DNA of 64,000 nucleotides from Mucilaginibacter sp. L294 (GTDB lineage: Bacteria > Bacteroidota > Bacteroidia > Sphingobacteriales > Sphingobacteriaceae): assembly GCF_001636615.1 (NCBI RefSeq), contig NZ_LGEK01000013.1:1-64000 (forward strand). The letters run 5' to 3'. The notes below the pieces were generated by a model. The model was given only the letters and a program-made list of their open reading frames with translations. It did no database searches and was not told the DNA's origin. Made by a program: the position numbers and the translations under genes. Positions 1-64,000 of the stretch are shown here, piece after piece; positions within the stretch are counted from its first letter, which is position 1; each line of letters opens with the position of its first letter.

Positions 1-105
1 CCATTATATATTGCTGTTTCAGCCCCGCTCCTGATATCTTAGTATCATATATTTTTCATCTTACTTAGATACCTTTATGTACTTTTTTGATTTATTCTAT
101 TGAAC

Positions 106-465
106 ATGGTAAAGCGTATTTTAGTGTTAGACGATAACCAGGACATTCTTGCGATTGTGCACGAAACCCTCACCTACGAAAACTTTGAGGTGAAAAGCAC
201 AGGCGAAAGCAAAAATGTGATGCCCCTGGTTGAGGCTTTTGAGCCCGATTTGGTGATACTTGATTACCGCGTAGCCGGCCTTAACGGCGGCGAGCTTTGC
301 CAGTCCATCAAGGCGCACCCAAAATTCAGCAATGTACCTGTTATCATATTCTCGGCCTACATCAGCTACGAGTCCGATCTTTGGGCTTACGGTTGCGATG
401 CCATCATCAACAAACCCTTTGATTTGAATGAGTTGGTTGAGAAGGTGAACAATTTGATATCATAG
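106..465 (+). CDS. Single-domain response regulator (receiver only)
   Basis: A 119-residue CheY-like receiver with no output domain. The acidic pair D9-D10, the likely phosphoacceptor D53 (in VILDYR), S83 in the switch position and K103 (in NKPF) are all in place, so it should accept a phosphoryl group from a histidine kinase and act by protein contact. No partner kinase is adjacent; the nearest is the LytS-type kinase at 4.2-5.4 kb, which has its own regulator. I chose the ATG at 106; a TTG at 100 is in frame and adds two residues. The family call is firm, the target unknown. Confidence 0.9.
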   Translation: MVKRILVLDDNQDILAIVHETLTYENFEVKSTGESKNVMPLVEAFEPDLVILDYRVAGLNGGELCQSIKAHPKFSNVPVIIFSAYISYESDLWAYGCDAIINKPFDLNELVEKVNNLIS

Positions 466-480
466 ATTTTCAGTTTGTCT

Positions 481-860
481 TGTTCCATTCAGAAATGAAA
501 CAAACGGAACAAATGGAACATATTGATAATCAACTAATTAATACTGACAAGATCTTGTCAGTACCTCAACAAAAACTTCACGATTAGCCCTTTACCGGCT
601 CATATACAGCAGTTTATGAAAACGACGATTTTGTTCCACTTTTTTGAAAATGGAACAAGAAAGAAACGGAACAAAACTAACCCGTCGAAACGAGATAAAA
701 AGTCGCTTTTTTTCGCCTTTTTTCGCCTCCAGTTCGCCCTCATTCGCCTTTTTATGGTTTCAAAAAGCAATAATTGCTATAAAGATTTTTTTTATAAATA
801 TCTGATTTATAATTACTTATAAACTTTACACTTGTTCCATTTTGTTCAGTTTGGAACAAG
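481..860. repeat. Scattered TGTTCCA / TGGAACA words
   Basis: The word TGTTCCA or its complement, or the shorter GGAACA, occurs at 481, 506, 514, 632, 651, 668, 833 and 852. Two sets form inverted pairs: TTGTTCCA at 631-638 with TGGAACAA at 651-658, and CTTGTTCCA at 831-839 with TGGAACAAG at 852-860. They could be binding sites or decayed repeat copies; the sequence alone does not decide. Confidence 0.45.
542..563. promoter_or_regulatory. 22-bp perfect palindrome, possible operator
   Basis: Arms TACTGACAAGA and TCTTGTCAGTA are exact reverse complements with no spacer. No T-run follows, so it is not a typical terminator. It lies 77 bp after the receiver gene and far from any start codon. A protein-binding site is the simplest reading; no regulator can be assigned. 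Confidence 0.35.
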
Positions 861-925
861 CATTTTTGGGATGATAGGTTAAAACTCATATTGCAACCGG
901 ATGATTTATGAGCGCGATTCGCCAC

Positions 926-995
926 GCCATGGTGAGCTTGTCGAACCATTAGTGAACAAGCCTAACGTTTAAGTCTTCGACAGGCTCAGACTGAC
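926..995. repeat. REP-like pair of facing hairpins
   Basis: The first arm has stem ATGGT (929-933) with ACCAT (945-949) around a GAGCTTGTCGA loop. The second has stem AGTC (972-975) with GACT (989-992) around TTCGACAGGCTCA and is followed by GAC. This is the same foot-plus-hairpin plan as the other palindromic repeats here, with different stem bases. Confidence 0.55.
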
Positions 996-1050
996 ATTAT
1001 AAAAGGGAAAGCCAACACAATATGTTGGCTTCTCTTTTTATATCCCAAAG

Positions 1051-1144
1051 CGTCATTGCGAGCGTAGCGTGGCAATCTTCGATAGAAAAGTTGGCTACAA
1101 GCATGTCGAAGATTGCCACGTCGCTATCGCTCCTCGCAATGACG
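1051..1144. repeat. 94-bp palindromic element, copy 1
   Basis: Outer ends CGTCATTGCGAG and CTCGCAATGACG face each other. Each arm folds on its own: ATTGC pairs with GCAAT within the arm. The centre (GATAGAAAAG...GCATGTCGAAG) matches the other two copies at 28821-28914 and 51863-51956 with few changes. All three are 94 bp; this one is inverted relative to the other two. Confidence 0.8.
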
Positions 1145-1163
1145 CCTTTATTTATTAAGCACA

Positions 1164-1196
1164 AAAAAGGCCGGTACAAATTGCACCGGCCTTTTT
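1164..1196 (-). terminator. Rho-independent terminator after dnaK
   Basis: A 12-bp stem, AAAAAGGCCGGT (1164-1175) with ACCGGCCTTTTT (1185-1196), lies 18 bp past the dnaK stop and gives a T-run on the minus strand. It has A/T tracts on both sides, so it could also work on plus-strand transcripts. Confidence 0.8.
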
Positions 1197-1213
1197 ACTA
1201 TATATTGGGGTAA

Positions 1214-3121
1214 TTATTTTACCTCTTCAAAATCAACATCTGTTACGTTGTCAGCACCACCTTCTGGTTGGCCACCACCAGCCTGACCTGCGTCAGCACC
1301 CGGTTGTTGCCCGCCTTCGGCAGACGCTTTGTACATATCTTCAGATGCAGCAGTCCATGCAGCGTTCAGTTCTTCCTGTGCAGGCTCAATAGCAGCCAGG
1401 TCTTTCGCAGCATAAGCTGTTTTCAATTTCTCTAAGCCGGTTTCGATAGCGCCTTTTTTATCGGCAGGGATCTTATCACCGTACTCTTTCAATTGTTTCT
1501 CGGTACTAAAGATCAAGGCATCAGCAGAGTTCAGTTTTTCAACTTCTTCTTTTGCTTTTTGATCTGCTTCAGCATTAGCTTCAGCTTCGTCCTTCATCTT
1601 TTTGATCTCGGCATCGGTTAAACCTGATGATGCTTCAATACGGATCTTTTGCTCTTTACCGGTAGCTTTATCTTTTGCAGATACATGTAATATACCGTTT
1701 GCATCAATATCGAAGGTTACTTCAACTTGTGGAACACCGCGAGGTGCCGGTGGTATACCATCCAGGTGGAAACGGCCTATGGTACGGTTACCCGCAGCCA
1801 TTGGGCGCTCGCCCTGTAATATGTGGATCTCAACAGATGGCTGGCTATCAGACGCTGTAGAGAATGTTTCTGACTTTTTGGTAGGGATAGTTGTGTTTGA
1901 TTCGATCAGTTTGGTCATTACACCACCCATAGTTTCGATACCCAATGATAACGGGGTAACATCTAACAACAACACATCTTTAACCTCGCCGGTTAATACA
2001 CCACCTTGTATAGCTGCACCAATGGCAACAACTTCATCAGGGTTAACACCTTTTGATGGCGCTTTACCGAAGAATTTTTGTACCGCTTCCTGTATAGCAG
2101 GGATACGGGTTGAACCACCAACCAAAATAACTTCGTCGATATCTGAAGTGCTGTAACCTGCATTTTTCAATGCAGTACGGCAAGGTTCGATAGTACGTTT
2201 GATCAAGCTATCGGCCAATTGCTCAAATTTTGCACGGGTTAAGGTTTTAACCAAGTGTTTAGGGCCTTCGGCACCGGCAGTAATGTATGGCAGGTTGATC
2301 TCTGTTTGCGTAGAGCTTGATAATTCAATCTTAGCTTTCTCGGCAGATTCTTTTAAACGTTGTAAAGCCATTGGGTCTTTACGCAGGTCAACACCTTCGT
2401 CGCTTTTAAACTCGTCTGCCATCCAGTCAATAATAACCTGGTCAAAGTCGTCACCACCAAGGTGGGTATCACCATCGGTTGATTTTACTTCGAAAACGCC
2501 ATCACCTAACTCCAGTACAGATACGTCATGCGTACCACCACCACAATCAAACACAGCAATTTTCATATCCTTGTGTGCTTTATCCAAACCGTAGGCAAGG
2601 GCAGCAGCAGTAGGCTCGTTGATGATACGGCGAACTTTTAAACCTGCAATTTCACCGGCTTCTTTAGTTGCCTGGCGTTGTGCATCGTTAAAATAAGCCG
2701 GAACGGTAATAACCGCTTCGGTAACTTCATGGCCCAAAAAGTCTTCAGCAGTTTTCTTCATTTTCTGAAGGATCATTGCAGAGATCTCTTGCGGGGTATA
2801 TTTACGGTCGCCAATTTCAACACGCGGGGTGTTGTTGTCGCCTTTAACTACTTTGTATGGTACACGGCCAACTTCGGTGGTAACTTCGTTAAAGTTGTTA
2901 CCCATAAAGCGTTTTATAGAATAAATAGTTTTTGTTGGGTTTGTAATGGCCTGGCGTTTTGCCGGGTCACCAACCTTACGCTCACCATCGTTAACAAAAG
3001 CCACAACAGAAGGCGTAGTACGTTTTCCCTCGCTGTTAGCAATAACTACAGGTTCGTTACCTTCCATTACAGCTACGCAGGAGTTTGTTGTTCCTAAGTC
3101 AATTCCAATTATTTTAGACAT
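1214..3121 (-). CDS. dnaK: Chaperone protein DnaK (Hsp70)
   Basis: Cytoplasmic ATP-dependent chaperone of 635 residues, full family length. The N-terminal ATPase domain begins [13 protein letters not shown] and carries the second phosphate motif as [11 protein letters not shown] (most DnaKs have DLGGGTFD) and the adenosine motif VGGSTRIP. The hydrophobic linker [15 protein letters not shown] leads into the substrate-binding domain and helical lid, and the end is a Gly/Gln-rich tail closing in VDFEEVK. It stands alone, without grpE or dnaJ, which is common in Bacteroidota. The start ATG is the only sensible one and a strong terminator follows. Confidence 0.98.
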
Positions 3122-3276
3122 ATTATGATTTGATTTTTTTATTAATTACTGATTCTACACCTATTTATCAATGCGTGTGCCAATATGCATTTGGCAGAAA
3201 AAATATATCGCATCTGTCAGTTAATATCCAAACCGTCAGCAGTGGTTACTTTGCGATGACATGTTGGCAGGGTTTT

Positions 3277-3348
3277 ACAGATGTGCAGATGCGGAGATAT
3301 GCAGATGTGCAGATGTGCAGATGTGCAGATGTGCAAATGCCAGATGGC
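3277..3348. repeat. Tandem 8-bp repeat, unit GCAGATGT
   Basis: Nine consecutive 8-bp units. Four perfect copies run from 3301 to 3332, flanked by degenerate copies (ACAGATGT, GCAGATGC, GGAGATAT, GCAAATGC, CAGATGGC). It encodes nothing convincing. It resembles the other word-like repeats of the window in having a short unit and degenerate edges. Confidence 0.85.
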
Positions 3349-3361
3349 TACATGGCATCAT

Positions 3362-3511
3362 GAACAAGATTTCTCCTCGCTGTCGCTCGTTCGAAATGAC
3401 ATTTACCTCAACGCAGGGTTTTTTTTCGTCCCTGCGGGGTCTCTCGCAGAGGACCCTGCAGGGGAGTGCTACGCCAATGCAACGCAGGGTGCTTTTCAAG
3501 AGACCCTGCAG
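3362..3511. repeat. Solo REP-like arm plus GCAGGGT palindromes
   Basis: 3362-3400 is one arm of the family whose full pair is at 28955-29081: ATTTC pairs with GAAAT, followed by GAC. From 3402 on there are nested hairpins: CCCTGC with GCAGGG enclosing GGGTC with GACCC, then GCAGGGT with ACCCTGC. The last ends at the stop codon of the LytTR gene, so it may also serve as that operon's terminator. Confidence 0.6.
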
Positions 3512-3512
3512 A

Positions 3513-4244
3513 TCAGCTCAACTGAAATTGCTCAGCCTTCAGTCTCTTCTGTACTTCCTGTTTGTAGTTTCGGCCAATAGGCAGTTCATGCCCGTTAATA
3601 TCCAGCCGGTACGAGTAAAAGGATTCTATCTTAGCCATCGCTACCAAAAACGAGCGGTGGATGCGTATAAATTTATGATCGGGCAGCATCTCTTCCAGCA
3701 GGCTTATCTTTTGCTTGCTCATGTAAGTTTGCTCTTTGGTAATCACTTTAACATAATCGCGCAGGCTTTCTACCCATAAAATATCGTTGATGTTTATCTT
3801 AACGGTTTTACGCTCAACTTTTAGATAAATAAAAGACTCGTGGTCGCCAACGGGTACTTCCTGGGTAACCATGGTCCTGCTTTTATGATCCTGTAATTGG
3901 TAAACCTTATCTATCGCGCGCATAAAACGCTCAAACGGGATGGGTTTCAGCAGGTAATCTATCGCGTTCAGCTCAAAACCCTCCAGGGCATACTCGCTGT
4001 AGGCGGTGGTAAATATTACCTTGGGCGGGTTTTTAAGGCTCTTTAACAGATCAGTACCTTTTATGCCCGGCATCTGGATATCTAAAAACATCAGGTCGAC
4101 CGGCTTATGCTGCAGCAACTGAAAAGCCTGTATAGCATCACCGCACTTACCCACCAGTTCCATTTCACTGAATTTAGCAAGATACCCTTCTATGATCTCG
4201 ATGGCATAGGGTTCATCATCAACAATCAGTACACGTGTTTTCAT
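3513..4244 (-). CDS. LytTR-family response regulator
   Basis: A 243-residue two-component regulator. Residues 1-120 are a receiver with the acidic pair D9-D10, phosphoacceptor D55 (in MFLDIQMP), T79-T80 and K100 (LLKP). Residues about 140-240 are a LytTR DNA-binding domain (KVERKTVKIN, ILWVESLRDYV, HRSFLVAMAKI). It overlaps the upstream kinase gene by ATGA, so the pair is translationally coupled and surely a cognate system. LytTR regulators bind paired direct repeats, but no target is evident nearby. The family call is secure, the regulon unknown. Confidence 0.95.
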   Translation of the reverse strand: MKTRVLIVDDEPYAIEIIEGYLAKFSEMELVGKCGDAIQAFQLLQHKPVDLMFLDIQMPGIKGTDLLKSLKNPPKVIFTTAYSEYALEGFELNAIDYLLKPIPFERFMRAIDKVYQLQDHKSRTMVTQEVPVGDHESFIYLKVERKTVKININDILWVESLRDYVKVITKEQTYMSKQKISLLEEMLPDHKFIRIHRSFLVAMAKIESFYSYRLDINGHELPIGRNYKQEVQKRLKAEQFQLS

Positions 4245-5368
4245 GCGGGTACTAATTGTTTTGATAGTTGGGTTTGTTTGGCAGCTTGCACAACCGGCGA
4301 TAGTTCCACATCCAACACAATCAGGAAGGTGTCTTCCTCATCCATTATCTTTAAATAATGGCCATCGGGATAAAGCAGGGTTAAGCGTTTTACCACATTG
4401 CTTAGGCCAATATGCCCCGGCGATTCTGTTTCGTCATCCTGTTTCCCGGGATTGTTGTTTGCCACCTTTAACTTAAACCAGTTATCCCTCACGGCAATAT
4501 CAATATTAATCCATACTTGGCCCGTGGTTTCGCTTGCGCCATGCTTAAAGGCATTTTCAATAAAAGGCAAAATAAGCAAGGGGGCTATCAATTTGTTTTT
4601 AAGGTTACCGCTAATGTTAAAACTAATGTCTATCCTGTCTTCGTAGCGCAGCTTTTCCAGGTTAACGTACTGCTGCATCATAAATACCTCTTTCTCCAGC
4701 GGCACTTCATCCTTACTGCATTCATAAAGCATATACCGCAATATATCCGATAACCCAAGAATGAGCTGCGGCGATTTTGGCGAATTGTTTAAACTTAACG
4801 CATAAAGATTATTAAGTGTATTGAACAAAAAATGAGGGTGTACCTGTGCCTTTAATGCGCCCAGCTCAGCCTCTAAAGCGGCCTGTTTGCGCTCGTACCA
4901 CATTTTAAAAAGCTTAACGGCCAGCACAAAGCCCATGATGAGATTGGTGCCTTTAAACGCGTTTACAAGCCCTACCGTATTAAATAAACATTGAAGAAAT
5001 GGCCCGTGGTTGATGCTCAGGTAATCAGGATCGGTGATATGTTGTGTTTCTATCAGGTAGGGGATAACAAATATTAGCCCGCTTGAACGGCTGAGCAACA
5101 TCGCTACAACAGCAACAACTACCGATAATAGCACAAACTTAATATACGTCCCCTTAAACAAATACGCCGGCACTACCCAATAGGCAATTACATAATAATA
5201 GGCAATCTGCACGGGCGCATAAAAAAGATTGTTCCTGAAAGAAACTGCCAAACTAACCTGCACCGAATAGATAACAGTTAATGCAAGCATCACAACCGTC
5301 CAGAAAATGATATGCTGCAATACCCGGGGTATATGCAGATCTGTTGGTTTAAAATTCACCGCGTTCAT
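4241..5368 (-). CDS. LytS/YehU-type sensor histidine kinase
   Basis: An inner-membrane kinase of 375 residues from the ATG at 5368; an upstream in-frame start at 5413 would add 15 residues rich in Cys that do not resemble a membrane leader. Four hydrophobic segments come first, then a linker helix and the His_kinase domain with the signature HPHFLFNTLNNL, whose His is the phosphorylation site. An ATPase domain follows with LPFIENAFKHG (N-box) and GHIGLSN. There is no periplasmic sensor domain, so the ligand is probably sensed in the membrane. It phosphorylates the LytTR regulator whose ATG overlaps this stop codon. Confidence 0.92.
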   Translation of the reverse strand: MNAVNFKPTDLHIPRVLQHIIFWTVVMLALTVIYSVQVSLAVSFRNNLFYAPVQIAYYYVIAYWVVPAYLFKGTYIKFVLLSVVVAVVAMLLSRSSGLIFVIPYLIETQHITDPDYLSINHGPFLQCLFNTVGLVNAFKGTNLIMGFVLAVKLFKMWYERKQAALEAELGALKAQVHPHFLFNTLNNLYALSLNNSPKSPQLILGLSDILRYMLYECSKDEVPLEKEVFMMQQYVNLEKLRYEDRIDISFNISGNLKNKLIAPLLILPFIENAFKHGASETTGQVWINIDIAVRDNWFKLKVANNNPGKQDDETESPGHIGLSNVVKRLTLLYPDGHYLKIMDEEDTFLIVLDVELSPVVQAAKQTQLSKQLVPA

Positions 5369-5612
5369 ACTCACTAAATTACAGCTATTGCAACCAAAAC
5401 ATAACAGGCGCATCCCTTAAAATCGACAAACGGCAGTGTTTTAATGACAGACTGCATTGTTACCGGCCCTTACGCTGCTATTTTCTATACAGACGTTTAT
5501 GGTACCCCATAAGTTACCGTTTGTATACAATTAGCAGGCTTATATCGCTTTATCTTTTTAATGGTTTGACACACTGCTACTTTAGTGTTCATTATTATTA
5601 ACAGCAAACACC

Positions 5613-5921
5613 ATGAAAAAACTCATCATAACAATCATCGCTATTGCGGTATACACCATCAACAGTTATGCGCAAAGTTCACCGGCGTTAAAACCTGTTA
5701 CGTGGGTGGTAGAAAGCAGCGTTTACCAGCCTAAAATTAACACCGTGAAATTTTATGACGATAAGTCGCAGCTTATTTACCAGGAAACCATTTATGGCAA
5801 ATTGGATGTAAAGAAAAAGTACGTGTACGAAGCGCTTAACCAGGCCTGCGATAAATTGTACGCCCAACGCAGGGATTTAAAAAACATAAACCTGCTAAGC
5901 CTGGCCTTAAGCGTAAAGTAA
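5613..5921 (+). CDS. Small secreted protein of unknown function
   Basis: A 102-residue protein with a clear Sec signal peptide (MKKLIITIIAIAV, cleavage probably after NSYA before QSS). The mature part has a beta-rich stretch (KINTVKFYDDKSQLIYQETIYG) and a basic C-terminal helix. I do not recognise a family; similar short leader-plus-beta proteins are common in Bacteroidota. The kinase gene on its left is divergent, leaving about 240 bp in which both promoters must lie. The real-gene call rests on the leader and an ordinary start region. Confidence 0.7.
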   Translation: MKKLIITIIAIAVYTINSYAQSSPALKPVTWVVESSVYQPKINTVKFYDDKSQLIYQETIYGKLDVKKKYVYEALNQACDKLYAQRRDLKNINLLSLALSVK

Positions 5922-5956
5922 CAAAAGAAGTTTTTTTAAAAAACAGTTAAGTGAAG

Positions 5957-5991
5957 GGAGAGCTTGCGCGAGGCAGGTTCTCCTATTTTTT
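5957..5991 (+). terminator. Probable terminator between convergent genes
   Basis: An imperfect hairpin (GGAGAGCTTGC with GGCAGGTTCTCC, two G-T pairs) is followed by CTATTTTTTA. It sits between the small secreted protein and the acetyltransferase, whose stop codon falls in the T-run. Confidence 0.45.
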
Positions 5992-6507
5992 ACTACTAAC
6001 ACTTATTTCAAATAAACAAGCGGGCAAATTGCTTTGATAATGAGCTGGTAAACCTGTTGTATTTTTCAAGTTAAACAGCCCTAAAAATACAAACCCGGCA
6101 TTGGTGTAATGTTCAATTAATTTTACATTATTACCAATTGTATCTAATCGCACAAAGTCTATAGCATTAAGTTTTGCGTAATCTATAGCCCAGTTTGTAA
6201 TTAATTGCACAAAATTATGCCCTCTATACAGGGGGTTAGTTGCAATGCGATGTATATAAATAGCCTTGTCTGTGTTTCGTTCTTCCCAAATTTGTTCATC
6301 ACTAAAAGTAGTGGCCCAAACACAGGCAATTTCGCCGTTTATTGTTATTTTCCATTGCCGGTTTTCAGCAATTTCAGTTTCAATAAGTCCTCTCTCAAAC
6401 TGCGGCCATATAATAACCGTTTTCTTTGATTTTTGGTATGCTGAAGCAATGTTATAAAGCCGAAAAATTTCATCAATATCTGCTGCTACGCTGTTCGTGA
6501 TTTCCAT
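5983..6507 (-). CDS. GNAT-family N-acetyltransferase
   Basis: A 174-residue GCN5-related acetyltransferase. The acetyl-CoA-binding segment is IATNPLYRGHNFV (a degenerate R/Q-x-x-G-x-G/A loop after the beta4 strand IYIHRIAT), and the usual late motif appears as HYTNAGFVFLG. The substrate, a small molecule or a protein amine, cannot be read from the sequence. It is flanked by a convergent secreted protein and ispG in the same direction, with no operon logic. The upstream sequence is AT-rich. Confidence 0.82.
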   Translation of the reverse strand: MEITNSVAADIDEIFRLYNIASAYQKSKKTVIIWPQFERGLIETEIAENRQWKITINGEIACVWATTFSDEQIWEERNTDKAIYIHRIATNPLYRGHNFVQLITNWAIDYAKLNAIDFVRLDTIGNNVKLIEHYTNAGFVFLGLFNLKNTTGLPAHYQSNLPACLFEISVSSKK

Positions 6508-6550
6508 TTAGAAGGGTATAATAATTATAGTGCAAGTTTAAATAACGGCT

Positions 6551-8581
6551 TTACTCAGCCGGCTCTATCCAGTTACCGTCGCCTTTGATGATCCCGATCA
6601 GTTCATCAAGCGCGTTAGCAGAGCTTATATTCTTCTTTACAGCCTGCTGCCCACGGTACAGGGTTACTTTATCCGTACCCGAGCCTACATAGCCATAATC
6701 GGCATCGGCCATTTCGCCGGGGCCATTCACTATACAGCCCATAATGCCAATTTTAAGGCCTTTTAAATGACTTGTACGGCTGCGGATCATCTGGGTGGTG
6801 ACCATCAGATCGAACAGCGTACGCCCGCAGCTTGGGCAGGAGATATATTCGGTTTTTGAGATACGAGAGCGGGTTGCCTGCAGTATGCCAAAAGCGGTTG
6901 AAGTAATAACCCCGGTTGCCACCTTCGGCGCATCTATCCAGATGCCATCGCCAAAACCATCAACTAATAAAGCGCCGAGGTCGGTTCCTGCGTATAGTTG
7001 TAAATTAGTAGTAAGATTAGTTTGTCCATGGTCCATGGTCGATGGTCCATGGTCTGCAAACGCATAGCTTCTCTTCACAATCACGGGTACATCCAGTTCC
7101 ATTTCCTGTAGTTTCAGGAAAAACGCGCGCTGATCGGCCATGCCATGCAGTTCGTCCGTCTCCAGTACAAAAACCAGTGATCTATCAAGCGGGATCAGTC
7201 CGAATGCTTCTGTATCCAGATCGGTATTTTTGATGCGGACCAGGTTCAGGGCCGATGTACGGTTTGCATCCGCCGCGATATATTCATCCAAAGTAAATAC
7301 CGGATGGCAAAGCGTTTTATTGGCTAGTTTTTGCCAGGTTGGGTAATGATATAATTGCTTCAGGTTGCCCGGTAAGGTAAACGATGGCAAGCTATCGCCC
7401 AGGTAAACAAAATCAACCGATTGCTCGGCCATGTTGTATTTATCCAGCAATGCCGAGTACAGGTAACCGGCATCGTTCATCACCGCCGGGTCTTTCAAAT
7501 TAGCGCGCGAAATATCAACCACCACCCTTGGCACCATGTGCCCGCCTATAAAGGCGTTCGCTTCGTAAGTTTCTCGTTTTTTGTATTCGTATGGGTTATA
7601 TGAAGTTGAAGGTTGAAAGTTGAAAGCTGAAAGTTTTTCTGACTTTTCACTTTTAACTTTTAACTTTTCACTCCTAACGGAGTAGCGTTTCACCAGCGCA
7701 ATAGCCACCGGTGCCTCGGCTTCGGGCTCTTCGGTAAGGGAAACGCGGACGGTATCACCCAGGCCATCTTCCAGTAAAGTACCTATACCCACAGCAGATT
7801 TGATGCGGCCATCCTCGCCGTCGCCGGCTTCGGTTACGCCCAGGTGCAGCGGGTAGTTCATGCCTTCGGCCACCATGGTTTGCACCAACAGGCGATATGC
7901 TTGTACCATTACCTGCGGGTTACTGCTTTTCATGCTCACTACCAGGCTGTAGTAGCCCAATGTTTCGCACATGCGGATAAACTCCATCGCGCTCTCTACC
8001 ATGCCCTGCGGGGTATCGCCATAACGGCTCATGATACGGTCGCTCAGCGAACCATGGTTGGTACCAATACGCATGGCAGTACCATATTCTTTACAGATGT
8101 TTACCAGCGGGGTAAATTTCTGAAAGATGCGTTCCAATTCGCCTTTGTATGCCAGATCGGTATACTCCAGCTGGTCGAATTTCTTTTTATCGGCGTAGTT
8201 GCCGGGATTTACGCGTACTTTTTCAACAATACGGGCAGCCACCTCGGCAGCGTTTGGGGTAAAATGGATATCGGCAACCAGCGGTACATTATAGCCACGC
8301 TGGCGCAGTTGTTTCTTGATCTCGGCAAGGTTGTTTGCTTCTTTAATACTGGGGGCTGTAATGCGCACATACTCGCAGCCTGCATCAACCATGCGGATGG
8401 TTTGCTCAACCGTACCGATGGTATCCATGGTGTCGGTAGTAGTCATGCTTTGGATGCGGATAGGGTTATCGCCGCCCATTGGCACATCGCCGATGGCAAC
8501 CTCGCGGGTTACAAAACGCGAATAATCGGTTAATGAGTTACAGTAACGGCCTTGCAGCATTTTCACAGCATCAGCATTCAT
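6551..8581 (-). CDS. ispG: 4-hydroxy-3-methylbut-2-enyl diphosphate synthase, long form
   Basis: Penultimate enzyme of the MEP isoprenoid pathway: it reductively opens methylerythritol cyclodiphosphate to HMBPP using a [4Fe-4S] cluster. At 676 residues it is the long form with an extra domain between the TIM barrel (residues about 20-295) and the cluster domain, as in Bacteroidota, Chlamydiae and plants. Cluster ligands are C582 and C585 (CPSCGRT), C616 and E623 (GCIVNGPGE). Two segments, residues about 302-326 (SEKLKVKSEKSEK) and 508-521 (DHGPSTMDHG), look like inserted intergenic repeat sequence kept in frame. Confidence 0.96.
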   Translation of the reverse strand: MNADAVKMLQGRYCNSLTDYSRFVTREVAIGDVPMGGDNPIRIQSMTTTDTMDTIGTVEQTIRMVDAGCEYVRITAPSIKEANNLAEIKKQLRQRGYNVPLVADIHFTPNAAEVAARIVEKVRVNPGNYADKKKFDQLEYTDLAYKGELERIFQKFTPLVNICKEYGTAMRIGTNHGSLSDRIMSRYGDTPQGMVESAMEFIRMCETLGYYSLVVSMKSSNPQVMVQAYRLLVQTMVAEGMNYPLHLGVTEAGDGEDGRIKSAVGIGTLLEDGLGDTVRVSLTEEPEAEAPVAIALVKRYSVRSEKLKVKSEKSEKLSAFNFQPSTSYNPYEYKKRETYEANAFIGGHMVPRVVVDISRANLKDPAVMNDAGYLYSALLDKYNMAEQSVDFVYLGDSLPSFTLPGNLKQLYHYPTWQKLANKTLCHPVFTLDEYIAADANRTSALNLVRIKNTDLDTEAFGLIPLDRSLVFVLETDELHGMADQRAFFLKLQEMELDVPVIVKRSYAFADHGPSTMDHGQTNLTTNLQLYAGTDLGALLVDGFGDGIWIDAPKVATGVITSTAFGILQATRSRISKTEYISCPSCGRTLFDLMVTTQMIRSRTSHLKGLKIGIMGCIVNGPGEMADADYGYVGSGTDKVTLYRGQQAVKKNISSANALDELIGIIKGDGNWIEPAE
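7018..7059. repeat. In-gene CCATGGTC word repeat in ispG
   Basis: Within ispG the DNA reads as near-tandem units of GTCCATGG and GTCGATGG, encoding a DHGPSTMDHG peptide. The surrounding protein is well conserved and this run fits a surface loop. The word structure is like the intergenic tandem repeats elsewhere in the window, so a repeat insertion kept in frame is the likely origin. Confidence 0.6.
7604..7678. repeat. In-gene GTTGAAAG / CTTTTAAC word repeat in ispG
   Basis: Successive 7-8 bp words (GTTGAAG, GTTGAAAG, GCTGAAAG) are followed by the opposite-strand words ACTTTTCA, CTTTTAAC and TTTTAAC. They encode the low-complexity peptide SEKLKVKSEKSEKL between the barrel and the accessory domain of IspG. 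Direct copies followed by inverted copies are what the intergenic repeats of this genome also show. Confidence 0.65.
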
Positions 8582-8708
8582 TTGCAGGGATGGAATTAAT
8601 AAGATGCAAAAATACAGATTTTGTTGGAAAGGAAATTATTAATGGTGTTGATATCAGGTAAACTTAATAAGCCATATGGTTGTTGTATTGAAATTATTAA
8701 ATTTGAAT

Positions 8709-8921
8709 ATGGCAACTCAATTTATTACCAACGATAAAGGAGAGCGAACTTCTGTGATTATTCCCATTAATGAATATGAGGACATGCTGCACCAACATCA
8801 TTTAAACCTTGAATTAACTGACGATTATAAAGCCATGATCGACAAGATGCTTGCAGAAGAAGATGGCAATGCAGAATATGTATCTGCAGAAAGCATCAAA
8901 AAAAAAATTATGAATAAATGA
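8709..8921 (+). CDS. Antitoxin of a ParE/RelE-type system
   Basis: A 70-residue acidic protein. The N-terminal half (FITNDKGERTSVIIPINEYEDML) has the Phd/RelB-like strand-helix start that lets such antitoxins dimerise and bind their own promoter. The C-terminal half is a charged helix (DDYKAMIDKMLAEED) of the type that wraps the toxin. I chose the ATG at 8709; an in-frame start at 8676 adds eleven hydrophobic residues without family support. Its stop overlaps the toxin ATG as ATGA, the usual coupling, but the toxin has an in-frame stop. Confidence 0.75.
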   Translation: MATQFITNDKGERTSVIIPINEYEDMLHQHHLNLELTDDYKAMIDKMLAEEDGNAEYVSAESIKKKIMNK

Positions 8922-9196
8922 GCAAGCCGCTTATTTAAAGAAGGGAAGCAGAAGCCGACCTTGATGATATCCAAGCTTACTACAACAAGATCTCACCTCA
9001 AATTACAGATAATTTTTTCATGGAATTTTTTGAGACTCTTTCTTTTATTGAACAGGATCCTAAATTATTCCAAATTAGATACCGCGGCATAAGAATTGCA
9101 CCATTATACCGTTTTCCTTATGGTATTCATTATCTCGAAAAAGAAAATGAAGTAGTAATATTTAGAGTACTGCATACTAAACGGTACTTCAAATAG
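8918..9196 (+). pseudogene. ParE/RelE-type toxin interrupted by an early stop
   Basis: Read in frame from the ATG that overlaps the antitoxin stop, this is a 92-codon frame of normal ParE length with one internal stop, TAA at 8936-8938 (codon 7). Before it stands MSKPLI. After it follow REAEADLDDIQAYYNKI, then DPKLFQIRYRGIRIAPLYRFPYGI and FRVLHTKRYF, typical of the ParE/RelE fold. No good alternative start lies just after the stop; the next ATG (9018) would remove the first helix. So the toxin is probably inactive, while the rest of the frame shows no further decay. Stop readthrough or a sequencing error are the alternatives. Confidence 0.78.
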
Positions 9197-9269
9197 CTAT
9201 GTCAAAAACAAGTTTAAATATCCTTTTAACGGCATAATTGCCTATATTGGGTATTACTAATACAGCTAC

Positions 9270-10094
9270 ATGAAAAGAATTATCTGCCCCCTGCTTATAC
9301 TCAGCATATTCCTATCGTGCAAAAGTAAAACCGCCGATACAGACCAGGACACAACCGGCACCGGCAAGCCGCTCGATCAGAGCCAGGCATTGATGCATCA
9401 GTTTAAACCGCTCATAAACGGTATGTGGATCAAAAAAGACTACATCAAAAAGGTAAAGAAGAGTAAATCTCCGTTAGAGGCTGTTGATAACGGCACCGGC
9501 GTTACCATTATGTATATTGATACCACCCAGCTTAAAAGCGATAGCATTACCGTACCTGTGGTTTTAAATAACCACGAGGGCACTAATATTTCGTTAAACT
9601 TTCAACCGGGTAAAAACACCACCACCATTGAATTTGGCGATGATGAATTAAGTTACAAAATAAAGGGTGGGGATACCACGCTCATTATTTATCATTATAA
9701 CGCGCAAACAAAAGAGACCGCTACCGCCCAGTACATTAAGGCTATGCCGAACAAACCGGCCGGCGGACTGGCAGCAGGCATGAGTATGGCCATCAACAAA
9801 GCCATCCTATCGGGTAAGTACGAAGGTACAGATGCAGCCGGTAAAAAGATATACGCCCTGTTTACCGACGATGGAAAAGTGACCGGCCTGCCGGGCTTAA
9901 CAACTTACTACGTGCAAAACGACATGATAACCGATCCCGACCACAGCCATGACGAGATCATCTTTAACCTGGATGGAAAGGGTAAGAAAGCTTACTCTTT
10001 TATCATCAATAAAAAAACGCTGAGCTTATATGATAATGCGGAGCAAATCAAATCTAACAAGCCGTCCTACTCATTAAAGCGCAAAAGGGAGTAA
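9270..10094 (+). CDS. Lipoprotein of unknown function
   Basis: A 274-residue protein with a lipoprotein signal peptide: MKRIICPLLILSIFLSC, lipobox LSC with C17 as the lipidated residue. The mature part is polar and beta-rich (VTIMYIDTTQLKSDSITVPVV, KIYALFTDDGKVTGLPG), which suggests a beta-sandwich facing the periplasm or cell surface. I do not recognise the family. It is monocistronic: the interrupted toxin lies upstream and a convergent dehydrogenase gene follows 1 bp after its stop. Confidence 0.8.
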   Translation: MKRIICPLLILSIFLSCKSKTADTDQDTTGTGKPLDQSQALMHQFKPLINGMWIKKDYIKKVKKSKSPLEAVDNGTGVTIMYIDTTQLKSDSITVPVVLNNHEGTNISLNFQPGKNTTTIEFGDDELSYKIKGGDTTLIIYHYNAQTKETATAQYIKAMPNKPAGGLAAGMSMAINKAILSGKYEGTDAAGKKIYALFTDDGKVTGLPGLTTYYVQNDMITDPDHSHDEIIFNLDGKGKKAYSFIINKKTLSLYDNAEQIKSNKPSYSLKRKRE

Positions 10095-10107
10095 CTTACT
10101 CCCCTTT
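10084..10107. terminator. Shared hairpin over two convergent stop codons
   Basis: GGGAGT (10087-10092) pairs with ACTCCC (10098-10103), flanked by AAA and TTT, so it can work in both directions. The stop codon of the lipoprotein gene and that of the convergent dehydrogenase gene both lie in or next to the stem-loop. Confidence 0.6.
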
Positions 10108-10959
10108 GTTCAGGTATTTATAAATAGCGATCAGGTCTTCGTCCCCATGCTCGGGAGCGGCTGCTTCAAACGTTTTTAATGCGGCCTCACCTAATGGTGT
10201 GGTCAACCCTATATCTCGCGATAGCTTTAGGTCTTTCACTATATTTTTAAGGCTGAACGCCGCTGTAAAACTATCATTAACGATAGCCTCACCTTTCAGT
10301 TTGGTATAAGGGTTGGCTATAGCCGCATTACCCAAAAGGTTTAATAAAACCGCTGGCGCTATACCGTTGTTTTTTGCCAGGATAACAGCTTCGGCAAGTC
10401 CTTGTGTATAAAAGCTTAGCAATGTATTAATGGCCAGTTTTGCGGCATTACCCGCACCAACAGCGCCTACATTTACCGCCAGTTTACCTATTTTTTCCAG
10501 TATGGGTTGTACCTGTTCAAACACGGTGGCATCGCCGCCGGCCATAATAACCAACTGGGCAGTTTCGGCTTGTTTAACACTACCGGATACCGGGGCATCC
10601 ATGTATTGCAAATCTTTAGCCTTACACAGCGCCGCCATTTCTTTACTGATAGCCGGGGATACCGTGCTCATATTCACGACTATTTTATGGCTCACATCGG
10701 CCTTAAACAGTCCATTTTCGCCCTCAAAAAGGTCGCGAATGGCTTTGTCATCGGTCACCATGATGATGACCACATCTGTCTGCTCTATCAGCTCTTTTGG
10801 GGTTGATGCGGTGTTTGCGCCCAGCTCTTTCAGCCCCGCTTCCTTATCTTTATGGCGGTTGTAAACCGTTACCGCATAGCCCGCCTTTAACAATTGCTGC
10901 GACATGGGGTTACCCATTAAGCCGAGGCCTATCCAGCCGATTTTTGTTGTGTTGCTCAT
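10096..10959 (-). CDS. 3-hydroxyisobutyrate dehydrogenase-family NAD(P)-dependent oxidoreductase
   Basis: A 287-residue beta-hydroxyacid dehydrogenase. The N-terminal Rossmann domain has GWIGLGLMGNPMS (GxGxxG), the substrate loop reads MDAPVSGSVKQA, and the catalytic lysine lies in GAGNAAKLAINTLL. The C-terminal all-helical domain follows. Members reduce or oxidise small beta-hydroxyacids or semialdehydes (3-hydroxyisobutyrate, tartronate semialdehyde, succinic semialdehyde); the exact substrate is not readable here. The APH-fold gene ends 3 bp before its ATG, so the two are probably co-transcribed, but the pairing does not suggest a pathway. Confidence 0.9.
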   Translation of the reverse strand: MSNTTKIGWIGLGLMGNPMSQQLLKAGYAVTVYNRHKDKEAGLKELGANTASTPKELIEQTDVVIIMVTDDKAIRDLFEGENGLFKADVSHKIVVNMSTVSPAISKEMAALCKAKDLQYMDAPVSGSVKQAETAQLVIMAGGDATVFEQVQPILEKIGKLAVNVGAVGAGNAAKLAINTLLSFYTQGLAEAVILAKNNGIAPAVLLNLLGNAAIANPYTKLKGEAIVNDSFTAAFSLKNIVKDLKLSRDIGLTTPLGEAALKTFEAAAPEHGDEDLIAIYKYLNKGE

Positions 10960-10962
10960 GAT

Positions 10963-11964
10963 CTAATTAACGTTAATAGCCTTAAGAACGTTTTCGTCAA
11001 AATACTTTTTTACCAGCAGATTAATAAACCTTGTTAAATAGGTTTGGTTTAAAAACACGTTCGACCAGTTATCAAACCGCTGGCATTGTATACCCAGGTA
11101 AAAGAAATACATACATACACCCAGCATAGGTAACAGCCTTTTTTCTTCGTCGCTTATTTGGGTGATGGATTCGTACCCGGCAAAAAAGCTTTTTAGTTTT
11201 TCATCGCGTTCGGCTTCAACCTTTTCGGTGCTGTGTAATTGCAATATATAGTAGGCCAGATCCAAACACTGCCAGCCGTTGCCGCAAAAATCAAAGTCGA
11301 ATATGGTAACGTCGCCACCTTTGGTAATGTTAAGGTTATCGAACCAGATATCCATATGTACCACGCCCTGCCTTAACGTACCGGTATCCGCTTTGGCCAG
11401 CTCATCCAGTAAATATTTTTGTGTTGATGCCATCCATTGCATTTCATCAGTATCGGCCGGGAGGAATTGCTTTAACCGCTCGAACGAATCCTGCAACAAA
11501 ACCTGCGGTGTGTAGCTAACCCGCTGCAATTGCAGGTTATGCGTAACCTGGTGAATGCGGGCCATGGTTTCGCCAATTTTGTAATGCAGGCCTACCGAAA
11601 AATTAAGATGCTTTTCACCTTCGGCAAAAGAGAACAGCACGCCGAAACGATCACCCTCGGGCGCGTTCAACTGCTGTATGTGATCACCGGCGGCATCTTT
11701 TACCGGGTATGATACCGGCACATGGTTATCGTGCAGCAAATTTAATAACCTTAGCTCCTCTGCTATTTCTGTTTGGGTACGCCAGTTCAGGCTGTAAACC
11801 CTAAAGACAAATTTGCTATCACCATCTGTAATCAGGTAACTATGGTTGATGCCGGTTTTTAACAGCTTACAGGTTGCAGCAGCGCTAAACCCATACTTAT
11901 CCTGCAAAAATAAACCAACGTGCGTTGCAGAAAGTATTGAACTGGTAACAGGGAAGTTTTGCAT
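10963..11964 (-). CDS. APH/choline-kinase-fold phosphotransferase
   Basis: A 333-residue protein of the aminoglycoside/homoserine/choline kinase fold. The catalytic loop is GVVHMDIWFDNLNI (HxDxxxxN pattern) and the metal-binding motif is TIFDFDFCGNG. The N-terminal lobe has KFVFRVYSLNWRT. Housekeeping members phosphorylate small hydroxyl compounds, and nothing here argues for antibiotic resistance. I start at the ATG at 11964. The in-frame start at 12006 would run the coding region through the upstream gene's terminator hairpin. Confidence 0.8.
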   Translation of the reverse strand: MQNFPVTSSILSATHVGLFLQDKYGFSAAATCKLLKTGINHSYLITDGDSKFVFRVYSLNWRTQTEIAEELRLLNLLHDNHVPVSYPVKDAAGDHIQQLNAPEGDRFGVLFSFAEGEKHLNFSVGLHYKIGETMARIHQVTHNLQLQRVSYTPQVLLQDSFERLKQFLPADTDEMQWMASTQKYLLDELAKADTGTLRQGVVHMDIWFDNLNITKGGDVTIFDFDFCGNGWQCLDLAYYILQLHSTEKVEAERDEKLKSFFAGYESITQISDEEKRLLPMLGVCMYFFYLGIQCQRFDNWSNVFLNQTYLTRFINLLVKKYFDENVLKAINVN

Positions 11965-11989
11965 GATAAAAAGTTTTGGGGCTACAAAG

Positions 11990-12025
11990 AAACAAAAAAA
12001 CGCCATTGCTTAAAGCAATGGCGTT
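11990..12025 (-). terminator. Terminator after the yoeB pair
   Basis: CGCCATTGC (12001-12009) pairs with GCAATGGCG (12015-12023). On the minus strand the hairpin is followed by seven T, 13 bp past the toxin stop. Confidence 0.85.
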
Positions 12026-12036
12026 GTATAAATTAT

Positions 12037-12294
12037 TTAATAATGCCCTTTTAAAGAAAGCACATACACAACATCACCTTCTACTTCATATATTAAGCGA
12101 TGCTCTTTATTAATTCGTCTAGACCACGCACCTGAAAGATTATGTTTTAATGCCTCCGGTTGTCCGACACCTTTGTACGGGTCTATAATAATAGATTGGA
12201 GTAGCTCCTTTATTTTTTTAATTACTTGCTTGTTTCCACTCTTTTTAAAAAAGTCAATATCAGCGTCAGCCTGTTTGGTAAAACTTACAATCAC
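12037..12294 (-). CDS. yoeB: YoeB/Txe-family mRNA interferase toxin
   Basis: An 85-residue ribosome-dependent endoribonuclease toxin that matches Escherichia coli YoeB closely along its length. The shared stretch EALKHNLSGAWSRRINKEHRLIYE is conserved and the catalytic residues E47, R66, H84 and Y85 all fall at the expected places, shifted by one. The protein ends at the catalytic HY, as YoeB does. The start is a GTG overlapping the antitoxin stop as GTGA, so toxin synthesis is coupled to and probably weaker than antitoxin synthesis. A strong terminator follows. This second toxin-antitoxin locus looks intact. Confidence 0.93.
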   Translation of the reverse strand: MIVSFTKQADADIDFFKKSGNKQVIKKIKELLQSIIIDPYKGVGQPEALKHNLSGAWSRRINKEHRLIYEVEGDVVYVLSLKGHY

Positions 12295-12482
12295 AGATCT
12301 GCTATATTAACAGTTCTGGTTTCACCGTTTTTTACCTGTTCTCTGCTTTTTTGAATTTTAGCTACAAATTGCGGGTCGTATTCCTTTTCCTCGAAAGAAA
12401 TTTTAAATGCCTTCATAAAAGTCTTTAAAGCATTTAACTGCTCTTTGTTGTTAGGATGTACAATTAGTGTTTCCATATCCAA
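12291..12482 (-). CDS. Antitoxin of the YoeB pair
   Basis: A 63-residue protein (61 from the second Met) just upstream of yoeB and overlapping it by 4 bp. Its N-terminus (ETLIVHPNNKEQLNALKTFMKAF) fits a strand-helix dimerisation region, and the acidic/basic C-terminal half (EEKEYDPQFVAKIQKS) should wrap the toxin. It is not a classical YefM; it resembles the short antitoxins paired with YoeB in Bacteroidota. The assignment rests on position, size and the YoeB partner. Confidence 0.82.
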   Translation of the reverse strand: MDMETLIVHPNNKEQLNALKTFMKAFKISFEEKEYDPQFVAKIQKSREQVKNGETRTVNIADL

Positions 12483-12524
12483 ATTTACGCTTTTTTAGAT
12501 ATTTAAGTTTATTCTTAAAACAGA

Positions 12525-12555
12525 AAAGTTGCAGATGGCACTAACCTGCAACTTT
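12525..12555 (-). terminator. Terminator of the 12590-13186 gene
   Basis: A perfect 10-bp stem, AAAGTTGCAG (12525-12534) with CTGCAACTTT (12546-12555), stands 34 bp beyond the membrane-protein stop and is followed on the minus strand by a T-rich stretch. Confidence 0.65.
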
Positions 12556-12589
12556 CTATAGATTCTATTTTAAAGAATAACAAAGCCAG

Positions 12590-13186
12590 TTAATTAGTTA
12601 ACCAGGTTGTTGCCTTTTTAGCCATGTATAACCCGTAACATGATGTGGCAATAGCAAGCCCTACGCCTAAAAAAGCAAGTATATAATTAGCGGGCATTAA
12701 CTTTTTTAAAGTGAAAATTATACCACATACAGCAATTAAGGTACTCCATGTAGCCAGGTAATAATCTATAGTGCGTTTAAATATTTTAGCCATAGGATAA
12801 AAATGCAGCCCAACTACCAACGCCATAATAGGTAAAGTGAGTTGCGGATAACCAAGGTTAACAACTACATTGATCCCTATAGAAATGCCCAAAATTTCTG
12901 CGCCAAAAACTATCCCAAACCACTTTCCTATTCTCTTTTGTTCAGCTATATCTGCTTCAGATACCGACTTTGGAAAGTTCTTAGCTATCTTAAATAAGGC
13001 TGCCCCTTTTACGATAAACAAAATGCTCAATAAAGGGAAAATCAATAACAATAACGCATAGACGGTTTCGTGCAAACCACTATAGGCAATTCCAGCCCAT
13101 ATCGTGGTAAAAAAAGCCATCATAAAAAGCCCTGTTGCATTTCCTTTTACGGCTGCATTTGGTACTATATGGGACTTTGTTTCCAC
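12590..13186 (-). CDS. Multi-pass membrane protein of unknown function
   Basis: A 198-residue integral membrane protein with about six hydrophobic segments, among them LFMMAFFTTIWAGIAYSG, LLLLIFPLLSILFIVKGAA, VFGAEILGISIGINVVV, LTLPIMALVVGLHFY and ILAFLGVGLAIATSCYGLY. A short cytoplasmic charged stretch (KNFPKSVSEADIAEQKRIGKW) sits between the second and third. No family motif is recognised. It is flanked by its own terminator and by that of tldE, so it is probably monocistronic. Confidence 0.72.
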   Translation of the reverse strand: METKSHIVPNAAVKGNATGLFMMAFFTTIWAGIAYSGLHETVYALLLLIFPLLSILFIVKGAALFKIAKNFPKSVSEADIAEQKRIGKWFGIVFGAEILGISIGINVVVNLGYPQLTLPIMALVVGLHFYPMAKIFKRTIDYYLATWSTLIAVCGIIFTLKKLMPANYILAFLGVGLAIATSCYGLYMAKKATTWLTN

Positions 13187-13238
13187 TTTTTTATTTTAAA
13201 CTTTGTTACCCGATCTGCTTTGGGCAGATTAAAGAAAT

Positions 13239-13271
13239 AGCTTTGACAACTTTTTAAGAGTTGTCAAAGCT
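13239..13271 (-). terminator. Terminator of the moxR-tldE operon
   Basis: A perfect 12-bp stem, AGCTTTGACAAC (13239-13250) with GTTGTCAAAGCT (13260-13271), lies 6 bp past the tldE stop. The minus strand continues TATTTCTTTAAT. It closes the seven-gene minus-strand operon. Confidence 0.75.
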
Positions 13272-13277
13272 ATTATG

Positions 13278-14609
13278 CTACACCGCGTCAGACAGTGAGC
13301 TGAATGTAAAGTCCCTGATCTTCATTGGTGGGATCAGGTAGCTGCGATAGCTTTCTACGCTGATGCTGCGTTCCTGCTTGCCAAGGGCTTCCAGGTTGTT
13401 CAGCATAATTACCGGGCTCTCGTTAAACCTGAAGTTTTTTACCGGGAACATGATCTTACCATTCTCTATGTAAAACGTACCATCGCGGGTAAGGCCGGTT
13501 AACAGTAACGATTGCGGATCAACCATACGAATGTACCACAACCTGGAAACCAGTATACCTTTTTCGGTGCCTTTTATCAGTTCTTCGAGGGTTTGCGTGC
13601 CACCATCCATAATAATATTGCTTGGGTTTGGTACTGGTTTTACACCTTTCTTATCTGCCCAGTAGCGCGAGTATGAAAGATTTTTCACCACACCGTTTTC
13701 TATCCAGCTGGTTCTTTCGCGTGGCAAACCATCACCACCCCAGGTAGAACCCGGCAAGTCGGGATTGAACGGATCTGAATAGATATTTACTTTCGGGTCC
13801 ATCAACTGTTCGCCCAAACGTGTACCACCACCTTTTTTACTCAAAAAGCTACGTCCTTCTTCCGCGCTGCGCGCATCAAAACGGAACATATTTTCCAGCA
13901 TGTAGGTAGCCGCAACAGGCTCCAGTATCACGGTATATTTACCCGGCTCAATGGCTTTTGCACCTTTAGATGCATTGGCTTTCATGGTGGCTACCCGTGT
14001 TGCCGAGGCTGTATCCAGTTTTGACACATCGGTAAACCCGCGTGCCGCGTAACCGGAGATAGTACCCCCCGCATCGCGTGTAGTTACCGAGAAGGTAACA
14101 TCGCTGCTTTTGTTGTAGGCGAATAAACCCTTAGAGTTCATCACCGCGTTAAAACTGCTTGAGTTTTCTAAAAAGCCGGCTGCAAGCAGGTTGGCATCTT
14201 TGGTAACCTGTAAGCTCTTGCCAACCATTTCGGCACGGCTTTCGGGTGTCATGGCTGCCGTATTTGCATTGAAGGTTATTGAATCTTTAAATTCGCTCTG
14301 GCCAAGCATTGGCATGTATTCCGGGTTTTGGGGAGCAAACTGTGCCAGTTCTTCCGAGCGGCGTACAACACGTTCTAAAGCGGCATCGTCAAACTCATCA
14401 ATACTGGCCGAGCCTGCCTTTTTTCCATAAACAGAGGTTACTGCTAAACCCGTAGTGCTAACATCGCCCGCGGTAGAAACCGCGTTAAGCGCATACCTGA
14501 TATTGCCGCCTTCGTTTCCGAAAAGGCTCACTTCGCACTCATCGGCCTTTGAATAGCTAAGCACTTTCTTTAATAAAGCCTGTGCTTGTTCTTTTGTATA
14601 TAAAGCCAT
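13278..14609 (-). CDS. TldE/PmbA-like partner subunit, copy 1
   Basis: A 443-residue TldE/PmbA-family protein. It lacks the HExxxH metal motif of its partner, as TldE does, and has no signal peptide (start MALYTKEQAQALLKKVLSYS). In Escherichia coli, TldD and TldE form one heterodimeric metalloprotease that trims the microcin B17 leader and degrades unfolded peptides such as CcdA. The gene follows tldD by 3 bp. It is closely similar along its length to the second copy at 27408-28745 (shared AIEPGKYTVILEPAA-type, LDARSADEGRSFLSK-type and PPMRIRDFTFSSLSDAV-type stretches). Confidence 0.9.
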   Translation of the reverse strand: MALYTKEQAQALLKKVLSYSKADECEVSLFGNEGGNIRYALNAVSTAGDVSTTGLAVTSVYGKKAGSASIDEFDDAALERVVRRSEELAQFAPQNPEYMPMLGQSEFKDSITFNANTAAMTPESRAEMVGKSLQVTKDANLLAAGFLENSSSFNAVMNSKGLFAYNKSSDVTFSVTTRDAGGTISGYAARGFTDVSKLDTASATRVATMKANASKGAKAIEPGKYTVILEPVAATYMLENMFRFDARSAEEGRSFLSKKGGGTRLGEQLMDPKVNIYSDPFNPDLPGSTWGGDGLPRERTSWIENGVVKNLSYSRYWADKKGVKPVPNPSNIIMDGGTQTLEELIKGTEKGILVSRLWYIRMVDPQSLLLTGLTRDGTFYIENGKIMFPVKNFRFNESPVIMLNNLEALGKQERSISVESYRSYLIPPMKIRDFTFSSLSDAV

Positions 14610-14612
14610 ATG

Positions 14613-16250
14613 TTATCCGATCTTTCTTTTTGTGTTAATTACATTAACACCGTTAAACCTTGTTGTTGATGAACCGTGAGATACCGCGCTGCTTTGGCTT
14701 GGCTGGCCCTTACCATCATTGAACGAGCCGCCTAAACGGTAATCGCTTGCATCACAAACCTGTGTGCACGAGTTCCAGAACTCCTGGGTATTGGCCTGGT
14801 AAGCTACATCATTTAGCATACCGGCAATTTTACCATCTTTTATCTCATAAAACAGCTGCCCGCCAAACTGGAAGTTGTAGCGTTGCTGATCGATAGAGAA
14901 AGAGCCGTCGCCAATGATGTAGATGCCTTTTTCAACGTTCTTGATCATGTTATCTACACTCAGCGGTGTTTTGCCCGGCTCTAACGATACGTTTGGCATA
15001 CGCTGGAACTGTACATCCTGCCAGCTTTGCGCATAGCAGCAGCCCTGCGATTCTTTCAGGCCTATAATATGCGCCTGATCGCGGATGGCCTGGTAATTTA
15101 CCAGTGTACCTTCTTTAATGATATCCCATTTTTTGGTACCAACACCTTCATCATCATAACCTACAGCACCAAGCGAACCTACCTGGGTTTTATCGCCTAC
15201 CACATTTACCTGCTTGCTACCAAAATTGAACTTACCCGATTTCCATTTATCCAACGTTAAGAAACTGGTACCGGCATAGTTGGCTTCATAGCCCAATACG
15301 CGGTCAAGCTCAGTTGGGTGCCCTACAGACTCGTGGATAGTTAACCAAAGGTGGCTTGGATCAAGCACCAGGTCATACTTACCCGGATCTACCGATTTAG
15401 CAGTTATTTTTTCTGCCGCTTGTTTGGTGGCAAATTTCATATCCTCCAGTATGTCATAACGCTTTTTGTAACGAGGAGTGATACCGGCAATAGTTTCAGA
15501 TGCCATTGGCGTTAGGTATTCATAACCCATACCAACCGGCGAGCTTATAGAACGACGGGTTTGGAAAGAGTTTGAAGCCGAATCGATTTTTGTAACTGTA
15601 AATGATGGGAACAGGCGGTGAATATCCTGATCGATGTATGAACCATCGGTAGAAGCAAAATACTTTTGCTCGTTCACCGCAAATATCATCGAGTTTACAA
15701 AGTTAGCCCCTCCGCTTATAGCCGCTGCATTAGCGCCAAGCAACAGGTCAACCTTTTCTTTGATAGGTACTTCGAAGGCACTTTTTTCTATTGGGGTTTT
15801 CCAGCTTACCTCGCCGTAACCCTTTTGTGGTGCAAGCTGTACCGGGGCGCTGCCCAGTTTGGCATTAGCCTTTGCCACAGCCACTGCGCGTTTGGCAACT
15901 TTAGCAATTCCTTCCTTGGTTACATCATTAGTAGCGGCAAAGCCCCAGCAGCCATCCGCAATTACGCGGATCCCTACGCCATACGATTCGGTATTGGCCA
16001 CATTTTGCACCCGGTTTTCGCGGGTAATAACAAACTGGTTAAGGTAGCGGCCTATGCGCACATCTGCGTAGCTGGCACCGGCAGATTTGGCGGCATTAAG
16101 CCCTGCATCTGCCAACTGTTTTTTTATGCGCACATCAACGCCTTCAAGCGCCTGCTGCACATCAATGTTTTTACCGAAACTGTTTAATGACGGGAGCACC
16201 ATGGCCCCGGCACCAACTCCGGTTAAAAAAATAAAATCTCGTCTTCTCAA
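14613..16250 (-). CDS. TldD-like metalloprotease subunit with twin-arginine leader, copy 1
   Basis: A 545-residue TldD-family protein, the catalytic partner of TldE. The zinc motif HESVGH is at residues 306-311 and a conserved Cys region (CTQVCD, C495/C499) could give the third ligand known in TldD. Unlike Escherichia coli TldD it begins MRRRDFIFLTGVGAGAMVLPS, a twin-arginine-type leader with a hydrophobic core, which predicts export of the folded protein or membrane anchoring. It is the sixth gene of the moxR operon. It is so similar to 25769-27403 that the two align by eye almost without gaps. Confidence 0.9.
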   Translation of the reverse strand: MRRRDFIFLTGVGAGAMVLPSLNSFGKNIDVQQALEGVDVRIKKQLADAGLNAAKSAGASYADVRIGRYLNQFVITRENRVQNVANTESYGVGIRVIADGCWGFAATNDVTKEGIAKVAKRAVAVAKANAKLGSAPVQLAPQKGYGEVSWKTPIEKSAFEVPIKEKVDLLLGANAAAISGGANFVNSMIFAVNEQKYFASTDGSYIDQDIHRLFPSFTVTKIDSASNSFQTRRSISSPVGMGYEYLTPMASETIAGITPRYKKRYDILEDMKFATKQAAEKITAKSVDPGKYDLVLDPSHLWLTIHESVGHPTELDRVLGYEANYAGTSFLTLDKWKSGKFNFGSKQVNVVGDKTQVGSLGAVGYDDEGVGTKKWDIIKEGTLVNYQAIRDQAHIIGLKESQGCCYAQSWQDVQFQRMPNVSLEPGKTPLSVDNMIKNVEKGIYIIGDGSFSIDQQRYNFQFGGQLFYEIKDGKIAGMLNDVAYQANTQEFWNSCTQVCDASDYRLGGSFNDGKGQPSQSSAVSHGSSTTRFNGVNVINTKRKIG

Positions 16251-16302
16251 GGTGTATCCTCCAATTGTTTTAGCCCCACCCTGAAGGGCGGAACGGTGTA
16301 TG

Positions 16303-18063
16303 TTATGATAACTTAGTTTCTATCCACAAGAAAGTAGATGCTGCCAGCAGCAGAATATAAAAATATATTTTTGGCACAGCAATGCCAACTTTTTGCTGTA
16401 TTTGTTTTGTTACAATCTGGCTGTTTGGGTGCAGCTCTGCATATTTTTTTGTGGCCGTTATTCTTTCTGCAAATTGCAGGGTTTGCCACTCGTTTTGGGT
16501 ATAGGCGAACCAGTTGCCGGGCTTGTCGCCCTGCTTTAAACTCTGCCACCCGGCAGCCGGAGAGCGATATGTTACAGCCCACTCAAAAGGCACACCGGCA
16601 TTTTGCGCCGGGGCCATCAATTCGTTATTGATGCTGATGGGCGATGAGTTGCTTTGTGATACCTGCAGTGTTACGGGTTGGTTATTTACCGGTAACGATG
16701 AAAATTGGATATCATCCCTCATCTCGTCGCTTTTGCGCGCGGCCTTGTTGATCACGGCAGACCACAGGGCTGTATAATCCTGCTTATTACCGCCCAGCAT
16801 CCAGCTAAAGGTATTATTGAGTGTTGTAAAAACGATCTTGCCCGATCCATATAAGGCGCTGCCCGCCAGCACACGTTCTTTTGTTTTTACCAGTGGCTGT
16901 GTACCGTTCTGGTAAATTAGATGTGCCGAACCATAGGCCAGTTTACCCGAGCCGCTTTTGCTACCGTTAATGATCAATGCTGCTGGGGCAGGCTCCTTGC
17001 CCGACGGCCTGTCTACCGGGAACTGCCTTTGCAGCCATGATGCTTTGCCGGCAGTATCGGCCCTTACAATAAGCCCCAGGCCTTTATCGGCAACTTGCTG
17101 TTTCAGCACATCGCTTTCGGTACTGTTTAAGGTGCTTAAAACGGATAGGTCGCCAATAACCACATCAAATTTATCAAGCGTTTGCGCGCTTAGCTTATCT
17201 AAACTAAACTGACCAATATTGATGTATTCGCTGTTATATTTCCCTTTGCTGATAGCCGAACGTAAGGCAACCGAATACCCGTTTTCGCTCAGCCAGTTCT
17301 TTAAAAATTTGCTTTCAAAATCGGGCGAGGCCGATAACATTAATATTTTTAACGGTTTTACAGGTGCTACCTGTACCGGCAGGCTGCCTTGCAAAGCGGT
17401 ATCGGCTTTTAAAGTAAATGCTATTTTACCCGTAGCTTTTGGTGTGGTGCTTAAGTCAAATGCTGTTTGCGCGTTTGGTGGCAGGGTAACAGAATCCAGC
17501 CCGGTGTTTAAGCCCGTTAATACCAATTTTATTTTTTGTGCCGATGTATTATTGTACAAACCCTGTACGTGCAGCGCTTCGCCGGCTTTTAGTTGATCAT
17601 TCCAGCTTACATTACTTACCCCTGCGGATATTTTTGCAGCATGAAAGATAACCGGCAGGCTATCCAGTTGTGCTAATTCGTATTTGCTTAAACCATTACC
17701 ATAAATATCTAAAGGCCCGGCATTGCTCAATTCATCCAGCCCGCTAATGAGTTTTACTTTTGGATAAGCCTTTTTGATGGGCTCATCCATAGTTACCGTA
17801 GTGGTATCAATACCATTTAGCAAACTATCGGCATCAAATCCTGCGGTAAGTAAAATGGTGTTGTGCAAGCCGGTTTTAGTAACCGTGTTATTATATTTTA
17901 CAGGCAGTATAATACAACCTAAGGCTACTACTGCAATGATAGCCGCTACCATCCGCAGCAGCAAAAAGCGCTTATTGGCACGCCGGTACTCCAGCCATGC
18001 GAATAAAACCGCCATGCAAATACAAAGCGCGTAAACAATATATATCCAACTGCCCTGCATCAT
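16303..18063 (-). CDS. Membrane protein of the MoxR operon with amidotransferase-like middle domain
   Basis: A 586-residue inner-membrane protein. Two transmembrane segments lie at residues about 4-24 and 33-55 and one at the extreme C-terminus (IYFYILLLAASTFLWIETK). The large part between is periplasmic and includes a Rossmann-like stretch, PLKILMLSASPDFESKFLKNWL, then VVIGDL and SGKIVFTTLNNTFSWML, like the glutamine-amidotransferase-like domains found in BatA-associated membrane proteins. I do not claim enzyme activity. It overlaps the DUF4175 gene by 4 bp and is followed 52 bp later by tldD. Confidence 0.75.
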   Translation of the reverse strand: MMQGSWIYIVYALCICMAVLFAWLEYRRANKRFLLLRMVAAIIAVVALGCIILPVKYNNTVTKTGLHNTILLTAGFDADSLLNGIDTTTVTMDEPIKKAYPKVKLISGLDELSNAGPLDIYGNGLSKYELAQLDSLPVIFHAAKISAGVSNVSWNDQLKAGEALHVQGLYNNTSAQKIKLVLTGLNTGLDSVTLPPNAQTAFDLSTTPKATGKIAFTLKADTALQGSLPVQVAPVKPLKILMLSASPDFESKFLKNWLSENGYSVALRSAISKGKYNSEYINIGQFSLDKLSAQTLDKFDVVIGDLSVLSTLNSTESDVLKQQVADKGLGLIVRADTAGKASWLQRQFPVDRPSGKEPAPAALIINGSKSGSGKLAYGSAHLIYQNGTQPLVKTKERVLAGSALYGSGKIVFTTLNNTFSWMLGGNKQDYTALWSAVINKAARKSDEMRDDIQFSSLPVNNQPVTLQVSQSNSSPISINNELMAPAQNAGVPFEWAVTYRSPAAGWQSLKQGDKPGNWFAYTQNEWQTLQFAERITATKKYAELHPNSQIVTKQIQQKVGIAVPKIYFYILLLAASTFLWIETKLS

Positions 18064-20183
18064 CTGTTAGCCTGCTTTAGGTTTTTATAATACTGTTTAG
18101 ATAAGCCCATATCTGCCGTGTTAGCACCAGATGCCGGCATGTTTTTTAATGTAGTTAAGGTTCGCTGCAATGCGCGTTCTACCAGGTCTATATCCTTGTT
18201 ATTTGCCTGTGTGGCCGATAAGATCCTGCGCATGGCCTTCAACGCTGGTAAATAAACGCCCGGCTGCGCTGATGCCTTTGAACCCAATTGCTGGTTGGCT
18301 AATTGTAATACGCGATTATCCGCACCGTTTAACACCGGGTTGGTTTTTAGGCCTTCTAACACGTTAACCGCTTTTTTCAAAGCGTCCATCTGGTCGGCAA
18401 CGGGTTTAATATCCTGCTTGTTGATGGGTTGGATGATCTTATCCAATTCCCCGCTTAAGCGCTTTTCCTGTTTTAACGGCGGCGGGTTATAAGCGGTTTT
18501 GGCCACAAACGCTCGTGACTTTTGTTGCAGGTCCTTCAGTAACCGCAAAGCTTTATAGGCAAAAGGCAATGCCGCCTGCGGTTTGTAAAGGCGAAGTTGT
18601 AATTCGGCCTTCCACATTTCGGTAAGGGTTGCTTTTAGCTGGGCTTTGATGGCCGGTTCAAAAAAGCCTGCATCCTCGGCGTTATCGTGGTCGTCTGTAT
18701 ATTCTTTTAATATTTTGGTAGCGTTGCTAAAATCAGCAGGGTCTGCCAGGTCGTTATTTGGCGCGCCGATGGCATCTTCGCCTTCCTCGCCTAAAAACTT
18801 ACCATAACGCAGGCGCAATAATTTTTGGTCGATACCGAGGTTATTGCTGCGGTTATTAAACTTCTCAACGCTGATGCTATCCTTTTCTTTGAGCAATTGT
18901 TCCGCATCAATAATGATCTGCCGCTCGCTCCTGAAAAATTCCGGTTTAAGGTTCACACCGTTAATGATGCCGTTCATACTCAGCAGCTCGGCGGTATCCT
19001 GTACACTTACGGTGTATACATCGGTGCGGCTTAGCTGTTTGTGCGTATCCTGCGCCTGTATGTAAAAGTAAAGCTCATCGCCGGGCTCCACATTTAAGGC
19101 CGGCAGTTGGATCAGTTTCTGCACATCGTACTGCGCGTTATGCGCGCCAAAACCTTGCGAAAAATTCAGCTTATACTCCTTAAACTTTACGCCCTCGCCT
19201 TTGCCCTTTGCAACCGTAGCCATGATCACCGCATCGTTAATACCATAATCATCATTCAGTGTGGCGGTAATGGTAACCCTGGGCGCTTCGCCTGCATCAA
19301 TATAGGTGTATTGCTTTGGTGTTTTAATATGGATAACAGGGGGTGCGTCCTTAACCACCTGCACGTAATACAGATCAGACAGTTTACCCTCAATACTTAC
19401 CTGGTAAAAACCGGGGCGGGTGATAGATTTGGCAACATACCAGGTTGTGCCGCCGTCTCCTCCTTTTAAATCAACGCGTTCTTTATCGTTAAATAGCAGG
19501 TATGCTTTTTTGATGGTTACGTTGGTTTTAATATGCCATTCGGCCAATGCCCCTTCCTCTGCCGACAGGTTAAATTTATCCTGCTCGCGCTTGCCCTTAC
19601 CGGTATAAGCCGGCGGGGTGATGCTTACATTTACGCTGCTTATCTGCGGTAAAACTTTTTCGGCTACTTTAGGCATCGGTGCGCATTCGGCAACGGGGCG
19701 GTTGTTCCCGTAAAAGATGCGTTCGATATGGAAGATCTTACCCAGCGCCCATATAAAGGCCGTAGCCACAATAAGCGAGAAAAAGGCCACCACCAAACGT
19801 TTGGCAAATGGCTTATGCGATATTTTAAGATCAGTTAAAACGGCCTCCGTTTTTGAGGAAGCGATAATCTGCAAGGGATTCAGCTCGGCAGCGGGCAGTA
19901 ACAACAGGTGGCTGCTTTCCTGCAACTCGGGGTATTCCTTGTTTAAAAAAGCGGCTATTTTTTGCCCGCTCATTTGCCATGGCCGGTTAATGGCCAATAA
20001 AATAATAAGCGCTACAGGGAAAACAATTATCCCCCACAATATTGATGGCGAAAGCAAATAGTACACAATGGCGCCAATGTACAATGCGGCATAAACCGAT
20101 AGCAGCACATCCTCCAGCACGTGGTAAACTATCCAGCGGCGGCGCAGGCCTTGTATTTTATGTAATCCGCCCTGCTCAGTCAT
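18060..20183 (-). CDS. DUF4175-like membrane protein
   Basis: A 707-residue protein. Near the N-terminus are two adjacent membrane segments (LSVYAALYIGAIVYYLL, ILWGIIVFPVALIILLAI) and a third at residues about 145-165. A large periplasmic region contains Ig-like strands (INVTIKKAYLLFNDKERVDL-type) and a long helical C-terminus rich in Lys, Leu and Gln. This matches the DUF4175 proteins encoded beside MoxR and DUF58. I start at the ATG at 20183, which overlaps the BatA-like gene by 8 bp; a start at 20222 would add 13 residues lying wholly inside that gene. The role is unknown, probably an envelope scaffold. Confidence 0.8.
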   Translation of the reverse strand: MTEQGGLHKIQGLRRRWIVYHVLEDVLLSVYAALYIGAIVYYLLSPSILWGIIVFPVALIILLAINRPWQMSGQKIAAFLNKEYPELQESSHLLLLPAAELNPLQIIASSKTEAVLTDLKISHKPFAKRLVVAFFSLIVATAFIWALGKIFHIERIFYGNNRPVAECAPMPKVAEKVLPQISSVNVSITPPAYTGKGKREQDKFNLSAEEGALAEWHIKTNVTIKKAYLLFNDKERVDLKGGDGGTTWYVAKSITRPGFYQVSIEGKLSDLYYVQVVKDAPPVIHIKTPKQYTYIDAGEAPRVTITATLNDDYGINDAVIMATVAKGKGEGVKFKEYKLNFSQGFGAHNAQYDVQKLIQLPALNVEPGDELYFYIQAQDTHKQLSRTDVYTVSVQDTAELLSMNGIINGVNLKPEFFRSERQIIIDAEQLLKEKDSISVEKFNNRSNNLGIDQKLLRLRYGKFLGEEGEDAIGAPNNDLADPADFSNATKILKEYTDDHDNAEDAGFFEPAIKAQLKATLTEMWKAELQLRLYKPQAALPFAYKALRLLKDLQQKSRAFVAKTAYNPPPLKQEKRLSGELDKIIQPINKQDIKPVADQMDALKKAVNVLEGLKTNPVLNGADNRVLQLANQQLGSKASAQPGVYLPALKAMRRILSATQANNKDIDLVERALQRTLTTLKNMPASGANTADMGLSKQYYKNLKQANR

Positions 20184-21630
20184 TGTTTGTTGATTTTTTG
20201 TGAGACAAAATGCGTTCGGCAATAAATAAAAGCACCACCAGCAACCAAAAATACCTGGATAGATCGGCTTGTTGGTTTGTTTTAAACGATGGCTGCGGCA
20301 TAGATTGTAAAAATATTTCCGGCTGTAGCTGGTGGTTACTAAGGATACGGCGCTCGTGGCCTTTTGGTTGGCTTTGGCCGTTACCCAATAGCAGTTTTAG
20401 CATTAGCTTAGGGAAATCATCACTCCAGACAAGATCGTTCCATAAAGGGTTAAAACGGCTGTAAAAATGATAGGTATTACCATTCAACCCTAACACCGGC
20501 TTGCCGAAACCGTCTTTCCATACGGACTCTTGCGCACTTGGTGCATTAACCGTTTTTGCCAAAGCGATATGCCCGGGATCAATCCATGAGCTTACCTCTG
20601 TTACTTTACCACCTTCGTATTGGAAAATATTTTTGCTGCTTTTTAACAGATCCGATTTCACCGGCTGCTCTGATAACCAGAAAACCCATGCCTGGCCAGC
20701 CGGGATCTGCGCAGGTGAGCTATACTCTTTTATAACCGACTTGCGCCCTATAAAATCAACAGATGCAGACAAGGCGGCTTTAAGGTAACCGGCATCAAGC
20801 TGGTGTTTATCGGTGTAAATAGCGATGCGCAGGGCAGCTGTATCTACCGGTACCGATTGCACCGTATTTTTAAGGCTTACGGATGGCTGCCCGTTTTGCA
20901 CATTAACAGTCAGATCATTATTCCCGCTGCCTTGTATGGTTTGCGTGGTAAAATACGTTGCAGATGGCGTGCTATTACCAATAGTTACTTTAATAGCGGC
21001 GTTGTTGGTGATAAACGCCCGGTCTATCCACGTGGCAACAGAATCTTTTGCGGTATAGGTTTGCCAGTGAAGGGCTTTCAATTTTACCCCGGGTTTACTC
21101 CCCTTAAAATGATCGATGCCGTTTTGGGTGAACAGGTAAAAAGAGGCATCGCCAACCTGGCTTTCCAGTTGCTTTACCAAGCCCCAGTAGTTGGCGTTTG
21201 TGGCCGTATCTTTTAAGGACGAATCGGCCAGGATGGTTTTCAGGTCCTGCTTTGCAAAACCTTTATTAAAGTAATGGAACTCGTAGCCCGCCTTATCAAG
21301 CGAATCTATCGTCGGTTTAAATTGTTGGTACGTTTCTTTAAATATTTCCTGCGGGATAAGCACCCAACCTTTCTTTTGGGCGGTTACATACTTTTGCCAA
21401 ACAGGGGCGGCCAGTAACATGGCAATTAATGCCAATAACAGGCACCGCAGTATCAGTAATAAAATATCCAGTAGCTTAAAGCTGCGCTTGGTGCTTTTTG
21501 ATGCCTCGGTAATGAGCGAAATGCTGCCCACCTTAAGCGTTTTGCCCGGCCTTATATTCCACAGGTGGATAATAACCGGGATACTGAGAGCGGCCAGCGC
21601 GAAGAACCATATTGGGTTTAAAAACTGCAT
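20176..21630 (-). CDS. BatA-like membrane protein without a metal site
   Basis: A 484-residue inner-membrane protein. The N-terminal 75 residues are the BatA/aerotolerance N-terminal domain: FLNPIWFFALAALSIPVIIHLWN, then RPGKTLKVGSI and a second membrane segment. A third membrane segment lies near the C-terminus (YFWLLVVLLFIAERIL). The periplasmic middle falls where BatA proteins carry a von Willebrand A domain, but the MIDAS motif DxSxS is absent (the equivalent place reads GWVLIPQEIF). The fold may thus be kept for protein contact only. It lies 3 bp after the DUF58 gene. Confidence 0.82.
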   Translation of the reverse strand: MQFLNPIWFFALAALSIPVIIHLWNIRPGKTLKVGSISLITEASKSTKRSFKLLDILLLILRCLLLALIAMLLAAPVWQKYVTAQKKGWVLIPQEIFKETYQQFKPTIDSLDKAGYEFHYFNKGFAKQDLKTILADSSLKDTATNANYWGLVKQLESQVGDASFYLFTQNGIDHFKGSKPGVKLKALHWQTYTAKDSVATWIDRAFITNNAAIKVTIGNSTPSATYFTTQTIQGSGNNDLTVNVQNGQPSVSLKNTVQSVPVDTAALRIAIYTDKHQLDAGYLKAALSASVDFIGRKSVIKEYSSPAQIPAGQAWVFWLSEQPVKSDLLKSSKNIFQYEGGKVTEVSSWIDPGHIALAKTVNAPSAQESVWKDGFGKPVLGLNGNTYHFYSRFNPLWNDLVWSDDFPKLMLKLLLGNGQSQPKGHERRILSNHQLQPEIFLQSMPQPSFKTNQQADLSRYFWLLVVLLFIAERILSHKKSTNND

Positions 21631-21633
21631 CGC

Positions 21634-22512
21634 CTACCTTGCCCCCTTTTTACGCTGTACCAAAAAATCGCGCAGGGCCTCGTCAAGCGGCTGCGAGGTG
21701 CTTATCATACGGTAGGCTATGCGTTTAGCCAACAATTCGCTCCGGATAGCTGTGAGGTGCTCTTGCAATTTTTCGTTGTAAGCATCTTTTGCCCGTTGGG
21801 TATTTACCTGTATGGTTTCGCCGGTTTCCAGGTCTTCCAGTGTCGAAAAGCCTTTAAAATCAAAATCAAGCTCGTTTTGCCCCATCAGGTGAAACACAAT
21901 GATCTCGTGCTTCAGCGCCGCTAAAGAATTGAGCAGCGCGTTTATCTCACCATCGGCCTGGTACATATCGGTTATAAAAACCAGCAGTTCCTTACGGCCC
22001 GCACCGGCAAACAGCTCTTTATAATGGATGGGTTTTGTAAATGTACCGGCAGGATCAACCTGCTGCAAATGGTAATACAACCGCTGCAAATGCTGCGGAT
22101 CGGGTTTGGATGGGATAGAGAATAGCTCGCCATCCTTAAATATGTTCAGCGCTACAGAATCTCCCTGCAAATTGGCCAGGTAAGCCAATGAGGCGGTTAG
22201 CGCTTTGGCATATTCTATTTTTTTGATGCCATTATCATCGTGATTCATGGATGCGCTGGCATCCACCAAAAACCTGATGGAGATGCTGGTTTCTATCTCA
22301 GATTCGCGGATATAATACCTGTCGCTGCGGGCAAACATGCGCCAGTCAAGCCAGCGCAGATCATCGCCCGGCTGGTAGCTGCGGTACTGGCTAAATTCAA
22401 GCCCCGGGCCTTTTACGGTGCTTTTGTTAAACCCATTCATAAAGCCATCAATAACCGTTTTCGCCAATAATGGCAAATCCTTAATGGTCATTAATACTTT
22501 AGGGTCGAGCAC
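21634..22512 (-). CDS. DUF58 protein
   Basis: A 292-residue cytoplasmic protein with the DUF58 hallmark RSYQPGDDLRWLDWRMFARS, followed by a von Willebrand A-like domain with a MIDAS start (VDASASMNHDD). DUF58 proteins are the standard partner of MoxR ATPases and are thought to be adaptors through which MoxR remodels membrane or periplasmic clients. The gene follows moxR by 77 bp, and that gap holds a short GATGTTAGAT-type repeat and a small G/C palindrome. Confidence 0.93.
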   Translation of the reverse strand: MLDPKVLMTIKDLPLLAKTVIDGFMNGFNKSTVKGPGLEFSQYRSYQPGDDLRWLDWRMFARSDRYYIRESEIETSISIRFLVDASASMNHDDNGIKKIEYAKALTASLAYLANLQGDSVALNIFKDGELFSIPSKPDPQHLQRLYYHLQQVDPAGTFTKPIHYKELFAGAGRKELLVFITDMYQADGEINALLNSLAALKHEIIVFHLMGQNELDFDFKGFSTLEDLETGETIQVNTQRAKDAYNEKLQEHLTAIRSELLAKRIAYRMISTSQPLDEALRDFLVQRKKGAR

Positions 22513-22514
22513 GG

Positions 22515-22580
22515 TTTGATTTTAGATGTTAGATGTACGATTTTAGATATATCCTTAGCCTCCCCTCTTTTGGAGGGGGT
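22515..22580. repeat. Short word repeats between moxR and the DUF58 gene
   Basis: TTTTAGATGTTAGATG and TTTTAGATATA are followed by the palindromic words CCTCCCCTC and GGAGGGGG. The same kinds of words recur at 61946-61975 and 40857-40950. They lie inside the operon, so any hairpin could set the ratio of moxR to downstream mRNA. Confidence 0.5.
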
Positions 22581-22589
22581 AGGTTGAAG

Positions 22590-23585
22590 CTATAAGTTAC
22601 CCTTACGCTCCACAACCTTTATCAACTCCTCGGTTACCCTGTCAGAGTTGATGCCTTCGGCCTCGGCTTTAAAGTTCATCAATATACGGTGCCTTAAAAC
22701 GGCAGGTGCCATGGCGTGGATGTCTTCCATTAAAACAGCATACCTCCCTTTAAGTAAGGCGCGGGCTTTTGCAGTAAGTATTAAGGCCTGCCCTGCGCGC
22801 GGGCCTGCGCCCCAGCGTACCCATTCCTTTACATAATTAACAGTAGTGGTATCAGGCCGGGTAGCGCGGATCATTTCGCTTACGTAGCGGGTAAGGTCCT
22901 CGTTTATGGTTACCTGCCTTACCAGTGCCTGCGCCTGTATAATTTCTTCGGCCGTAATAACGGCTGTTACCTCAGCACCTTTTTTACCGGTGGTGCGGTT
23001 TAATATCGCAAACTCTTCTTCGGGGGTTGGGTAACCAATTTTTATCAGCAGTAAGAACCTGTCGAGTTGTGCCTCGGGTAATGGGTAAGTACCGGCCTGC
23101 TCAATAGGGTTTTGTGTAGCCAGGATAAAGAAAGGTTTATCAAGCGGATAAGTTTGCCCGCCGTAGGTCACCTCAAACTCCTGCATGGCCTCTAAAAGGG
23201 CCGATTGCGTTTTGGGTGGTGTACGGTTTATCTCATCGGCCAAAATAATATTGGCAAACAAAGGGCCTTTGTTAAACTTAAAAAAACGTTTACCGGTGGC
23301 GTGGTCTTCTTCCAGTATCTCGGTACCGATGATATCCGTAGGCATCAGATCGGGCGTAAACTGGATACGCCTGAACGCCAGGTGTAGCGCCTGCGACATG
23401 GTTTTAACGATCAGTGTTTTTGCCAGCCCGGGTACCCCTTCCAGCAGGCAATGGCCGCCGGCTAAAAAGGCAACCAACAATTCATCAAGTATGGCATCCT
23501 GCCCTACAATTACCTTTTGTATCTCGTTTTTTAACTGAGGTAATTTCTCAAGCAGGGCTTTTATATTTTTTTCGGTCAGTTCCAA
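22590..23585 (-). CDS. MoxR-family AAA+ ATPase
   Basis: A 331-residue AAA+ chaperone-type ATPase. Walker A is GVPGLAKTLIV, Walker B is ILADEINRTPPKTQSALLEAM, sensor 1 is FFILATQNPIEQAGTYPLPEAQLDRF and the lid domain follows with the AAA_lid signature RAGQALILTAKARA. It is a member of the MoxR group that pairs with DUF58 and BatA-type proteins. It is the first gene of the operon. The plus-strand DUF4159 gene starts about 330 bp away, so the shared control region is at 23586-23914. Confidence 0.96.
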   Translation of the reverse strand: MELTEKNIKALLEKLPQLKNEIQKVIVGQDAILDELLVAFLAGGHCLLEGVPGLAKTLIVKTMSQALHLAFRRIQFTPDLMPTDIIGTEILEEDHATGKRFFKFNKGPLFANIILADEINRTPPKTQSALLEAMQEFEVTYGGQTYPLDKPFFILATQNPIEQAGTYPLPEAQLDRFLLLIKIGYPTPEEEFAILNRTTGKKGAEVTAVITAEEIIQAQALVRQVTINEDLTRYVSEMIRATRPDTTTVNYVKEWVRWGAGPRAGQALILTAKARALLKGRYAVLMEDIHAMAPAVLRHRILMNFKAEAEGINSDRVTEELIKVVERKGNL

Positions 23586-23914
23586 TGTATTATATATTTA
23601 TAGTTTCCTATCTGCGCTCCGTTTACTCACCGGCCTTTTCCGCCAATTAGCAGATCCCGCCCTCTCTTCGCTGCGCACAAAGAGGGCTTTGCATTTCTTC
23701 TCACCCTCATTCCCGATAACTATCGTGACGGAGGCGAGTTAAATTGCAACCAAATAAACGTATACCCAATCCCCTCACAAGATATTACGCTTTTAACTAA
23801 AAACCATGCTTTCTTATCAAAAACACAACAAAGTATCCAAATTTTTACAACCTGTTAAGTTTATTAATTAAGACGGGCAATAATTTTGTTTTAATTTTAG
23901 GGTTTTAGGAACAG
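23586..23914. other. Divergent control region of moxR and the DUF4159 gene
   Basis: About 330 bp between divergent starts. It contains palindromic repeat material at about 23650-23740 (CCCTCT with AGAGGG around CTTCGCTGCGCA, then CGATAACTATCG) and an AT-rich right half where the DUF4159 promoter should lie. I find no exact TAnnTTTG box and no reading frame with coding character. Confidence 0.5.
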
Positions 23915-24541
23915 ATGGCATACGGGCAAAAATTCACTTTTACAAGATTAAGTTACCATAGCGGCGACTGGGATACAGATCAGCGCATGCCCTCAAATAT
24001 TCTCAACTCCCTGCTGGAGTATACCACCATCCCTATTGACGAGCACGAAAAGGTTATCCCGTTAAGCAGCGACGATATTTTTAACTACCCCTTTTGTTAC
24101 CTGAGCGGCCATAAACTGGTACAGTTTGATGCCAAAGAAAAAGCCAACTTTAAAAGCTATGTGCAAAACGGCGGCTTTGTATTTGTTGACGATTGCAACC
24201 ACGATATTGACGGGCTTTTCGCTAAATCATTTGAGGCGCAGATGGCGGTTTTGTTTGGGCCAGCAGCCATGAAGAAGATCCCGAACAACCATAAGCTGTA
24301 CAGCTCGTTCTTTAAATTTGAAAAGGGCCCGCCCACTACTTCATTTGAATTGAACGGCTGGGGCGACGACCTGATACACGATTACCTTAAAGCAATTGAA
24401 ATTAACGGCCGCATAGGGGTTTTATACAGCAGTAAGGACTACGGCTGCGAATGGGATTACGATTTCCGAAACAAACGTTTCCTGGCCGAAGACAATACAA
24501 AATTCGGGGTGAACATTATTGTTTACGCTATGAATTCGTAA
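23915..24541 (+). CDS. DUF4159 protein
   Basis: A 208-residue protein of the DUF4159 type, similar to the amidotransferase-like domains: YGQKFTFTRLSYHSGDWDTD, then a flexible FDAKEKANFKSYVQNGGFVFVDDCNHD and the C-terminal RIGVLYSSKDYGCEWDYD. It has no signal peptide. DUF4159 genes are repeatedly found with MoxR, DUF58 and DUF4175 genes, and here it starts the divergent arm of that cluster. It probably works with those proteins. No active-site residues can be named with confidence. Confidence 0.82.
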   Translation: MAYGQKFTFTRLSYHSGDWDTDQRMPSNILNSLLEYTTIPIDEHEKVIPLSSDDIFNYPFCYLSGHKLVQFDAKEKANFKSYVQNGGFVFVDDCNHDIDGLFAKSFEAQMAVLFGPAAMKKIPNNHKLYSSFFKFEKGPPTTSFELNGWGDDLIHDYLKAIEINGRIGVLYSSKDYGCEWDYDFRNKRFLAEDNTKFGVNIIVYAMNS

Positions 24542-24589
24542 CGCACAATCATACAATAAGCACTATATTTATCGGGATTTTAAATTTAC

Positions 24590-25219
24590 ATGGCAGACGG
24601 TTACTACATATCAAAAAACGAAGAAGAACAAGGCCCTTTTACGCAAGAAGAGGTGATGCAGATGCACCTGGATGCAGATACCATGGTACTATCACCACTT
24701 GCAGACGATTGGGAGCAGGCATCAGACCTGCCCGAGTTTTTCAATTACTTTGAAGCAAGGGGATTTTACTTCCCCACCGAGGATAACCTGGCAGGTTTTG
24801 GCTGGAGGCTGCTCGCCTACATTGCCGACTCGCTCATCATGTCGTACCCGATATCGTTTTTTAGGCCGGAAAATTTTGCAGCGGTTTATAACAGGGCCGT
24901 TACCAACGCCGCAACGGTTGACGATTTGGTGGTTTTGCTGAAATTTAACCTGGTTAGCTTTTTATTGGTGGTGGTTTACCACGCCATTTGCGAGTTTTCG
25001 CCGTTACAGGGCAGTTTGGGTAAAAAAATGTTCAGGCTGGTAGTAGTTGATGCCGAGGGCCGCAGGCTTAGTTTTTTAAGGGCTTTATTACGCAACCTGG
25101 GCAAATTTGTATCGGGCCTGGTTTTATTGATCGGTTACCTGGTAGTGCTTTGGGACGACCGCAAACAGACCTGGCACGACAAATGGGCAAACGCCTATGT
25201 GCTGATACGCAATAGATAG
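24590..25219 (+). CDS. GYF2-RDD domain membrane protein, copy 1
   Basis: A 209-residue protein. Residues 1-50 form a GYF_2 domain (YYISKNEEEQGPFTQEEVMQM), a small protein-protein contact module. The rest is an RDD domain with three membrane segments: GWRLLAYIADSLIMSYPI, NLVSFLLVVVYHAICEF and FVSGLVLLIGYLVVLWDD. The tail QTWHDKWANAYVLIRNR is the usual RDD end. RDD proteins are small membrane proteins with suggested transport or ion-antiport roles. It starts 48 bp after the DUF4159 gene and has a relative at 32896-33573. Confidence 0.85.
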   Translation: MADGYYISKNEEEQGPFTQEEVMQMHLDADTMVLSPLADDWEQASDLPEFFNYFEARGFYFPTEDNLAGFGWRLLAYIADSLIMSYPISFFRPENFAAVYNRAVTNAATVDDLVVLLKFNLVSFLLVVVYHAICEFSPLQGSLGKKMFRLVVVDAEGRRLSFLRALLRNLGKFVSGLVLLIGYLVVLWDDRKQTWHDKWANAYVLIRNR

Positions 25220-25537
25220 TGAGTGGTTATAAGTGGGGGAGAATGGTTGATGTGCAAGCACCCCATTTGCCTTAGTGTTCACGTTCACTGCCGTGAACGC
25301 GTGCTATATTCACAAATTATTGATAATCAGGGTAATCAATAATTACTCACTTACTATACAGCGCCACCACGGGTTTTAAAAAAATTCATCCATCCGGATA
25401 TTGCCTTGAAACGGTATCAAACGATTTAATTTACTTTAAAACGCCCGTTTCACACGTGCGAAAGTGATTGTATTATAATACCTAATTAAAAAAATCATCC
25501 CTTGTAACATCCCGGCTACCGCAGGCGTCTGATTTAT

Positions 25538-25627
25538 ATGAACCTCTGTCATCTTTCTACCTGGTACCGCCACGATAAACTCGCAAGAAAGGGTTGGGCG
25601 ATAGCCATACCACCCTCTCCATCTTAA
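25538..25627 (+). other. 29-codon ORF, possible leader or small peptide
   Basis: ATG at 25538, TAA at 25625-25627, peptide beginning MNLCHLSTWYRHDKL and ending AIAIPPSPS. Its place, about 140 bp upstream of a TldD/TldE pair, is of interest because that protease family matures small peptides. Chance is fully possible: there is no clear ribosome-binding site and no comparison available. Confidence 0.15.
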
Positions 25628-25716
25628 ACCCGATAGCAGCGGATACCGGCCATGCGCCTAAGGCTTGCAGGCGTATAAGCATATAGCGGGGCTGCCGTAC
25701 CAAAGCAACGCAACAC

Positions 25717-25748
25717 TTGTTTTTCATTACCATAATTCACTATATTTA
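25717..25748 (+). promoter_or_regulatory. Candidate promoter of the second tldD-tldE pair
   Basis: TTG at 25717-25719 and TATATTTA at 25741-25748 are separated by 21 bp. This fits the Bacteroidota pattern of a TTG box and TAnnTTTG with one mismatch. The start codon is 20 bp downstream. Confidence 0.4.
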
Positions 25749-25768
25749 GGCAATTAATCATACTCACT

Positions 25769-27403
25769 TTGAAAAGAAAAGATTTCCTTTACCTTACGGG
25801 CATGGGCATAAGTGCTTCCATGCTTAGCCAGTTTACGGCGCTTGGTTCGCCGGTTGTAGCAGGCACTCGTATGCGGGATGTTGATGTAACCATTAAAAAA
25901 CGGATGAGCGATGTAGCCCTTAACGCTGCACGCGCAAAAGGCGCTACCTACACTGATGTACGCCTGGGCCGTTACCTTAATGAGTTTGTAGTAACCCGCG
26001 ACAAAAACATCGAAAACATTGTAGATACCGAATCTTACGGGATGGGTATCCGTGTTATTGCAAATGGCTGCTGGGGCTTTGCCGCAACAGATAAGCTTGA
26101 TAACGACAGCATTGCACGCGCTGCCGAACTTGCCGTAGCCATAGCCAAAGAAAACTCGCGCATACAAGCCGAACCGGTGCAGCTTGCACCACAAAAAGGT
26201 TACGGCGAAGTAAGCTGGAAAACACCTATTGAGCGTAATGCTTTTGAGGTGCCGATGAAAGAAAAAACCGACCTGTTACTATCTGTTAACGATGCTGCCT
26301 TTAAAAATGGCGCTAACTACGTTAACTCGGTACTGTTTATGGTGAATGAGCAAAAATACTTTGCATCAACAGATGGTTCATACATTGACCAGGACATTCA
26401 TCGTATATGGCCGGTATTTGGTGTTACCAAAATTGACGAGAAAAGCGGCAAGTTTGAAACCCGTGCTTCGTTAAGCGCGCCACGCGGAATGGGGTATGAA
26501 TACCTGATGCCACGCGAAAGCGACAAAATAAAAAGCCAGACCACGCTTTACCGCGACCGTTACGATATGCTGGAAGATGCCGGCGCTGCTGCATTGCAAG
26601 CCGCCGAGAAACTGAAGGCAAAATCTGTTGAGCCGGGTAAATACGACCTGGTGCTTGACCCAAGCCACCTGTGGTTAACCATCCACGAGTCTGTTGGCCA
26701 CCCATCAGAACTTGACCGTGTACTGGGCTACGAAGCTAACTTTGCCGGTACCAGTTTCCTTACTTTAGATAAGTGGAAAACAGGCAAGTTTAACTTTGGC
26801 AGCAAAAACGTAAACATTGTAGCCGATAAATTACAGCCGGGTTCGCTTGGTGCTGTAGGTTATGATGATGAAGGCGTTGGTACCAAAAAATGGGATATTA
26901 TTAAAGATGGTATACTGGTAAATTACCAGGCCATCCGCGACCAGGCGCACATCATCGGCTTAAAAGAGTCGCAAGGATGCTGTTACTCGCAAAGCTGGCG
27001 CGATGTACAGTTCCAGCGCATGCCAAACATATCACTGCAACCGGGCAAGGAAAAACTTTCTCCGGCAGATATGATCAAAAATGTGGAAAAAGGTATCTAC
27101 ATCATCGGCGACAGTTCTTTCTCTATCGATCAGCAACGTTATAACTTCCAGTTTAGCGGGCAGCTTTATTATGAGATAAAAGAGGGCAAGGTAGTAGGCA
27201 TGTTAAATGATGTGGCTTACCAGGCCAATACCCAGGAGTTCTGGAACTCCTGCGCGGCAGTTTGCGATAAAGACGACTACCGCTTAGGTGGCTCATTCTT
27301 TGATGGTAAAGGCCAGCCTATGCAATCAAGCGCGGTATCGCACGGTTCATCAACAGCCCGTTTTAACGGGGTTAACGTAATTAACACAGCAAGAAAAATT
27401 TAA
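25769..27403 (+). CDS. TldD-like metalloprotease subunit, copy 2
   Basis: A 544-residue TldD-family protein, a close paralogue of 14613-16250. It has the same HESVGH zinc motif in LTIHESVGHPSELDR and the same DDEGVGTKKWDIIK and SQGCCYSQSWRDVQF stretches. The start is TTG at 25769; the first in-frame ATG (25802) would cut off the leader. The leader reads MKRKDFLYLTGMGISASML: the copy-1 RRR is KRK here, so a strict twin-arginine motif is missing, though a KR pair can work in some Tat signals. It forms an operon with the TldE copy 4 bp downstream. Confidence 0.9.
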   Translation: MKRKDFLYLTGMGISASMLSQFTALGSPVVAGTRMRDVDVTIKKRMSDVALNAARAKGATYTDVRLGRYLNEFVVTRDKNIENIVDTESYGMGIRVIANGCWGFAATDKLDNDSIARAAELAVAIAKENSRIQAEPVQLAPQKGYGEVSWKTPIERNAFEVPMKEKTDLLLSVNDAAFKNGANYVNSVLFMVNEQKYFASTDGSYIDQDIHRIWPVFGVTKIDEKSGKFETRASLSAPRGMGYEYLMPRESDKIKSQTTLYRDRYDMLEDAGAAALQAAEKLKAKSVEPGKYDLVLDPSHLWLTIHESVGHPSELDRVLGYEANFAGTSFLTLDKWKTGKFNFGSKNVNIVADKLQPGSLGAVGYDDEGVGTKKWDIIKDGILVNYQAIRDQAHIIGLKESQGCCYSQSWRDVQFQRMPNISLQPGKEKLSPADMIKNVEKGIYIIGDSSFSIDQQRYNFQFSGQLYYEIKEGKVVGMLNDVAYQANTQEFWNSCAAVCDKDDYRLGGSFFDGKGQPMQSSAVSHGSSTARFNGVNVINTARKI

Positions 27404-27407
27404 ACAT

Positions 27408-28745
27408 ATGGCTATTTTAACTGAAGATGAATGCCGCGCTATCATGAAGAAAGCGCTCAGCTATTCAAAAGCCGACGAATGCGAAATAAACCTGAACGGA
27501 TCTGACTCGGCTAATATAAGGTACGCCCGCAACTCGGTATCAACAAGTGGTGCTATAAGCAGTACCAGCATGGCCATATCATCGGCATTTGGTAAAAAGT
27601 TAGGGGTTATAACCCTTAATGATTACACTGATGAAGCGATTGCTGCTGCTGTAAAAAAATCGGAAGAGCTGGCGCAGCTGGCACCCGAAAACCCGGAATA
27701 TATGCCAATGCTTGGCCCACAAAGCTACGGCCCATCCGGCCAAACCTTTGTACCTGCAACAGCAGCTTTAACACCGGCACAGCGTACCACCATGGTTGCC
27801 GATAGCTTGCAAATAGCGAAAGATAATAAGCTTACCGCTGCCGGCTTTTTAGAAAGCGGCGCGGGTTTCAGCGCTATGATGAACTCCAAGGGTTTATTTG
27901 CGTACAATAAATCTACCGATATCAACTTTTCGGTAACCTTACGTACTGCAGATAGCCAGGGATCGGGCTATGCCACTAAAGATTATAATGATGTTGCTAA
28001 AATGGACGCGGTTAGCTTTACCAAAAGGGCGGCGTTAAAAGCAACTGGCTCAAACGGTGCTAAAGCTATTGAGCCCGGTAAATACACCGTGATATTGGAG
28101 CCTGCAGCAGGTATTGTACTGCTTGAGCAACTTTACGGCAGCCTTGACGCGCGCAGCGCCGACGAAGGCCGTAGCTTTTTAAGCAAACCAGGCGGTAAAA
28201 CCCGCCTTGGCGAAAAACTGGTTGACGAACGCGTAAATATCTATTCAGACCCTACCCACCCTGATCTTCCTGCAAGTTCATGGTCTGGCGATGGCCAGCC
28301 GCTGGGCAAAATGAGCTGGATTGAAAAAGGCGTTGTTAAAAATTTCAGCTACTCCCGTTATTGGGCGCAAAAGAAAGGTGTAAAACCTGTTCCCGGCCCT
28401 GCTAACATTATTATGGAAGGCGGCACCCAAACCTTAGAAGAATTGATAAAAGGCACCGAAAAAGGCATATTGGTAACCCGCCTGTGGTACATACGCCCGG
28501 TTGACCCGCAAACGCTATTGTACACCGGCCTAACCCGCGATGGTACGTTTTATATAGAGAACGGACAGATCAAGTTCCCTATTAAAAACTTAAGGTTTAA
28601 CGAGAGCCCGGTTATTATGCTGAACAACCTGGATGCCCTTGGCAAACAGGAACGCACCGTAAGCGGCGAAAGCAGCCAAAGCGCCCTGATACCGCCAATG
28701 CGTATAAGGGACTTTACGTTTAGCTCGCTTTCTGACGCTGTTTAA
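27408..28745 (+). CDS. TldE/PmbA-like partner subunit, copy 2
   Basis: A 445-residue TldE-type protein, a paralogue of 13278-14609 with the same start region (LSYSKADECEINL), LDARSADEGRSFLSK and C-terminus PPMRIRDFTFSSLSDAV. No HExxxH and no signal peptide, as in TldE. It should form a heterodimer with the TldD encoded 4 bp upstream. If TldD is exported by Tat, this subunit could only follow as a passenger in a folded complex. A strong bidirectional terminator follows at 28761. Confidence 0.9.
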   Translation: MAILTEDECRAIMKKALSYSKADECEINLNGSDSANIRYARNSVSTSGAISSTSMAISSAFGKKLGVITLNDYTDEAIAAAVKKSEELAQLAPENPEYMPMLGPQSYGPSGQTFVPATAALTPAQRTTMVADSLQIAKDNKLTAAGFLESGAGFSAMMNSKGLFAYNKSTDINFSVTLRTADSQGSGYATKDYNDVAKMDAVSFTKRAALKATGSNGAKAIEPGKYTVILEPAAGIVLLEQLYGSLDARSADEGRSFLSKPGGKTRLGEKLVDERVNIYSDPTHPDLPASSWSGDGQPLGKMSWIEKGVVKNFSYSRYWAQKKGVKPVPGPANIIMEGGTQTLEELIKGTEKGILVTRLWYIRPVDPQTLLYTGLTRDGTFYIENGQIKFPIKNLRFNESPVIMLNNLDALGKQERTVSGESSQSALIPPMRIRDFTFSSLSDAV

Positions 28746-28760
28746 TCAGTTTGCAGTAAG

Positions 28761-28807
28761 AGAAATAAAAAAAGCGATGAGTTTTACTCATCGCTTTTTT
28801 TATTTCT
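28761..28807. terminator. Bidirectional terminator
   Basis: GCGATGAG (28774-28781) pairs with CTCATCGC (28787-28794), with seven A before and seven T after; the outer AGAAATA and TATTTCT also pair. It ends the tldD-tldE copy 2 transcript and can stop transcripts from the other side. Confidence 0.9.
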
Positions 28808-28820
28808 CATTTTTTCCACG

Positions 28821-28914
28821 CGTCATTGCGAGGAGCGATAGCGACGTGGCAATCTTCGACATGCTTATCGCCGACCTTTCTATCGAAGATTGCCACGCTA
28901 CGCTCGCAATGACG
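28821..28914. repeat. 94-bp palindromic element, copy 2
   Basis: Begins CGTCATTGCGAGGAGCG and ends CGCTCGCAATGACG. Each arm is a hairpin of its own with stem ATTGC/GCAAT. It is the reverse-complement form of 1051-1144, with only a few differences in the centre. Confidence 0.8.
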
Positions 28915-28954
28915 GGGTTTTAACTATTCCGGTTAACACCCCTCTTTTATTCAA

Positions 28955-29081
28955 CCTGTCATTTCGAATGAGCATGTGTGGGCATGTGAAAAGGCGCGAA
29001 GAGAAATCTTGTTCGAATGACAGGTGGCGAACATTGCATGATGAACAAGATTTCTCCTCGTACCTCGTTCGAAATGACAGG
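28955..29081. repeat. REP-like pair with ATTTC/GAAAT stems
   Basis: The outer ends CCTGTCATTTCGAA and TTCGAAATGACAGG face each other. In both arms ATTTC pairs with GAAAT, where the 94-bp element has ATTGC and GCAAT, and the foot GTC or GAC is kept. A single arm of this family lies at 3362-3400. Confidence 0.75.
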
Positions 29082-29159
29082 ATGGTGAGGTATGGTCAAA
29101 GAGATTGGCATGCTACGCAATGGGGCAAAACCATTCCCCACTTAACCACTCACTATTCT

Positions 29160-31832
29160 CTAAAGGTTAAACGTCATTTTAGCCAGTAAAAACCGGCCCG
29201 GTATGGTGTATGAGCTGCTGGTAAATGTATTTGCCGACAGGTACAGCGCGCTATATGTTTTGGTATTGAACAGGTTTTGCGCGCTTATTTCCAAATCGGC
29301 CTTTACCTTTGTGAACCTGTACCGCATGGATGCATCGGCAAAAACATATTTCAGATCATTAGCCTGCTGCTGATGGGTGTAGTAATGATCGGCAGAGGCG
29401 CTTAAAAACAGGTTGCCCATGGGGTTGTAGTTGAGCACCCCCTGCTGTATCAGCCGCTCGAATTTATTTTTTTGCGCTACCGCGGATGAACTGCTTGTTG
29501 TTTGGCTGTAATTGGCTTTGTAGCTAAAGTTTACCTTATCGCTCACCTTGGTATCCGTGCCAATACTATACACGGTTGAGATGGTATTATAAGGCAGGAT
29601 AATGTTATTCTGAATTTGATTTAGCCTGGTGGTTTGTACCGATACACCTGCGCTAAGGGTAGTACGCAGGCTAAAGGCATACTTACTGATGTAGCCGCTC
29701 CCCGTCCACGAATCCAAATTATTATCAAACGGTAACACAATGCGTTGCTGTAGGTTATTGGTTAGTATGCTGGATGCGATGTTATTGGCATTCATGTGCG
29801 TATAACCCGCGTTCACACTAAAAAAGAACAGCGTAATAGCCTTACGGTAATTAAAGCCCAGGTTGGCCGATTGTGTTTTACGCTCGGTAAGGTCGGCATT
29901 GTTGGCGTACAGCGAGCGGTAATTTTGCAGGATAGACCCATTGTAAACATCCTGTATATTCCCGATATCGTTACGGAAGTTATACCCTAATGAAACATAG
30001 TTTTCTACACTGGTTTGGTATTTAACCGATACACGCGGGTTAAAGTATAAACGGGTAAGGTCTTTATCCAGCCCATAATAACTATCCTTATAATTTATCT
30101 GCTGCAAATTAAGCGGCAACGAAACGCCCACCTTCAGTTTATCGCCCGGTACATCAAAACCGGCCTCGGCATAAACCTTACGGCGCTGCCAGTCGAGGTT
30201 GTTCACCGCGCTGTCTGACACCAAATTCACGGAGTTATCCAACTGTGTTAAGTTCAATGCCGACTGCAGCTTTTGCGACTGGATGCTAAACCCGGCCTTG
30301 TAACTCTGCGTCATGATATTACCGGGAATTTTAAAACTCACATAGTTATTGGTAAACCATGATGGGATATCAACCGTTTGGGTTAGCTGTTTGTAGGCAA
30401 TATTATTATTAAAAATATCAGGGTTAAGCCCGGGATCAATAATGCGGTTCTCCGGCTCGGTACTGCGGTTTAGGTAACTGTAAAGCTCAATGATATGGTT
30501 GCTTTTAAAGGTGTTCATCAAGTTAAACTCGTTGGATATATCCATCAAATTATCCTTAAAAACCTGGTTTACGGGTGTACCGTTTGTATTAAGTGCCGAG
30601 TAGCCGGTGTTGCGGCTGTAATCGACAGTAAAATTATCATTCAGGTAATATTTATCCTTGTTCACATTCAGCAAAAGCTGGCTGTGCAGTATATCCGGCC
30701 TTTGCCTGTTGTTTTGCACCTCGGCATACCTGATGGTATCACCAGGCAGGTAATACTCGCTGAATTTAGAATAGCTCTGCTTTTGATTATCGCGCAGGTA
30801 TGATATGTTGGCACGCAACTGAACATCCTTTTTAAGGTTAACCAGGTTATTAAAATTCAAAATGCCCGATTGATTGAACAGGTAACGGTTGCGCGGCAGG
30901 TCGGGGTCGCCGGCGGTACCTAATGACAGTACCGTACCCGGTTTATCATTATCCAGCCTGGTTAGGTAGCCCGATAAATTGTGCGAGATCAGATCATTCG
31001 CCACATCGTTACCCGTATTATTTGCTTTAAAATAGTTAATGCCTTTATACTTGTCCTTAAACATCATGGCGTTAAGGTCGGCATAGTATTTATCGGGCAA
31101 ACCACCGCCAAGGGTTTCCTGCCCAATCCATTGCATTTTGGCATCCTTTTTCATGGTGAGGTTAAGGGCAACATCTTCGCTTACAACCTTATCTTTCAGC
31201 ATTTTTATAGGCTGATGGTTTTCCATTACCTGTACCTTATCTACCACCCCATTCGGGATGCTGCTTGTAGCGATGTTGTACTTATCGTCAAGTAAATTAT
31301 CGCCACCTATGTACAGGTTAGAGATAGCCTTGCCGTTGTAACTGATCTTGCCATCTTTGGCTACATCAATACCCGGTAGTTTTTTGATCACATCGCCAAT
31401 CACCCTGTCCTGTGGGCTGCTAAAATCTGATACCTTGTAATCGGTTGTATCGCCATGCACCCGCAGCCTGGGGCGGTTATCTTTAATAGTTACAGTTTGC
31501 AGCTGGTTAATTGCCTTGGTAAGCTTAAAATCATAAGCGGCAGCTACAGATGCAACCTGTTTGCTCTGTTTGGTAAACCCCACACAGCTTACTTCCAAGG
31601 CCAGCCCGGTTTTATCAGCATCGGCAGGGATCTGTAAGGTATAATTCCCCTTGCTATCGCTGCTGGTATAGGCAATAATTAAGTTGCTGCCATTTTTAAG
31701 ATTGATACTGGCGTATGATATGGCCTTACCCAGGCTATCGGTAACGGTGCCCTTAAGGCTTTGGGCAAAGCCCGCGGCAGAGCACAGCATACATAAAATG
31801 AACACCGCGCCCAGTTTATATATCCGGCTCAT
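29160..31832 (-). CDS. TonB-dependent-receptor-like outer-membrane beta-barrel protein
   Basis: An 890-residue outer-membrane protein. It has a signal peptide (AVFILCMLCSAAGFAQ), then a carboxypeptidase-regulatory-like beta-sandwich (SLKGTVTDSLGKAISYASINL), a plug-like region (KVSDFSSPQDRVIGDVIKKLPGIDV) and a long beta-barrel with many aromatic strands. It ends AKMTFNL, with the usual C-terminal hydrophobic residue. There is no obvious TonB box, and the family often acts with GLPGLI proteins. Here it overlaps the GLPGLI gene by 4 bp (ATGA). Substrate unknown; peptide or metal uptake are guesses. Confidence 0.88.
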   Translation of the reverse strand: MSRIYKLGAVFILCMLCSAAGFAQSLKGTVTDSLGKAISYASINLKNGSNLIIAYTSSDSKGNYTLQIPADADKTGLALEVSCVGFTKQSKQVASVAAAYDFKLTKAINQLQTVTIKDNRPRLRVHGDTTDYKVSDFSSPQDRVIGDVIKKLPGIDVAKDGKISYNGKAISNLYIGGDNLLDDKYNIATSSIPNGVVDKVQVMENHQPIKMLKDKVVSEDVALNLTMKKDAKMQWIGQETLGGGLPDKYYADLNAMMFKDKYKGINYFKANNTGNDVANDLISHNLSGYLTRLDNDKPGTVLSLGTAGDPDLPRNRYLFNQSGILNFNNLVNLKKDVQLRANISYLRDNQKQSYSKFSEYYLPGDTIRYAEVQNNRQRPDILHSQLLLNVNKDKYYLNDNFTVDYSRNTGYSALNTNGTPVNQVFKDNLMDISNEFNLMNTFKSNHIIELYSYLNRSTEPENRIIDPGLNPDIFNNNIAYKQLTQTVDIPSWFTNNYVSFKIPGNIMTQSYKAGFSIQSQKLQSALNLTQLDNSVNLVSDSAVNNLDWQRRKVYAEAGFDVPGDKLKVGVSLPLNLQQINYKDSYYGLDKDLTRLYFNPRVSVKYQTSVENYVSLGYNFRNDIGNIQDVYNGSILQNYRSLYANNADLTERKTQSANLGFNYRKAITLFFFSVNAGYTHMNANNIASSILTNNLQQRIVLPFDNNLDSWTGSGYISKYAFSLRTTLSAGVSVQTTRLNQIQNNIILPYNTISTVYSIGTDTKVSDKVNFSYKANYSQTTSSSSAVAQKNKFERLIQQGVLNYNPMGNLFLSASADHYYTHQQQANDLKYVFADASMRYRFTKVKADLEISAQNLFNTKTYSALYLSANTFTSSSYTIPGRFLLAKMTFNL

Positions 31833-32764
31833 TTTTTCTCAGGTAGTTCTAATGGGTTGTTGATAACCGGGCCTTGCGAAATCTGGAACTTGCTCGTTGA
31901 ATTAGGATTGGCATTCATCCTGACATTAGCGCCCGAGCCACCCATCGCCGCCTGCATAAACGCCTGCGGGTCTTTTTTCATGGCATCTTTCAGATTAGTA
32001 AATTCCTTTTCGCTGGCTTTTATACCTGTTGATGGCAAGGCAATAACAGATGGGTCGTCAACATCGTCGGCCATGCCTACCATTTTCACAACCGTACCGC
32101 CGCTTTTTATGGTACCTGCTTCGTCACCCGGCGCGGGTTTTTCCAGTTTATCGGCGTTGTCCAGTCCGTCAAATTTAAATACTACCTGTTTTTTAGTGTC
32201 GTAGGCTTCTACAATCAGGCCCGGTAAGCCAATCAGTTTCCATGGGCCGCTATGAAAAGGCACATCGGGGCAAAACCAGGCTGTGTAATCACGCCCGGCA
32301 AAATGCGCGGTTGCTTTCTGGCATTTCAGGCCCGAAAAGCTCGCGGTATCGTTTGTTATCTTCCATTTAATAACCGGCATCGGCTCGTCTATCAAATAGT
32401 TGTTAACCAGTTTCTCTTTCCTGATAAATTTTTTCTGATCGGCAAATGTGAAATACTCTGTACTACTTGCGCGGCCGCCCTTAACGTTAATTTTGATAGG
32501 GCCGCCTGCACTGGCTGCAACCTGCTCTGCCACTTGCTTTCTCATCAGGGCATCCTGTGTTTTACGGTCAAAACTTTTGTAAACGCTTGCACTTCTGCCT
32601 AAAAACAAAACCATGTTCTCGGTATAAATATCGTCGGGCTTGGTGGTATCGCGCAGGTGCGAAAACTTATAGTGGGCTACAGCTTGTGTGCTATCGGGCT
32701 TTTGCGCTTTTGCTACTGCAGCTATAGCGCATACTCCTAAAAATAAGGTAAATAGTTTTTTCAT
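31829..32764 (-). CDS. GLPGLI-family secreted protein
   Basis: A 311-residue secreted protein with a signal peptide (MKKLFTLFLGVCAIAAVAKAQ) and the naming motif in WKLIGLPGLIVEAYD, after the conserved YTAWFCPDVPFHSGP. The family is typical of Bacteroidota and usually sits next to TonB-type barrels, as here. I start at the ATG at 32764. The frame also opens at 32860, but that would place a promoter-like box and a 23-bp palindrome inside the coding region. First gene of a two-gene operon. The molecular function of the family is unknown. Confidence 0.9.
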   Translation of the reverse strand: MKKLFTLFLGVCAIAAVAKAQKPDSTQAVAHYKFSHLRDTTKPDDIYTENMVLFLGRSASVYKSFDRKTQDALMRKQVAEQVAASAGGPIKINVKGGRASSTEYFTFADQKKFIRKEKLVNNYLIDEPMPVIKWKITNDTASFSGLKCQKATAHFAGRDYTAWFCPDVPFHSGPWKLIGLPGLIVEAYDTKKQVVFKFDGLDNADKLEKPAPGDEAGTIKSGGTVVKMVGMADDVDDPSVIALPSTGIKASEKEFTNLKDAMKKDPQAFMQAAMGGSGANVRMNANPNSTSKFQISQGPVINNPLELPEKK

Positions 32765-32808
32765 AACTGTGATATATCTTTTTATGAAGGTTGATAATGA
32801 ATACATCA

Positions 32809-32816
32809 CAAACATA
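32809..32816 (-). promoter_or_regulatory. Promoter -7 box of the GLPGLI operon
   Basis: On the minus strand this reads TATGTTTG, an exact match to the Bacteroidota -7 consensus TAnnTTTG. The ATG at 32764 is about 45 bp downstream. No TTG is found at the usual -33 distance; that place is taken by the palindrome at 32832-32854. Confidence 0.6.
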
Positions 32817-32831
32817 ACTAATAAGTTAGTC

Positions 32832-32854
32832 ATTCTACGAATTATTCGTAGAAT
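32832..32854. promoter_or_regulatory. 23-bp palindromic operator candidate
   Basis: ATTCTACGAAT, one central T, then ATTCGTAGAAT: 11-bp perfect arms. It begins 15 bp upstream of the -7 box and covers the -33 region, the place for a repressor or an activator replacing the -33 contact. The spacing resembles sites of BlaI/MecI-like winged-helix dimers; that is only a suggestion, since no such regulator is encoded in this window. Confidence 0.6.
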
Positions 32855-32895
32855 TAACATTTTTTAACAATTATTAATCTTGAAAAAGAGAGGGG

Positions 32896-33573
32896 TTAGC
32901 CGTCTAAACGGTCTTTGATAACCAGGGTTTCGGCCAGCATATCATGCAGGCATTGCTGTTTTTTGTTGAAGAAACACATCAGGTACCCAACAAAAAGGGT
33001 AGCTGTAGAGAGGTATTTACCCAAATTGCGGTTTAGCGCCCGCGAGGTGGTTAGCTGTTCGCCATAAATATCGCACACACGGATCTTCATGAGCTGCTTA
33101 CCTATGGTGCCACGCTTAGGGCCGCTTTCCAGTTTAGTATTGTAAATGAGTTTGGCAATGGGGGTAAGCGCTATAATACCAATGGTGATACCAATACGGA
33201 CGATCTTATTATCATCGCCGGGGAGGGCAACTAACAGTATCAGCATCACTACAAAGGCCAACAATACAAATGCGGCCAAAACTATCAACCAGTCAATAAC
33301 CGCGGCGGTTGCGCGCTGGTCAAAACTACCGAAGTATTGCATGGGTAATGGCTGCCTGCTAAAGCCAAATAGCTGCCTTAAAGCAGCTATTTCATGAGCT
33401 TCCTTGTAATCGTCCATCGCGGGGGTTTTTACAAAGTCGCCGGGTTTAATTTTATGCTCCCGCAGTTGTTCAATACTGAACGGGCCCTGGGGTTTGCCTT
33501 TAATCACCAGGATGTACTGGTCGTTAGCGGTAGGTTCAGAAATTAAATTGCCGGATGGTTGCATGGTTTTCAA
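32896..33573 (-). CDS. GYF2-RDD domain membrane protein, copy 2
   Basis: A 225-residue protein built like 24590-25219: an N-terminal GYF_2 domain (YILVIKGKPQGPFSIEQLREHKI) and a C-terminal RDD domain. Membrane segments are AAVIDWLIVLAAFVLLAFVV, with a following GIIALTPIAKLIY and ATLFVGYLMCFF. The RDD motif region is KRGTIGKQLMKIRVCD and the end is QQCLHDMLAETLVIKDR. Transport or membrane-adaptor role suspected. It stands alone between the GLPGLI operon and the LiaF-like gene. Two GYF2-RDD proteins in 9 kb suggests one partner type used twice. Confidence 0.84.
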   Translation of the reverse strand: MKTMQPSGNLISEPTANDQYILVIKGKPQGPFSIEQLREHKIKPGDFVKTPAMDDYKEAHEIAALRQLFGFSRQPLPMQYFGSFDQRATAAVIDWLIVLAAFVLLAFVVMLILLVALPGDDNKIVRIGITIGIIALTPIAKLIYNTKLESGPKRGTIGKQLMKIRVCDIYGEQLTTSRALNRNLGKYLSTATLFVGYLMCFFNKKQQCLHDMLAETLVIKDRLDG

Positions 33574-33610
33574 ATTTAAACATTGTGCTTCCCATCCGGC
33601 AATAAAACTA

Positions 33611-34609
33611 TTAATATTTAACTACTTTAAAATCAGATATACCGCCTTTTAAATGTATAACTATCTTGTTTGCTGCGGTAGCAAAACCTTGTGTTTCGTA
33701 TGTATTATCACCCTTTTTATCAAACCCGGTAAACTCTGTTGATGACAGGCCAGAGTCTGAAGTGATACGGCATGCAGCATTTGCAGGCACTTTAATTTCT
33801 ACTTCTGATACCCCGGTTGATACTTCTACATTGGTTTCGGCAACAGGCTGACCAAGTTTAACATGGAAGGATGCTGCACCACCGTTTATGATAAGGTTCC
33901 TGATCTTAAACGCCGCCAGGTCAAAATCAAGTTCGGTTGCGCCTGCCTTAACATTAATATCCCATTGTGGGTTAGTATTAAGTTTGATGGTGGCCGAGTT
34001 ACCTTTATCGGTATCCCACTGTATGTGGCCTTTTTTATCCTTCATGTGCAGGTTAAGCACAGGAACTGTGCCTTCCATAGTATGTGTATAAATGTACCTG
34101 TTATAACGCTCGCGGGTTGTAGCTGTAAAAAGCTGGTTGGTTGTATCTTTTAAAATGTACTCCGTACCGCCGCCGCTAATATTAAGTTTGGCAACGGTTG
34201 CGGTTGCTGCGTAAGGTTCGGTATAGGTGCTGCTGCCTTCAACCTTTACAATGCCGGTGCTATCGCTTTTGCTATCATCGTCGTCGTCGCTGTCATTATC
34301 GTCATCATCTTTATACCAGCCTTTGTCATTAAAATGCCAATTGCCGTTAAGCGGAGAAAACCAGCGGTTTTCAAAATGACCGAATATGAGTAAGCCAAAG
34401 CCCAATATAACCACCCCTATTTTAAGGGCTGTTGCCCAGGCTGCTTTATTGTTGGCAAACACCAGGTTTACACCACCCATGATCAGGAATATTGGCCATA
34501 GGTGCCATATATTACCCCAGTGGAAATCTATTACATGATAATTATCTAACAGGAACACGGTTCCTAAAAGAACCAGGATCAGGCCCGGTACAATTTTTTC
34601 GCTTTTCAT
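33611..34609 (-). CDS. LiaF/LiaI-type membrane protein with beta-rich C-terminus
   Basis: A 332-residue protein. Three membrane segments come first (IVPGLILVLLGTVFLLDN, IWHLWPIFLIMGGVNLVFA, LKIGVVILGFGLLIFGHF), matching the LiaI/LiaF-type transmembrane region. Next comes a strongly acidic linker of about 15 Asp and Ser residues (near residue 105). A beta-rich domain of about 200 residues follows, with regular strands (VAKLNISGGGTEY, ELDFDLAAFKIRNLII, KIVIHLKGGISDFKV) like the DUF2154/toast-rack C-terminus of LiaF. In Firmicutes LiaF senses envelope stress. The gene follows pspC by 2 bp. Confidence 0.84.
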   Translation of the reverse strand: MKSEKIVPGLILVLLGTVFLLDNYHVIDFHWGNIWHLWPIFLIMGGVNLVFANNKAAWATALKIGVVILGFGLLIFGHFENRWFSPLNGNWHFNDKGWYKDDDDNDSDDDDDSKSDSTGIVKVEGSSTYTEPYAATATVAKLNISGGGTEYILKDTTNQLFTATTRERYNRYIYTHTMEGTVPVLNLHMKDKKGHIQWDTDKGNSATIKLNTNPQWDINVKAGATELDFDLAAFKIRNLIINGGAASFHVKLGQPVAETNVEVSTGVSEVEIKVPANAACRITSDSGLSSTEFTGFDKKGDNTYETQGFATAANKIVIHLKGGISDFKVVKY

Positions 34610-34611
34610 AA

Positions 34612-35220
34612 TTATATAGTTGGAGTGTTATCGTTTGGTTTGTCTTCTGTTATTGCTGTATCGGCATCGGCTTTAAATTCGGCCTCTTTCTTTTCGGCAT
34701 GCCAGCCTTCTTTTTCCCATGGTTGCTTTTTGCTGCTAAATAGTAAGGTTGCACCTATTGCTACCAATACTACCGGCCATAGTTTTTCAAAATCCCAATC
34801 GGGGATCCAGTCAAACTGGTCAAGCAAAAATATTGATCCAAGCACTATCAGCACCACACCGAACATTAAACCTGCGTTTGATGTTTTTTTCACCGGAGGG
34901 TATGGCGTAAATGGCTGGCCCATGGCGTGTGGCGAAGGTACAGTATAATCAACCTTTACATCGCCGAATGGCTGGCCGTATTTAGGGTTATAGCCGGGTG
35001 TAACGCCTGGCTGGTACGTTGGATCGGCATAATTAAATGGTTTTTTAGGTAATACTATCCATAATACTATGTACGATACAAGGCCTACACCTTTTAAACA
35101 CATAGCCAATACAAATATTACGCGTACTACTGATACATCAACGCCGAAGTACTCGGCTAAGCCTGCACAAACACCGCCTAATGATTTGCGTTGTTCGTCT
35201 CTGTAAAGTTTCTTTTCCAT
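34612..35220 (-). CDS. PspC-domain envelope-stress protein
   Basis: A 202-residue protein. Residues 1-60 are a PspC domain: LYRDEQRKSLGGVCAGLAEYFGVD, then a transmembrane helix RVIFVLAMCLKGVGLVSYIVLWIVLP. A proline-rich linker follows (YQPGVTPGYNP), then two more membrane segments (LMFGVVLIVLGSIFLLDQ, LWPVVLVAIGATLLFS) like the LiaI-type region of its neighbour, and a charged C-terminus. PspC proteins report or damp inner-membrane stress. It forms an operon with the LiaF-like gene 2 bp downstream; the shared LiaI-like segments suggest they sit in the membrane together. Confidence 0.9.
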   Translation of the reverse strand: MEKKLYRDEQRKSLGGVCAGLAEYFGVDVSVVRVIFVLAMCLKGVGLVSYIVLWIVLPKKPFNYADPTYQPGVTPGYNPKYGQPFGDVKVDYTVPSPHAMGQPFTPYPPVKKTSNAGLMFGVVLIVLGSIFLLDQFDWIPDWDFEKLWPVVLVAIGATLLFSSKKQPWEKEGWHAEKKEAEFKADADTAITEDKPNDNTPTI

Positions 35221-35246
35221 TATCTTTTAGTTTAAGTGTTGGGTTA

Positions 35247-35960
35247 CTATATCTGGCCCGGCGCAGGTTTTATAATCAATTCGTCAACATTTGCACCGGC
35301 GCTCATATTTAATATGTTTGTTATTGCCGATGCTACATCCTCCGGGAGCACCATTGTGTTTTTATCAACCTCAATGCCTTTCCAGGAATCTGTTAATGTC
35401 GACCCCGGGATTATTGCTGTTACTTTAACACCGTGTCCTTGCATTTCGAGCCTCATTACCTTATTAAGACCTAATAACGCATACTTAGTTACACTGTACA
35501 CCCCGGCCTCAGCTATGGGGTTTAGGGCAGCTACAGAGCATATGTTGAAAATATGCCCTTTACCGACAGAAACCATACTTTTACCGAAGAAACGGTACAG
35601 TTCATAGGACGGCATCAGGTTGGTATCTATCTGTTTTTGGAAAGAATCTTCGCTATCATTAAGTATAGAAACATGCTTGTACATACCCACATTATTCACA
35701 ATAATGTCGACGAAGCCCAGCTTTTTCTCGGTGAATGCGGCAAAATTTATTACATCATCGCGCTTGCTGCAGTCGGCAAGCAGGGTAACAACTGTAATTT
35801 GGGGGTTAACTTTATGCAGTTCCTGTTTAAAATCTAATAATTCTTGCTCGTTACGAGAACAAATTGACAGGTTTATTCCTTGTTTAGCAAAAGCAATTGA
35901 AACAGCGCGGCCAATGCCTTTGGTTGCACCGGTTATAAGGGCGTTTTTAGTTTGTATCAT
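35247..35960 (-). CDS. Short-chain dehydrogenase/reductase
   Basis: A 237-residue classical SDR enzyme. The cofactor loop is ITGATKGIGRAVSIAFA (TGxxxGIG), NNVG is present at NAG position, and the catalytic Tyr and Lys lie in VYSVTKYALLG with Ser in ICSVAAL. FabG-like NAD(P)-dependent oxidoreductase for a small carbonyl or alcohol; the substrate cannot be named. It lies 27 bp upstream of the pspC start on the same strand, and a divergent mlaE-like gene begins 95 bp the other way. Confidence 0.92.
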   Translation of the reverse strand: MIQTKNALITGATKGIGRAVSIAFAKQGINLSICSRNEQELLDFKQELHKVNPQITVVTLLADCSKRDDVINFAAFTEKKLGFVDIIVNNVGMYKHVSILNDSEDSFQKQIDTNLMPSYELYRFFGKSMVSVGKGHIFNICSVAALNPIAEAGVYSVTKYALLGLNKVMRLEMQGHGVKVTAIIPGSTLTDSWKGIEVDKNTMVLPEDVASAITNILNMSAGANVDELIIKPAPGQI

Positions 35961-36054
35961 ACAATAAATATCTAATTAAATTAATTGAATTAGAACAGGC
36001 AATATAGCCTTAATATTAAAAAATGTATTTTTAACCGAATTTCACAATTAGCAG

Positions 36055-36786
36055 ATGTTTCAAAGTTTAGGAAAATATATACTACTACTCAGTTTAAGTT
36101 TTAAAAAGCCCGAGAAATTTAAGGTTTACTGGGCCGAAGTAATGCGAGAAATGGTATCAGTAGGTATCGGCTCATTAGGTATCATCAGCATCATATCGGT
36201 GTTTATTGGTGCGGCCACAACCATACAGGTAGCTTTCCAGTTATCAAGCCCGCTGGTGCCCCGCAGTATTGCCGGCAGCATCTCGCGCGACTCCAACATC
36301 CTGGAGTTTAGCCCAACCATCTCATCACTGGTATTGGCCGGGCGTGTGGGCTCAAACTTTGCATCAAACATTGGCACCATGCGCGTTACCGAACAGATAG
36401 ACGCGCTTGAGATAATGGGTGTTAACGCGCCGGGTTATTTAATAGCCCCTAAAATATTAGCCTCTATTACCATGGTGCCGCTATTGGTTATCATATCCAT
36501 AGCATTGGGCATTACAGGTGGTTATATTGCCTGTTTAGTAACCGGCAGTATTACCCCTGCAGATTACCTGATGGGTGTTAACGATGGTTTTGATGGCCTA
36601 ACTGTACGGGTAGCTTTAGTAAAAGCTTTTGTGTTTGGTTTCATCATCGCTTCTATATGTTCTTACCAGGGATTTTATACAACAGGCGGCGCGCTTGAGG
36701 TTGGCCAATCGGCCACCCGCGGTGTGGTATTTAGTTGTGTGTGGATCTTATTTGCCGACCTTATGATCACCAGTTTAATGTTATGA
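36055..36786 (+). CDS. MlaE-type ABC permease for lipid transport
   Basis: A 243-residue inner-membrane permease of the MlaE/Ttg2B family. Its segments SVGIGSLGIISIISVFIGAAT, SSLVLAGRVGSNFASNIGTM (the conserved central motif), ILASITMVPLLVIISIALG and VKAFVFGFIIASICSYQGF are as in the family, followed by a last helix. Together with an MlaF ATPase it moves phospholipids or other hydrophobic molecules between the membranes. It overlaps the mlaF-type gene as ATGA. No MlaD (MCE) gene follows directly; the next gene is a methyltransferase. Confidence 0.92.
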   Translation: MFQSLGKYILLLSLSFKKPEKFKVYWAEVMREMVSVGIGSLGIISIISVFIGAATTIQVAFQLSSPLVPRSIAGSISRDSNILEFSPTISSLVLAGRVGSNFASNIGTMRVTEQIDALEIMGVNAPGYLIAPKILASITMVPLLVIISIALGITGGYIACLVTGSITPADYLMGVNDGFDGLTVRVALVKAFVFGFIIASICSYQGFYTTGGALEVGQSATRGVVFSCVWILFADLMITSLML

Positions 36787-37535
36787 TCGAGATCAAAGAT
36801 ATTTATAAAACCTTTGGCGATAATGATGTACTTAAAGGCATCAGTGCTACTTTCCAAACCGGTAAAAACAACCTTATTATTGGTGGCTCGGGCTCGGGTA
36901 AAACAACGCTGCTAAAATGTATTGTGGGCCTGCACGAGCCTACAAAGGGCAAGGTGTTTTTTGAGGATGAGAATTTTACCGATATGGATTTTACCGAACG
37001 CGTGCCTATCCGTACGCAAATAGGGATGCTTTTCCAGAACTCGGCCCTGTTTGACAGCATGACGGTTGAAGAGAACATCATGTTCCCTTTAAACCTGTTC
37101 ACCAATCAATCAATAGCCGAAAAGCGCGACCGCGCCAACTTTTGCCTGGAAAGGGTTAACCTGAAAGATAAGAACAAGCTTTACCCGGCAGAACTATCGG
37201 GCGGTATGAAAAAACGTGTGGGTATAGCCCGCGCCTTATCTATGCAGCCAAAGTTTTTGTTTGTGGATGAACCAAACTCCGGCCTCGACCCAAAAACTTC
37301 TATCCTGATAGATGACCTGATCCAGGAGCTTACTACCGAGTATGAGATGACCACCGTTGTGGTTACGCACGATATGAACTCGGTAATGGGTATTGGCGAT
37401 CACATCATCTTTTTACACCAGGGCCAAAAATGGTGGGAAGGCTCAAACAAAGAAATTGCCCACACCGATAATAAAGAACTGAATGACTTTGTATTCGCCA
37501 GCAAATTTATGCAGGCGGCGAAGGAGAAGCTTTAG
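36783..37535 (+). CDS. MlaF-type ABC ATP-binding protein
   Basis: A 250-residue ATPase from the ATG at 36783, whose A starts inside the mlaE-type stop codon overlap; a start at 36735 lies wholly inside that gene and is not used. Walker A is GGSGSGKTTLLK, the signature is ELSGGMKKRVGIARAL, Walker B is FLFVDEPNSGLDP and the H-loop is VVTHDMN. LFQNSALFDSMTVEEN is typical of MlaF-type ATPases. It energises the permease encoded just upstream. Confidence 0.95.
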   Translation: MIEIKDIYKTFGDNDVLKGISATFQTGKNNLIIGGSGSGKTTLLKCIVGLHEPTKGKVFFEDENFTDMDFTERVPIRTQIGMLFQNSALFDSMTVEENIMFPLNLFTNQSIAEKRDRANFCLERVNLKDKNKLYPAELSGGMKKRVGIARALSMQPKFLFVDEPNSGLDPKTSILIDDLIQELTTEYEMTTVVVTHDMNSVMGIGDHIIFLHQGQKWWEGSNKEIAHTDNKELNDFVFASKFMQAAKEKL

Positions 37536-37655
37536 TTTGCAGTTAACAGTGTGTAGTTCGCACCTCTTATTTGAGAATACTTATATTTGCGACTAATTTA
37601 GTTTAGCAGCTTAGCGTGTTTACTACAAACCGCCAACTGCGAACTGCCAACTGAT
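37533..37655. repeat. GCAGTTTGC / AACTGCC word repeats
   Basis: Words such as AGTTTGCAGTTAAC at the left and CCGCCAACTGCGAACTGCC at the right are inverted relative to each other and overlap the gap between the ATPase and the methyltransferase. The same words appear at 28748 and 55688-55763. Confidence 0.5.
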
Positions 37656-37660
37656 AAAGA

Positions 37661-38548
37661 ATGATCCAACTGCTTACCCCAACCCACTGGAAAGATTACG
37701 AGCTGATTGATTGCGGCGACTTTGAAAAACTGGAGCGGTTTGGCAATACTGTACTGATACGCCCCGAGCCGCAGGCTGTGTGGAGCAAAGCCCTTAGCCC
37801 TGCCGAATGGCAACGCCTGCACCATATAAAATTTAAAGGCCGCAGCGCTATCGCGGGCGACTGGGTAAAGAAAGACCCCAAAACGCCCGACCGCTGGCAC
37901 GTTGAATACAAGAACAATGATGTAGCCATAAAATTCCGTTTGGGCTTAACCTCGTTTAAACACCTGGGTATTTTCCCCGAGCAGGCCGTTAACTGGGATT
38001 ATATATCAGACAATATTAAAAAATTTAAAACGCCAACGCCAAAGGTGCTTAACCTGTTTGCCTATACCGGCGGCGCATCGTTAATTGCCCGTGCAGCCGG
38101 TGCCGATACCACGCACGTTGATTCGATAAAACAGGTGGTTACCTGGGCAAACGAGAACCAGGAGCTATCAGGCTTAAAAGACATCCGCTGGATGGTAGAG
38201 GATGCCTTAAAATTTGTAAAGCGCGAAGTAAAACGCGGCAAAACCTACAATGGCATCATCCTTGACCCACCCGCCTACGGCAACGGCCCCAACGGCGAAA
38301 AATGGAAGCTGGAAGATAACATCAACGAAATGATGAGCGATGTAATGCAATTGCTTGATCCGGAAGAGCATTTCCTGATACTGAACACCTACTCGCTTGG
38401 TTTTTCGTCGGTAATTATCGAAAACCTCATCAAAAACGCGTACCCTAAAGTGCAAAACCTGGAGATAGGCGAACTATACCTGCAGGCAACTGCGGGCTCA
38501 AAATTACCGCTGGGCGTATTTGGTAAATTTTATAAAAATAAAAGCTAA
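37661..38548 (+). CDS. Class I SAM-dependent methyltransferase, RlmI/K-like
   Basis: A 295-residue methyltransferase. The SAM-binding motif is VLNLFAYTGGASLIAR, the acidic loop is VDSIKQVVTWANEN and the catalytic-type motif is GIILDPPAYGNGPNGE, of the DPPxY kind used for base methylation. The layout, a short RNA-binding-like N-terminus followed by this domain, resembles the RlmI/RlmK group that methylates 23S rRNA cytosine or guanine. The target base is not decided. It is separated from mlaF by a word-repeat stretch of about 120 bp, so probably has its own promoter. Confidence 0.85.
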   Translation: MIQLLTPTHWKDYELIDCGDFEKLERFGNTVLIRPEPQAVWSKALSPAEWQRLHHIKFKGRSAIAGDWVKKDPKTPDRWHVEYKNNDVAIKFRLGLTSFKHLGIFPEQAVNWDYISDNIKKFKTPTPKVLNLFAYTGGASLIARAAGADTTHVDSIKQVVTWANENQELSGLKDIRWMVEDALKFVKREVKRGKTYNGIILDPPAYGNGPNGEKWKLEDNINEMMSDVMQLLDPEEHFLILNTYSLGFSSVIIENLIKNAYPKVQNLEIGELYLQATAGSKLPLGVFGKFYKNKS

Positions 38549-38639
38549 CCGAATACTATATTTATATTAACAAGCATTATATTTAACCACACACTAAAGC
38601 CGGTACACCGGGCACACACTCAAATACCCCATCCATCCT

Positions 38640-39704
38640 ATGAAGTTAAAAAGCGTTATTTTCCCGGCACTGTTCGCGGTATGTTCATTAGCATTAATCT
38701 CTTCGTGCAGCCAAAGCGGCGGCGACAAGGCGGCCGCTAAAAAAGCCGGTGATACCACCGCGAAAGCCAAAGGCGAAGAACCCGACACCTTAAGTATTGT
38801 AAAATCGACCTACCCGCCAACAGATAAAGCCAAATACGACGAACTGCTAAAGTTTAACGCACATAACGATACCAGCGGCAGGTGGCCGGTAAAAAATCAG
38901 CCTTACCCTGTAGGTGGTGCCATTTTACCATTTAAGCGTGTGGTTTCTTTTTACGGTAACCTGTACTCTAAAAAAATGGGCATCCTTGGCGAATTACCGC
39001 CAAATGAAATGCTTGCCAAGCTAAAAGGCGAAGTAAAAGCATGGGAAAAAGCAGATCCTAAAACTCCCGTACAACCAGCCTTACACTACATTGCCGTAGT
39101 TGCCCAGGGCGATGGTGGTAAAGATGGTAAATACCGTTACCGCATGCCGTTTAAACAGATTGACAGCGTGTTGGTACTGGCTAAAAAAGCGCATGCCATT
39201 GTATTTTTAGATGTGCAGGTAGCTTTAAGCAACATACAGGCAGAATTGCCCTTGTTTGAAAAATACTTAAAAATGCCACAAGTACATTTTGGTATGGACC
39301 CTGAGTTTTCTATGAAAGACGGCAGCAAGCCGGGCAAAAAAATAGGCACTTATGATGCAGCTGATATTAACTATGTATCTGGCTACTTAGCCAATATTGT
39401 TAAAAAGAACGGCTTGCCTCCAAAAATTTTAGTAGTACACCGTTTTACTAAAAAAATGGTTACCAACTACAAAAACATAAAATTACGCCCAGAGGTACAG
39501 GTAGTAATGGACATGGATGGCTGGGGCGAACCCGACCTGAAAACCGGCACATACCGTTACTTTATTAACCAGGAACCGGTACAATTCACGGGCTTTAAAT
39601 TGTTCTACAAAAACGATATCAAGAAAGCGCCTCACCACATGTTAACACCATCTGAGGTCTTATCAAGATACAGCCCGTATCCTTTGTATATTCAATACCA
39701 ATAG
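38640..39704 (+). CDS. Lipoprotein of unknown function with TIM-like features
   Basis: A 354-residue lipoprotein: leader MKLKSVIFPALFAVCSLALISSC, lipobox ISSC, then a low-complexity Lys/Ala-rich spacer (GGDKAAAKKAGDT). The globular part has alternating strand-helix elements (VVSFYGNLYSKKMGI, LHYIAVVAQGD, HAIVFLDVQVAL, PKILVVHRFTKKM, VQVVMDMDGWG) suggesting a barrel. I do not recognise a family and assign no catalysis. It stands apart from its neighbours, about 90 bp after the methyltransferase. Confidence 0.75.
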   Translation: MKLKSVIFPALFAVCSLALISSCSQSGGDKAAAKKAGDTTAKAKGEEPDTLSIVKSTYPPTDKAKYDELLKFNAHNDTSGRWPVKNQPYPVGGAILPFKRVVSFYGNLYSKKMGILGELPPNEMLAKLKGEVKAWEKADPKTPVQPALHYIAVVAQGDGGKDGKYRYRMPFKQIDSVLVLAKKAHAIVFLDVQVALSNIQAELPLFEKYLKMPQVHFGMDPEFSMKDGSKPGKKIGTYDAADINYVSGYLANIVKKNGLPPKILVVHRFTKKMVTNYKNIKLRPEVQVVMDMDGWGEPDLKTGTYRYFINQEPVQFTGFKLFYKNDIKKAPHHMLTPSEVLSRYSPYPLYIQYQ

Positions 39705-39707
39705 GTT

Positions 39708-39873
39708 AGTGAATAGTATTTTGTGAGTGGTGAGTGGTTCATGCCGTAAATAATTACGATGAGCTACTCACCATTTTCTTGTTATAGCCACTTTAATTGC
39801 TTAGGCTTAATTAAAGATTAGTTACAATTGTGATAACCATGCGCAACCACTCTCTACTCACCACTCACTATTC
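39708..39873. repeat. GTGAGTGGTGAGT word repeats running into the next gene
   Basis: Left copies read GTGAGTGGTGAGTGG (about 39722-39736). Right copies read the complement, CTCTCTACTCACCACTCACT (39850-39869), and lie inside the N-terminal codons of the oxidoreductase. The two arms could pair in the mRNA. The same words occur at 25219, 29140-29159 and 45598-45697. Confidence 0.65.
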
Positions 39874-40837
39874 TCCCATTAAATGGGGAATTATAGGCTG
39901 CGGCCGTATTGCGCACCGCTTTATGCAGGGGTTAAATGCCTTGCCTAACAATGTGCTGGCGGCCTCCTATTCGCGCAGAATGGAGACTGTAGACGCTTTT
40001 GTTAGCCAATATGGTGGCAAAGCCTGCACAAGCGCAGAAGAGCTGTTAGCAAGCGATATTGATGCCGTTTACATAGCCACCCTGCCCGATACCCATGCCG
40101 CTTATATTATAAAAGCCTTTAATGCCGGCAAAGCCGTTTTGTGCGAAAAACCGGCTACCCTAAACCTGCCGCAACTGGATGAAGTGCTTGCCGTTGCCAA
40201 GGCAAAAAACCTGCTGTTTATGGAGGGGATGAAACCGCCCTTTTACCCGCTTTATAAAAAACTGAAGGAGTATTTAATAACCGACCCAATTGGCCCGGTG
40301 GGTTACGTACGGGCGGGCTCGTCTGTAGCGGATATCAGCCGCGACCACCCAAACTTTAGCCATGCGCTGGCAGGCGGCGCATTAATGGGCATTGGTATTT
40401 ATGAGGCATTTTTGGCAATAGACTGGTTGGGCGATACCCAAGAGGTGCAAGCCATGGGTCGCTTCAGCGGGATGGAGATAGATATGTTCAGCATTTTCCA
40501 AACCCGGCATCAGCATGGTTATGCGCAGCTATATGGCGGGTTCGATCTGCATGGCAAAGGTGATGCTTTGATCTGCGGAACCATTGGCCACATCACTATC
40601 CACAAAAACTGGTGGAACCCGGCCAAAGCCACCATCAGTTACCTGGATGGCCGTACGGTAGAGATTGATGAACCATTCATAGCCGGGGGACTAAACTATG
40701 AGATAGCCCATTTTGTGGAGCTACTGGAAGCAGGCAAGGTTGAAAGCCCCATCATCACACATGAGATGTCTCGCCAAATGATCAAAATGATTGATGATGC
40801 AAGGGCAATTGTAGGATTGAAGTATATTGGGGAGTAG
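39839..40837 (+). CDS. Gfo/Idh/MocA-family oxidoreductase
   Basis: A 332-residue NAD(P)-dependent oxidoreductase. The Rossmann motif is KWGIIGCGRIAHRFM, the family motif is VLCEKPATLNLPQ (EKP) and the substrate domain follows with GGALMGIGIYEA. It probably acts on a sugar or related polyol. The start ATG at 39839 (GTG at 39830 also in frame) gives an N-terminus RNHSLLTTHYSP that is encoded by the word repeat. No later start remains that keeps the Rossmann strand. The first dozen residues therefore appear repeat-derived. Confidence 0.9.
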   Translation: MRNHSLLTTHYSPIKWGIIGCGRIAHRFMQGLNALPNNVLAASYSRRMETVDAFVSQYGGKACTSAEELLASDIDAVYIATLPDTHAAYIIKAFNAGKAVLCEKPATLNLPQLDEVLAVAKAKNLLFMEGMKPPFYPLYKKLKEYLITDPIGPVGYVRAGSSVADISRDHPNFSHALAGGALMGIGIYEAFLAIDWLGDTQEVQAMGRFSGMEIDMFSIFQTRHQHGYAQLYGGFDLHGKGDALICGTIGHITIHKNWWNPAKATISYLDGRTVEIDEPFIAGGLNYEIAHFVELLEAGKVESPIITHEMSRQMIKMIDDARAIVGLKYIGE

Positions 40838-40856
40838 AGGTAACATTAAATCCCTC

Positions 40857-40950
40857 CTTGGGGAGGGGTGCGGCGGCATGTGTAGTGGCTGGGAGGGGTT
40901 TCACCACCTTACTGCAATAGTTCATTAACCCCTCCCTGCCCTCCCGAGGG
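40857..40950. repeat. CCCTCC / GGAGGG palindromic repeat
   Basis: CCCTCCTTGGGGAGGGG at the left and CCCCTCCC with CCCTCCCGAGGGAGGG at the right can form local hairpins and also pair with each other. This is another intergenic repeat family, with a short relative at 22556-22577. Confidence 0.6.
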
Positions 40951-40971
40951 AGGGAATTATTGGCCACAAAA

Positions 40972-40997
40972 AAGCCCCGTTCTTTCAAACGAGGCTT
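40972..40997 (-). terminator. Terminator of the parA-lepB operon
   Basis: AAGCCCCGTT (40972-40981) pairs with AACGAGGCTT (40988-40997) with one G-T pair. On the minus strand six T follow. It lies about 25 bp past the lepB stop. Confidence 0.8.
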
Positions 40998-41021
40998 TCA
41001 ATATCTTAGCAGGAAGACTTA

Positions 41022-42158
41022 TTAATGTATCCCCATAAACAACCTGCTCCAGCGTATCTTACCAAAGAATGAGGCGTTATCATCCCAGCTCATCCATACA
41101 AACAGGGCTTTACCTACTATATGGTCTTCGGGTACGAAGCCCCAGTAGCGCGAGTCTAACGAGTCGTGGCGGTTATCACCCATCATCCAGTAGTAATTCA
41201 TTTTAAAGGTGTAGGTGGTGGCCTCTTTATCATTGATGAATACCTTACCATCTTTAATGGCCAGTTTATTGCCTTCGTACACTTCAATTGCGCGGCCATA
41301 AACAGGCATCGTTAAACTATCAAGCTTAACAGTCCATCCCTTTTTAGGGATGATGATTGGGCCGTAATTATCAACGTTCCAGTCAAAATCCTGGTTTTTA
41401 GGGTCGAGCTTGTATTTTGGATACTTAGCCGGGAATACCGGGTTAAGCGGATCGGCAATCCCAGCCGGTTTATAATTAGGCGTAACTGCTTTTATGTTTG
41501 AATAACTTTTTAATTTTATGGCGCTTTCCTTCGTCATAGTAGGCGCGCCTACCTCATCGTACAAGGATACATTAAGATCCGCGTAGATTTGCGGGTTTAT
41601 ATCTGTACCATTGGTAGTAACTGTATAGTCGGTTTGCACACCCGGAGGGTTTGGCGCCATTTTACCATTTACATATACCTGTGCATTTACCAGACTAAGC
41701 GTATCGCCGGGGGCTCCCTGGCAGCGTTTAATATAATTTTCGCGTTTATCAACAGGGCGGTAAAGTGGCGAATCAGCCTCCATTGGGTAGTTAAATACTA
41801 CTACGTCGCCTTTTTTAACTTCACTTAATCCTGGCAAACGGTAGTAAGGTAGTTTTATACCATCCCAGTAAGCTTTTGTATTGAGTATTGGCATAGTATG
41901 ATGCGCAAAAGGGAAGGCAATAGGCGTCATAGGCGTACGGGCGCCATAGTTAACCTTGCTCACAAACAAAAAATCGCCCACTAAAAGCGACCGTTCCATT
42001 GATGGGGTAGGTATAGTGTATGCTTCTATGAAAAGTGTGCGGATCAGCGTAGCTGCAACAACCGCAAAGATGATAGCATCCGTCCATTCGCGGGCAGCGC
42101 TCTTCTTTTTCTTTACTTTGTCCTTCGATTTATTTTTATTCCAGAATTTCCAATTCAT
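41022..42158 (-). CDS. lepB: Signal peptidase I
   Basis: A 378-residue membrane-bound serine protease that cuts Sec signal peptides. After a basic N-terminus and one transmembrane segment (DAIIFAVVAATLIRTLFI) come the nucleophile S53 in PTPSMERSL, box motifs around VKKGDVVVFNYP, the general base K144 in YIKRCQGAPGD and the late motif MMGDNRHDSLDSRYWG. It is longer than Escherichia coli LepB because of a large insert after the Lys motif, usual in Bacteroidota. Last gene of the parA-parB-DUF5683-dapB-lepB cluster. Confidence 0.96.
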   Translation of the reverse strand: MNWKFWNKNKSKDKVKKKKSAAREWTDAIIFAVVAATLIRTLFIEAYTIPTPSMERSLLVGDFLFVSKVNYGARTPMTPIAFPFAHHTMPILNTKAYWDGIKLPYYRLPGLSEVKKGDVVVFNYPMEADSPLYRPVDKRENYIKRCQGAPGDTLSLVNAQVYVNGKMAPNPPGVQTDYTVTTNGTDINPQIYADLNVSLYDEVGAPTMTKESAIKLKSYSNIKAVTPNYKPAGIADPLNPVFPAKYPKYKLDPKNQDFDWNVDNYGPIIIPKKGWTVKLDSLTMPVYGRAIEVYEGNKLAIKDGKVFINDKEATTYTFKMNYYWMMGDNRHDSLDSRYWGFVPEDHIVGKALFVWMSWDDNASFFGKIRWSRLFMGIH

Positions 42159-42187
42159 TACTTAAAATATTGTGCAGTAAATTAATA

Positions 42188-42937
42188 CTATTTATTAAAA
42201 TCAAACATATCTTCAACAGAATAAAAGCCTTTTCTATCCTTTACCCATTCGGCAGCCAATACCGCGCCTAATGCAAACCCGTTACGGTTGTGGGCGGTGT
42301 GCTTAAACTCAAGGGTATCTATTTCAGAATCGTAAATAACGGTGTGGGTGCCCGGTACATTCTCTATGCGTAACGACTCTATAAGCACCTCGTTAGTGGC
42401 AACCGTTTCATCATCGGGCTTGTCATCGCTTATCAACACATTTTTCCATTCCTTCTTACTGTCAAGGTTATCTATGATCCCTTCGGCAATAGTAATAGCG
42501 GTACCGCTTGGCGAATCGAGTTTTTGGGTATGATGGATCTCTTCTACCTGTACATCATAGTACGGGTAGTTATTCATCAACTTTGCCAATAGCTTATTTA
42601 TATGAAAAAATATATTCACCCCAACACTAAAATTGGTGGCGTATATCATGGAGCCTTTATGGTATTCGCACTGTTCTTTTATCTGCGCGGTTTCGTGATG
42701 CCAGCCGGTGGTACCAACAACAACAGGCACGCCTGCTTTAAAGCACATTTCTATATTACCTAAAACAGTTGATGGGGTACTGAACTCGATGGCTACATCA
42801 GCCTTCCGAAGGTTTTCTTCGGTTAGTTCGTCAAGGTTACTGTAATCTATTTTTAATACAATTTCGTGCTTACGGTCGTGGGCTATCTTTTCGATTATTT
42901 TGCCCATTTTTCCGTAACCTAACAATGCGATTTTCAT
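42188..42937 (-). CDS. dapB: 4-hydroxy-tetrahydrodipicolinate reductase
   Basis: A 249-residue enzyme of lysine and meso-diaminopimelate synthesis that reduces hydroxytetrahydrodipicolinate with NAD(P)H. The nucleotide motif is ALLGYGKMGKII and the family signature is EEIHHTQKLDSPSGTAI, carrying the catalytic His pair and Lys. VGTTGWH is also present. Length is normal. It sits between the DUF5683 gene and lepB, with 36 and 29 bp gaps, in the common Bacteroidota arrangement. Confidence 0.97.
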   Translation of the reverse strand: MKIALLGYGKMGKIIEKIAHDRKHEIVLKIDYSNLDELTEENLRKADVAIEFSTPSTVLGNIEMCFKAGVPVVVGTTGWHHETAQIKEQCEYHKGSMIYATNFSVGVNIFFHINKLLAKLMNNYPYYDVQVEEIHHTQKLDSPSGTAITIAEGIIDNLDSKKEWKNVLISDDKPDDETVATNEVLIESLRIENVPGTHTVIYDSEIDTLEFKHTAHNRNGFALGAVLAAEWVKDRKGFYSVEDMFDFNK

Positions 42938-42973
42938 TGATTAAAATTTATTGGCTAATGCTTTATATTTATT

Positions 42974-43690
42974 TTAAAGCGTAAAGGTAAATTTTATCCC
43001 CGGAATAAACGCACTGTTAAAATTTGAAGCATACATAGACTGCTCGCCCCCTATTATGGTTGGGCTAACTTTAAACGACAGGTTATTGTCTACCGTGTAG
43101 GCATTAATAAACTTAGCTGTAATGTACGCCTCAACTGCCTGTATACCCCAAACGGCAATTACACCCAGTATACTTATTTGAAAATTTCGCTGATAACCAT
43201 TTGCCGCGTTTTCAAGGTCGGCATTTGATATGTTGTATTGCACAACGTACAAATTATATTCACTTTCATATTTTTTGTATGATGAATATAACGGGTTGCT
43301 TTTATCAGGTATTCCGCCTGTTCTGGAAATTTTAGCAAGTGCGGTAAAAAGCTTGTATTGCTTATTATTAACAATAATAGCGTTGCCCAATAACCCTAAG
43401 CCTATGTAAATGCCGGGCACTTTTATATACCATAATTGCCTGTTGTAATATTGGCCCCAGCCCGGGATAAGTAACGAACGTTTTACGGCAAGTTGGGGGC
43501 TATGGGTGCTATCCGGATGGTACTCCTGCTCCTTTTTTATTTTAGGCGCAAATGTGGTGCGCTTAATGTTGTCGGTTTTTTTTACAACTGTATCAGTTTT
43601 GGCTTTAGCGGCCACGGTATCAGGCGTTTGCCCCATCGCAAAAAAAGCGAAGCTCAAAAAAAGCACAGTGGTTAAAAGTCTTCTAAACAT
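42974..43690 (-). CDS. DUF5683 membrane protein
   Basis: A 238-residue protein from the ATG at 43690; a TTG at 43705 would overlap parB. It has a signal peptide or first membrane helix (RRLLTTVLFLSFAFFAMGQ), a basic spacer, then the conserved KRSLLIPGWGQYYNRQLW and a hydrophobic region (IYIGLGLLGNAIIV), a central helical part and a C-terminal strand region that ends FIPGIKFTFTL. This is the DUF5683 protein regularly found after parB in Bacteroidota. The function is unknown; its place suggests a link to envelope or chromosome partitioning. Confidence 0.88.
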   Translation of the reverse strand: MFRRLLTTVLFLSFAFFAMGQTPDTVAAKAKTDTVVKKTDNIKRTTFAPKIKKEQEYHPDSTHSPQLAVKRSLLIPGWGQYYNRQLWYIKVPGIYIGLGLLGNAIIVNNKQYKLFTALAKISRTGGIPDKSNPLYSSYKKYESEYNLYVVQYNISNADLENAANGYQRNFQISILGVIAVWGIQAVEAYITAKFINAYTVDNNLSFKVSPTIIGGEQSMYASNFNSAFIPGIKFTFTL

Positions 43691-43698
43691 ATATAGAT

Positions 43699-44622
43699 CT
43701 ACCAATCCAGCATTTCAAGTATACGGCCCAGATCGTCTTCGGATAAGAACGGAATTTCTATGCTTCCATTGCCCTGACCGTTAACTTTAAGTTTAACCTT
43801 GGTACTAAACCTCGATGCCAGGTCATCCTCAACCTTTTGCAACTGGTAAGATAGTGTTTCGGGCTGCTTTCCTTCTTTCTTTTGAGGTGCTTTTTGAATG
43901 TCCCGCACCATCTCTTCTACCTTACGTACCGATAGCTCATTCCTGATGATCTGCTGATGGATGTAAAGTTGAATGGTTGGGTCTTCAACCGCTAACAAAG
44001 CTTTTGCATGGCCCATAGATATCGCACCATCGCGCAAGGATGCCTGTATGGTTGGCGGCAATTTCAGTAACCGCAGGTAGTTGGTAACGGTAGACCGGTT
44101 TTTGCTTACGCGGTCGCCCAGTTCCTCCTGCTTCAGGCTACACTCATCTATCATCCGCTGAAAGCTCAGGGCAACCTCAATAGCGTTAAGGTTTTCGCGC
44201 TGTATGTTTTCAATCAACGCCATTTCCAGCATTTGCTGGTCGTTAGCGGTGCGTACGTATGCGGGGATCTGTGTAAGGCCCGCCATTTTTGATGCACGCA
44301 GCCTGCGCTCGCCAGATATTAACTGGTACGCATGCGCGCTAACCTTACGTACGGTGATGGGTTGTATTAAGCCCTGTAGCTTTATAGAGGCCGACAGATC
44401 GGCAAGGGCCTGCTCATCAAACTCGGTACGGGGCTGAAAAGGGTTAACCTCTATCTCACTTAGTTTTATCTCGTTAACAGAGCCAAGGCTATCAAGCTCA
44501 GAAACCGAGCCTGCATTTACCTTATCGTTGGTATTACTGTTTTTATATGGAAGTACGCTTGGCGAATCGTTAAGCAGGGCACTTAGCCCTTTCCCCAGTG
44601 CGTTTCTTTTTTCTGCACTCAT
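43699..44622 (-). CDS. parB: Chromosome-partitioning protein ParB
   Basis: A 307-residue CTP-dependent DNA clamp that loads at parS sites. The N-terminal domain has EVNPFQPRTEFDEQALADL and the CTP-binding arginine patch LISGERRLRASKMAG. The helix-turn-helix follows (EELGDRVSKNRSTVTNYLRLL) and a short C-terminal dimerisation region ends LGRILEMLDW. It works with ParA encoded 7 bp upstream. No parS site with the usual GTTTCACGTGAAAC core was found in the window. Confidence 0.97.
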   Translation of the reverse strand: MSAEKRNALGKGLSALLNDSPSVLPYKNSNTNDKVNAGSVSELDSLGSVNEIKLSEIEVNPFQPRTEFDEQALADLSASIKLQGLIQPITVRKVSAHAYQLISGERRLRASKMAGLTQIPAYVRTANDQQMLEMALIENIQRENLNAIEVALSFQRMIDECSLKQEELGDRVSKNRSTVTNYLRLLKLPPTIQASLRDGAISMGHAKALLAVEDPTIQLYIHQQIIRNELSVRKVEEMVRDIQKAPQKKEGKQPETLSYQLQKVEDDLASRFSTKVKLKVNGQGNGSIEIPFLSEDDLGRILEMLDW

Positions 44623-44629
44623 AATTTAA

Positions 44630-45433
44630 TTAAGCTGTTACTGTTGTAGCCAGTTCTTCGTTGCTCACCAAACCGTTCTTACGGATAATCTCGCGGGCAA
44701 GGTTAAGATAGTTTACTGCACCCTTACAGTTTGCATCGTGCATAATTACCGATACACCAAAGCTTGGCGCCTCGCTTAAACGGGTGTTACGCTGTATAAT
44801 AGTATCAAAAACCATGTCTTCAAAATGCGTGCGCACCTCATCAACCACCTGGTTTGAAAGCCTTAAACGCACATCGTACATGGTAAGCAAAATGCCTTCT
44901 ATCTGTAGTTGCGTGTTTAGGCGCGATTGTACAATTTTTATCGTGTTCAATAACTTGCCCAATCCTTCTAACGCGAAATATTCGCACTGTACCGGGATGA
45001 TAACCGAATCGGCAGCAGTTAAAGCGTTAATGGTAATTAAACCCAACGATGGCGAGCAATCAATGATGATAAAATCGTACTCATCGCGTATGCTCTCTAA
45101 AACCGCTTTCATTTTGTATTCGCGGTTAGTAAGGTTTATCATTTCTATTTCGGCACCAACCAGGTCTATATGCGCGGGCAACAGATCAAGGTTTGGTGTT
45201 TCGGTTTTCTGGATAGCCTCACGCGGGTCAATACCATTAATGATACACTCGTAAATACTGTTCTTAATATTACGCGGATCAAACCCTATACCCGATGTTG
45301 AATTAGCCTGCGGGTCGGCATCTAACAGTAAAGTCCTGTATTCCAGTACTGCTAAACTCGCGGCAAGGTTTATTGATGATGTAGTTTTACCAACGCCACC
45401 TTTTTGATTAGCTAAAGCAATAATTTTACCCAT
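44630..45433 (-). CDS. parA: Chromosome-partitioning ATPase ParA (Soj)
   Basis: A 267-residue deviant Walker A ATPase: KGGVGKTTSSINLAASL with the signature lysine, then LLLDADPQANSTSG and FIIIDCSPSLG. It binds DNA non-specifically in the ATP state and drives ParB-parS segregation. It is the first gene of the five-gene minus-strand cluster. A -7 box lies upstream. Confidence 0.97.
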   Translation of the reverse strand: MGKIIALANQKGGVGKTTSSINLAASLAVLEYRTLLLDADPQANSTSGIGFDPRNIKNSIYECIINGIDPREAIQKTETPNLDLLPAHIDLVGAEIEMINLTNREYKMKAVLESIRDEYDFIIIDCSPSLGLITINALTAADSVIIPVQCEYFALEGLGKLLNTIKIVQSRLNTQLQIEGILLTMYDVRLRLSNQVVDEVRTHFEDMVFDTIIQRNTRLSEAPSFGVSVIMHDANCKGAVNYLNLAREIIRKNGLVSNEELATTVTA

Positions 45434-45471
45434 TCTGTGTTTCCAAAAAATTTATCTCTGCGGTTTATTTA

Positions 45472-45479
45472 CAAACGTA
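45472..45479 (-). promoter_or_regulatory. Candidate -7 box of the parA operon
   Basis: On the minus strand TACGTTTG, an exact TAnnTTTG match, about 40 bp upstream of the parA ATG. No good TTG box is found at the expected distance, so confidence is limited. Confidence 0.4.
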
Positions 45480-45597
45480 AAACAGGATTAGAAATTTCTA
45501 TGTTTGTACTGTTTTTTATCCGCCGCTAAAGATACGGATTTAAATAATTGAGAAATTAACAGTTTTGCCAACTTACAAACATATTTTGGTGATTACG

Positions 45598-45697
45598 CGA
45601 GTGGTGAATTGTGAGTAGAGAGTGATTGATCGTCATCAATCACGGCTTATTCATTTACAACATAACTATTCTCTACTCACCATTCACTACTCACTAA
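45598..45697. repeat. GTGAGTAGAG word repeat pair with central hairpin
   Basis: Left words GAGTGGTGAATTGTGAGTAG and right words CTCTACTCACCATTCACTAC are inverted. In the centre a perfect hairpin, GTGATTGAT (45622-45630) with ATCAATCAC (45635-45643), could close the whole as a long stem. It lies directly before the FMN reductase gene. Confidence 0.65.
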
Positions 45698-45703
45698 ATA
45701 AAA

Positions 45704-46225
45704 ATGGTCACCATCATAGCATCTACTAACCGCCCCGGAAGCTCTACACTGCAGGTTGCACAATACTACCAAAAGCAACTCGCCGCAAAGGGGATGGAAA
45801 CTAATCTGTTATCGCTGGCCCAATTGCCTCCTAATTTAATTGAAACCGACCTGTACGGTAAGCGCAGCAGCGCCTTTGCCAAAATACAGGACGTTATCAC
45901 CGCTACCGATAAATTTTTGTTTGTGATACCCGAGTATAACGGCAGTTACCCCGGTGTTTTAAAGGTTTTTATGGATGCATGCAGCTTCCCCGAGAGTTTT
46001 TATGACAAGAAGGCAGCACTGGTTGGCCTGTCATCGGGCAAGTATGGTAACATCCGCGGTGTAGATCATTTTACCGGTGTTTGCCATTATCTTAACCTGC
46101 ATATTATGCCGCTTAAGATCCACATCGCATCTATTCGTAAAGAGATGGACCAAAACGGCAACCTCACCGCCGAAGACACATTGCGCTACACAAACGAGCA
46201 GATGGATAAATTTATTAAATTTTAA
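45704..46225 (+). CDS. NADPH-dependent FMN reductase-family protein
   Basis: A 173-residue flavodoxin-like protein of the NADPH-dependent FMN reductase family. The FMN phosphate loop is ASTNRPGSSTLQVAQ and the flavin-contact motif is VIPEYNGSYPGVLKVFMD. LVGLSSGKYGNIRG covers the next loop. It reduces flavins or quinone-like small molecules; the exact electron acceptor is not readable. It is a single gene, preceded by a long word repeat and followed 1 bp later by a convergent gene. Confidence 0.88.
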   Translation: MVTIIASTNRPGSSTLQVAQYYQKQLAAKGMETNLLSLAQLPPNLIETDLYGKRSSAFAKIQDVITATDKFLFVIPEYNGSYPGVLKVFMDACSFPESFYDKKAALVGLSSGKYGNIRGVDHFTGVCHYLNLHIMPLKIHIASIRKEMDQNGNLTAEDTLRYTNEQMDKFIKF

Positions 46226-46226
46226 G

Positions 46227-48179
46227 CTACCTCACCAGCAGCACCCAGCCCGACAATTTTGGGGTATTGTTCTTCAGGTCGATCACATAGTAGTAAGTAC
46301 CTGCCGGGAGCAGGCTCCCGTTAAATTTACCATCCCATGGCTTGCCATAACCCCTGCTCTGGAACACCTGTTTGCCGTTGCGGGTAAAAACGGAAATCAC
46401 ACCATCCGGATAGGTTTCTAATGCTTCAATGTTCCATATATCATTCACCCCATCATTATTAGGCGTAAAGGTGCTGGGGACAACTATCTTTTCGTACACC
46501 GTCACAATCATTTCATCTACATCTATGCTGCAGCCATTGGCCGGTGTAACGGTAAGCACGTAAGGCGTGGTATGCGGCGGTTTAGCAGTGGGGGTTCGGG
46601 AATGCGGGTTGTCCAGGTATTCGGTTGGCGACCAGCTATAAGTTACATCTCCTGCTTCGCCGCCATCCAGCATTACGAGTTGCCCTTCAAAGATCTTTTT
46701 ATCGCTGCCCGCGTTGGCAACGGGCACGTCGAGTATCTCAACGTGTACCTGCCTGGTATCAGAGCAGGTTGTTCTGTTATTGGTTACAGTAACGGTGTAG
46801 TCCGTTGTAATATTGGGATTGGCTGTCAGGTCGGCTGCATTCGCGTTCGTTAAATCTCCAGTCGGGAACCAGCTATAGGTGTAAGTATCTGTACCCGGTT
46901 CATGCACAGATACCTTCAGCGGCACACCAACGCCTTTACACGCAGGCTGGATCTCCTCCATGTCAATAATAGGTTTTAAGTTAACGGTAACATCTACATA
47001 GCTAAAGGATGAGCAATTCGCCATGGATATTACCTCAACATTGTATCGGCCTTCATTCGCCTTGATCGCGGGGATAGTTACCGGATCTGGCGAAGTCACC
47101 GATAGGTTATTAGGCCCGGTCCACTTATACGTTACCCCGCCCGATCCTGTTAACGTAAATGTTCCACCTTCGCAAACCGTTTGTGTTGAGGGCACAGGTA
47201 CGGGGGGCAGGGCATTAACATTAATGGTAAACGTATTTGAATACACACGGCAGCTTTCGGAGGTAATATTATCCCCTACCGCAACCCCTAAACGGTATTG
47301 GTAAGAGCCAGCAGGTTGCGTTGCCGGGAAATCGCGAATAAGCGTCGGGGTGGTTTCGGGTGGAGTAGTAATGTCTGTCCACCCAGCGCCGTTTAAGTTT
47401 TGCTGCCATTGGTATTTATACGTATCATTAATTGGTGAAGATTTAATAATGTATCGTTTTGATATACCTACACACTGGTTACCTGGTATAGTGCTTATCT
47501 CACCCGCATCATTTGGGATACCTGTCTGCACAATAGGCCCGTAAGCTCTAAATGCGATATCATCCAATAAAAGATCATTACCGGGGCCGCCGGGTGCATT
47601 ATTTATCATTTTTATTCTAACAGATGTTACACCTGCTCCCGCGGTAAAACGTCTGGAATACTTTACCCAGCCGCTGGGGTCTGATGTTTCCGGTATTTCA
47701 ACTCCTTCTGCGATGCCGATAGGGGTTCCGTCGGGTTTTTCTATAACAAAAGATACGTTCGGCCTGTTAAAGCCGCTTTGGCCGGCTTTAATCAGGTTTA
47801 GTATGTATGCCGAAAATTCATATTCTGTATTTTCGCATAGGGTATTTGGGTTTAACGTGTATTCAAAAAACTTTTGCCCCTGCACCTCGTTAGCATTTAC
47901 AACCATCATATAACCATCGTTACCAGTATGGTCTTTTAATACTTGATGCCAGGTATCATCATGGCACCCGGTTTCGGTTTTAGAGATAGCATACTGGCCA
48001 TCATTGGGGCATGAGCCTGTCACATATTGGTAGCCTGTTGCCGGGGGAAACTTTGGGGTATTGCCCGACCCAAAATCAAATGTAAATACAGGGTCGCCAA
48101 GGCTGCCTGCCTGCGCCCGCACCTCAGTGCCTGCAAATAATAAAAGTATGAATAAAAGAAGCTTCGGTTTAAATTGCAT
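46227..48179 (-). CDS. Secreted protein with gliding-motility-associated C-terminal sorting domain
   Basis: A 650-residue secreted protein from the ATG at 48179 (LLLFILLLFAGTEVRAQ leader); a start at 48209 adds ten residues. After an N-terminal carbohydrate-binding-like beta-sandwich (residues about 30-200) come Ig/PKD-like repeats (VCEGGTFTLTGSGGVTYKW, CKGVGVPLKVSVHEPG, VANAGSDKKIFEGQLV). The final 85 residues form the gliding-motility-associated C-terminal (CHU_C, type B sorting) domain: VPSTFTPNNDGVNDIWNIE, then VFTRNGKQVF, PWDGKFNGSLLPAGTYYYV. It is thus probably a type IX secretion substrate attached to or released from the surface. Ligand unknown. Confidence 0.9.
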   Translation of the reverse strand: MQFKPKLLLFILLLFAGTEVRAQAGSLGDPVFTFDFGSGNTPKFPPATGYQYVTGSCPNDGQYAISKTETGCHDDTWHQVLKDHTGNDGYMMVVNANEVQGQKFFEYTLNPNTLCENTEYEFSAYILNLIKAGQSGFNRPNVSFVIEKPDGTPIGIAEGVEIPETSDPSGWVKYSRRFTAGAGVTSVRIKMINNAPGGPGNDLLLDDIAFRAYGPIVQTGIPNDAGEISTIPGNQCVGISKRYIIKSSPINDTYKYQWQQNLNGAGWTDITTPPETTPTLIRDFPATQPAGSYQYRLGVAVGDNITSESCRVYSNTFTINVNALPPVPVPSTQTVCEGGTFTLTGSGGVTYKWTGPNNLSVTSPDPVTIPAIKANEGRYNVEVISMANCSSFSYVDVTVNLKPIIDMEEIQPACKGVGVPLKVSVHEPGTDTYTYSWFPTGDLTNANAADLTANPNITTDYTVTVTNNRTTCSDTRQVHVEILDVPVANAGSDKKIFEGQLVMLDGGEAGDVTYSWSPTEYLDNPHSRTPTAKPPHTTPYVLTVTPANGCSIDVDEMIVTVYEKIVVPSTFTPNNDGVNDIWNIEALETYPDGVISVFTRNGKQVFQSRGYGKPWDGKFNGSLLPAGTYYYVIDLKNNTPKLSGWVLLVR

Positions 48180-48385
48180 CAGGTTTGCTGAACAGGCAGC
48201 GATTTTCAAAAATATACTTTTTTGCGAGCTATTGGCGTGTTTTGCACAATTAGCCGCTTAAGTAACTAAAAAATTGCACCGGCATAATTACTTTACCTGT
48301 ATTGTATTTGTAATTAGGCCATTACACGGGTACTACTACAAACAAAACATATCCTTACAGGTTAATTATTTAACTAAAACACAAC

Positions 48386-49699
48386 ATGAAAACTTATATT
48401 GCCTATATAGCAGGTGTTACCTTACTGGCAGCAAGCTGCAAACAAAAAAAGGTGGATGCCTCAAAAGCCGCCGATGTGAACACCGCCGTTAACCAGGAGG
48501 TTAAGCTGCCCGCTCCCTACCAAACCAAAGCGGTAAGCAATTATTGCAAGGTAATTGGCTGGCCGACCGGCAAAACCCCCATCGCCCCCGAGGGCTTTAC
48601 CGTTAACCTGTTTGCAGATACCCTTAAAAACCCACGTAATATTTACATAGCCCCTAACGGCGATATCCTGGTATCTGAAGCTAATACCGAAACAAAGGGC
48701 ATCAAAAAGATCGGTGCAAAAATTATCGGCGTGGCAGCCTCACAAAATTTGGGCAAAAGTGCCAACCGCATCACCATACTGCGCGATACCAATGGCGATG
48801 GCGTACCGGATCTGCGGGGCGTATTTTTAAGCCATTTAAACCAGCCGTATGGTATGCTGATATTGGGCAGCTCGTTTTACGTAGCCAATACCGACGGACT
48901 TTGGAAATACGATTATAAAACCGGGCAAACCCAAATAACTACGCCGGGCAAAATGATCCTTTCATTACCTGCCGGTGGTTACAACAACCACTGGACACGC
49001 AACTTACGCGCCAATGCCGCCGGTACCAAAATTTATGTTGGCGTTGGCTCGGGTACCAACGTAGCCGAGCACGGCCTGGAAAATGAAAAACGCCGCGCCA
49101 ATGTACTGGAGATAAACCCTGACGGTACCGGCGAGCGCATTTACGCCAGCGGGTTACGCAACCCTGCCGGGATAGACTTTCAGCCGGGCACGGGGGTGCT
49201 TTACGCGGCCGTTAACGAACGCGATAATTTGGGCGACGACCTGGTACCCGATTACCTGACCAGCGTTAAACCCGGTGGCTTTTACGGCTGGCCATGGGCC
49301 TACTTTGGCCAGCACGAAGACCCGCGCCTGGAAGTGAAAAGACCAGACATGGTAAAGAAAACCATCACGCCCGATCTGTCATTAGGCCCGCACACCGCAT
49401 CATTGGGATTGGTGTTTTACACCGGCAAAAAGTTCCCGGCTAAGTATATTAACGGGGCGTTTATTGGCCAGCATGGTTCATGGAACAGGTCGGTATTATC
49501 GGGTTATAAAGTTGGGTTTGTGCCATTTATTAACAACAAGCCCGCGCCGCAGATGGAAGATTTTTTAACCGGTTTCATCGCCAATGCTGATAAGAAAGAA
49601 GTTTACGGCCGCCCGGTTGGTGTTGCCGTTGCCAAAGATGGCGCGCTGCTGGTTGCTGATGATACCAGTAACCGAATATGGCGCGTAAGCGCAAAATAA
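48386..49699 (+). CDS. Glucose/sorbosone dehydrogenase-like lipoprotein
   Basis: A 437-residue lipoprotein (MKTYIAYIAGVTLLAASC, C18 lipidated) with a six-bladed propeller typical of PQQ-dependent sugar or aldehyde dehydrogenases: GFTVNLFADTLKNPRNIYIAPNGDILVSE, ITILRDTNGDGVPDLRG, GLRNPAGIDFQPGTGVLYAAVNERD and GSWNRSVLSGYKVGF. It probably oxidises a sugar in the periplasm. Whether it binds PQQ cannot be read, and no PQQ synthesis genes lie nearby. It is monocistronic with its own terminator. Confidence 0.88.
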   Translation: MKTYIAYIAGVTLLAASCKQKKVDASKAADVNTAVNQEVKLPAPYQTKAVSNYCKVIGWPTGKTPIAPEGFTVNLFADTLKNPRNIYIAPNGDILVSEANTETKGIKKIGAKIIGVAASQNLGKSANRITILRDTNGDGVPDLRGVFLSHLNQPYGMLILGSSFYVANTDGLWKYDYKTGQTQITTPGKMILSLPAGGYNNHWTRNLRANAAGTKIYVGVGSGTNVAEHGLENEKRRANVLEINPDGTGERIYASGLRNPAGIDFQPGTGVLYAAVNERDNLGDDLVPDYLTSVKPGGFYGWPWAYFGQHEDPRLEVKRPDMVKKTITPDLSLGPHTASLGLVFYTGKKFPAKYINGAFIGQHGSWNRSVLSGYKVGFVPFINNKPAPQMEDFLTGFIANADKKEVYGRPVGVAVAKDGALLVADDTSNRIWRVSAK

Positions 49700-49726
49700 A
49701 CGGAATGTAAATATTTTATAACACGG

Positions 49727-49758
49727 ATAGCCCTTACACTGTAACGGGCTATTTTTTA
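49727..49758 (+). terminator. Terminator after the dehydrogenase gene
   Basis: ATAGCCC (49727-49733) pairs with GGGCTAT (49746-49752), followed by six T. It stands about 20 bp upstream of the next gene start. Confidence 0.8.
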
Positions 49759-49776
49759 TTAGTTTCGTTTTATCTT

Positions 49777-51849
49777 ATGAATAAACATTGCCTCCTGTTC
49801 GCCTTTTTAATATTGGCTGGTAACCTTTTTGCCCAAAACAAGCCGGCAAAAACAGACACCGTGCGGCAGCTAAAGCCGGTTACCATTAAAGCATACCTTT
49901 CAGAACAACCTGTATTAAGTGTGCCTGCTTCTGTAAGTGTATTGGGTGCAGCGCAATTGAAATTACAACCCGACAATTCATTCGTGAGCGCTTTAAACAC
50001 CGTACCGGGTGTGCGGGCAGAGGAACGTTCGCCGGGTAGTTACCGTTTATCCATCAGGGGAAGTTTACTGCGGTCGCCGTTTGGGGTGAGGGATGTGAAA
50101 ATTTATTTTGATGAGATCCCGCTTACAGATGCCGGCGGCAATACCTATTTAAACGCCGTCGACATTAGCAACATCCGCCACATAGAAATATTGAAAGGCC
50201 CGGATGGCAGCTTATTCGGCGCAAATTCGGGCGGGGTGGTTTTGTTAAGCCCGGTTAACCGTACGGATAGCAATTACCTTTCGGCAGGGATAAGCGGCGG
50301 CTCGTACGGTTTGTTTCATGAGAAGGTTTCCTTACAGAATACCGGGGCTAAAAATCGCTTCAACTTTAATCAATCGTACCAAACGTATGATGGCTATCGT
50401 CAAAATAGCCGCATGCACCGCAACTACATACAAGCAGGTGATGCCTACCAGTACGGCCAAAACAGCGAATTACGCGCGCTGGTGATGTACGCTGACCTGG
50501 ATTACCAAACACCCGGTGGGCTAACCTTTGATCAAATGCAGGCCGACCCGCGTAGCGCAAGGCTGCCAACACCAACATCTAAGGGGGCTATTGAGCAAAA
50601 GATCCGTATCAATACCAAAATGCTTTTGGGCGGACTGGTTAATGATGCGCAGCTTACCGATCGCATCCGCAACGTACTAACCGTTTTTGGCAGCCATGTA
50701 GATTTTGCCAATCCCTTCATCACCAATTATGAGCAGCGCGACGAGAACACCTACGGCATGCGCACCTATTTTGAGCTGGCCGCCATCCCGAAGGAAAACT
50801 TCGACTGGAAACTGAACCTGGGCATGGAGTGGCAGCAAACCAATTCGCAGATCAGCAATTATGACAACAACGCCGGCGAAAAAGGCAACGTGCAGAAGAT
50901 AGATAAGGTGAACACCGGGCAACATTTCTTCTTTGCCCGCTATGCCGCCGATATTTTTAAACGACTGCACATAGAAGCAGCCGCCAGCTTAAACTACTAC
51001 GGGTATAAATTCCGTAACCTGGCGCCATTGAACGAGACCGATTTTACCAACCGCAGTTTTGATGCCGTGGTGATGCCAAGGCTGGCGCTTTCCTACCAGC
51101 TCACTAATGATTTTATCTGGCGGGCATCGGTTAGTCGCGGGTATTCTACGCCAACCACTGCCGAGGTTAGGCCTACCAATAACATTATCAACACCGGCCT
51201 GCAGGCACAACTGGGCTGGAACTATGAAACAGGTTTCCGCCTGCGGGATAAGGAACAGCTTTTTATGCTGGATGCTTCCGTATTTTACTATAAGCTTAAC
51301 AATGCCATTGTGCGCCAGTTAGACGCCAACGAGAAAGAATACTACATTAATGCCGGCGGCACCAACCAACCGGGGCTGGAACTCGCCGCATCGGGATGGG
51401 TTGTGCGGCCAAACACCACCAACTTTATCCGTGGTATTCAGCTAAGCACAGGGCTATCCCTAAGCCGTTTTAAATTCAGGGATTACAACGTGGCGGGGGC
51501 AAATTACTCGGGTAACCGTTTAACGGGTGTACCGCGCGAGGTAGTGGTATCGTCTGGGCTATTTAACCTGCCCGCATCACTATCCTTATTTGTGCAGCAT
51601 AATTACACCTCAAGCATTCCGCTTAATGATGCCAGCAGTATTTATGCAGCCAAATACCACCTGCTGCAGGCAAAAGCATCCTGGCAGCACGCCATCAGCC
51701 GTAAAACACGCCTTGAGCTTTATGCCGGGGCAGATAACCTGCTGAACCAAAAATACAGCCTGGGTAATGATTTGAATGCTGTAGGCACCCGCTATTTCAA
51801 CCCTGCACCGTTGCGCAATTACTTTTTCGGGGTGAATGTGAATATGTAG
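49777..51849 (+). CDS. TonB-dependent receptor
   Basis: A 690-residue outer-membrane receptor. Signal peptide LLFAFLILAGNLFAQ; a short N-terminal strand with TonB-box-like LKPVTIKAYL; plug domain with VSALNTVPGVRAEERSPGSYRLSIRGSLLRSPFGVRDVKIYFDEIPLTDAGG and HIEILKGPDGSLFG; then a 22-strand barrel ending in RNYFFGVNVNM. No carboxypeptidase-like N-terminal domain, so not SusC type. It resembles siderophore or metal receptors, but the ligand is not evident and the upstream sugar dehydrogenase is separated by a terminator. Confidence 0.93.
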   Translation: MNKHCLLFAFLILAGNLFAQNKPAKTDTVRQLKPVTIKAYLSEQPVLSVPASVSVLGAAQLKLQPDNSFVSALNTVPGVRAEERSPGSYRLSIRGSLLRSPFGVRDVKIYFDEIPLTDAGGNTYLNAVDISNIRHIEILKGPDGSLFGANSGGVVLLSPVNRTDSNYLSAGISGGSYGLFHEKVSLQNTGAKNRFNFNQSYQTYDGYRQNSRMHRNYIQAGDAYQYGQNSELRALVMYADLDYQTPGGLTFDQMQADPRSARLPTPTSKGAIEQKIRINTKMLLGGLVNDAQLTDRIRNVLTVFGSHVDFANPFITNYEQRDENTYGMRTYFELAAIPKENFDWKLNLGMEWQQTNSQISNYDNNAGEKGNVQKIDKVNTGQHFFFARYAADIFKRLHIEAAASLNYYGYKFRNLAPLNETDFTNRSFDAVVMPRLALSYQLTNDFIWRASVSRGYSTPTTAEVRPTNNIINTGLQAQLGWNYETGFRLRDKEQLFMLDASVFYYKLNNAIVRQLDANEKEYYINAGGTNQPGLELAASGWVVRPNTTNFIRGIQLSTGLSLSRFKFRDYNVAGANYSGNRLTGVPREVVVSSGLFNLPASLSLFVQHNYTSSIPLNDASSIYAAKYHLLQAKASWQHAISRKTRLELYAGADNLLNQKYSLGNDLNAVGTRYFNPAPLRNYFFGVNVNM

Positions 51850-51862
51850 GGCATTACAACTA

Positions 51863-51956
51863 CGTCATTGCGAGGAGCGATAGCGACGTGGCAATCTTCG
51901 ACTCGCTTGTAGCCGACTTTTCTATCGAAGATTGCCACGCTGCGCTCGCAATGGCG
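51863..51956. repeat. 94-bp palindromic element, copy 3
   Basis: Same length and orientation as 28821-28914: CGTCATTGCGAGGAGCG at the left, GCGCTCGCAATGGCG at the right (one change, A to G, in the terminal GACG). Each arm has stem ATTGC/GCAAT. Confidence 0.8.
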
Positions 51957-51967
51957 TGGTGGTAAAT

Positions 51968-52004
51968 AACAAAGGAGGCTGCCTTATGGGCAGCCTCCTT
52001 TGTT
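51968..52004. terminator. Bidirectional terminator between convergent genes
   Basis: A 16-bp perfect stem: AACAAAGGAGGCTGCC (51968-51983) with GGCAGCCTCCTTTGTT (51989-52004), 5-nt loop. It serves the TonB receptor on one side and the hexosaminidase on the other. Confidence 0.9.
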
Positions 52005-52014
52005 TATAAGATTT

Positions 52015-54570
52015 TTACAACGCAGGTTCCTGCTTATTCTGCACCTCGGCAACATTCCCTCCCCTGCCTTTGGCATCAAACGCGCGGAACTTAATAATGC
52101 CGTTTGCCGGGATAGGTTTTTCGTAAACCGGGCTGTTGGCATCCGGTTCTTTACCGTTGGTGGTATAGCGTATAGTCATCCCCGGGAACTGGATGTTGCT
52201 TTTGTACTTGCCGTCCTCCAAAATCACCCCCGGTTTAGGGATGCGGAAGTTATAGCCACCGTTATAATAGGCCAGGCGTGGTAACTCGCGCTTGCCAAGG
52301 ATATTCAGGAACTTACTCCAGTCGGCATTGTATAATTCTTTAGCTTTTGTGGTATCGCGTTCGGTGGCCCAGGCCGGGTCTTTTGCCCAGGCACGTTCGG
52401 CCAAACCAATAAGCTTAGGGAATATCATGTAATCCATCCGCTCGGGTGTTTTTACGGTTTCGGCCCAAAGCGCGCCCTGCAGACCAATAATATTGGTTTT
52501 ACCATAATCGGTAAGGCGTTGTTTGCCCACAAACAGGTTGCGGTTTATAGGGCGACCGGCCTTATCAACGTCGGCATTTTTAAAATAATCGTAAGGGATA
52601 AACGAGAAGAACTTATCTATACCCAGGAAAGCCCCCCAGTAATACCCCGGCTCATCGTACGATTTGTAGTTAGCCATATCAAAATACAGGTTGGTTACGC
52701 AGGTAAGCACTGTTTTGTACCCGCCGTTTGCCAGCTTATAAGCCAGGTCTTCCTGCCCGTCGCCCAGTACGTTGTTCCATACATCTACCTGCATCTTCTC
52801 GCCCAAAAACTGCGGGTTAGGCACATAAGTGTTTTGCCCGTCAACCTGGGTTTTACGCAAGGCCATTTCTTCCCAGCCAGCTAAACGGATGTTACGTTTC
52901 TTTAAAATATCGTTCACCCTGCCGTAAAAGTAATACCACAGGTCGCCGGTATTTTGAATATCGGGGTTGCTGGCTTTTAAAGCCAGATAAGCCGGCGACT
53001 GCTCCCAAACATGCGCGGGCACCTCGTCGCCACCAAAATGGATGACAGATAGCGGTGCGGCCGCTTCTTTGTAAATGTTTACCAGGTCGCCTACTACGGT
53101 TTCAATATAGTTATAGGTTGATGGCAGGGATACGTCTATCACGTTATCATTCCAGTACTGCACCGAACGATAATCTGACTTGTCATTCATATCGCGCAGC
53201 AGATTGCGCTCGGCACCGGCTTTATCGCCCGCTGCAAGCAAGCGTGCGTAACGCGCATCCATCGCTTTGATAGAGGCACGGGCATGGCCGGGCGTCTCAA
53301 TTTCGGGTATTACGGTTACGTGGCGCTCGGTAGCATATTTCAGGATCTCGATATAATCAGCCTTGGTATAAAAACCGGTACCGGCTTTATTATCAAAATC
53401 GGGGCCTGAGCCGTGCGATGCCGGCAAATGTGTTTTGCTATCCAGCGTGTGGCCGCGTTTAGAGCCAATAGCTGTCAATTCCGGCAACGATGGAATTTCT
53501 ATCCTCCAACCTTCATCATCTGTTAAGTGCATGTGCAGGGTATTCATCTTATAAACCGCCATCAGGTTGATGAGTTTTAGCACCTGCTGCTTGCTTTGAA
53601 AGTTACGGGCAACATCAAGCATCACGGCACGGTACGGGAAACGCGGCTCATCTTTTACATTGATGCAGGGCACCGGGATACTTGCCTGTGCTTTCATCCA
53701 GGGCGAGGCGGAAATAGCAGTTTTAAACGACTGGATACCATAGAACAAACCAGCAGGTGTTGATGCCGTAATGGTCATGTCGTTCGGGGTAACGCTTAGC
53801 GTATATGCCTCTGCACCCAGCGTCGCATCTTTCTTAAAAATTATCTTTTTATCTGTTGAGGTGCCTTTTAACTTACTACCCAAAAGTTTTTCGATGCCTG
53901 TTATAAAGTAAGCTTTCTCTTTGGCGAACAACGGGTCGCTAACAATGCCTACCGCATTAGTGATCACAAAACTGCCTGCATTCTCGGTATAGCTAAGCGG
54001 CGTTGGGATAATTTTTTGCAGCTGCGCTACCGGGATATCCTGGATGATCTTGTTTTGATTGTACAGTATTTCCGGTGTAATTAATCCCTGGTAAGTAGGG
54101 TTAAAAGGCTTAACACTAAAATTGCCGGGCCAGTAGCCTTTAGCAGGGTCGGCATCCCATACAAAATAGGGGCCTTCAATAGCGTCGGTAAAGTTCACTA
54201 CAATATCCTCGCATAAGTAATCTATACGGATGCTCTCGCCGGGTTTTACCTCTTTGAATTTATCATTGGGGGTGATGCTGTATAAGTCGCCGTTTACCTG
54301 TAATACTTTGGCATTACCGCTAACCGCATTCTCAATAAAATTACGCGATGAGTTAAAATAGATCTTCCAGCCGCCGGCAGGTAAAGTTTGTTTACCTGTG
54401 TTGGTGATGGTTAAAGAGGTAAGCGCCTCCTGCTTATTCTGATAATTGTTATCAATTACCTCCCAGCTCAGGTGCAGGTCTTTAATATCAAATTTCGGCA
54501 CATCAGCCATTACAGCTACAGCTTTTATATTAACTGCAACAAACAACATTAGGGTAAGAAAACGGCGCAT
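52015..54570 (-). CDS. Beta-N-acetylhexosaminidase (GH20)
   Basis: An 851-residue secreted glycosidase from the ATG at 54570 (MRRFLTLMLFVAVNIKAVAVMA leader); the frame runs open to 54675 without a leader there. Order of domains: chitobiase-type N-terminal carbohydrate-binding (LHLSWEVIDNNYQNKQEALTS), GH20b (IPTPLSYTENAGSFVI), the GH20 barrel (FPYRAVMLDVARNFQSKQQVL) with the catalytic Asp-Glu pair in IHFGGDEVPAHVW, and a C-terminal chitobiase-like beta domain (YTTNGKEPDANSPVYEKP). It should release GlcNAc from chitin oligomers or glycoconjugates in the periplasm or on the surface. Confidence 0.94.
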   Translation of the reverse strand: MRRFLTLMLFVAVNIKAVAVMADVPKFDIKDLHLSWEVIDNNYQNKQEALTSLTITNTGKQTLPAGGWKIYFNSSRNFIENAVSGNAKVLQVNGDLYSITPNDKFKEVKPGESIRIDYLCEDIVVNFTDAIEGPYFVWDADPAKGYWPGNFSVKPFNPTYQGLITPEILYNQNKIIQDIPVAQLQKIIPTPLSYTENAGSFVITNAVGIVSDPLFAKEKAYFITGIEKLLGSKLKGTSTDKKIIFKKDATLGAEAYTLSVTPNDMTITASTPAGLFYGIQSFKTAISASPWMKAQASIPVPCINVKDEPRFPYRAVMLDVARNFQSKQQVLKLINLMAVYKMNTLHMHLTDDEGWRIEIPSLPELTAIGSKRGHTLDSKTHLPASHGSGPDFDNKAGTGFYTKADYIEILKYATERHVTVIPEIETPGHARASIKAMDARYARLLAAGDKAGAERNLLRDMNDKSDYRSVQYWNDNVIDVSLPSTYNYIETVVGDLVNIYKEAAAPLSVIHFGGDEVPAHVWEQSPAYLALKASNPDIQNTGDLWYYFYGRVNDILKKRNIRLAGWEEMALRKTQVDGQNTYVPNPQFLGEKMQVDVWNNVLGDGQEDLAYKLANGGYKTVLTCVTNLYFDMANYKSYDEPGYYWGAFLGIDKFFSFIPYDYFKNADVDKAGRPINRNLFVGKQRLTDYGKTNIIGLQGALWAETVKTPERMDYMIFPKLIGLAERAWAKDPAWATERDTTKAKELYNADWSKFLNILGKRELPRLAYYNGGYNFRIPKPGVILEDGKYKSNIQFPGMTIRYTTNGKEPDANSPVYEKPIPANGIIKFRAFDAKGRGGNVAEVQNKQEPAL

Positions 54571-54610
54571 TGTTTTATATTTAGGGTTTGGTTTTTCGTT
54601 TAATATTTCT

Positions 54611-54636
54611 CGCAAAGACGCTAAGACGCAAAAATA
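54611..54636. repeat. GCAAAGACGC / CTAAGACGC word repeat
   Basis: CGCAAAGACGCTAAGACGC is a short direct repeat of AAGACGC type in the leader region of the hexosaminidase. Related GACGCGA words form the palindromic repeat at 55804-55864. Confidence 0.4.
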
Positions 54637-54754
54637 CTTTGGTCGAAGACTTAAAAGCTTTGCAAACTCGGCCAATGATTCTACAAGCTCACCATGACAA
54701 CAAGTACCGTAAATATAATAATTTAAGATGTAGAAATACTTTTTAAAAAAATTT

Positions 54755-55681
54755 TTAAAGTGAGAATTTTATCCAACCTGCCCCTTCATATCCAAATGCA
54801 AATTGTTTGGGATGGATGATCTCGGCCAGTATCTCTACCGAGTCTACAATTCTTGGACCAGGGCGGTTAAAGTATTGGTTGCCATCGGCAATATATATGC
54901 GGTTATTTTTTATGGCCTTTAAATCGGCAAAACCAGGTTGCTCTAACAGGATATTGATCTCGCGCATGGTGCGTTCAATAGAGAAGCCGCAAGGCATCAG
55001 CAAAATAATTTCCGGGTCGCTTTCGCGGATCTCGTCCCAGCTTACATATGGCGAATGTTTGCCTGCCTGCGCCAGTATGGGCGTGCCTCCGGCAATGCTC
55101 ACCAGTTCGGGGATCCAGTTACCTGATACCATCATCGGTTTCAGCCATTCTATACAGGCAATGGTTGGCTTATTCTCCATAAACTTTAGCTTATGGCGGA
55201 TGATGTCGACACGTTCGATCAGGTCTTCTAATAACCGTTCCCCTTCCGCTTCAACATTTAGGGCTTTGGCTACCGTTTTAATATCGTTAAATATATCATC
55301 AAGGCTGTTGGGTTGCAGGGAGATGATCTGCGCCTGCTTATCTAAATAGTTTTCCAGCGCCTGCTCAACCTCGGGTAACGATACCGCGCAAGCCTCGCAC
55401 TGCGCCTGGGTGATCACCACATCGGGCGACAGTTCTTTGATCACCTCGCGCTTTACGGTATAAACTGATAGGGCTTCGGCCAATATCTCTTTAACCTTTA
55501 CATCAATATCAGCACTGCTTAAGCCATCGGGGAAGTTGGCTTCAGAGCATACCGGCAAGCTTTTTACGCTCTCCGGGTAATCGCACTCATGCGAGCGGCC
55601 TACCAGGCTGTTTTCTAATCCTAATGCACAAACTATCTCGGTAGCGGCGGGTAATAACGAAACTATTTTATGAGCAGACAT
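54755..55681 (-). CDS. BtuF-like cobalamin/ligand-binding protein without leader
   Basis: A 308-residue protein of the periplasmic-binding-protein fold used by BtuF and siderophore binding proteins: KIVSLLPAATEIVCALGLENSLVGRSHECDYP, then PDVVITQAQCEACAV, the domain-spanning helix and WDEIRESDPEIILLMPCGFS. No signal peptide or lipobox is visible, so this version is probably cytoplasmic, as in a subgroup of this family. No permease or ATPase for cobalamin is adjacent. It may store or hand over a corrinoid or another ligand. Confidence 0.85.
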   Translation of the reverse strand: MSAHKIVSLLPAATEIVCALGLENSLVGRSHECDYPESVKSLPVCSEANFPDGLSSADIDVKVKEILAEALSVYTVKREVIKELSPDVVITQAQCEACAVSLPEVEQALENYLDKQAQIISLQPNSLDDIFNDIKTVAKALNVEAEGERLLEDLIERVDIIRHKLKFMENKPTIACIEWLKPMMVSGNWIPELVSIAGGTPILAQAGKHSPYVSWDEIRESDPEIILLMPCGFSIERTMREINILLEQPGFADLKAIKNNRIYIADGNQYFNRPGPRIVDSVEILAEIIHPKQFAFGYEGAGWIKFSL

Positions 55682-55687
55682 CTTTTT

Positions 55688-55763
55688 TCAGTTTGCAGTG
55701 GGCGGTTTACAGTTTGCAGTTTTTGTTTTATGCAAACTGCCAACTATAAACTGCTAACTGTAC
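55688..55763. repeat. CAGTTTGCAG word repeats
   Basis: Words such as AGTTTGCAGTGGGCGG and TTACAGTTTGCAG face the inverted words GCAAACTGCC and AAACTGCTAACTG. They are between the BtuF-like gene and the LysE-type gene. Confidence 0.55.
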
Positions 55764-55803
55764 AGTACTGCAAATATGCGAAATATAGAGGCAATTTCGT
55801 CAA

Positions 55804-55864
55804 AGACGCGAAGTATCGCGTCTCTACATTACCATACCCAGTAGAGACGCGATACTTCGCGTCT
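55804..55864. repeat. GACGCGA palindromic repeat with perfect arms
   Basis: Each arm is 24 bp (55804-55827 and 55841-55864) and the arms are exact inverted copies with a 13-bp loop. Each arm is also a hairpin by itself (GACGCGA with TCGCGTC). I recall a closely similar word, GTAGAGACGCGA, in cyanobacterial repeats, but could not check this. Confidence 0.75.
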
Positions 55865-55933
55865 CCCGCCACATAATACTTCAACCTACTCCCCTCATAT
55901 TATTTGCCCTTTAAAGTATTATCTTTACCCCCG

Positions 55934-56560
55934 ATGATATTCCTAACCTTTTTTATCGGGGTAATAGCAAACTTTATTGGCTACATACCCCCCGGTAACA
56001 TTAATCTTACCCTGGTACAGATCACCATAAACCGTGGTTTAAAACAGGCATTGCAGTTTATTATCGCGTTTAGCTGTGTAGAGTTTTTTTTTACCTACGT
56101 AGTGATGCAGGGCGCCAAATGGCTATCTGAAGAAGTTAGACTTGATACCATCATCGACTGGATAATGGTTGTGCTTTTCGGTACGCTGGGTACCATAACC
56201 TGGCTAAACCGCAATAAACCGCCAAAAACCACCTACTCTAACCACGCAAGTATAAAATATGGTATACTGTTAGGTTTTATTAACCCTATGCAGATCCCTT
56301 TCTGGATGGTAACGGGCACCTATCTGATCACGCATGAATGGATAGAAGATGGCCGCCTGGCTTTGATCATTTTTAGCATTGGTTCGGCAGCGGGCGCGTT
56401 CATTGCCTTGTTTTTATATGCCAAATTCGCTAAATTTCTGCAACGGAAATTTGAACTGAGTACAAAAGCGATAGATATCGGGATATCTGTTTTGTTTTTT
56501 GCTTTTGCTGCTTATCACGTTTTTAAGCAGATCTATCTGGTGTACTTTAAGCACCGGTAA
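55934..56560 (+). CDS. LysE-family exporter
   Basis: A 208-residue inner-membrane protein from the ATG at 55934; a TTG at 55904 would add ten residues. The N-terminus MIFLTFFIGVIANFIGYIPPGNINLTLVQ fits the LysE/RhtB family start, with helices at LQFIIAFSCVEFFFTYVV, TIIDWIMVVLFGTLGTITWL, YGILLGFINPMQIPFWMV and a C-terminal pair. It probably exports an amino acid or similar small molecule. Palindromic repeats lie directly upstream, and a LysE-like NPMQIPFW replaces the usual NPK motif. Confidence 0.82.
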   Translation: MIFLTFFIGVIANFIGYIPPGNINLTLVQITINRGLKQALQFIIAFSCVEFFFTYVVMQGAKWLSEEVRLDTIIDWIMVVLFGTLGTITWLNRNKPPKTTYSNHASIKYGILLGFINPMQIPFWMVTGTYLITHEWIEDGRLALIIFSIGSAAGAFIALFLYAKFAKFLQRKFELSTKAIDIGISVLFFAFAAYHVFKQIYLVYFKHR

Positions 56561-56589
56561 ACCTCCGCCTCAGAAAGGGGGGAGTTAAT

Positions 56590-56670
56590 TTGTCATGCTG
56601 AACGATCTTTCAGCATCTATTCGCCAATAGCACAGTTTGTGAATAGATCCTTCGATCCTCTGGATGACAA
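56590..56670. repeat. REP-like pair with ATGCTGA and ATCC stems
   Basis: Left arm TTGTC, then ATGCTGA pairing with TCAGCAT, then CTATTC. Right arm GAATAG, then ATCC pairing with GGAT, then GACAA. The foot GTC/GAC is the same as in the other repeat families while the stem bases differ but still pair. Confidence 0.75.
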
Positions 56671-56679
56671 CCTAAAAAA

Positions 56680-57747
56680 TCATCCGTTATTTTCGGCCCG
56701 GGTTTGGGTTTTTGTATTGATGTTCCAGATCTTCTCTGCCTTGCGGCCAATAAGCCAGAAGGAAAGGGCAAGGATGCCGAAGAAAAGCGTTTTATTCGTA
56801 TGGTCCCAAAAGTATTCGAAGTATTTGGTGTATAGGAATATGATGAGGAAGGTAATACCGAACTCGCGGGCTATTATATCTTTAAATTTTAAGCCATACA
56901 GCATAAATGCGCCCGCTACCACTGCGGATATGATGCCCCAGTAAAAAAGGCTGATCTGCTTAATTTGCCACCACACATCCAGGCTGCCGTAGTTGCCAAA
57001 TATGCTCAGCAACCAAAGCGACATAAACAGATATAGCATACCAACCACGTAGGTCAGTTCCCAGAAGTATGCGAACCACTTTTTGCCTTTCAGCAGGTGG
57101 CAGGCACCAACCAATATTAACCCGAACAGTACAAACCGCAGCGGATAGTTCATCCCTAAAAAGTATAGCGCCCAATTGGTTTGATAGCCCGTTTCGGTAC
57201 CGAACCAACTGCCCAGCGATACGAGGGCGAAAAGCCATATCAAGCGGGAGTTCATGCGATTAGCCAAAACCCCATACACAAATACCGATACCAGGAACAG
57301 GATAGAATAATGCTCCGAGCCGTTATCAAATGTTTTGCCCAGGTAGGCAATACAACTGGCGGTAAAAAACACGCCTAAAAATATGGTTGCCTCGTTACTG
57401 AAAACTTTTTCGGGGTATTGCTTCTCTCGTTTGCGCCCAAGATAAAACAGGCCAACAGCGGCAACGGCAGATAATATGCTGATCACAATATCGGGCGTGT
57501 CATACAGGTTTTTTATCCACTTGATAACGGCGTCATCAACAATGAGCGAGCCTATGGCTATGGCCCCGCAAAACAGCGCTACCCAAATACTGTACTTGGC
57601 CAGTCGCATCCAGTCGAACCCCTTTACGTCGTATGAGCTGCGAAGTTTCTCGGCTTGTTCGGCATCAACCAAATGGTTTTTTTCCCAATGCGCGATGGTA
57701 TCGTTCAAAAACTCACTTTCCTGCCTGTCGATATTTAATTTAGCCAT
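56680..57747 (-). CDS. DUF2157-like membrane protein
   Basis: A 355-residue integral membrane protein with a charged N-terminal cytoplasmic domain of about 55 residues (DRQESEFLNDTIAHWEKNHLVDAEQAEKL) and about nine or ten hydrophobic segments (YSIWVALFCGAIAIGSLIV, IVISILSAVAAVGLFYLG, FLGVFFTASCIAYLG, LIWLFALVSLGSWF and others), with the last basic segment FWLIGRKAEKIW. The layout fits DUF2157. Function unknown. It stands alone, beside palindromic repeats, and next to the ribF gene. Confidence 0.8.
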   Translation of the reverse strand: MAKLNIDRQESEFLNDTIAHWEKNHLVDAEQAEKLRSSYDVKGFDWMRLAKYSIWVALFCGAIAIGSLIVDDAVIKWIKNLYDTPDIVISILSAVAAVGLFYLGRKREKQYPEKVFSNEATIFLGVFFTASCIAYLGKTFDNGSEHYSILFLVSVFVYGVLANRMNSRLIWLFALVSLGSWFGTETGYQTNWALYFLGMNYPLRFVLFGLILVGACHLLKGKKWFAYFWELTYVVGMLYLFMSLWLLSIFGNYGSLDVWWQIKQISLFYWGIISAVVAGAFMLYGLKFKDIIAREFGITFLIIFLYTKYFEYFWDHTNKTLFFGILALSFWLIGRKAEKIWNINTKTQTRAENNG

Positions 57748-57861
57748 ATAACTATCCGTACGAATTTATGGGAATAAGTTAAAAGTAACAATGTTAATTT
57801 TAACTTAAGCCACATTAAACACAAGGGAAAATAGGCGTTGTTTATGAAAACGAGGTGAAAA

Positions 57862-58812
57862 CTACGTATTGAATTGGGGGCCGTTGATTATCAGCAGCGC
57901 TTGTACATCTTCTTTATCTTTACCCAACTGTACTACCAGTTCTTCAAGCGATGAGAATTTAATATCGCCACGTATAAAATGCAGAAACTCCATGCGGAGT
58001 TGCTGGTTGTAGATCTCGGCACTAAAATCAAATATGTTCACCTCGATGTTGCGCGTCATGCCGTTAACGGTGGGGCGATGCCCAATGTAGGCCATGCCTG
58101 TATATTCTTTACCGGCTACCTTTACTTTAACAGCAAAAATACCATCGGCCGGGATCAGTTTATAACTTTCCTCAATCAATAAATTGGCGGTGGGGTAACC
58201 CAGCTCACGGCCCAACTGATCGCCGCGGATAACTTTACCGGTGATGAAGAACGGATAGCCCAGGCATTCGTTAGCTATGTTGATATTGTTTTCTAACAAG
58301 GCCGTACGGATACGGGTAGAGCTGATGGCTACATCGTTTATATCCTGCTCGGGAATCTCAACTACCTCAAAGTTATATTGCGGTGCAAGGGTCAGCAGGT
58401 CCTGCAGGCCGCCCTGCCTGTCTTTACCAAAGCGATGGTCGTAACCTATTACAATGGTTTTGGTACCTATTTTATTTACCAGCACATCGCGGATATAGCT
58501 TTCGGCAGTTTGGTTTGAAAAATCGCGCGAAAATGGTGTGATGATGAGATGGTCTACGCCTAATTGCTCCAGCAGTTCGGCTTTCTCGTTAATGGTGTTG
58601 ATAAGCTTAATACTTTCATCCTCGGGGTGCAGTATCATCCGCGGATGCGGGAAAAACGTAAGGATAACAGTTTCGCCCCCGGTAGCTGCAGCCAGTTCTT
58701 TAATGCGCGATATAATTTTACGGTGCCCAATATGCACACCATCAAAGGTGCCAATGGTAACCACCGCGTTTTTAACGGGCGTAAATTCATCAATATGATT
58801 GTAGATCTTCAT
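57862..58812 (-). CDS. ribF: Bifunctional riboflavin kinase / FAD synthetase
   Basis: A 316-residue bifunctional enzyme that makes FMN and then FAD from riboflavin. The N-terminal nucleotidyltransferase has TIGTFDGVHIGHRKII (GxFDGxHxGH) and VIGYDHRFGKDRQG and SSTRIRTALLE. The C-terminal riboflavin-kinase domain starts FITGKVIRGDQLGRELGYPTANL and includes GIFAVKVKVAGKEYTGMAYIGHRPTV. Length is normal. It follows truB by 56 bp, a conserved pairing in bacteria. Confidence 0.97.
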   Translation of the reverse strand: MKIYNHIDEFTPVKNAVVTIGTFDGVHIGHRKIISRIKELAAATGGETVILTFFPHPRMILHPEDESIKLINTINEKAELLEQLGVDHLIITPFSRDFSNQTAESYIRDVLVNKIGTKTIVIGYDHRFGKDRQGGLQDLLTLAPQYNFEVVEIPEQDINDVAISSTRIRTALLENNINIANECLGYPFFITGKVIRGDQLGRELGYPTANLLIEESYKLIPADGIFAVKVKVAGKEYTGMAYIGHRPTVNGMTRNIEVNIFDFSAEIYNQQLRMEFLHFIRGDIKFSSLEELVVQLGKDKEDVQALLIINGPQFNT

Positions 58813-58868
58813 TTACTGGCACAAAGGTAAAAGGACTAAGCAGCTTTTTGTTTGTTGAAGTGTAAAAT

Positions 58869-59594
58869 TTATACTGAGGTACCGGGCAGTTCGCTCGCCT
58901 TTAAGTCACGGATAGTATTCACTAACTCCAGTATCTCATGGGCATCCTCTATACGGTAATTACCGCTCCGGGTACGCCTCAGGGCAGACATGTACGCGCC
59001 ATTATTAAGCGCCTTACCGAAATCATTCACCAATGAACGGATATAGGTTCCCTTGCTGCAAACTACACGAAAATCAACTTCGGGCAATTCTATACGGGTT
59101 ATCTCAAACTCGGATATGGTTACGTTGCGTAACTTCAATTCAACCTCTTCGCCACGGCGGGCTTTTTCATACAGGCGTTCGCCATCCACCTTTATAGCCG
59201 AATGGGCGGGCGGATATTGCTGTATATCGCCGGTGAACTGTTCGCAGGCGGTTTTTATTTGTTCGTTGGTTAAGTGGCTGATGTCAAACTTAGCTTCGGG
59301 TTCACTTTCCAGGTCGTAAGTTGGGGTGGTTGCACCCAGTACCATGGTACCAGTGTATTCCTTTTCCTCGGCTTGGAAAGTATCTATCTGCTTGGTCATT
59401 TTACCGGTGCAGATAATGAGCAGACCGGTGGCCAATGGATCGAGCGTGCCGGCGTGGCCTACCTTAAGTTTTAAGGGCTTAAAGGAGTTGCGCAGTTTGC
59501 CCACCACATCAAAGCTTGTCCACTCTAAAGGTTTATTGATGAGGAGGAGTTGCCCGTCGGCAAAGTCTTGTATGGATGAAAAGGGAGTACTCAT
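58869..59594 (-). CDS. truB: tRNA pseudouridine-55 synthase
   Basis: A 241-residue enzyme that makes pseudouridine 55 in the tRNA T-loop. The catalytic Asp is in VGHAGTLDPLATGLLIICTG, and the N-terminus LLINKPLEWTSFDVVGKLRN and the SKGTYIRSLVNDFG motif are typical. It lacks a PUA domain, as in the short form. It lies in the conserved Bacteroidota order ftsX, DUF3098, uppP, truB, ribF, but here an extra ORF separates it from uppP. Confidence 0.97.
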   Translation of the reverse strand: MSTPFSSIQDFADGQLLLINKPLEWTSFDVVGKLRNSFKPLKLKVGHAGTLDPLATGLLIICTGKMTKQIDTFQAEEKEYTGTMVLGATTPTYDLESEPEAKFDISHLTNEQIKTACEQFTGDIQQYPPAHSAIKVDGERLYEKARRGEEVELKLRNVTISEFEITRIELPEVDFRVVCSKGTYIRSLVNDFGKALNNGAYMSALRRTRSGNYRIEDAHEILELVNTIRDLKASELPGTSV

Positions 59595-59645
59595 TTGTCT
59601 GAACCTTGATTAAGGTGATTTACCTGATTACAGGATTTTTGAAGG

Positions 59646-59915
59646 CTAAATTACCTTTTGAAATAAATTACTTATTCCATTGCATTCATATTCCGCCTGG
59701 TCAATCGCATCGTCAATGCTTTCATGCCATGTATCAGCAAACTCTTTCCAATTGCTATCGCATGAAAACAGGTAATAACCTTGTTCGTTTTCTGATTGGC
59801 AAATTGTAAAGCCGGCGATTTGCTTCCTATCCTCGTTGATGTTACTATCCAAAAGATTAACAACGGCGTAATATATTACTCTTGCATTCCCAACTATAGC
59901 AGGAACATCATTCAT
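59646..59915 (-). CDS. Small ORF of unknown function between uppP and truB
   Basis: An 89-residue hypothetical protein (MNDVPAIVGNARVIYYAVVNLLD, then EDRKQIAGFTICQSENEQGYYLFSCD, WKEFADTWHESIDDAIDQAEYE). Its ATG lies directly after the uppP stop with no gap. The middle reads like a small alpha-beta domain of immunity-protein type, with acidic helix and paired aromatics, but I do not recognise a family. It is AT-rich compared with its neighbours and breaks the conserved uppP-truB order, so it may be a recent insertion. Real coding is likely; function open. Confidence 0.6.
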   Translation of the reverse strand: MNDVPAIVGNARVIYYAVVNLLDSNINEDRKQIAGFTICQSENEQGYYLFSCDSNWKEFADTWHESIDDAIDQAEYECNGISNLFQKVI

Positions 59916-60710
59916 TTATATCACTTGTAAATTATGGCCGCTTAGGTATAGGATAATAATTACCCCGCCTACCAAAATACGGTACCAGCCAAAAAGCTGA
60001 AACCCGCGGCGCTCTAAAAATGTGATGAATGTTTTAATAGCCAGCAGGGCTACAATAAATGCTATTATGTTACCAATGGCCAATAGCTTAATTTCTTCGC
60101 CGGTAACAACATGGTCTTCTTTATAAAAATCGTAAAGTTTTTTTGCTGTTGCAGCAAACATGGTTGGCACGGCTAAAAAGAAAGAGAATTCGGCAGCGGC
60201 CTTGCGGCTCAGCTTCTGGCTCATACCACCAACAATGGTAGCAGCAGAGCGCGAAGTACCGGGGATCATAGATAAGCACTGAAAGAAACCGATCTTTAAA
60301 GCGGTTAAATAGCTTATCTCTTTTTCTTCTTTAACATCAGGTTTGTTAAACCACTTATCTACAAAAAGCAAAATGATACCACCTATAAATAGGGTGATAC
60401 CTACTGTTAGGGCGCTCTCTAATAAAGCGTCGATCTTTTTACTGAAAAGCAGGCCAAACACCGCGGCAGGTATAAAGGCCACAAATAGTTTGTAGTAAAA
60501 ATTTATGGTTTGAAAAAAACGTTTAAAGTATAAAACCACCACCGATAGGATTGCGCCTAACTGGATAGCAACTGTAAAAAGCTTTACAAAATCATCGCTC
60601 TGGATACCCATCACAGATGAAGCGATGATCATATGCCCGGTAGATGACACGGGCAAAAACTCGGTGATGCCCTCAATAATAGCAAGGACAATTACGTGGA
60701 TAATGTTCAT
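59916..60710 (-). CDS. uppP: Undecaprenyl-diphosphatase
   Basis: A 264-residue polytopic inner-membrane protein that recycles undecaprenyl diphosphate for peptidoglycan synthesis (BacA/UppP). Signature motifs are [18 protein letters not shown] and [16 protein letters not shown], containing the conserved Glu, Ser and Arg. Several hydrophobic helices follow, such as [14 protein letters not shown]-type and [16 protein letters not shown]. Its start overlaps the DUF3098 stop by 1 bp (TAATG), so it is translationally coupled with it. Confidence 0.97.
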
Positions 60711-60970
60711 TACTTAGCAGCCGGCTTTTTTAAAATGGCGTAAAACCCAAGGCCGAAACCCGCTAATACTACAATTGGAGCTATCACAATTTTGGTAGTG
60801 CTGTAAATATCTGTCGTGCCACTCATCAGCACAAAGCCAAAGGCTACCACAGCTATGCTGATGATTAGCCATCTGTAGTTGTCTTTGCTGAATATAAATT
60901 GGGGCGGGGTGGCATTAGTTACCGGCGCTTGTGTTTTACTTGCAGCTGTTTTTGTTTGTTGCAGTGCCAT
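60710..60970 (-). CDS. DUF3098 small membrane protein
   Basis: An 86-residue protein with an Ala/Thr-rich start, then [27 protein letters not shown] and a second segment [21 protein letters not shown], i.e. two membrane helices with the short loop TTDIYSTT. Typical DUF3098 of Bacteroidota, next to ftsX and uppP. Function unknown; the conserved context suggests a divisome or cell-wall role. Confidence 0.88.
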
Positions 60971-60979
60971 ATCTTAATT

Positions 60980-61044
60980 GATGATTTGTTGAATTAGTGA
61001 ATTAGCGATTGTGAAGAAGACATGAATGACCAATGACACAATGA
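60980..61044. repeat. GAATTAGTGAATTAG and CAATGAC word repeats
   Basis: GAATTAGTGAATTAGCGA and then GACATGAATGACCAATGACAC are short direct repeats between ftsX and the DUF3098 gene. Same style as the other word repeats in the window. Confidence 0.5.
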
Positions 61045-61923
61045 CTATCTATATAGATCGTATATTTTTAAACGTAAAAATTTGTTAACCGCCAGGAACG
61101 TGCTAAAGGCCGATATAAATATGCCCAGTATCACAATGCCTAAAAACACCATACCAAACTCGGCAGGGCTTTGCAGTATAACCAGATCAGGGATTTGCTT
61201 ATTGGCCAGGAACAGTGTGCCTATCAATATCACGATAGAAATTAACGCGCCCAATAAACCATGCCAGATACCGTAAAGCAAAAATGGCTTGCGGATAAAC
61301 CCTTTGGTTGCGCCTACCAGCTGCATTGATTTGATCAGGAAACGTTGTGAATATATAGCCAGCCTGATGGTATTGTTGATCAGCGCTACAGATAATATGA
61401 CAAAGATCCCCGCGAAACCTAATATAATTAAAATGAATGATGCCAGGTTTGCGTTCATCTGGTCAACCAGTGATTGCTGGTATTTTACTTCTTTAACCAG
61501 CGGATTCTTTAATAATTGCGCTTTAAACTTATCGATGCCGGGATTGTTGGCATAATCGGCTTTCAGGTAAATATCCAGCGATTGCGATAGCGGGTTATAC
61601 CCCAGGAACTTTACAAAATCTTCGCCCAGGTCTTTTTGCAGGTTACGGGCGGCAAGCTCTTTACTTACATACTGGGTTTGCTTTACCATGGGGTTGGCGT
61701 CCAGTTGTTTTTGCAGCTGCAGCACATCGGTTTCGTGGGCCGAATCATCCATAAATATATTCAGCACAATGTTTTCTTTTACGTAGCGCGACAGGTTATT
61801 GGCATGCACCAATATCAGCCCCAGCAGCCCTACCATCAATAAAACCATGGCAATGCCAAAAACGGTAGATATATATATCGTTTTTGTTTTTTTTGCCGAT
61901 GAGCTTGCTTCAAATTCTTCCAT
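61045..61923 (-). CDS. ftsX: Cell-division permease FtsX
   Basis: A 292-residue membrane protein of the FtsX family. The first helix IYISTVFGIAMVLLMVGLLGLILVHA is followed by an extracytoplasmic domain (residues about 45-165), then three helices (FILIILGFAGIFVILSVALI, LLGALISIVILIGTLFL, MVFLGIVILGIFISAFSTFLAV). The RLAIYSQRFLIKSMQLVGAT stretch is the family's conserved coupling segment. With FtsE it regulates peptidoglycan hydrolases during division; ftsE is not adjacent. First gene of the ftsX-to-ribF cluster. Confidence 0.95.
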   Translation of the reverse strand: MEEFEASSSAKKTKTIYISTVFGIAMVLLMVGLLGLILVHANNLSRYVKENIVLNIFMDDSAHETDVLQLQKQLDANPMVKQTQYVSKELAARNLQKDLGEDFVKFLGYNPLSQSLDIYLKADYANNPGIDKFKAQLLKNPLVKEVKYQQSLVDQMNANLASFILIILGFAGIFVILSVALINNTIRLAIYSQRFLIKSMQLVGATKGFIRKPFLLYGIWHGLLGALISIVILIGTLFLANKQIPDLVILQSPAEFGMVFLGIVILGIFISAFSTFLAVNKFLRLKIYDLYR

Positions 61924-62205
61924 GCGTTGTATAGATATGAGATGTTAGATCTGAGATTTGAGACTCAGATCCTATTCTTATAGTTTGCGAAATTAACAAA
62001 CCTGCTCTAAAGGTAAAAGTTTATAGTGGATAATTAACAATAATTAACGCCTAACTACCAAACCGTCATTGCGAGGTACGAAGCAATCTCCTGACTTTGC
62101 ATCGCCGCTTAGCATGTGAAGAGATTGCTTCGTACCTCGCAATGACGCGTGGATTTGTAGTGGTAAGGAAGGAAACAAAACGCTATACTTACCTGTTATT
62201 CAATC
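61924..62205. other. Divergent gap between ftsX and a small plus-strand gene
   Basis: About 280 bp that holds GATGTTAGATCTGAGATTTGAG words (61946-61975), an AT-rich stretch and an 84-bp palindromic element (62064-62147). Promoters for both genes must lie here; I cannot place them exactly. Confidence 0.5.
62064..62147. repeat. 84-bp palindromic element with perfect 27-bp arms
   Basis: The arms 62064-62090 and 62121-62147 are exact inverted copies (CGTCATTGCGAGGTACG... and ...CGTACCTCGCAATGACG). Each arm has stem ATTGC/GCAAT as in the 94-bp element, but the inner loop sequence differs (GAGGTACGAA). Confidence 0.85.
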
Positions 62206-62457
62206 ATGACAACACCCGCAAACAACCACGATAAACCGTCACCATCTGACACACCTACCAACAAGCCTACTGATGAAGGGCACAAAAGCGTAGTAAAAAA
62301 AGAAGATAAGCAATACGGTGCCGATGAACCGCACCAGGAAAATGTGGCTAAGAAGTATGAAAAGGAAGAACAACCGGTAAACCCTGTTAAAAACCCGCCT
62401 AAGCAAAACCAGCCCGACGCGTCTGACGATGACGCTCGACGGTTAGAGTCAAAATAA
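62206..62457 (+). CDS. Small, highly charged protein of unknown function
   Basis: An 83-residue, hydrophilic and probably disordered protein rich in Lys, Pro, Asp, Glu and Asn (NNHDKPSPSDTPTNKPTDEGHKSVVKKEDKQ, ending RRLESK). No signal peptide and no membrane segment. The composition resembles small stress-related or hydrophilin-like proteins, but no family motif is visible. It ends 1 bp before the convergent ABC exporter's stop. The call rests on its clean start and coding-like composition. Confidence 0.6.
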   Translation: MTTPANNHDKPSPSDTPTNKPTDEGHKSVVKKEDKQYGADEPHQENVAKKYEKEEQPVNPVKNPPKQNQPDASDDDARRLESK

Positions 62458-62458
62458 A

Positions 62459-64000
62459 TTACTCTAATGGCTTGGCTATACCTGCCGAATTAAATTGCAG
62501 GTCGTATAATTTGCGGTAATACCCGTCTTCAATACGCAGTAGTTCCTGGTGGGTGCCCATTTCTTTGATCTCGCCATGGTCAAGCACGATGATCTTGTTG
62601 GCATTTTGTATAGTTGATAAACGGTGGGCTATCACAATAGCCGTACGGCCCTGCATTAGCCTGTTTATGGCATTTTGTATCAGCAATTCCGTTTCGGTAT
62701 CTACAGATGAAGTGGCTTCGTCCAAAACCAGTATAGCCGGGTTGTAAACCAACGCGCGGATAAACGAGATGAGTTGCGCCTGCCCTGCCGAAAGGGTTGC
62801 GCCGCGTTCCATTACATTATAATCATAACCACCCGGCAGGCGTTCAATAAATTCATGGGCGCCAACATCTTTTGCTGCCGCGATGATCTCTTCGCGGGTA
62901 ATCTCTGTATTGTTGAGGCTGATATTATTGCCAATGGTATCGGTAAACAAAAAAACATCCTGTATAACGGTTGCTATTTTAGAGCGCAGGTAATCTACCT
63001 TATACTCGCGGATGTCGTGCCCGTCAACCTTAACCTCGCCCCGGCCTATGTCATAAAAGCGGTTCAGGATGTTGATGGTTGATGATTTACCCGCACCGGT
63101 TGCGCCAACCAAAGCCAGCGTTTCGCCCGGTTTAACGTGGAAGTTGATATCCTTTAACACCCAGTTCTCCTCATTATAGGCAAACCAAACGTTGTTAAAT
63201 TCAATTTCGCCCTGTAACACAGCCGGGGCAAGTTTACCATCGTCGGTAGCTACCTCGTCGGTATCCAGCACCCTGAAGATCCTATCGGCACCAACCATAC
63301 CCATTTGCAGGGTGTTAAATTTATCGGCCAGCTGGCGTATGGGGCGGAACAGCATGTTCAAAAGGGCTATAAAAGCTGTGATCTTACCAATGGTTACCCC
63401 TTTTTCATCAGCAGAAAACATGTTTATTTGTTGATCTGTCAATATGCGTTTACAGCCGTACCACACCAGCAAGGCCATACATATAGCAAATAAGATCTCG
63501 ACTACCGGGAAGAAGATAGAATAGTACCAGTTAGAGCGGATGTTGGCATCGCGGTACTTCATATTTACCGAACGGAACTTGCGCATCTCCTGCTCTTCGC
63601 GGGCAAAATATTGGATAATGCTGATTCCGCTGATATGCTCGGCCAAAAAAGTATTCAATTGGGCCACCTGCGTACGCACTTCCTGAAATGATGATTTGAT
63701 AGCCTCTTTAAACACATAGGTTGATGCAAAAAGTAAAGGCATAGGTATCAGGGTGATCAATGCCAGCTTCCAGTCCTGCCATAACATAATACCGATAACG
63801 GCAATTACCAGCAGCAGGTCGCCCATGATGGAGATCAACCCTTCCGAAAAAATATCGGCGATGGTTTCCAGGTCAGATACCGTACGGGTGATCAGCATCC
63901 CGATAGGCGTACGGTCGAAATATTTCAACCGCAGGCTGGTGATGTGGTTAAAAACATCTTTCCGAAGGTCGCGAATAACCGACTGGCCAAGCGCGTTGGT
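62459..64000 (-). CDS. ABC exporter, fused permease-ATPase (N-terminus beyond window)
   Basis: A half-transporter of the MsbA/MDR type. The frame is open to the window edge (513 residues visible, then the gene continues upstream); a TTG at 63928 is internal (LRLKYFDRTPIG), not a start. The visible membrane domain has ISIMGDLLLVIAVIGIMLW, ALITLIPMPLLFAS and ILFAICMALLVWYG. The ATPase has Walker A VGATGAGKSSTINIL, Q-loop VIQDVFLF, signature LSAGQAQLISFIRAL, Walker B AILVLDEATSSVDTETE and switch His IAHRLST. Note that the signature reads LSAGQ rather than LSGGQ. Exports lipids or drugs; substrate unknown. Confidence 0.93.
   Translation of the reverse strand, partial: TNALGQSVIRDLRKDVFNHITSLRLKYFDRTPIGMLITRTVSDLETIADIFSEGLISIMGDLLLVIAVIGIMLWQDWKLALITLIPMPLLFASTYVFKEAIKSSFQEVRTQVAQLNTFLAEHISGISIIQYFAREEQEMRKFRSVNMKYRDANIRSNWYYSIFFPVVEILFAICMALLVWYGCKRILTDQQINMFSADEKGVTIGKITAFIALLNMLFRPIRQLADKFNTLQMGMVGADRIFRVLDTDEVATDDGKLAPAVLQGEIEFNNVWFAYNEENWVLKDINFHVKPGETLALVGATGAGKSSTINILNRFYDIGRGEVKVDGHDIREYKVDYLRSKIATVIQDVFLFTDTIGNNISLNNTEITREEIIAAAKDVGAHEFIERLPGGYDYNVMERGATLSAGQAQLISFIRALVYNPAILVLDEATSSVDTETELLIQNAINRLMQGRTAIVIAHRLSTIQNANKIIVLDHGEIKEMGTHQELLRIEDGYYRKLYDLQFNSAGIAKPLE

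Follow-up and report, generated by a model that had tools for sequence, protein, structure and literature searches.

CGTC-tagged REP doublets of Mucilaginibacter and their very likely association with stand-alone GIY-YIG nuclease genes

CGTC-tagged REPs were described in 2013 by Di Nocera, De Gregorio and Rocco from five phyla, including Bacteroidetes (PMC3733652). According to the excerpts of that paper used here, the stems of these repeats undergo complementary changes, the repeats form head-to-head dimers, and they were concluded to be without a dedicated transposase. The same excerpts give a stem of 8-9 bp with AT at the first two positions and a loop of 4-5, by counting rules that may differ from ours. 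The repeats occur in many bacteria (Rickettsia, Wolbachia, Neisseria, rhizobia) and have been listed without a dedicated enzyme since 2013. As judged from the same excerpts, the Mucilaginibacter repeats analyzed in this study are CGTC/TGTC-tagged REP doublets. The original prediction, which proposed a superfamily of hairpin repeats on a common GTC foot, was thus not new, because the idea had been published in 2013 as CGTC-tagged REPs (PMC3733652, as excerpted). For the repeat sequence itself, the open-access literature yielded no relevant paper.

We analyzed a stretch of 64,000 nucleotides (the window), which is contig C2 of the 5.25-Mb genome of Mucilaginibacter sp. L294 (G000). The hairpin repeats predicted from its letters are real; every named site was present when the sequence was read (Table 1). 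These comprised four ATTGC/GCAAT dimers, a dimer and a solo copy of ATTTC/GAAAT, ATGCT paired with an ATCC-type arm, and ATGGT (foot GCC) facing AGTCT. Both elements of the last pair contained GA...GA and a YTGTC loop. Folding of the entire ATTGC dimer at 28821 gave a single long hairpin (-31.8 kcal/mol, z -8.5). It was missing from the orthologous site in Mucilaginibacter rigui (G044), the closest relative among the genomes fetched for comparison with G000, and a related ATTTC copy was observed there at the site of the neighboring ATTTC dimer. The sub-type of the dimer at 62064 also flanks a GIY-YIG gene elsewhere in the genome (G000:C111:50003-50221). Rfam gave no match within the window.

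Table 1. Repeat elements read in the 64,000-nucleotide window
Element	Position	Strand	Basis
Facing pair: ATGGT (foot CGCC, + strand from 925) and AGTCT (foot TGTC, - strand from 996)	925..996		sequence read
CGTC-ATTGC head-to-head dimer, inner arms unequal	1051..1144		sequence read
TGTC-ATTTC solo element	3369..3401	-	sequence read
CGTC-ATTGC head-to-head dimer	28821..28914		sequence read and folding
TGTC-ATTTC head-to-head dimer, degenerate left arm	28957..29079		sequence read
CGTC-ATTGC head-to-head dimer, right foot now CGCC	51863..51956		sequence read
ATGGT solo element, degenerate, TGTC foot	54674..54699	-	sequence read
Hetero-dimer: ATGCT left arm, ATCC-type right arm	56591..56669		sequence read
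CGTC-ATTGC head-to-head dimer, both arms GAGGTACGAA sub-type	62064..62147		sequence read

Two other features of the window were noted beside the repeats. A perfect 23-bp inverted repeat (28760-28808) follows a gene ending at 28745 and directly precedes the dimer at 28821; it is kept in M. rigui and is probably a terminator. Two adjacent genes are present as an inverted, diverged duplicate (13278-16250 and 25769-28745), 73-83% identical and approximately 10 kb apart.

Next, the foot was analyzed by scanning for 5-bp stems with 9-18 nt between the arms and counting all 64 preceding trinucleotides. As predicted, a single common foot emerged: GTC ranked first of the 64, with 238 occurrences against 110 expected (z 12.2), in 0.81 Mb of G000, a sample of which part was fetched for containing GTCATTGCGAG (ATTGC family), while TGTC families were not so selected. 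The tetranucleotides that stood out in this sample were TGTC (z 14.5), CGTC (z 9.4) and A-runs. The same scan with 6-bp stems gave no signal because a GA/GA mismatch interrupts the stem after 5 bp. When [CT]GTC-N5-GA...GA-N5 was searched in 1.07 Mb of G000 without requiring pairing, 72 of 295 matches paired fully, compared to a shuffled mean of 10.5 and maximum of 18; with the feet ATC, GAC, TTC, GTG, CTC and GCC, only 0-3 did. The unpaired tag is thus CGTC/TGTC, other feet being at background. GTCATTGCGAG had 160 matches in G000 and its reversed pattern had none.

The resulting plan begins with an unpaired YGTC foot and five outer pairs that usually start with AT. The 5' arm then has GA, in most cases opposed by GA in the 3' arm, and an inner hairpin of 1-3 pairs encloses a loop that is mostly of the GNA or GNNA form and otherwise YTGT. 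The REP/BIME-like arrangement in several families therefore holds, foot, hairpin and facing copies included, and two fixed parts that had been overlooked are added to it, namely the tandem GA/GA mismatch inside the outer stem and the small inner hairpin. Counted in this way, the stem is 5 bp plus GA/GA plus 1-3 bp, and the loop is mostly 3-5 nt. The large families ATTGC, ATTTC, ATGCT and ATCCT start with AT; AGTCT and ACTGC depart from this. Tails were CTT, CTA, CTC and TAG; the mostly-CCA tail of the published repeats was not found here, the CCA type being confined to alphaproteobacterial relatives. GNA and GNNA loops on two G-C pairs form extraordinarily stable DNA mini-hairpins (PMC4686876), which would fit folding of the repeats as single-stranded DNA. 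By single-strand DNA folding, isolated hairpins were weak (-1.6 to -3.7 kcal/mol, from an energy model that we do not rely on), and only the whole dimer was clearly above shuffles.

In total, 71 facing pairs were found. The elements are mostly head-to-head, intergenic and downstream of genes, and the doublets are mostly formed within a family (29 ATTGC-ATTGC and 13 ATTTC-ATTTC). Among the dimers found there were also 17 ATCCT-ATGCT pairs and no ATCCT-ATCCT pair. In another genome of the set, GTCACTCAGAGCG... copies are repeated regularly in the same orientation, with a larger period near 4.9 kb (G106:C48:86827-96725).

Covariation was examined by pattern searches that leave stem bases free. 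The compensatory stem changes claimed from the window proved strong, both genus-wide and phylum-wide. For 61 Mucilaginibacter genomes, TGTCATNCTGA...GAAGNATCT was searched with one stem pair (N/N') free; among the 150 matches listed, the free pair was kept in 145 (56 expected) and the inner pair in 146 (74 expected), these figures being counts of sequences and not of independent events. For 118 genomes of the phylum, GTCNNNNNGAGCGNAGCGANNNNNC returned 55 distinct sequences with 50 double-changed cells, again counted as sequences, against 12.8 after shuffling; none of 500 shuffles reached this value, and slid controls gave at most 14.

An unbiased screen of open reading frames was then made for those lying between repeats. 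Of 1043 frames, 12 did so, and two of these were small GIY-YIG nucleases. Of the five GIY-YIG genes in G000, one encodes UvrC and one a 463-aa protein, and the other three are stand-alone genes outside the window (C1:96746, C111:50003 and C261:7282). All three stand-alone genes lie between facing repeats, each with one sub-type on both sides (ATTTC; ATTGC-GAGCGATAGCGTG; ATTGC-GAGGTACGAA), and no flanking repeats were found at UvrC and the 463-aa gene. We applied a strict test to the genus, for which repeats must face in on both sides within 250 bp. As a result, 21 of 33 stand-alone GIY-YIG loci passed, 14 of them with the same outer stem, compared to 8 of 876 control frames, one of which is itself a GIY-YIG gene (Fisher p about 1e-28). 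None of the other controls passed on both sides (0/123 RAYT loci, 0/30 class-1.2 TnpA loci, 0/9 long, UvrC-type GIY-YIG genes). Some of the 12 failing loci of the genus are cut contigs or have degenerate repeats; L274 was scored one-sided because its upstream copies are 180-266 bp away. In other Bacteroidota, 5 of 21 loci passed, and several more with degenerate copies were seen by eye. Two genomes (G003 and G007) have small GIY-YIG matches but no GTCATTGCGAG.

At four loci, one in the genus (L304) and three outside it (L313, L318, L335), the gene stands just behind a tRNA gene whose 3' half is repeated on the far side; these four genes look as if they had integrated there. A fifth, also outside the genus (L317), is probably likewise flanked by tRNA pieces instead of repeats. 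The stand-alone proteins scored above the cut-off of PF01541, and the catalytic residues Y4, Y15, G17, R25 and E63 were present in 43 of 43 nucleases, with N82 in 98%. Across 49 genomes, the number of nucleases correlated with that of repeat copies when genome size was controlled (partial rho 0.35, p 0.014). The stand-alone GIY-YIG nucleases are thus very likely associated with CGTC REPs. No earlier report joining GIY-YIG with REP or non-autonomous elements was found in the open-access literature; one may exist elsewhere.

The same arrangement was observed beyond the phylum, in Alphaproteobacteria and a cyanobacterium, as well as in other Bacteroidota. When plasmids were searched by tblastn with the protein of L275, the matches included many taxa that are CGTC-positive in the 2013 survey, as far as its excerpted text goes (PMC3733652). 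We read 14 plasmid-borne GIY-YIG loci, one per organism, and in nine the species' own CGTC REP faces in from both sides (Novosphingobium aromaticivorans, Azospirillum lipoferum, Sinorhizobium meliloti, Sphingobium, Shinella, Rhizobium, Neorhizobium, Planktothrix and Spirosoma), the right foot in S. meliloti carrying an additional base. Two more loci, from Neisseria gonorrhoeae and Aeromonas caviae, are flanked on either side by repeats that are oriented differently, and the remaining three of the 14 loci had no repeats.

Repeat family and nuclease clade vary together. On a tree of 43 nucleases, repeat family changed 14 times, compared to 28.2 times with shuffled labels (0/200), in a test that near relatives favor and for which about eight labels were assigned by eye. 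At L275, the left and the right end of the gene-bearing copy each match one half of gene-less dimers, a match that includes the spacer, and the short dimers resemble a nuclease-bearing element that has lost its interior. The whole block is also present or absent among close relatives. In A. lipoferum, the nuclease gene and two doublets lie between sufB and sufC, where A. ramasamyi, A. oryzae and strain B510, 95-97% identical to it at this locus, have 87-129 bp with no gene and no repeats. The junctions are not clean to the base and the flanks have diverged, so that neither a target duplication nor an exact end is readable; between G000 and its nearest relative, intergenic regions are too diverged for clean empty sites.

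From these observations we propose, as the reading that we hold to be probable, that the repeats are the gene-less version of a mobile element, which when complete has a stand-alone GIY-YIG gene between two facing hairpins, and that the nuclease reads, cuts and spreads them. The GIY-YIG protein would recognize the folded, mismatch-bearing hairpin with its GTC foot, either as single-stranded DNA on the lagging strand or as a cruciform, and would cut there. Repair would then copy the doublet into new intergenic sites. Cleavage at the GTC foot, the ensuing copying and spread, and the form of DNA recognized are inferred. Action of the nuclease on the many gene-less copies would be in trans, in the way supposed for RAYTs and GTAG REPs. 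In its wider form the proposal is still somewhat favored: CGTC REPs would be one half of a previously unrecognized mobile element of Bacteroidota, Pseudomonadota and Cyanobacteriota, powered by a stand-alone GIY-YIG nuclease for which the YGTC foot next to a hairpin with mismatches is the signal. The element would operate alongside the RAYT/GTAG REP system and independently of it, with enzyme and hairpin families co-evolving.

The original prediction had instead supposed that RAYT (Y1/HUH) transposases read the GTC foot and mobilize the doublets in trans, to which we now assign a very small probability. A genome-wide search did find four RAYT genes in G000, and NGTC-foot hairpins, some with a GC[GNA]GC core, stood at 14 of 32 Mucilaginibacter RAYT loci compared to 2 of 32 distal control regions. 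However, the four RAYT genes of G000 are flanked by other hairpins. Of the 123 RAYT loci, drawn from this genus and the phylum and sampled as genus, phylum and a fourth sub-group, none lay between facing CGTC repeats and four had one on one side; all three samples showed other flanking hairpins, the RAYTs' own, and RAYT was rejected as the cognate enzyme. The co-occurrence of Y1/RAYT with copy number vanished once genome size was controlled (partial rho 0.19 between RAYT number and repeat copy number, n.s., 49 genomes), and repeats persist in genomes without a Y1/RAYT match, such as G060 with 43 copies. A kinship of the foot at some RAYT hairpins is possible, and RAYTs may have a secondary role given the 14 loci with NGTC feet. 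Among these hairpins, double-foot NGTC...GAC forms accompany RAYT genes at L003, L155, L166, L173, L213 and L243, several with the GC[GNA]GC core of the CGTC repeats. A further RAYT sub-group (PNHIH ... YIHxNP; L254-L273) is flanked by long hairpins of the TTGTTGGTG...CACCAACAA or a similar type. Subclass-1.2 TnpA, which has been listed as without REP (PMC6006769), was likewise rejected as the cognate enzyme; its 30 loci had their own hairpins and no CGTC repeats. In Mucilaginibacter, subclass-1.2-like TnpA genes (DHxH ... YIxNQ; L124-L152) are often flanked by a GTAGCTCC-TAC-GGAGCA hairpin family.

Three further explanations concern what the pairing and the gene placement mean. The covariation might be unselected, in that template switching or the spread of whole families makes the arms alike and pairing follows from the copying. 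Copies within a family are near-identical, and many cells are therefore not independent events. Nevertheless, several bases occur at the free position across many genomes while pairing is kept, the fixed GA/GA and the loop recur with distinct stems in different genera, and template switching would also have erased the tandem mismatches, which stay; we consider this explanation very unlikely. Strong stem pairing and placement could also point to host elements (terminators, stabilizers of mRNA 3' ends, or supercoiling sites) kept by selection on the fold and without mobility of their own, since 139 of the 168 elements are intergenic, and convergent gaps, which make up 22% of gaps, contain 74 elements, against only 7 for divergent gaps, which make up 26%. 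Promoter avoidance alone accounts for that placement, however, and copy number ranges from 0 to about 580 within the one genus, repeat sites differ between close relatives, and a T-G wobble at the free pair is rare (1 of the 150 matches listed in the genus), unlike what selection on RNA would leave. A pure host function is accordingly extremely improbable. The main rival to spread by the nuclease is that GIY-YIG genes are homing-type guests inserting in or beside REP doublets, the repeats being a landing site spread by something else. GIY-YIG enzymes are classic homing endonucleases. Some small ones are instead placed within tRNA genes, the end of the tRNA being duplicated (L304, L313 and L335), so that palindromic sites of another kind are within reach of the family; REPs are also a known target of insertion sequences (PMC8450116). 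Homing would fill empty dimers, yet G000 has three gene-bearing copies and some 160 GTCATTGCGAG matches, and the flanking sub-types match on both sides of the gene and follow the nuclease tree, which makes homing unlikely in our view.

Spread by the nuclease thus remains our preferred reading. A conserved partner nuclease with intact active-site residues is the first testable candidate for spreading CGTC-tagged REPs. If the proposal is true, a nuclease fold not known in this role would join those that drive REP-type elements, and the many small GIY-YIG genes annotated only by domain would have a purpose.

Compared with known systems, the nucleases share with GIY-YIG homing endonucleases and the stand-alone UPF0213 family (PDB 1ZG2, to which similarity was marginal, E 0.08) a catalytic domain with conserved Y, Y, G, R, E and N. 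Unlike these, they are about 100 aa long with no added DNA-binding domain found, and the gene lies not in an intron or intein but between hairpin repeats that are otherwise dispersed gene-less. As in MITEs with an autonomous partner, short non-autonomous copies share their ends with a longer gene-bearing copy, as observed at L275; however, there is no DDE transposase, the ends are hairpins with an unpaired foot, and no target-site duplication is defined. The GTAG REPs with RAYT (REPtron/REPIN) are similar in their tagged hairpins and doublets, in having few enzyme genes and many gene-less copies, and in that each enzyme is flanked by its own repeat family; they differ in that the foot here is YGTC and not GTAG (GT[AG]G) and the enzyme is GIY-YIG rather than Y1/HUH. 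The repeats are also close to the CGTC-tagged REPs, including RPE-4/RPE-6 of Rickettsia and dRS3 of Neisseria, which, in the excerpted text (PMC3733652), share the CGTC/TGTC tag, apparently the AT start of the stem in most families, complementary stem changes, head-to-head homo- and hetero-dimers, intergenic placement on the 3' side of genes, and occurrence in Bacteroidetes and Alphaproteobacteria. In contrast to the CCA tail given there, the tail here is CTT, CTA or TAG, and the fixed tandem GA/GA mismatch and the inner GNA/GNNA hairpin set our repeats apart. Whereas that text reports no transposase association, a nuclease gene lies between facing copies here.
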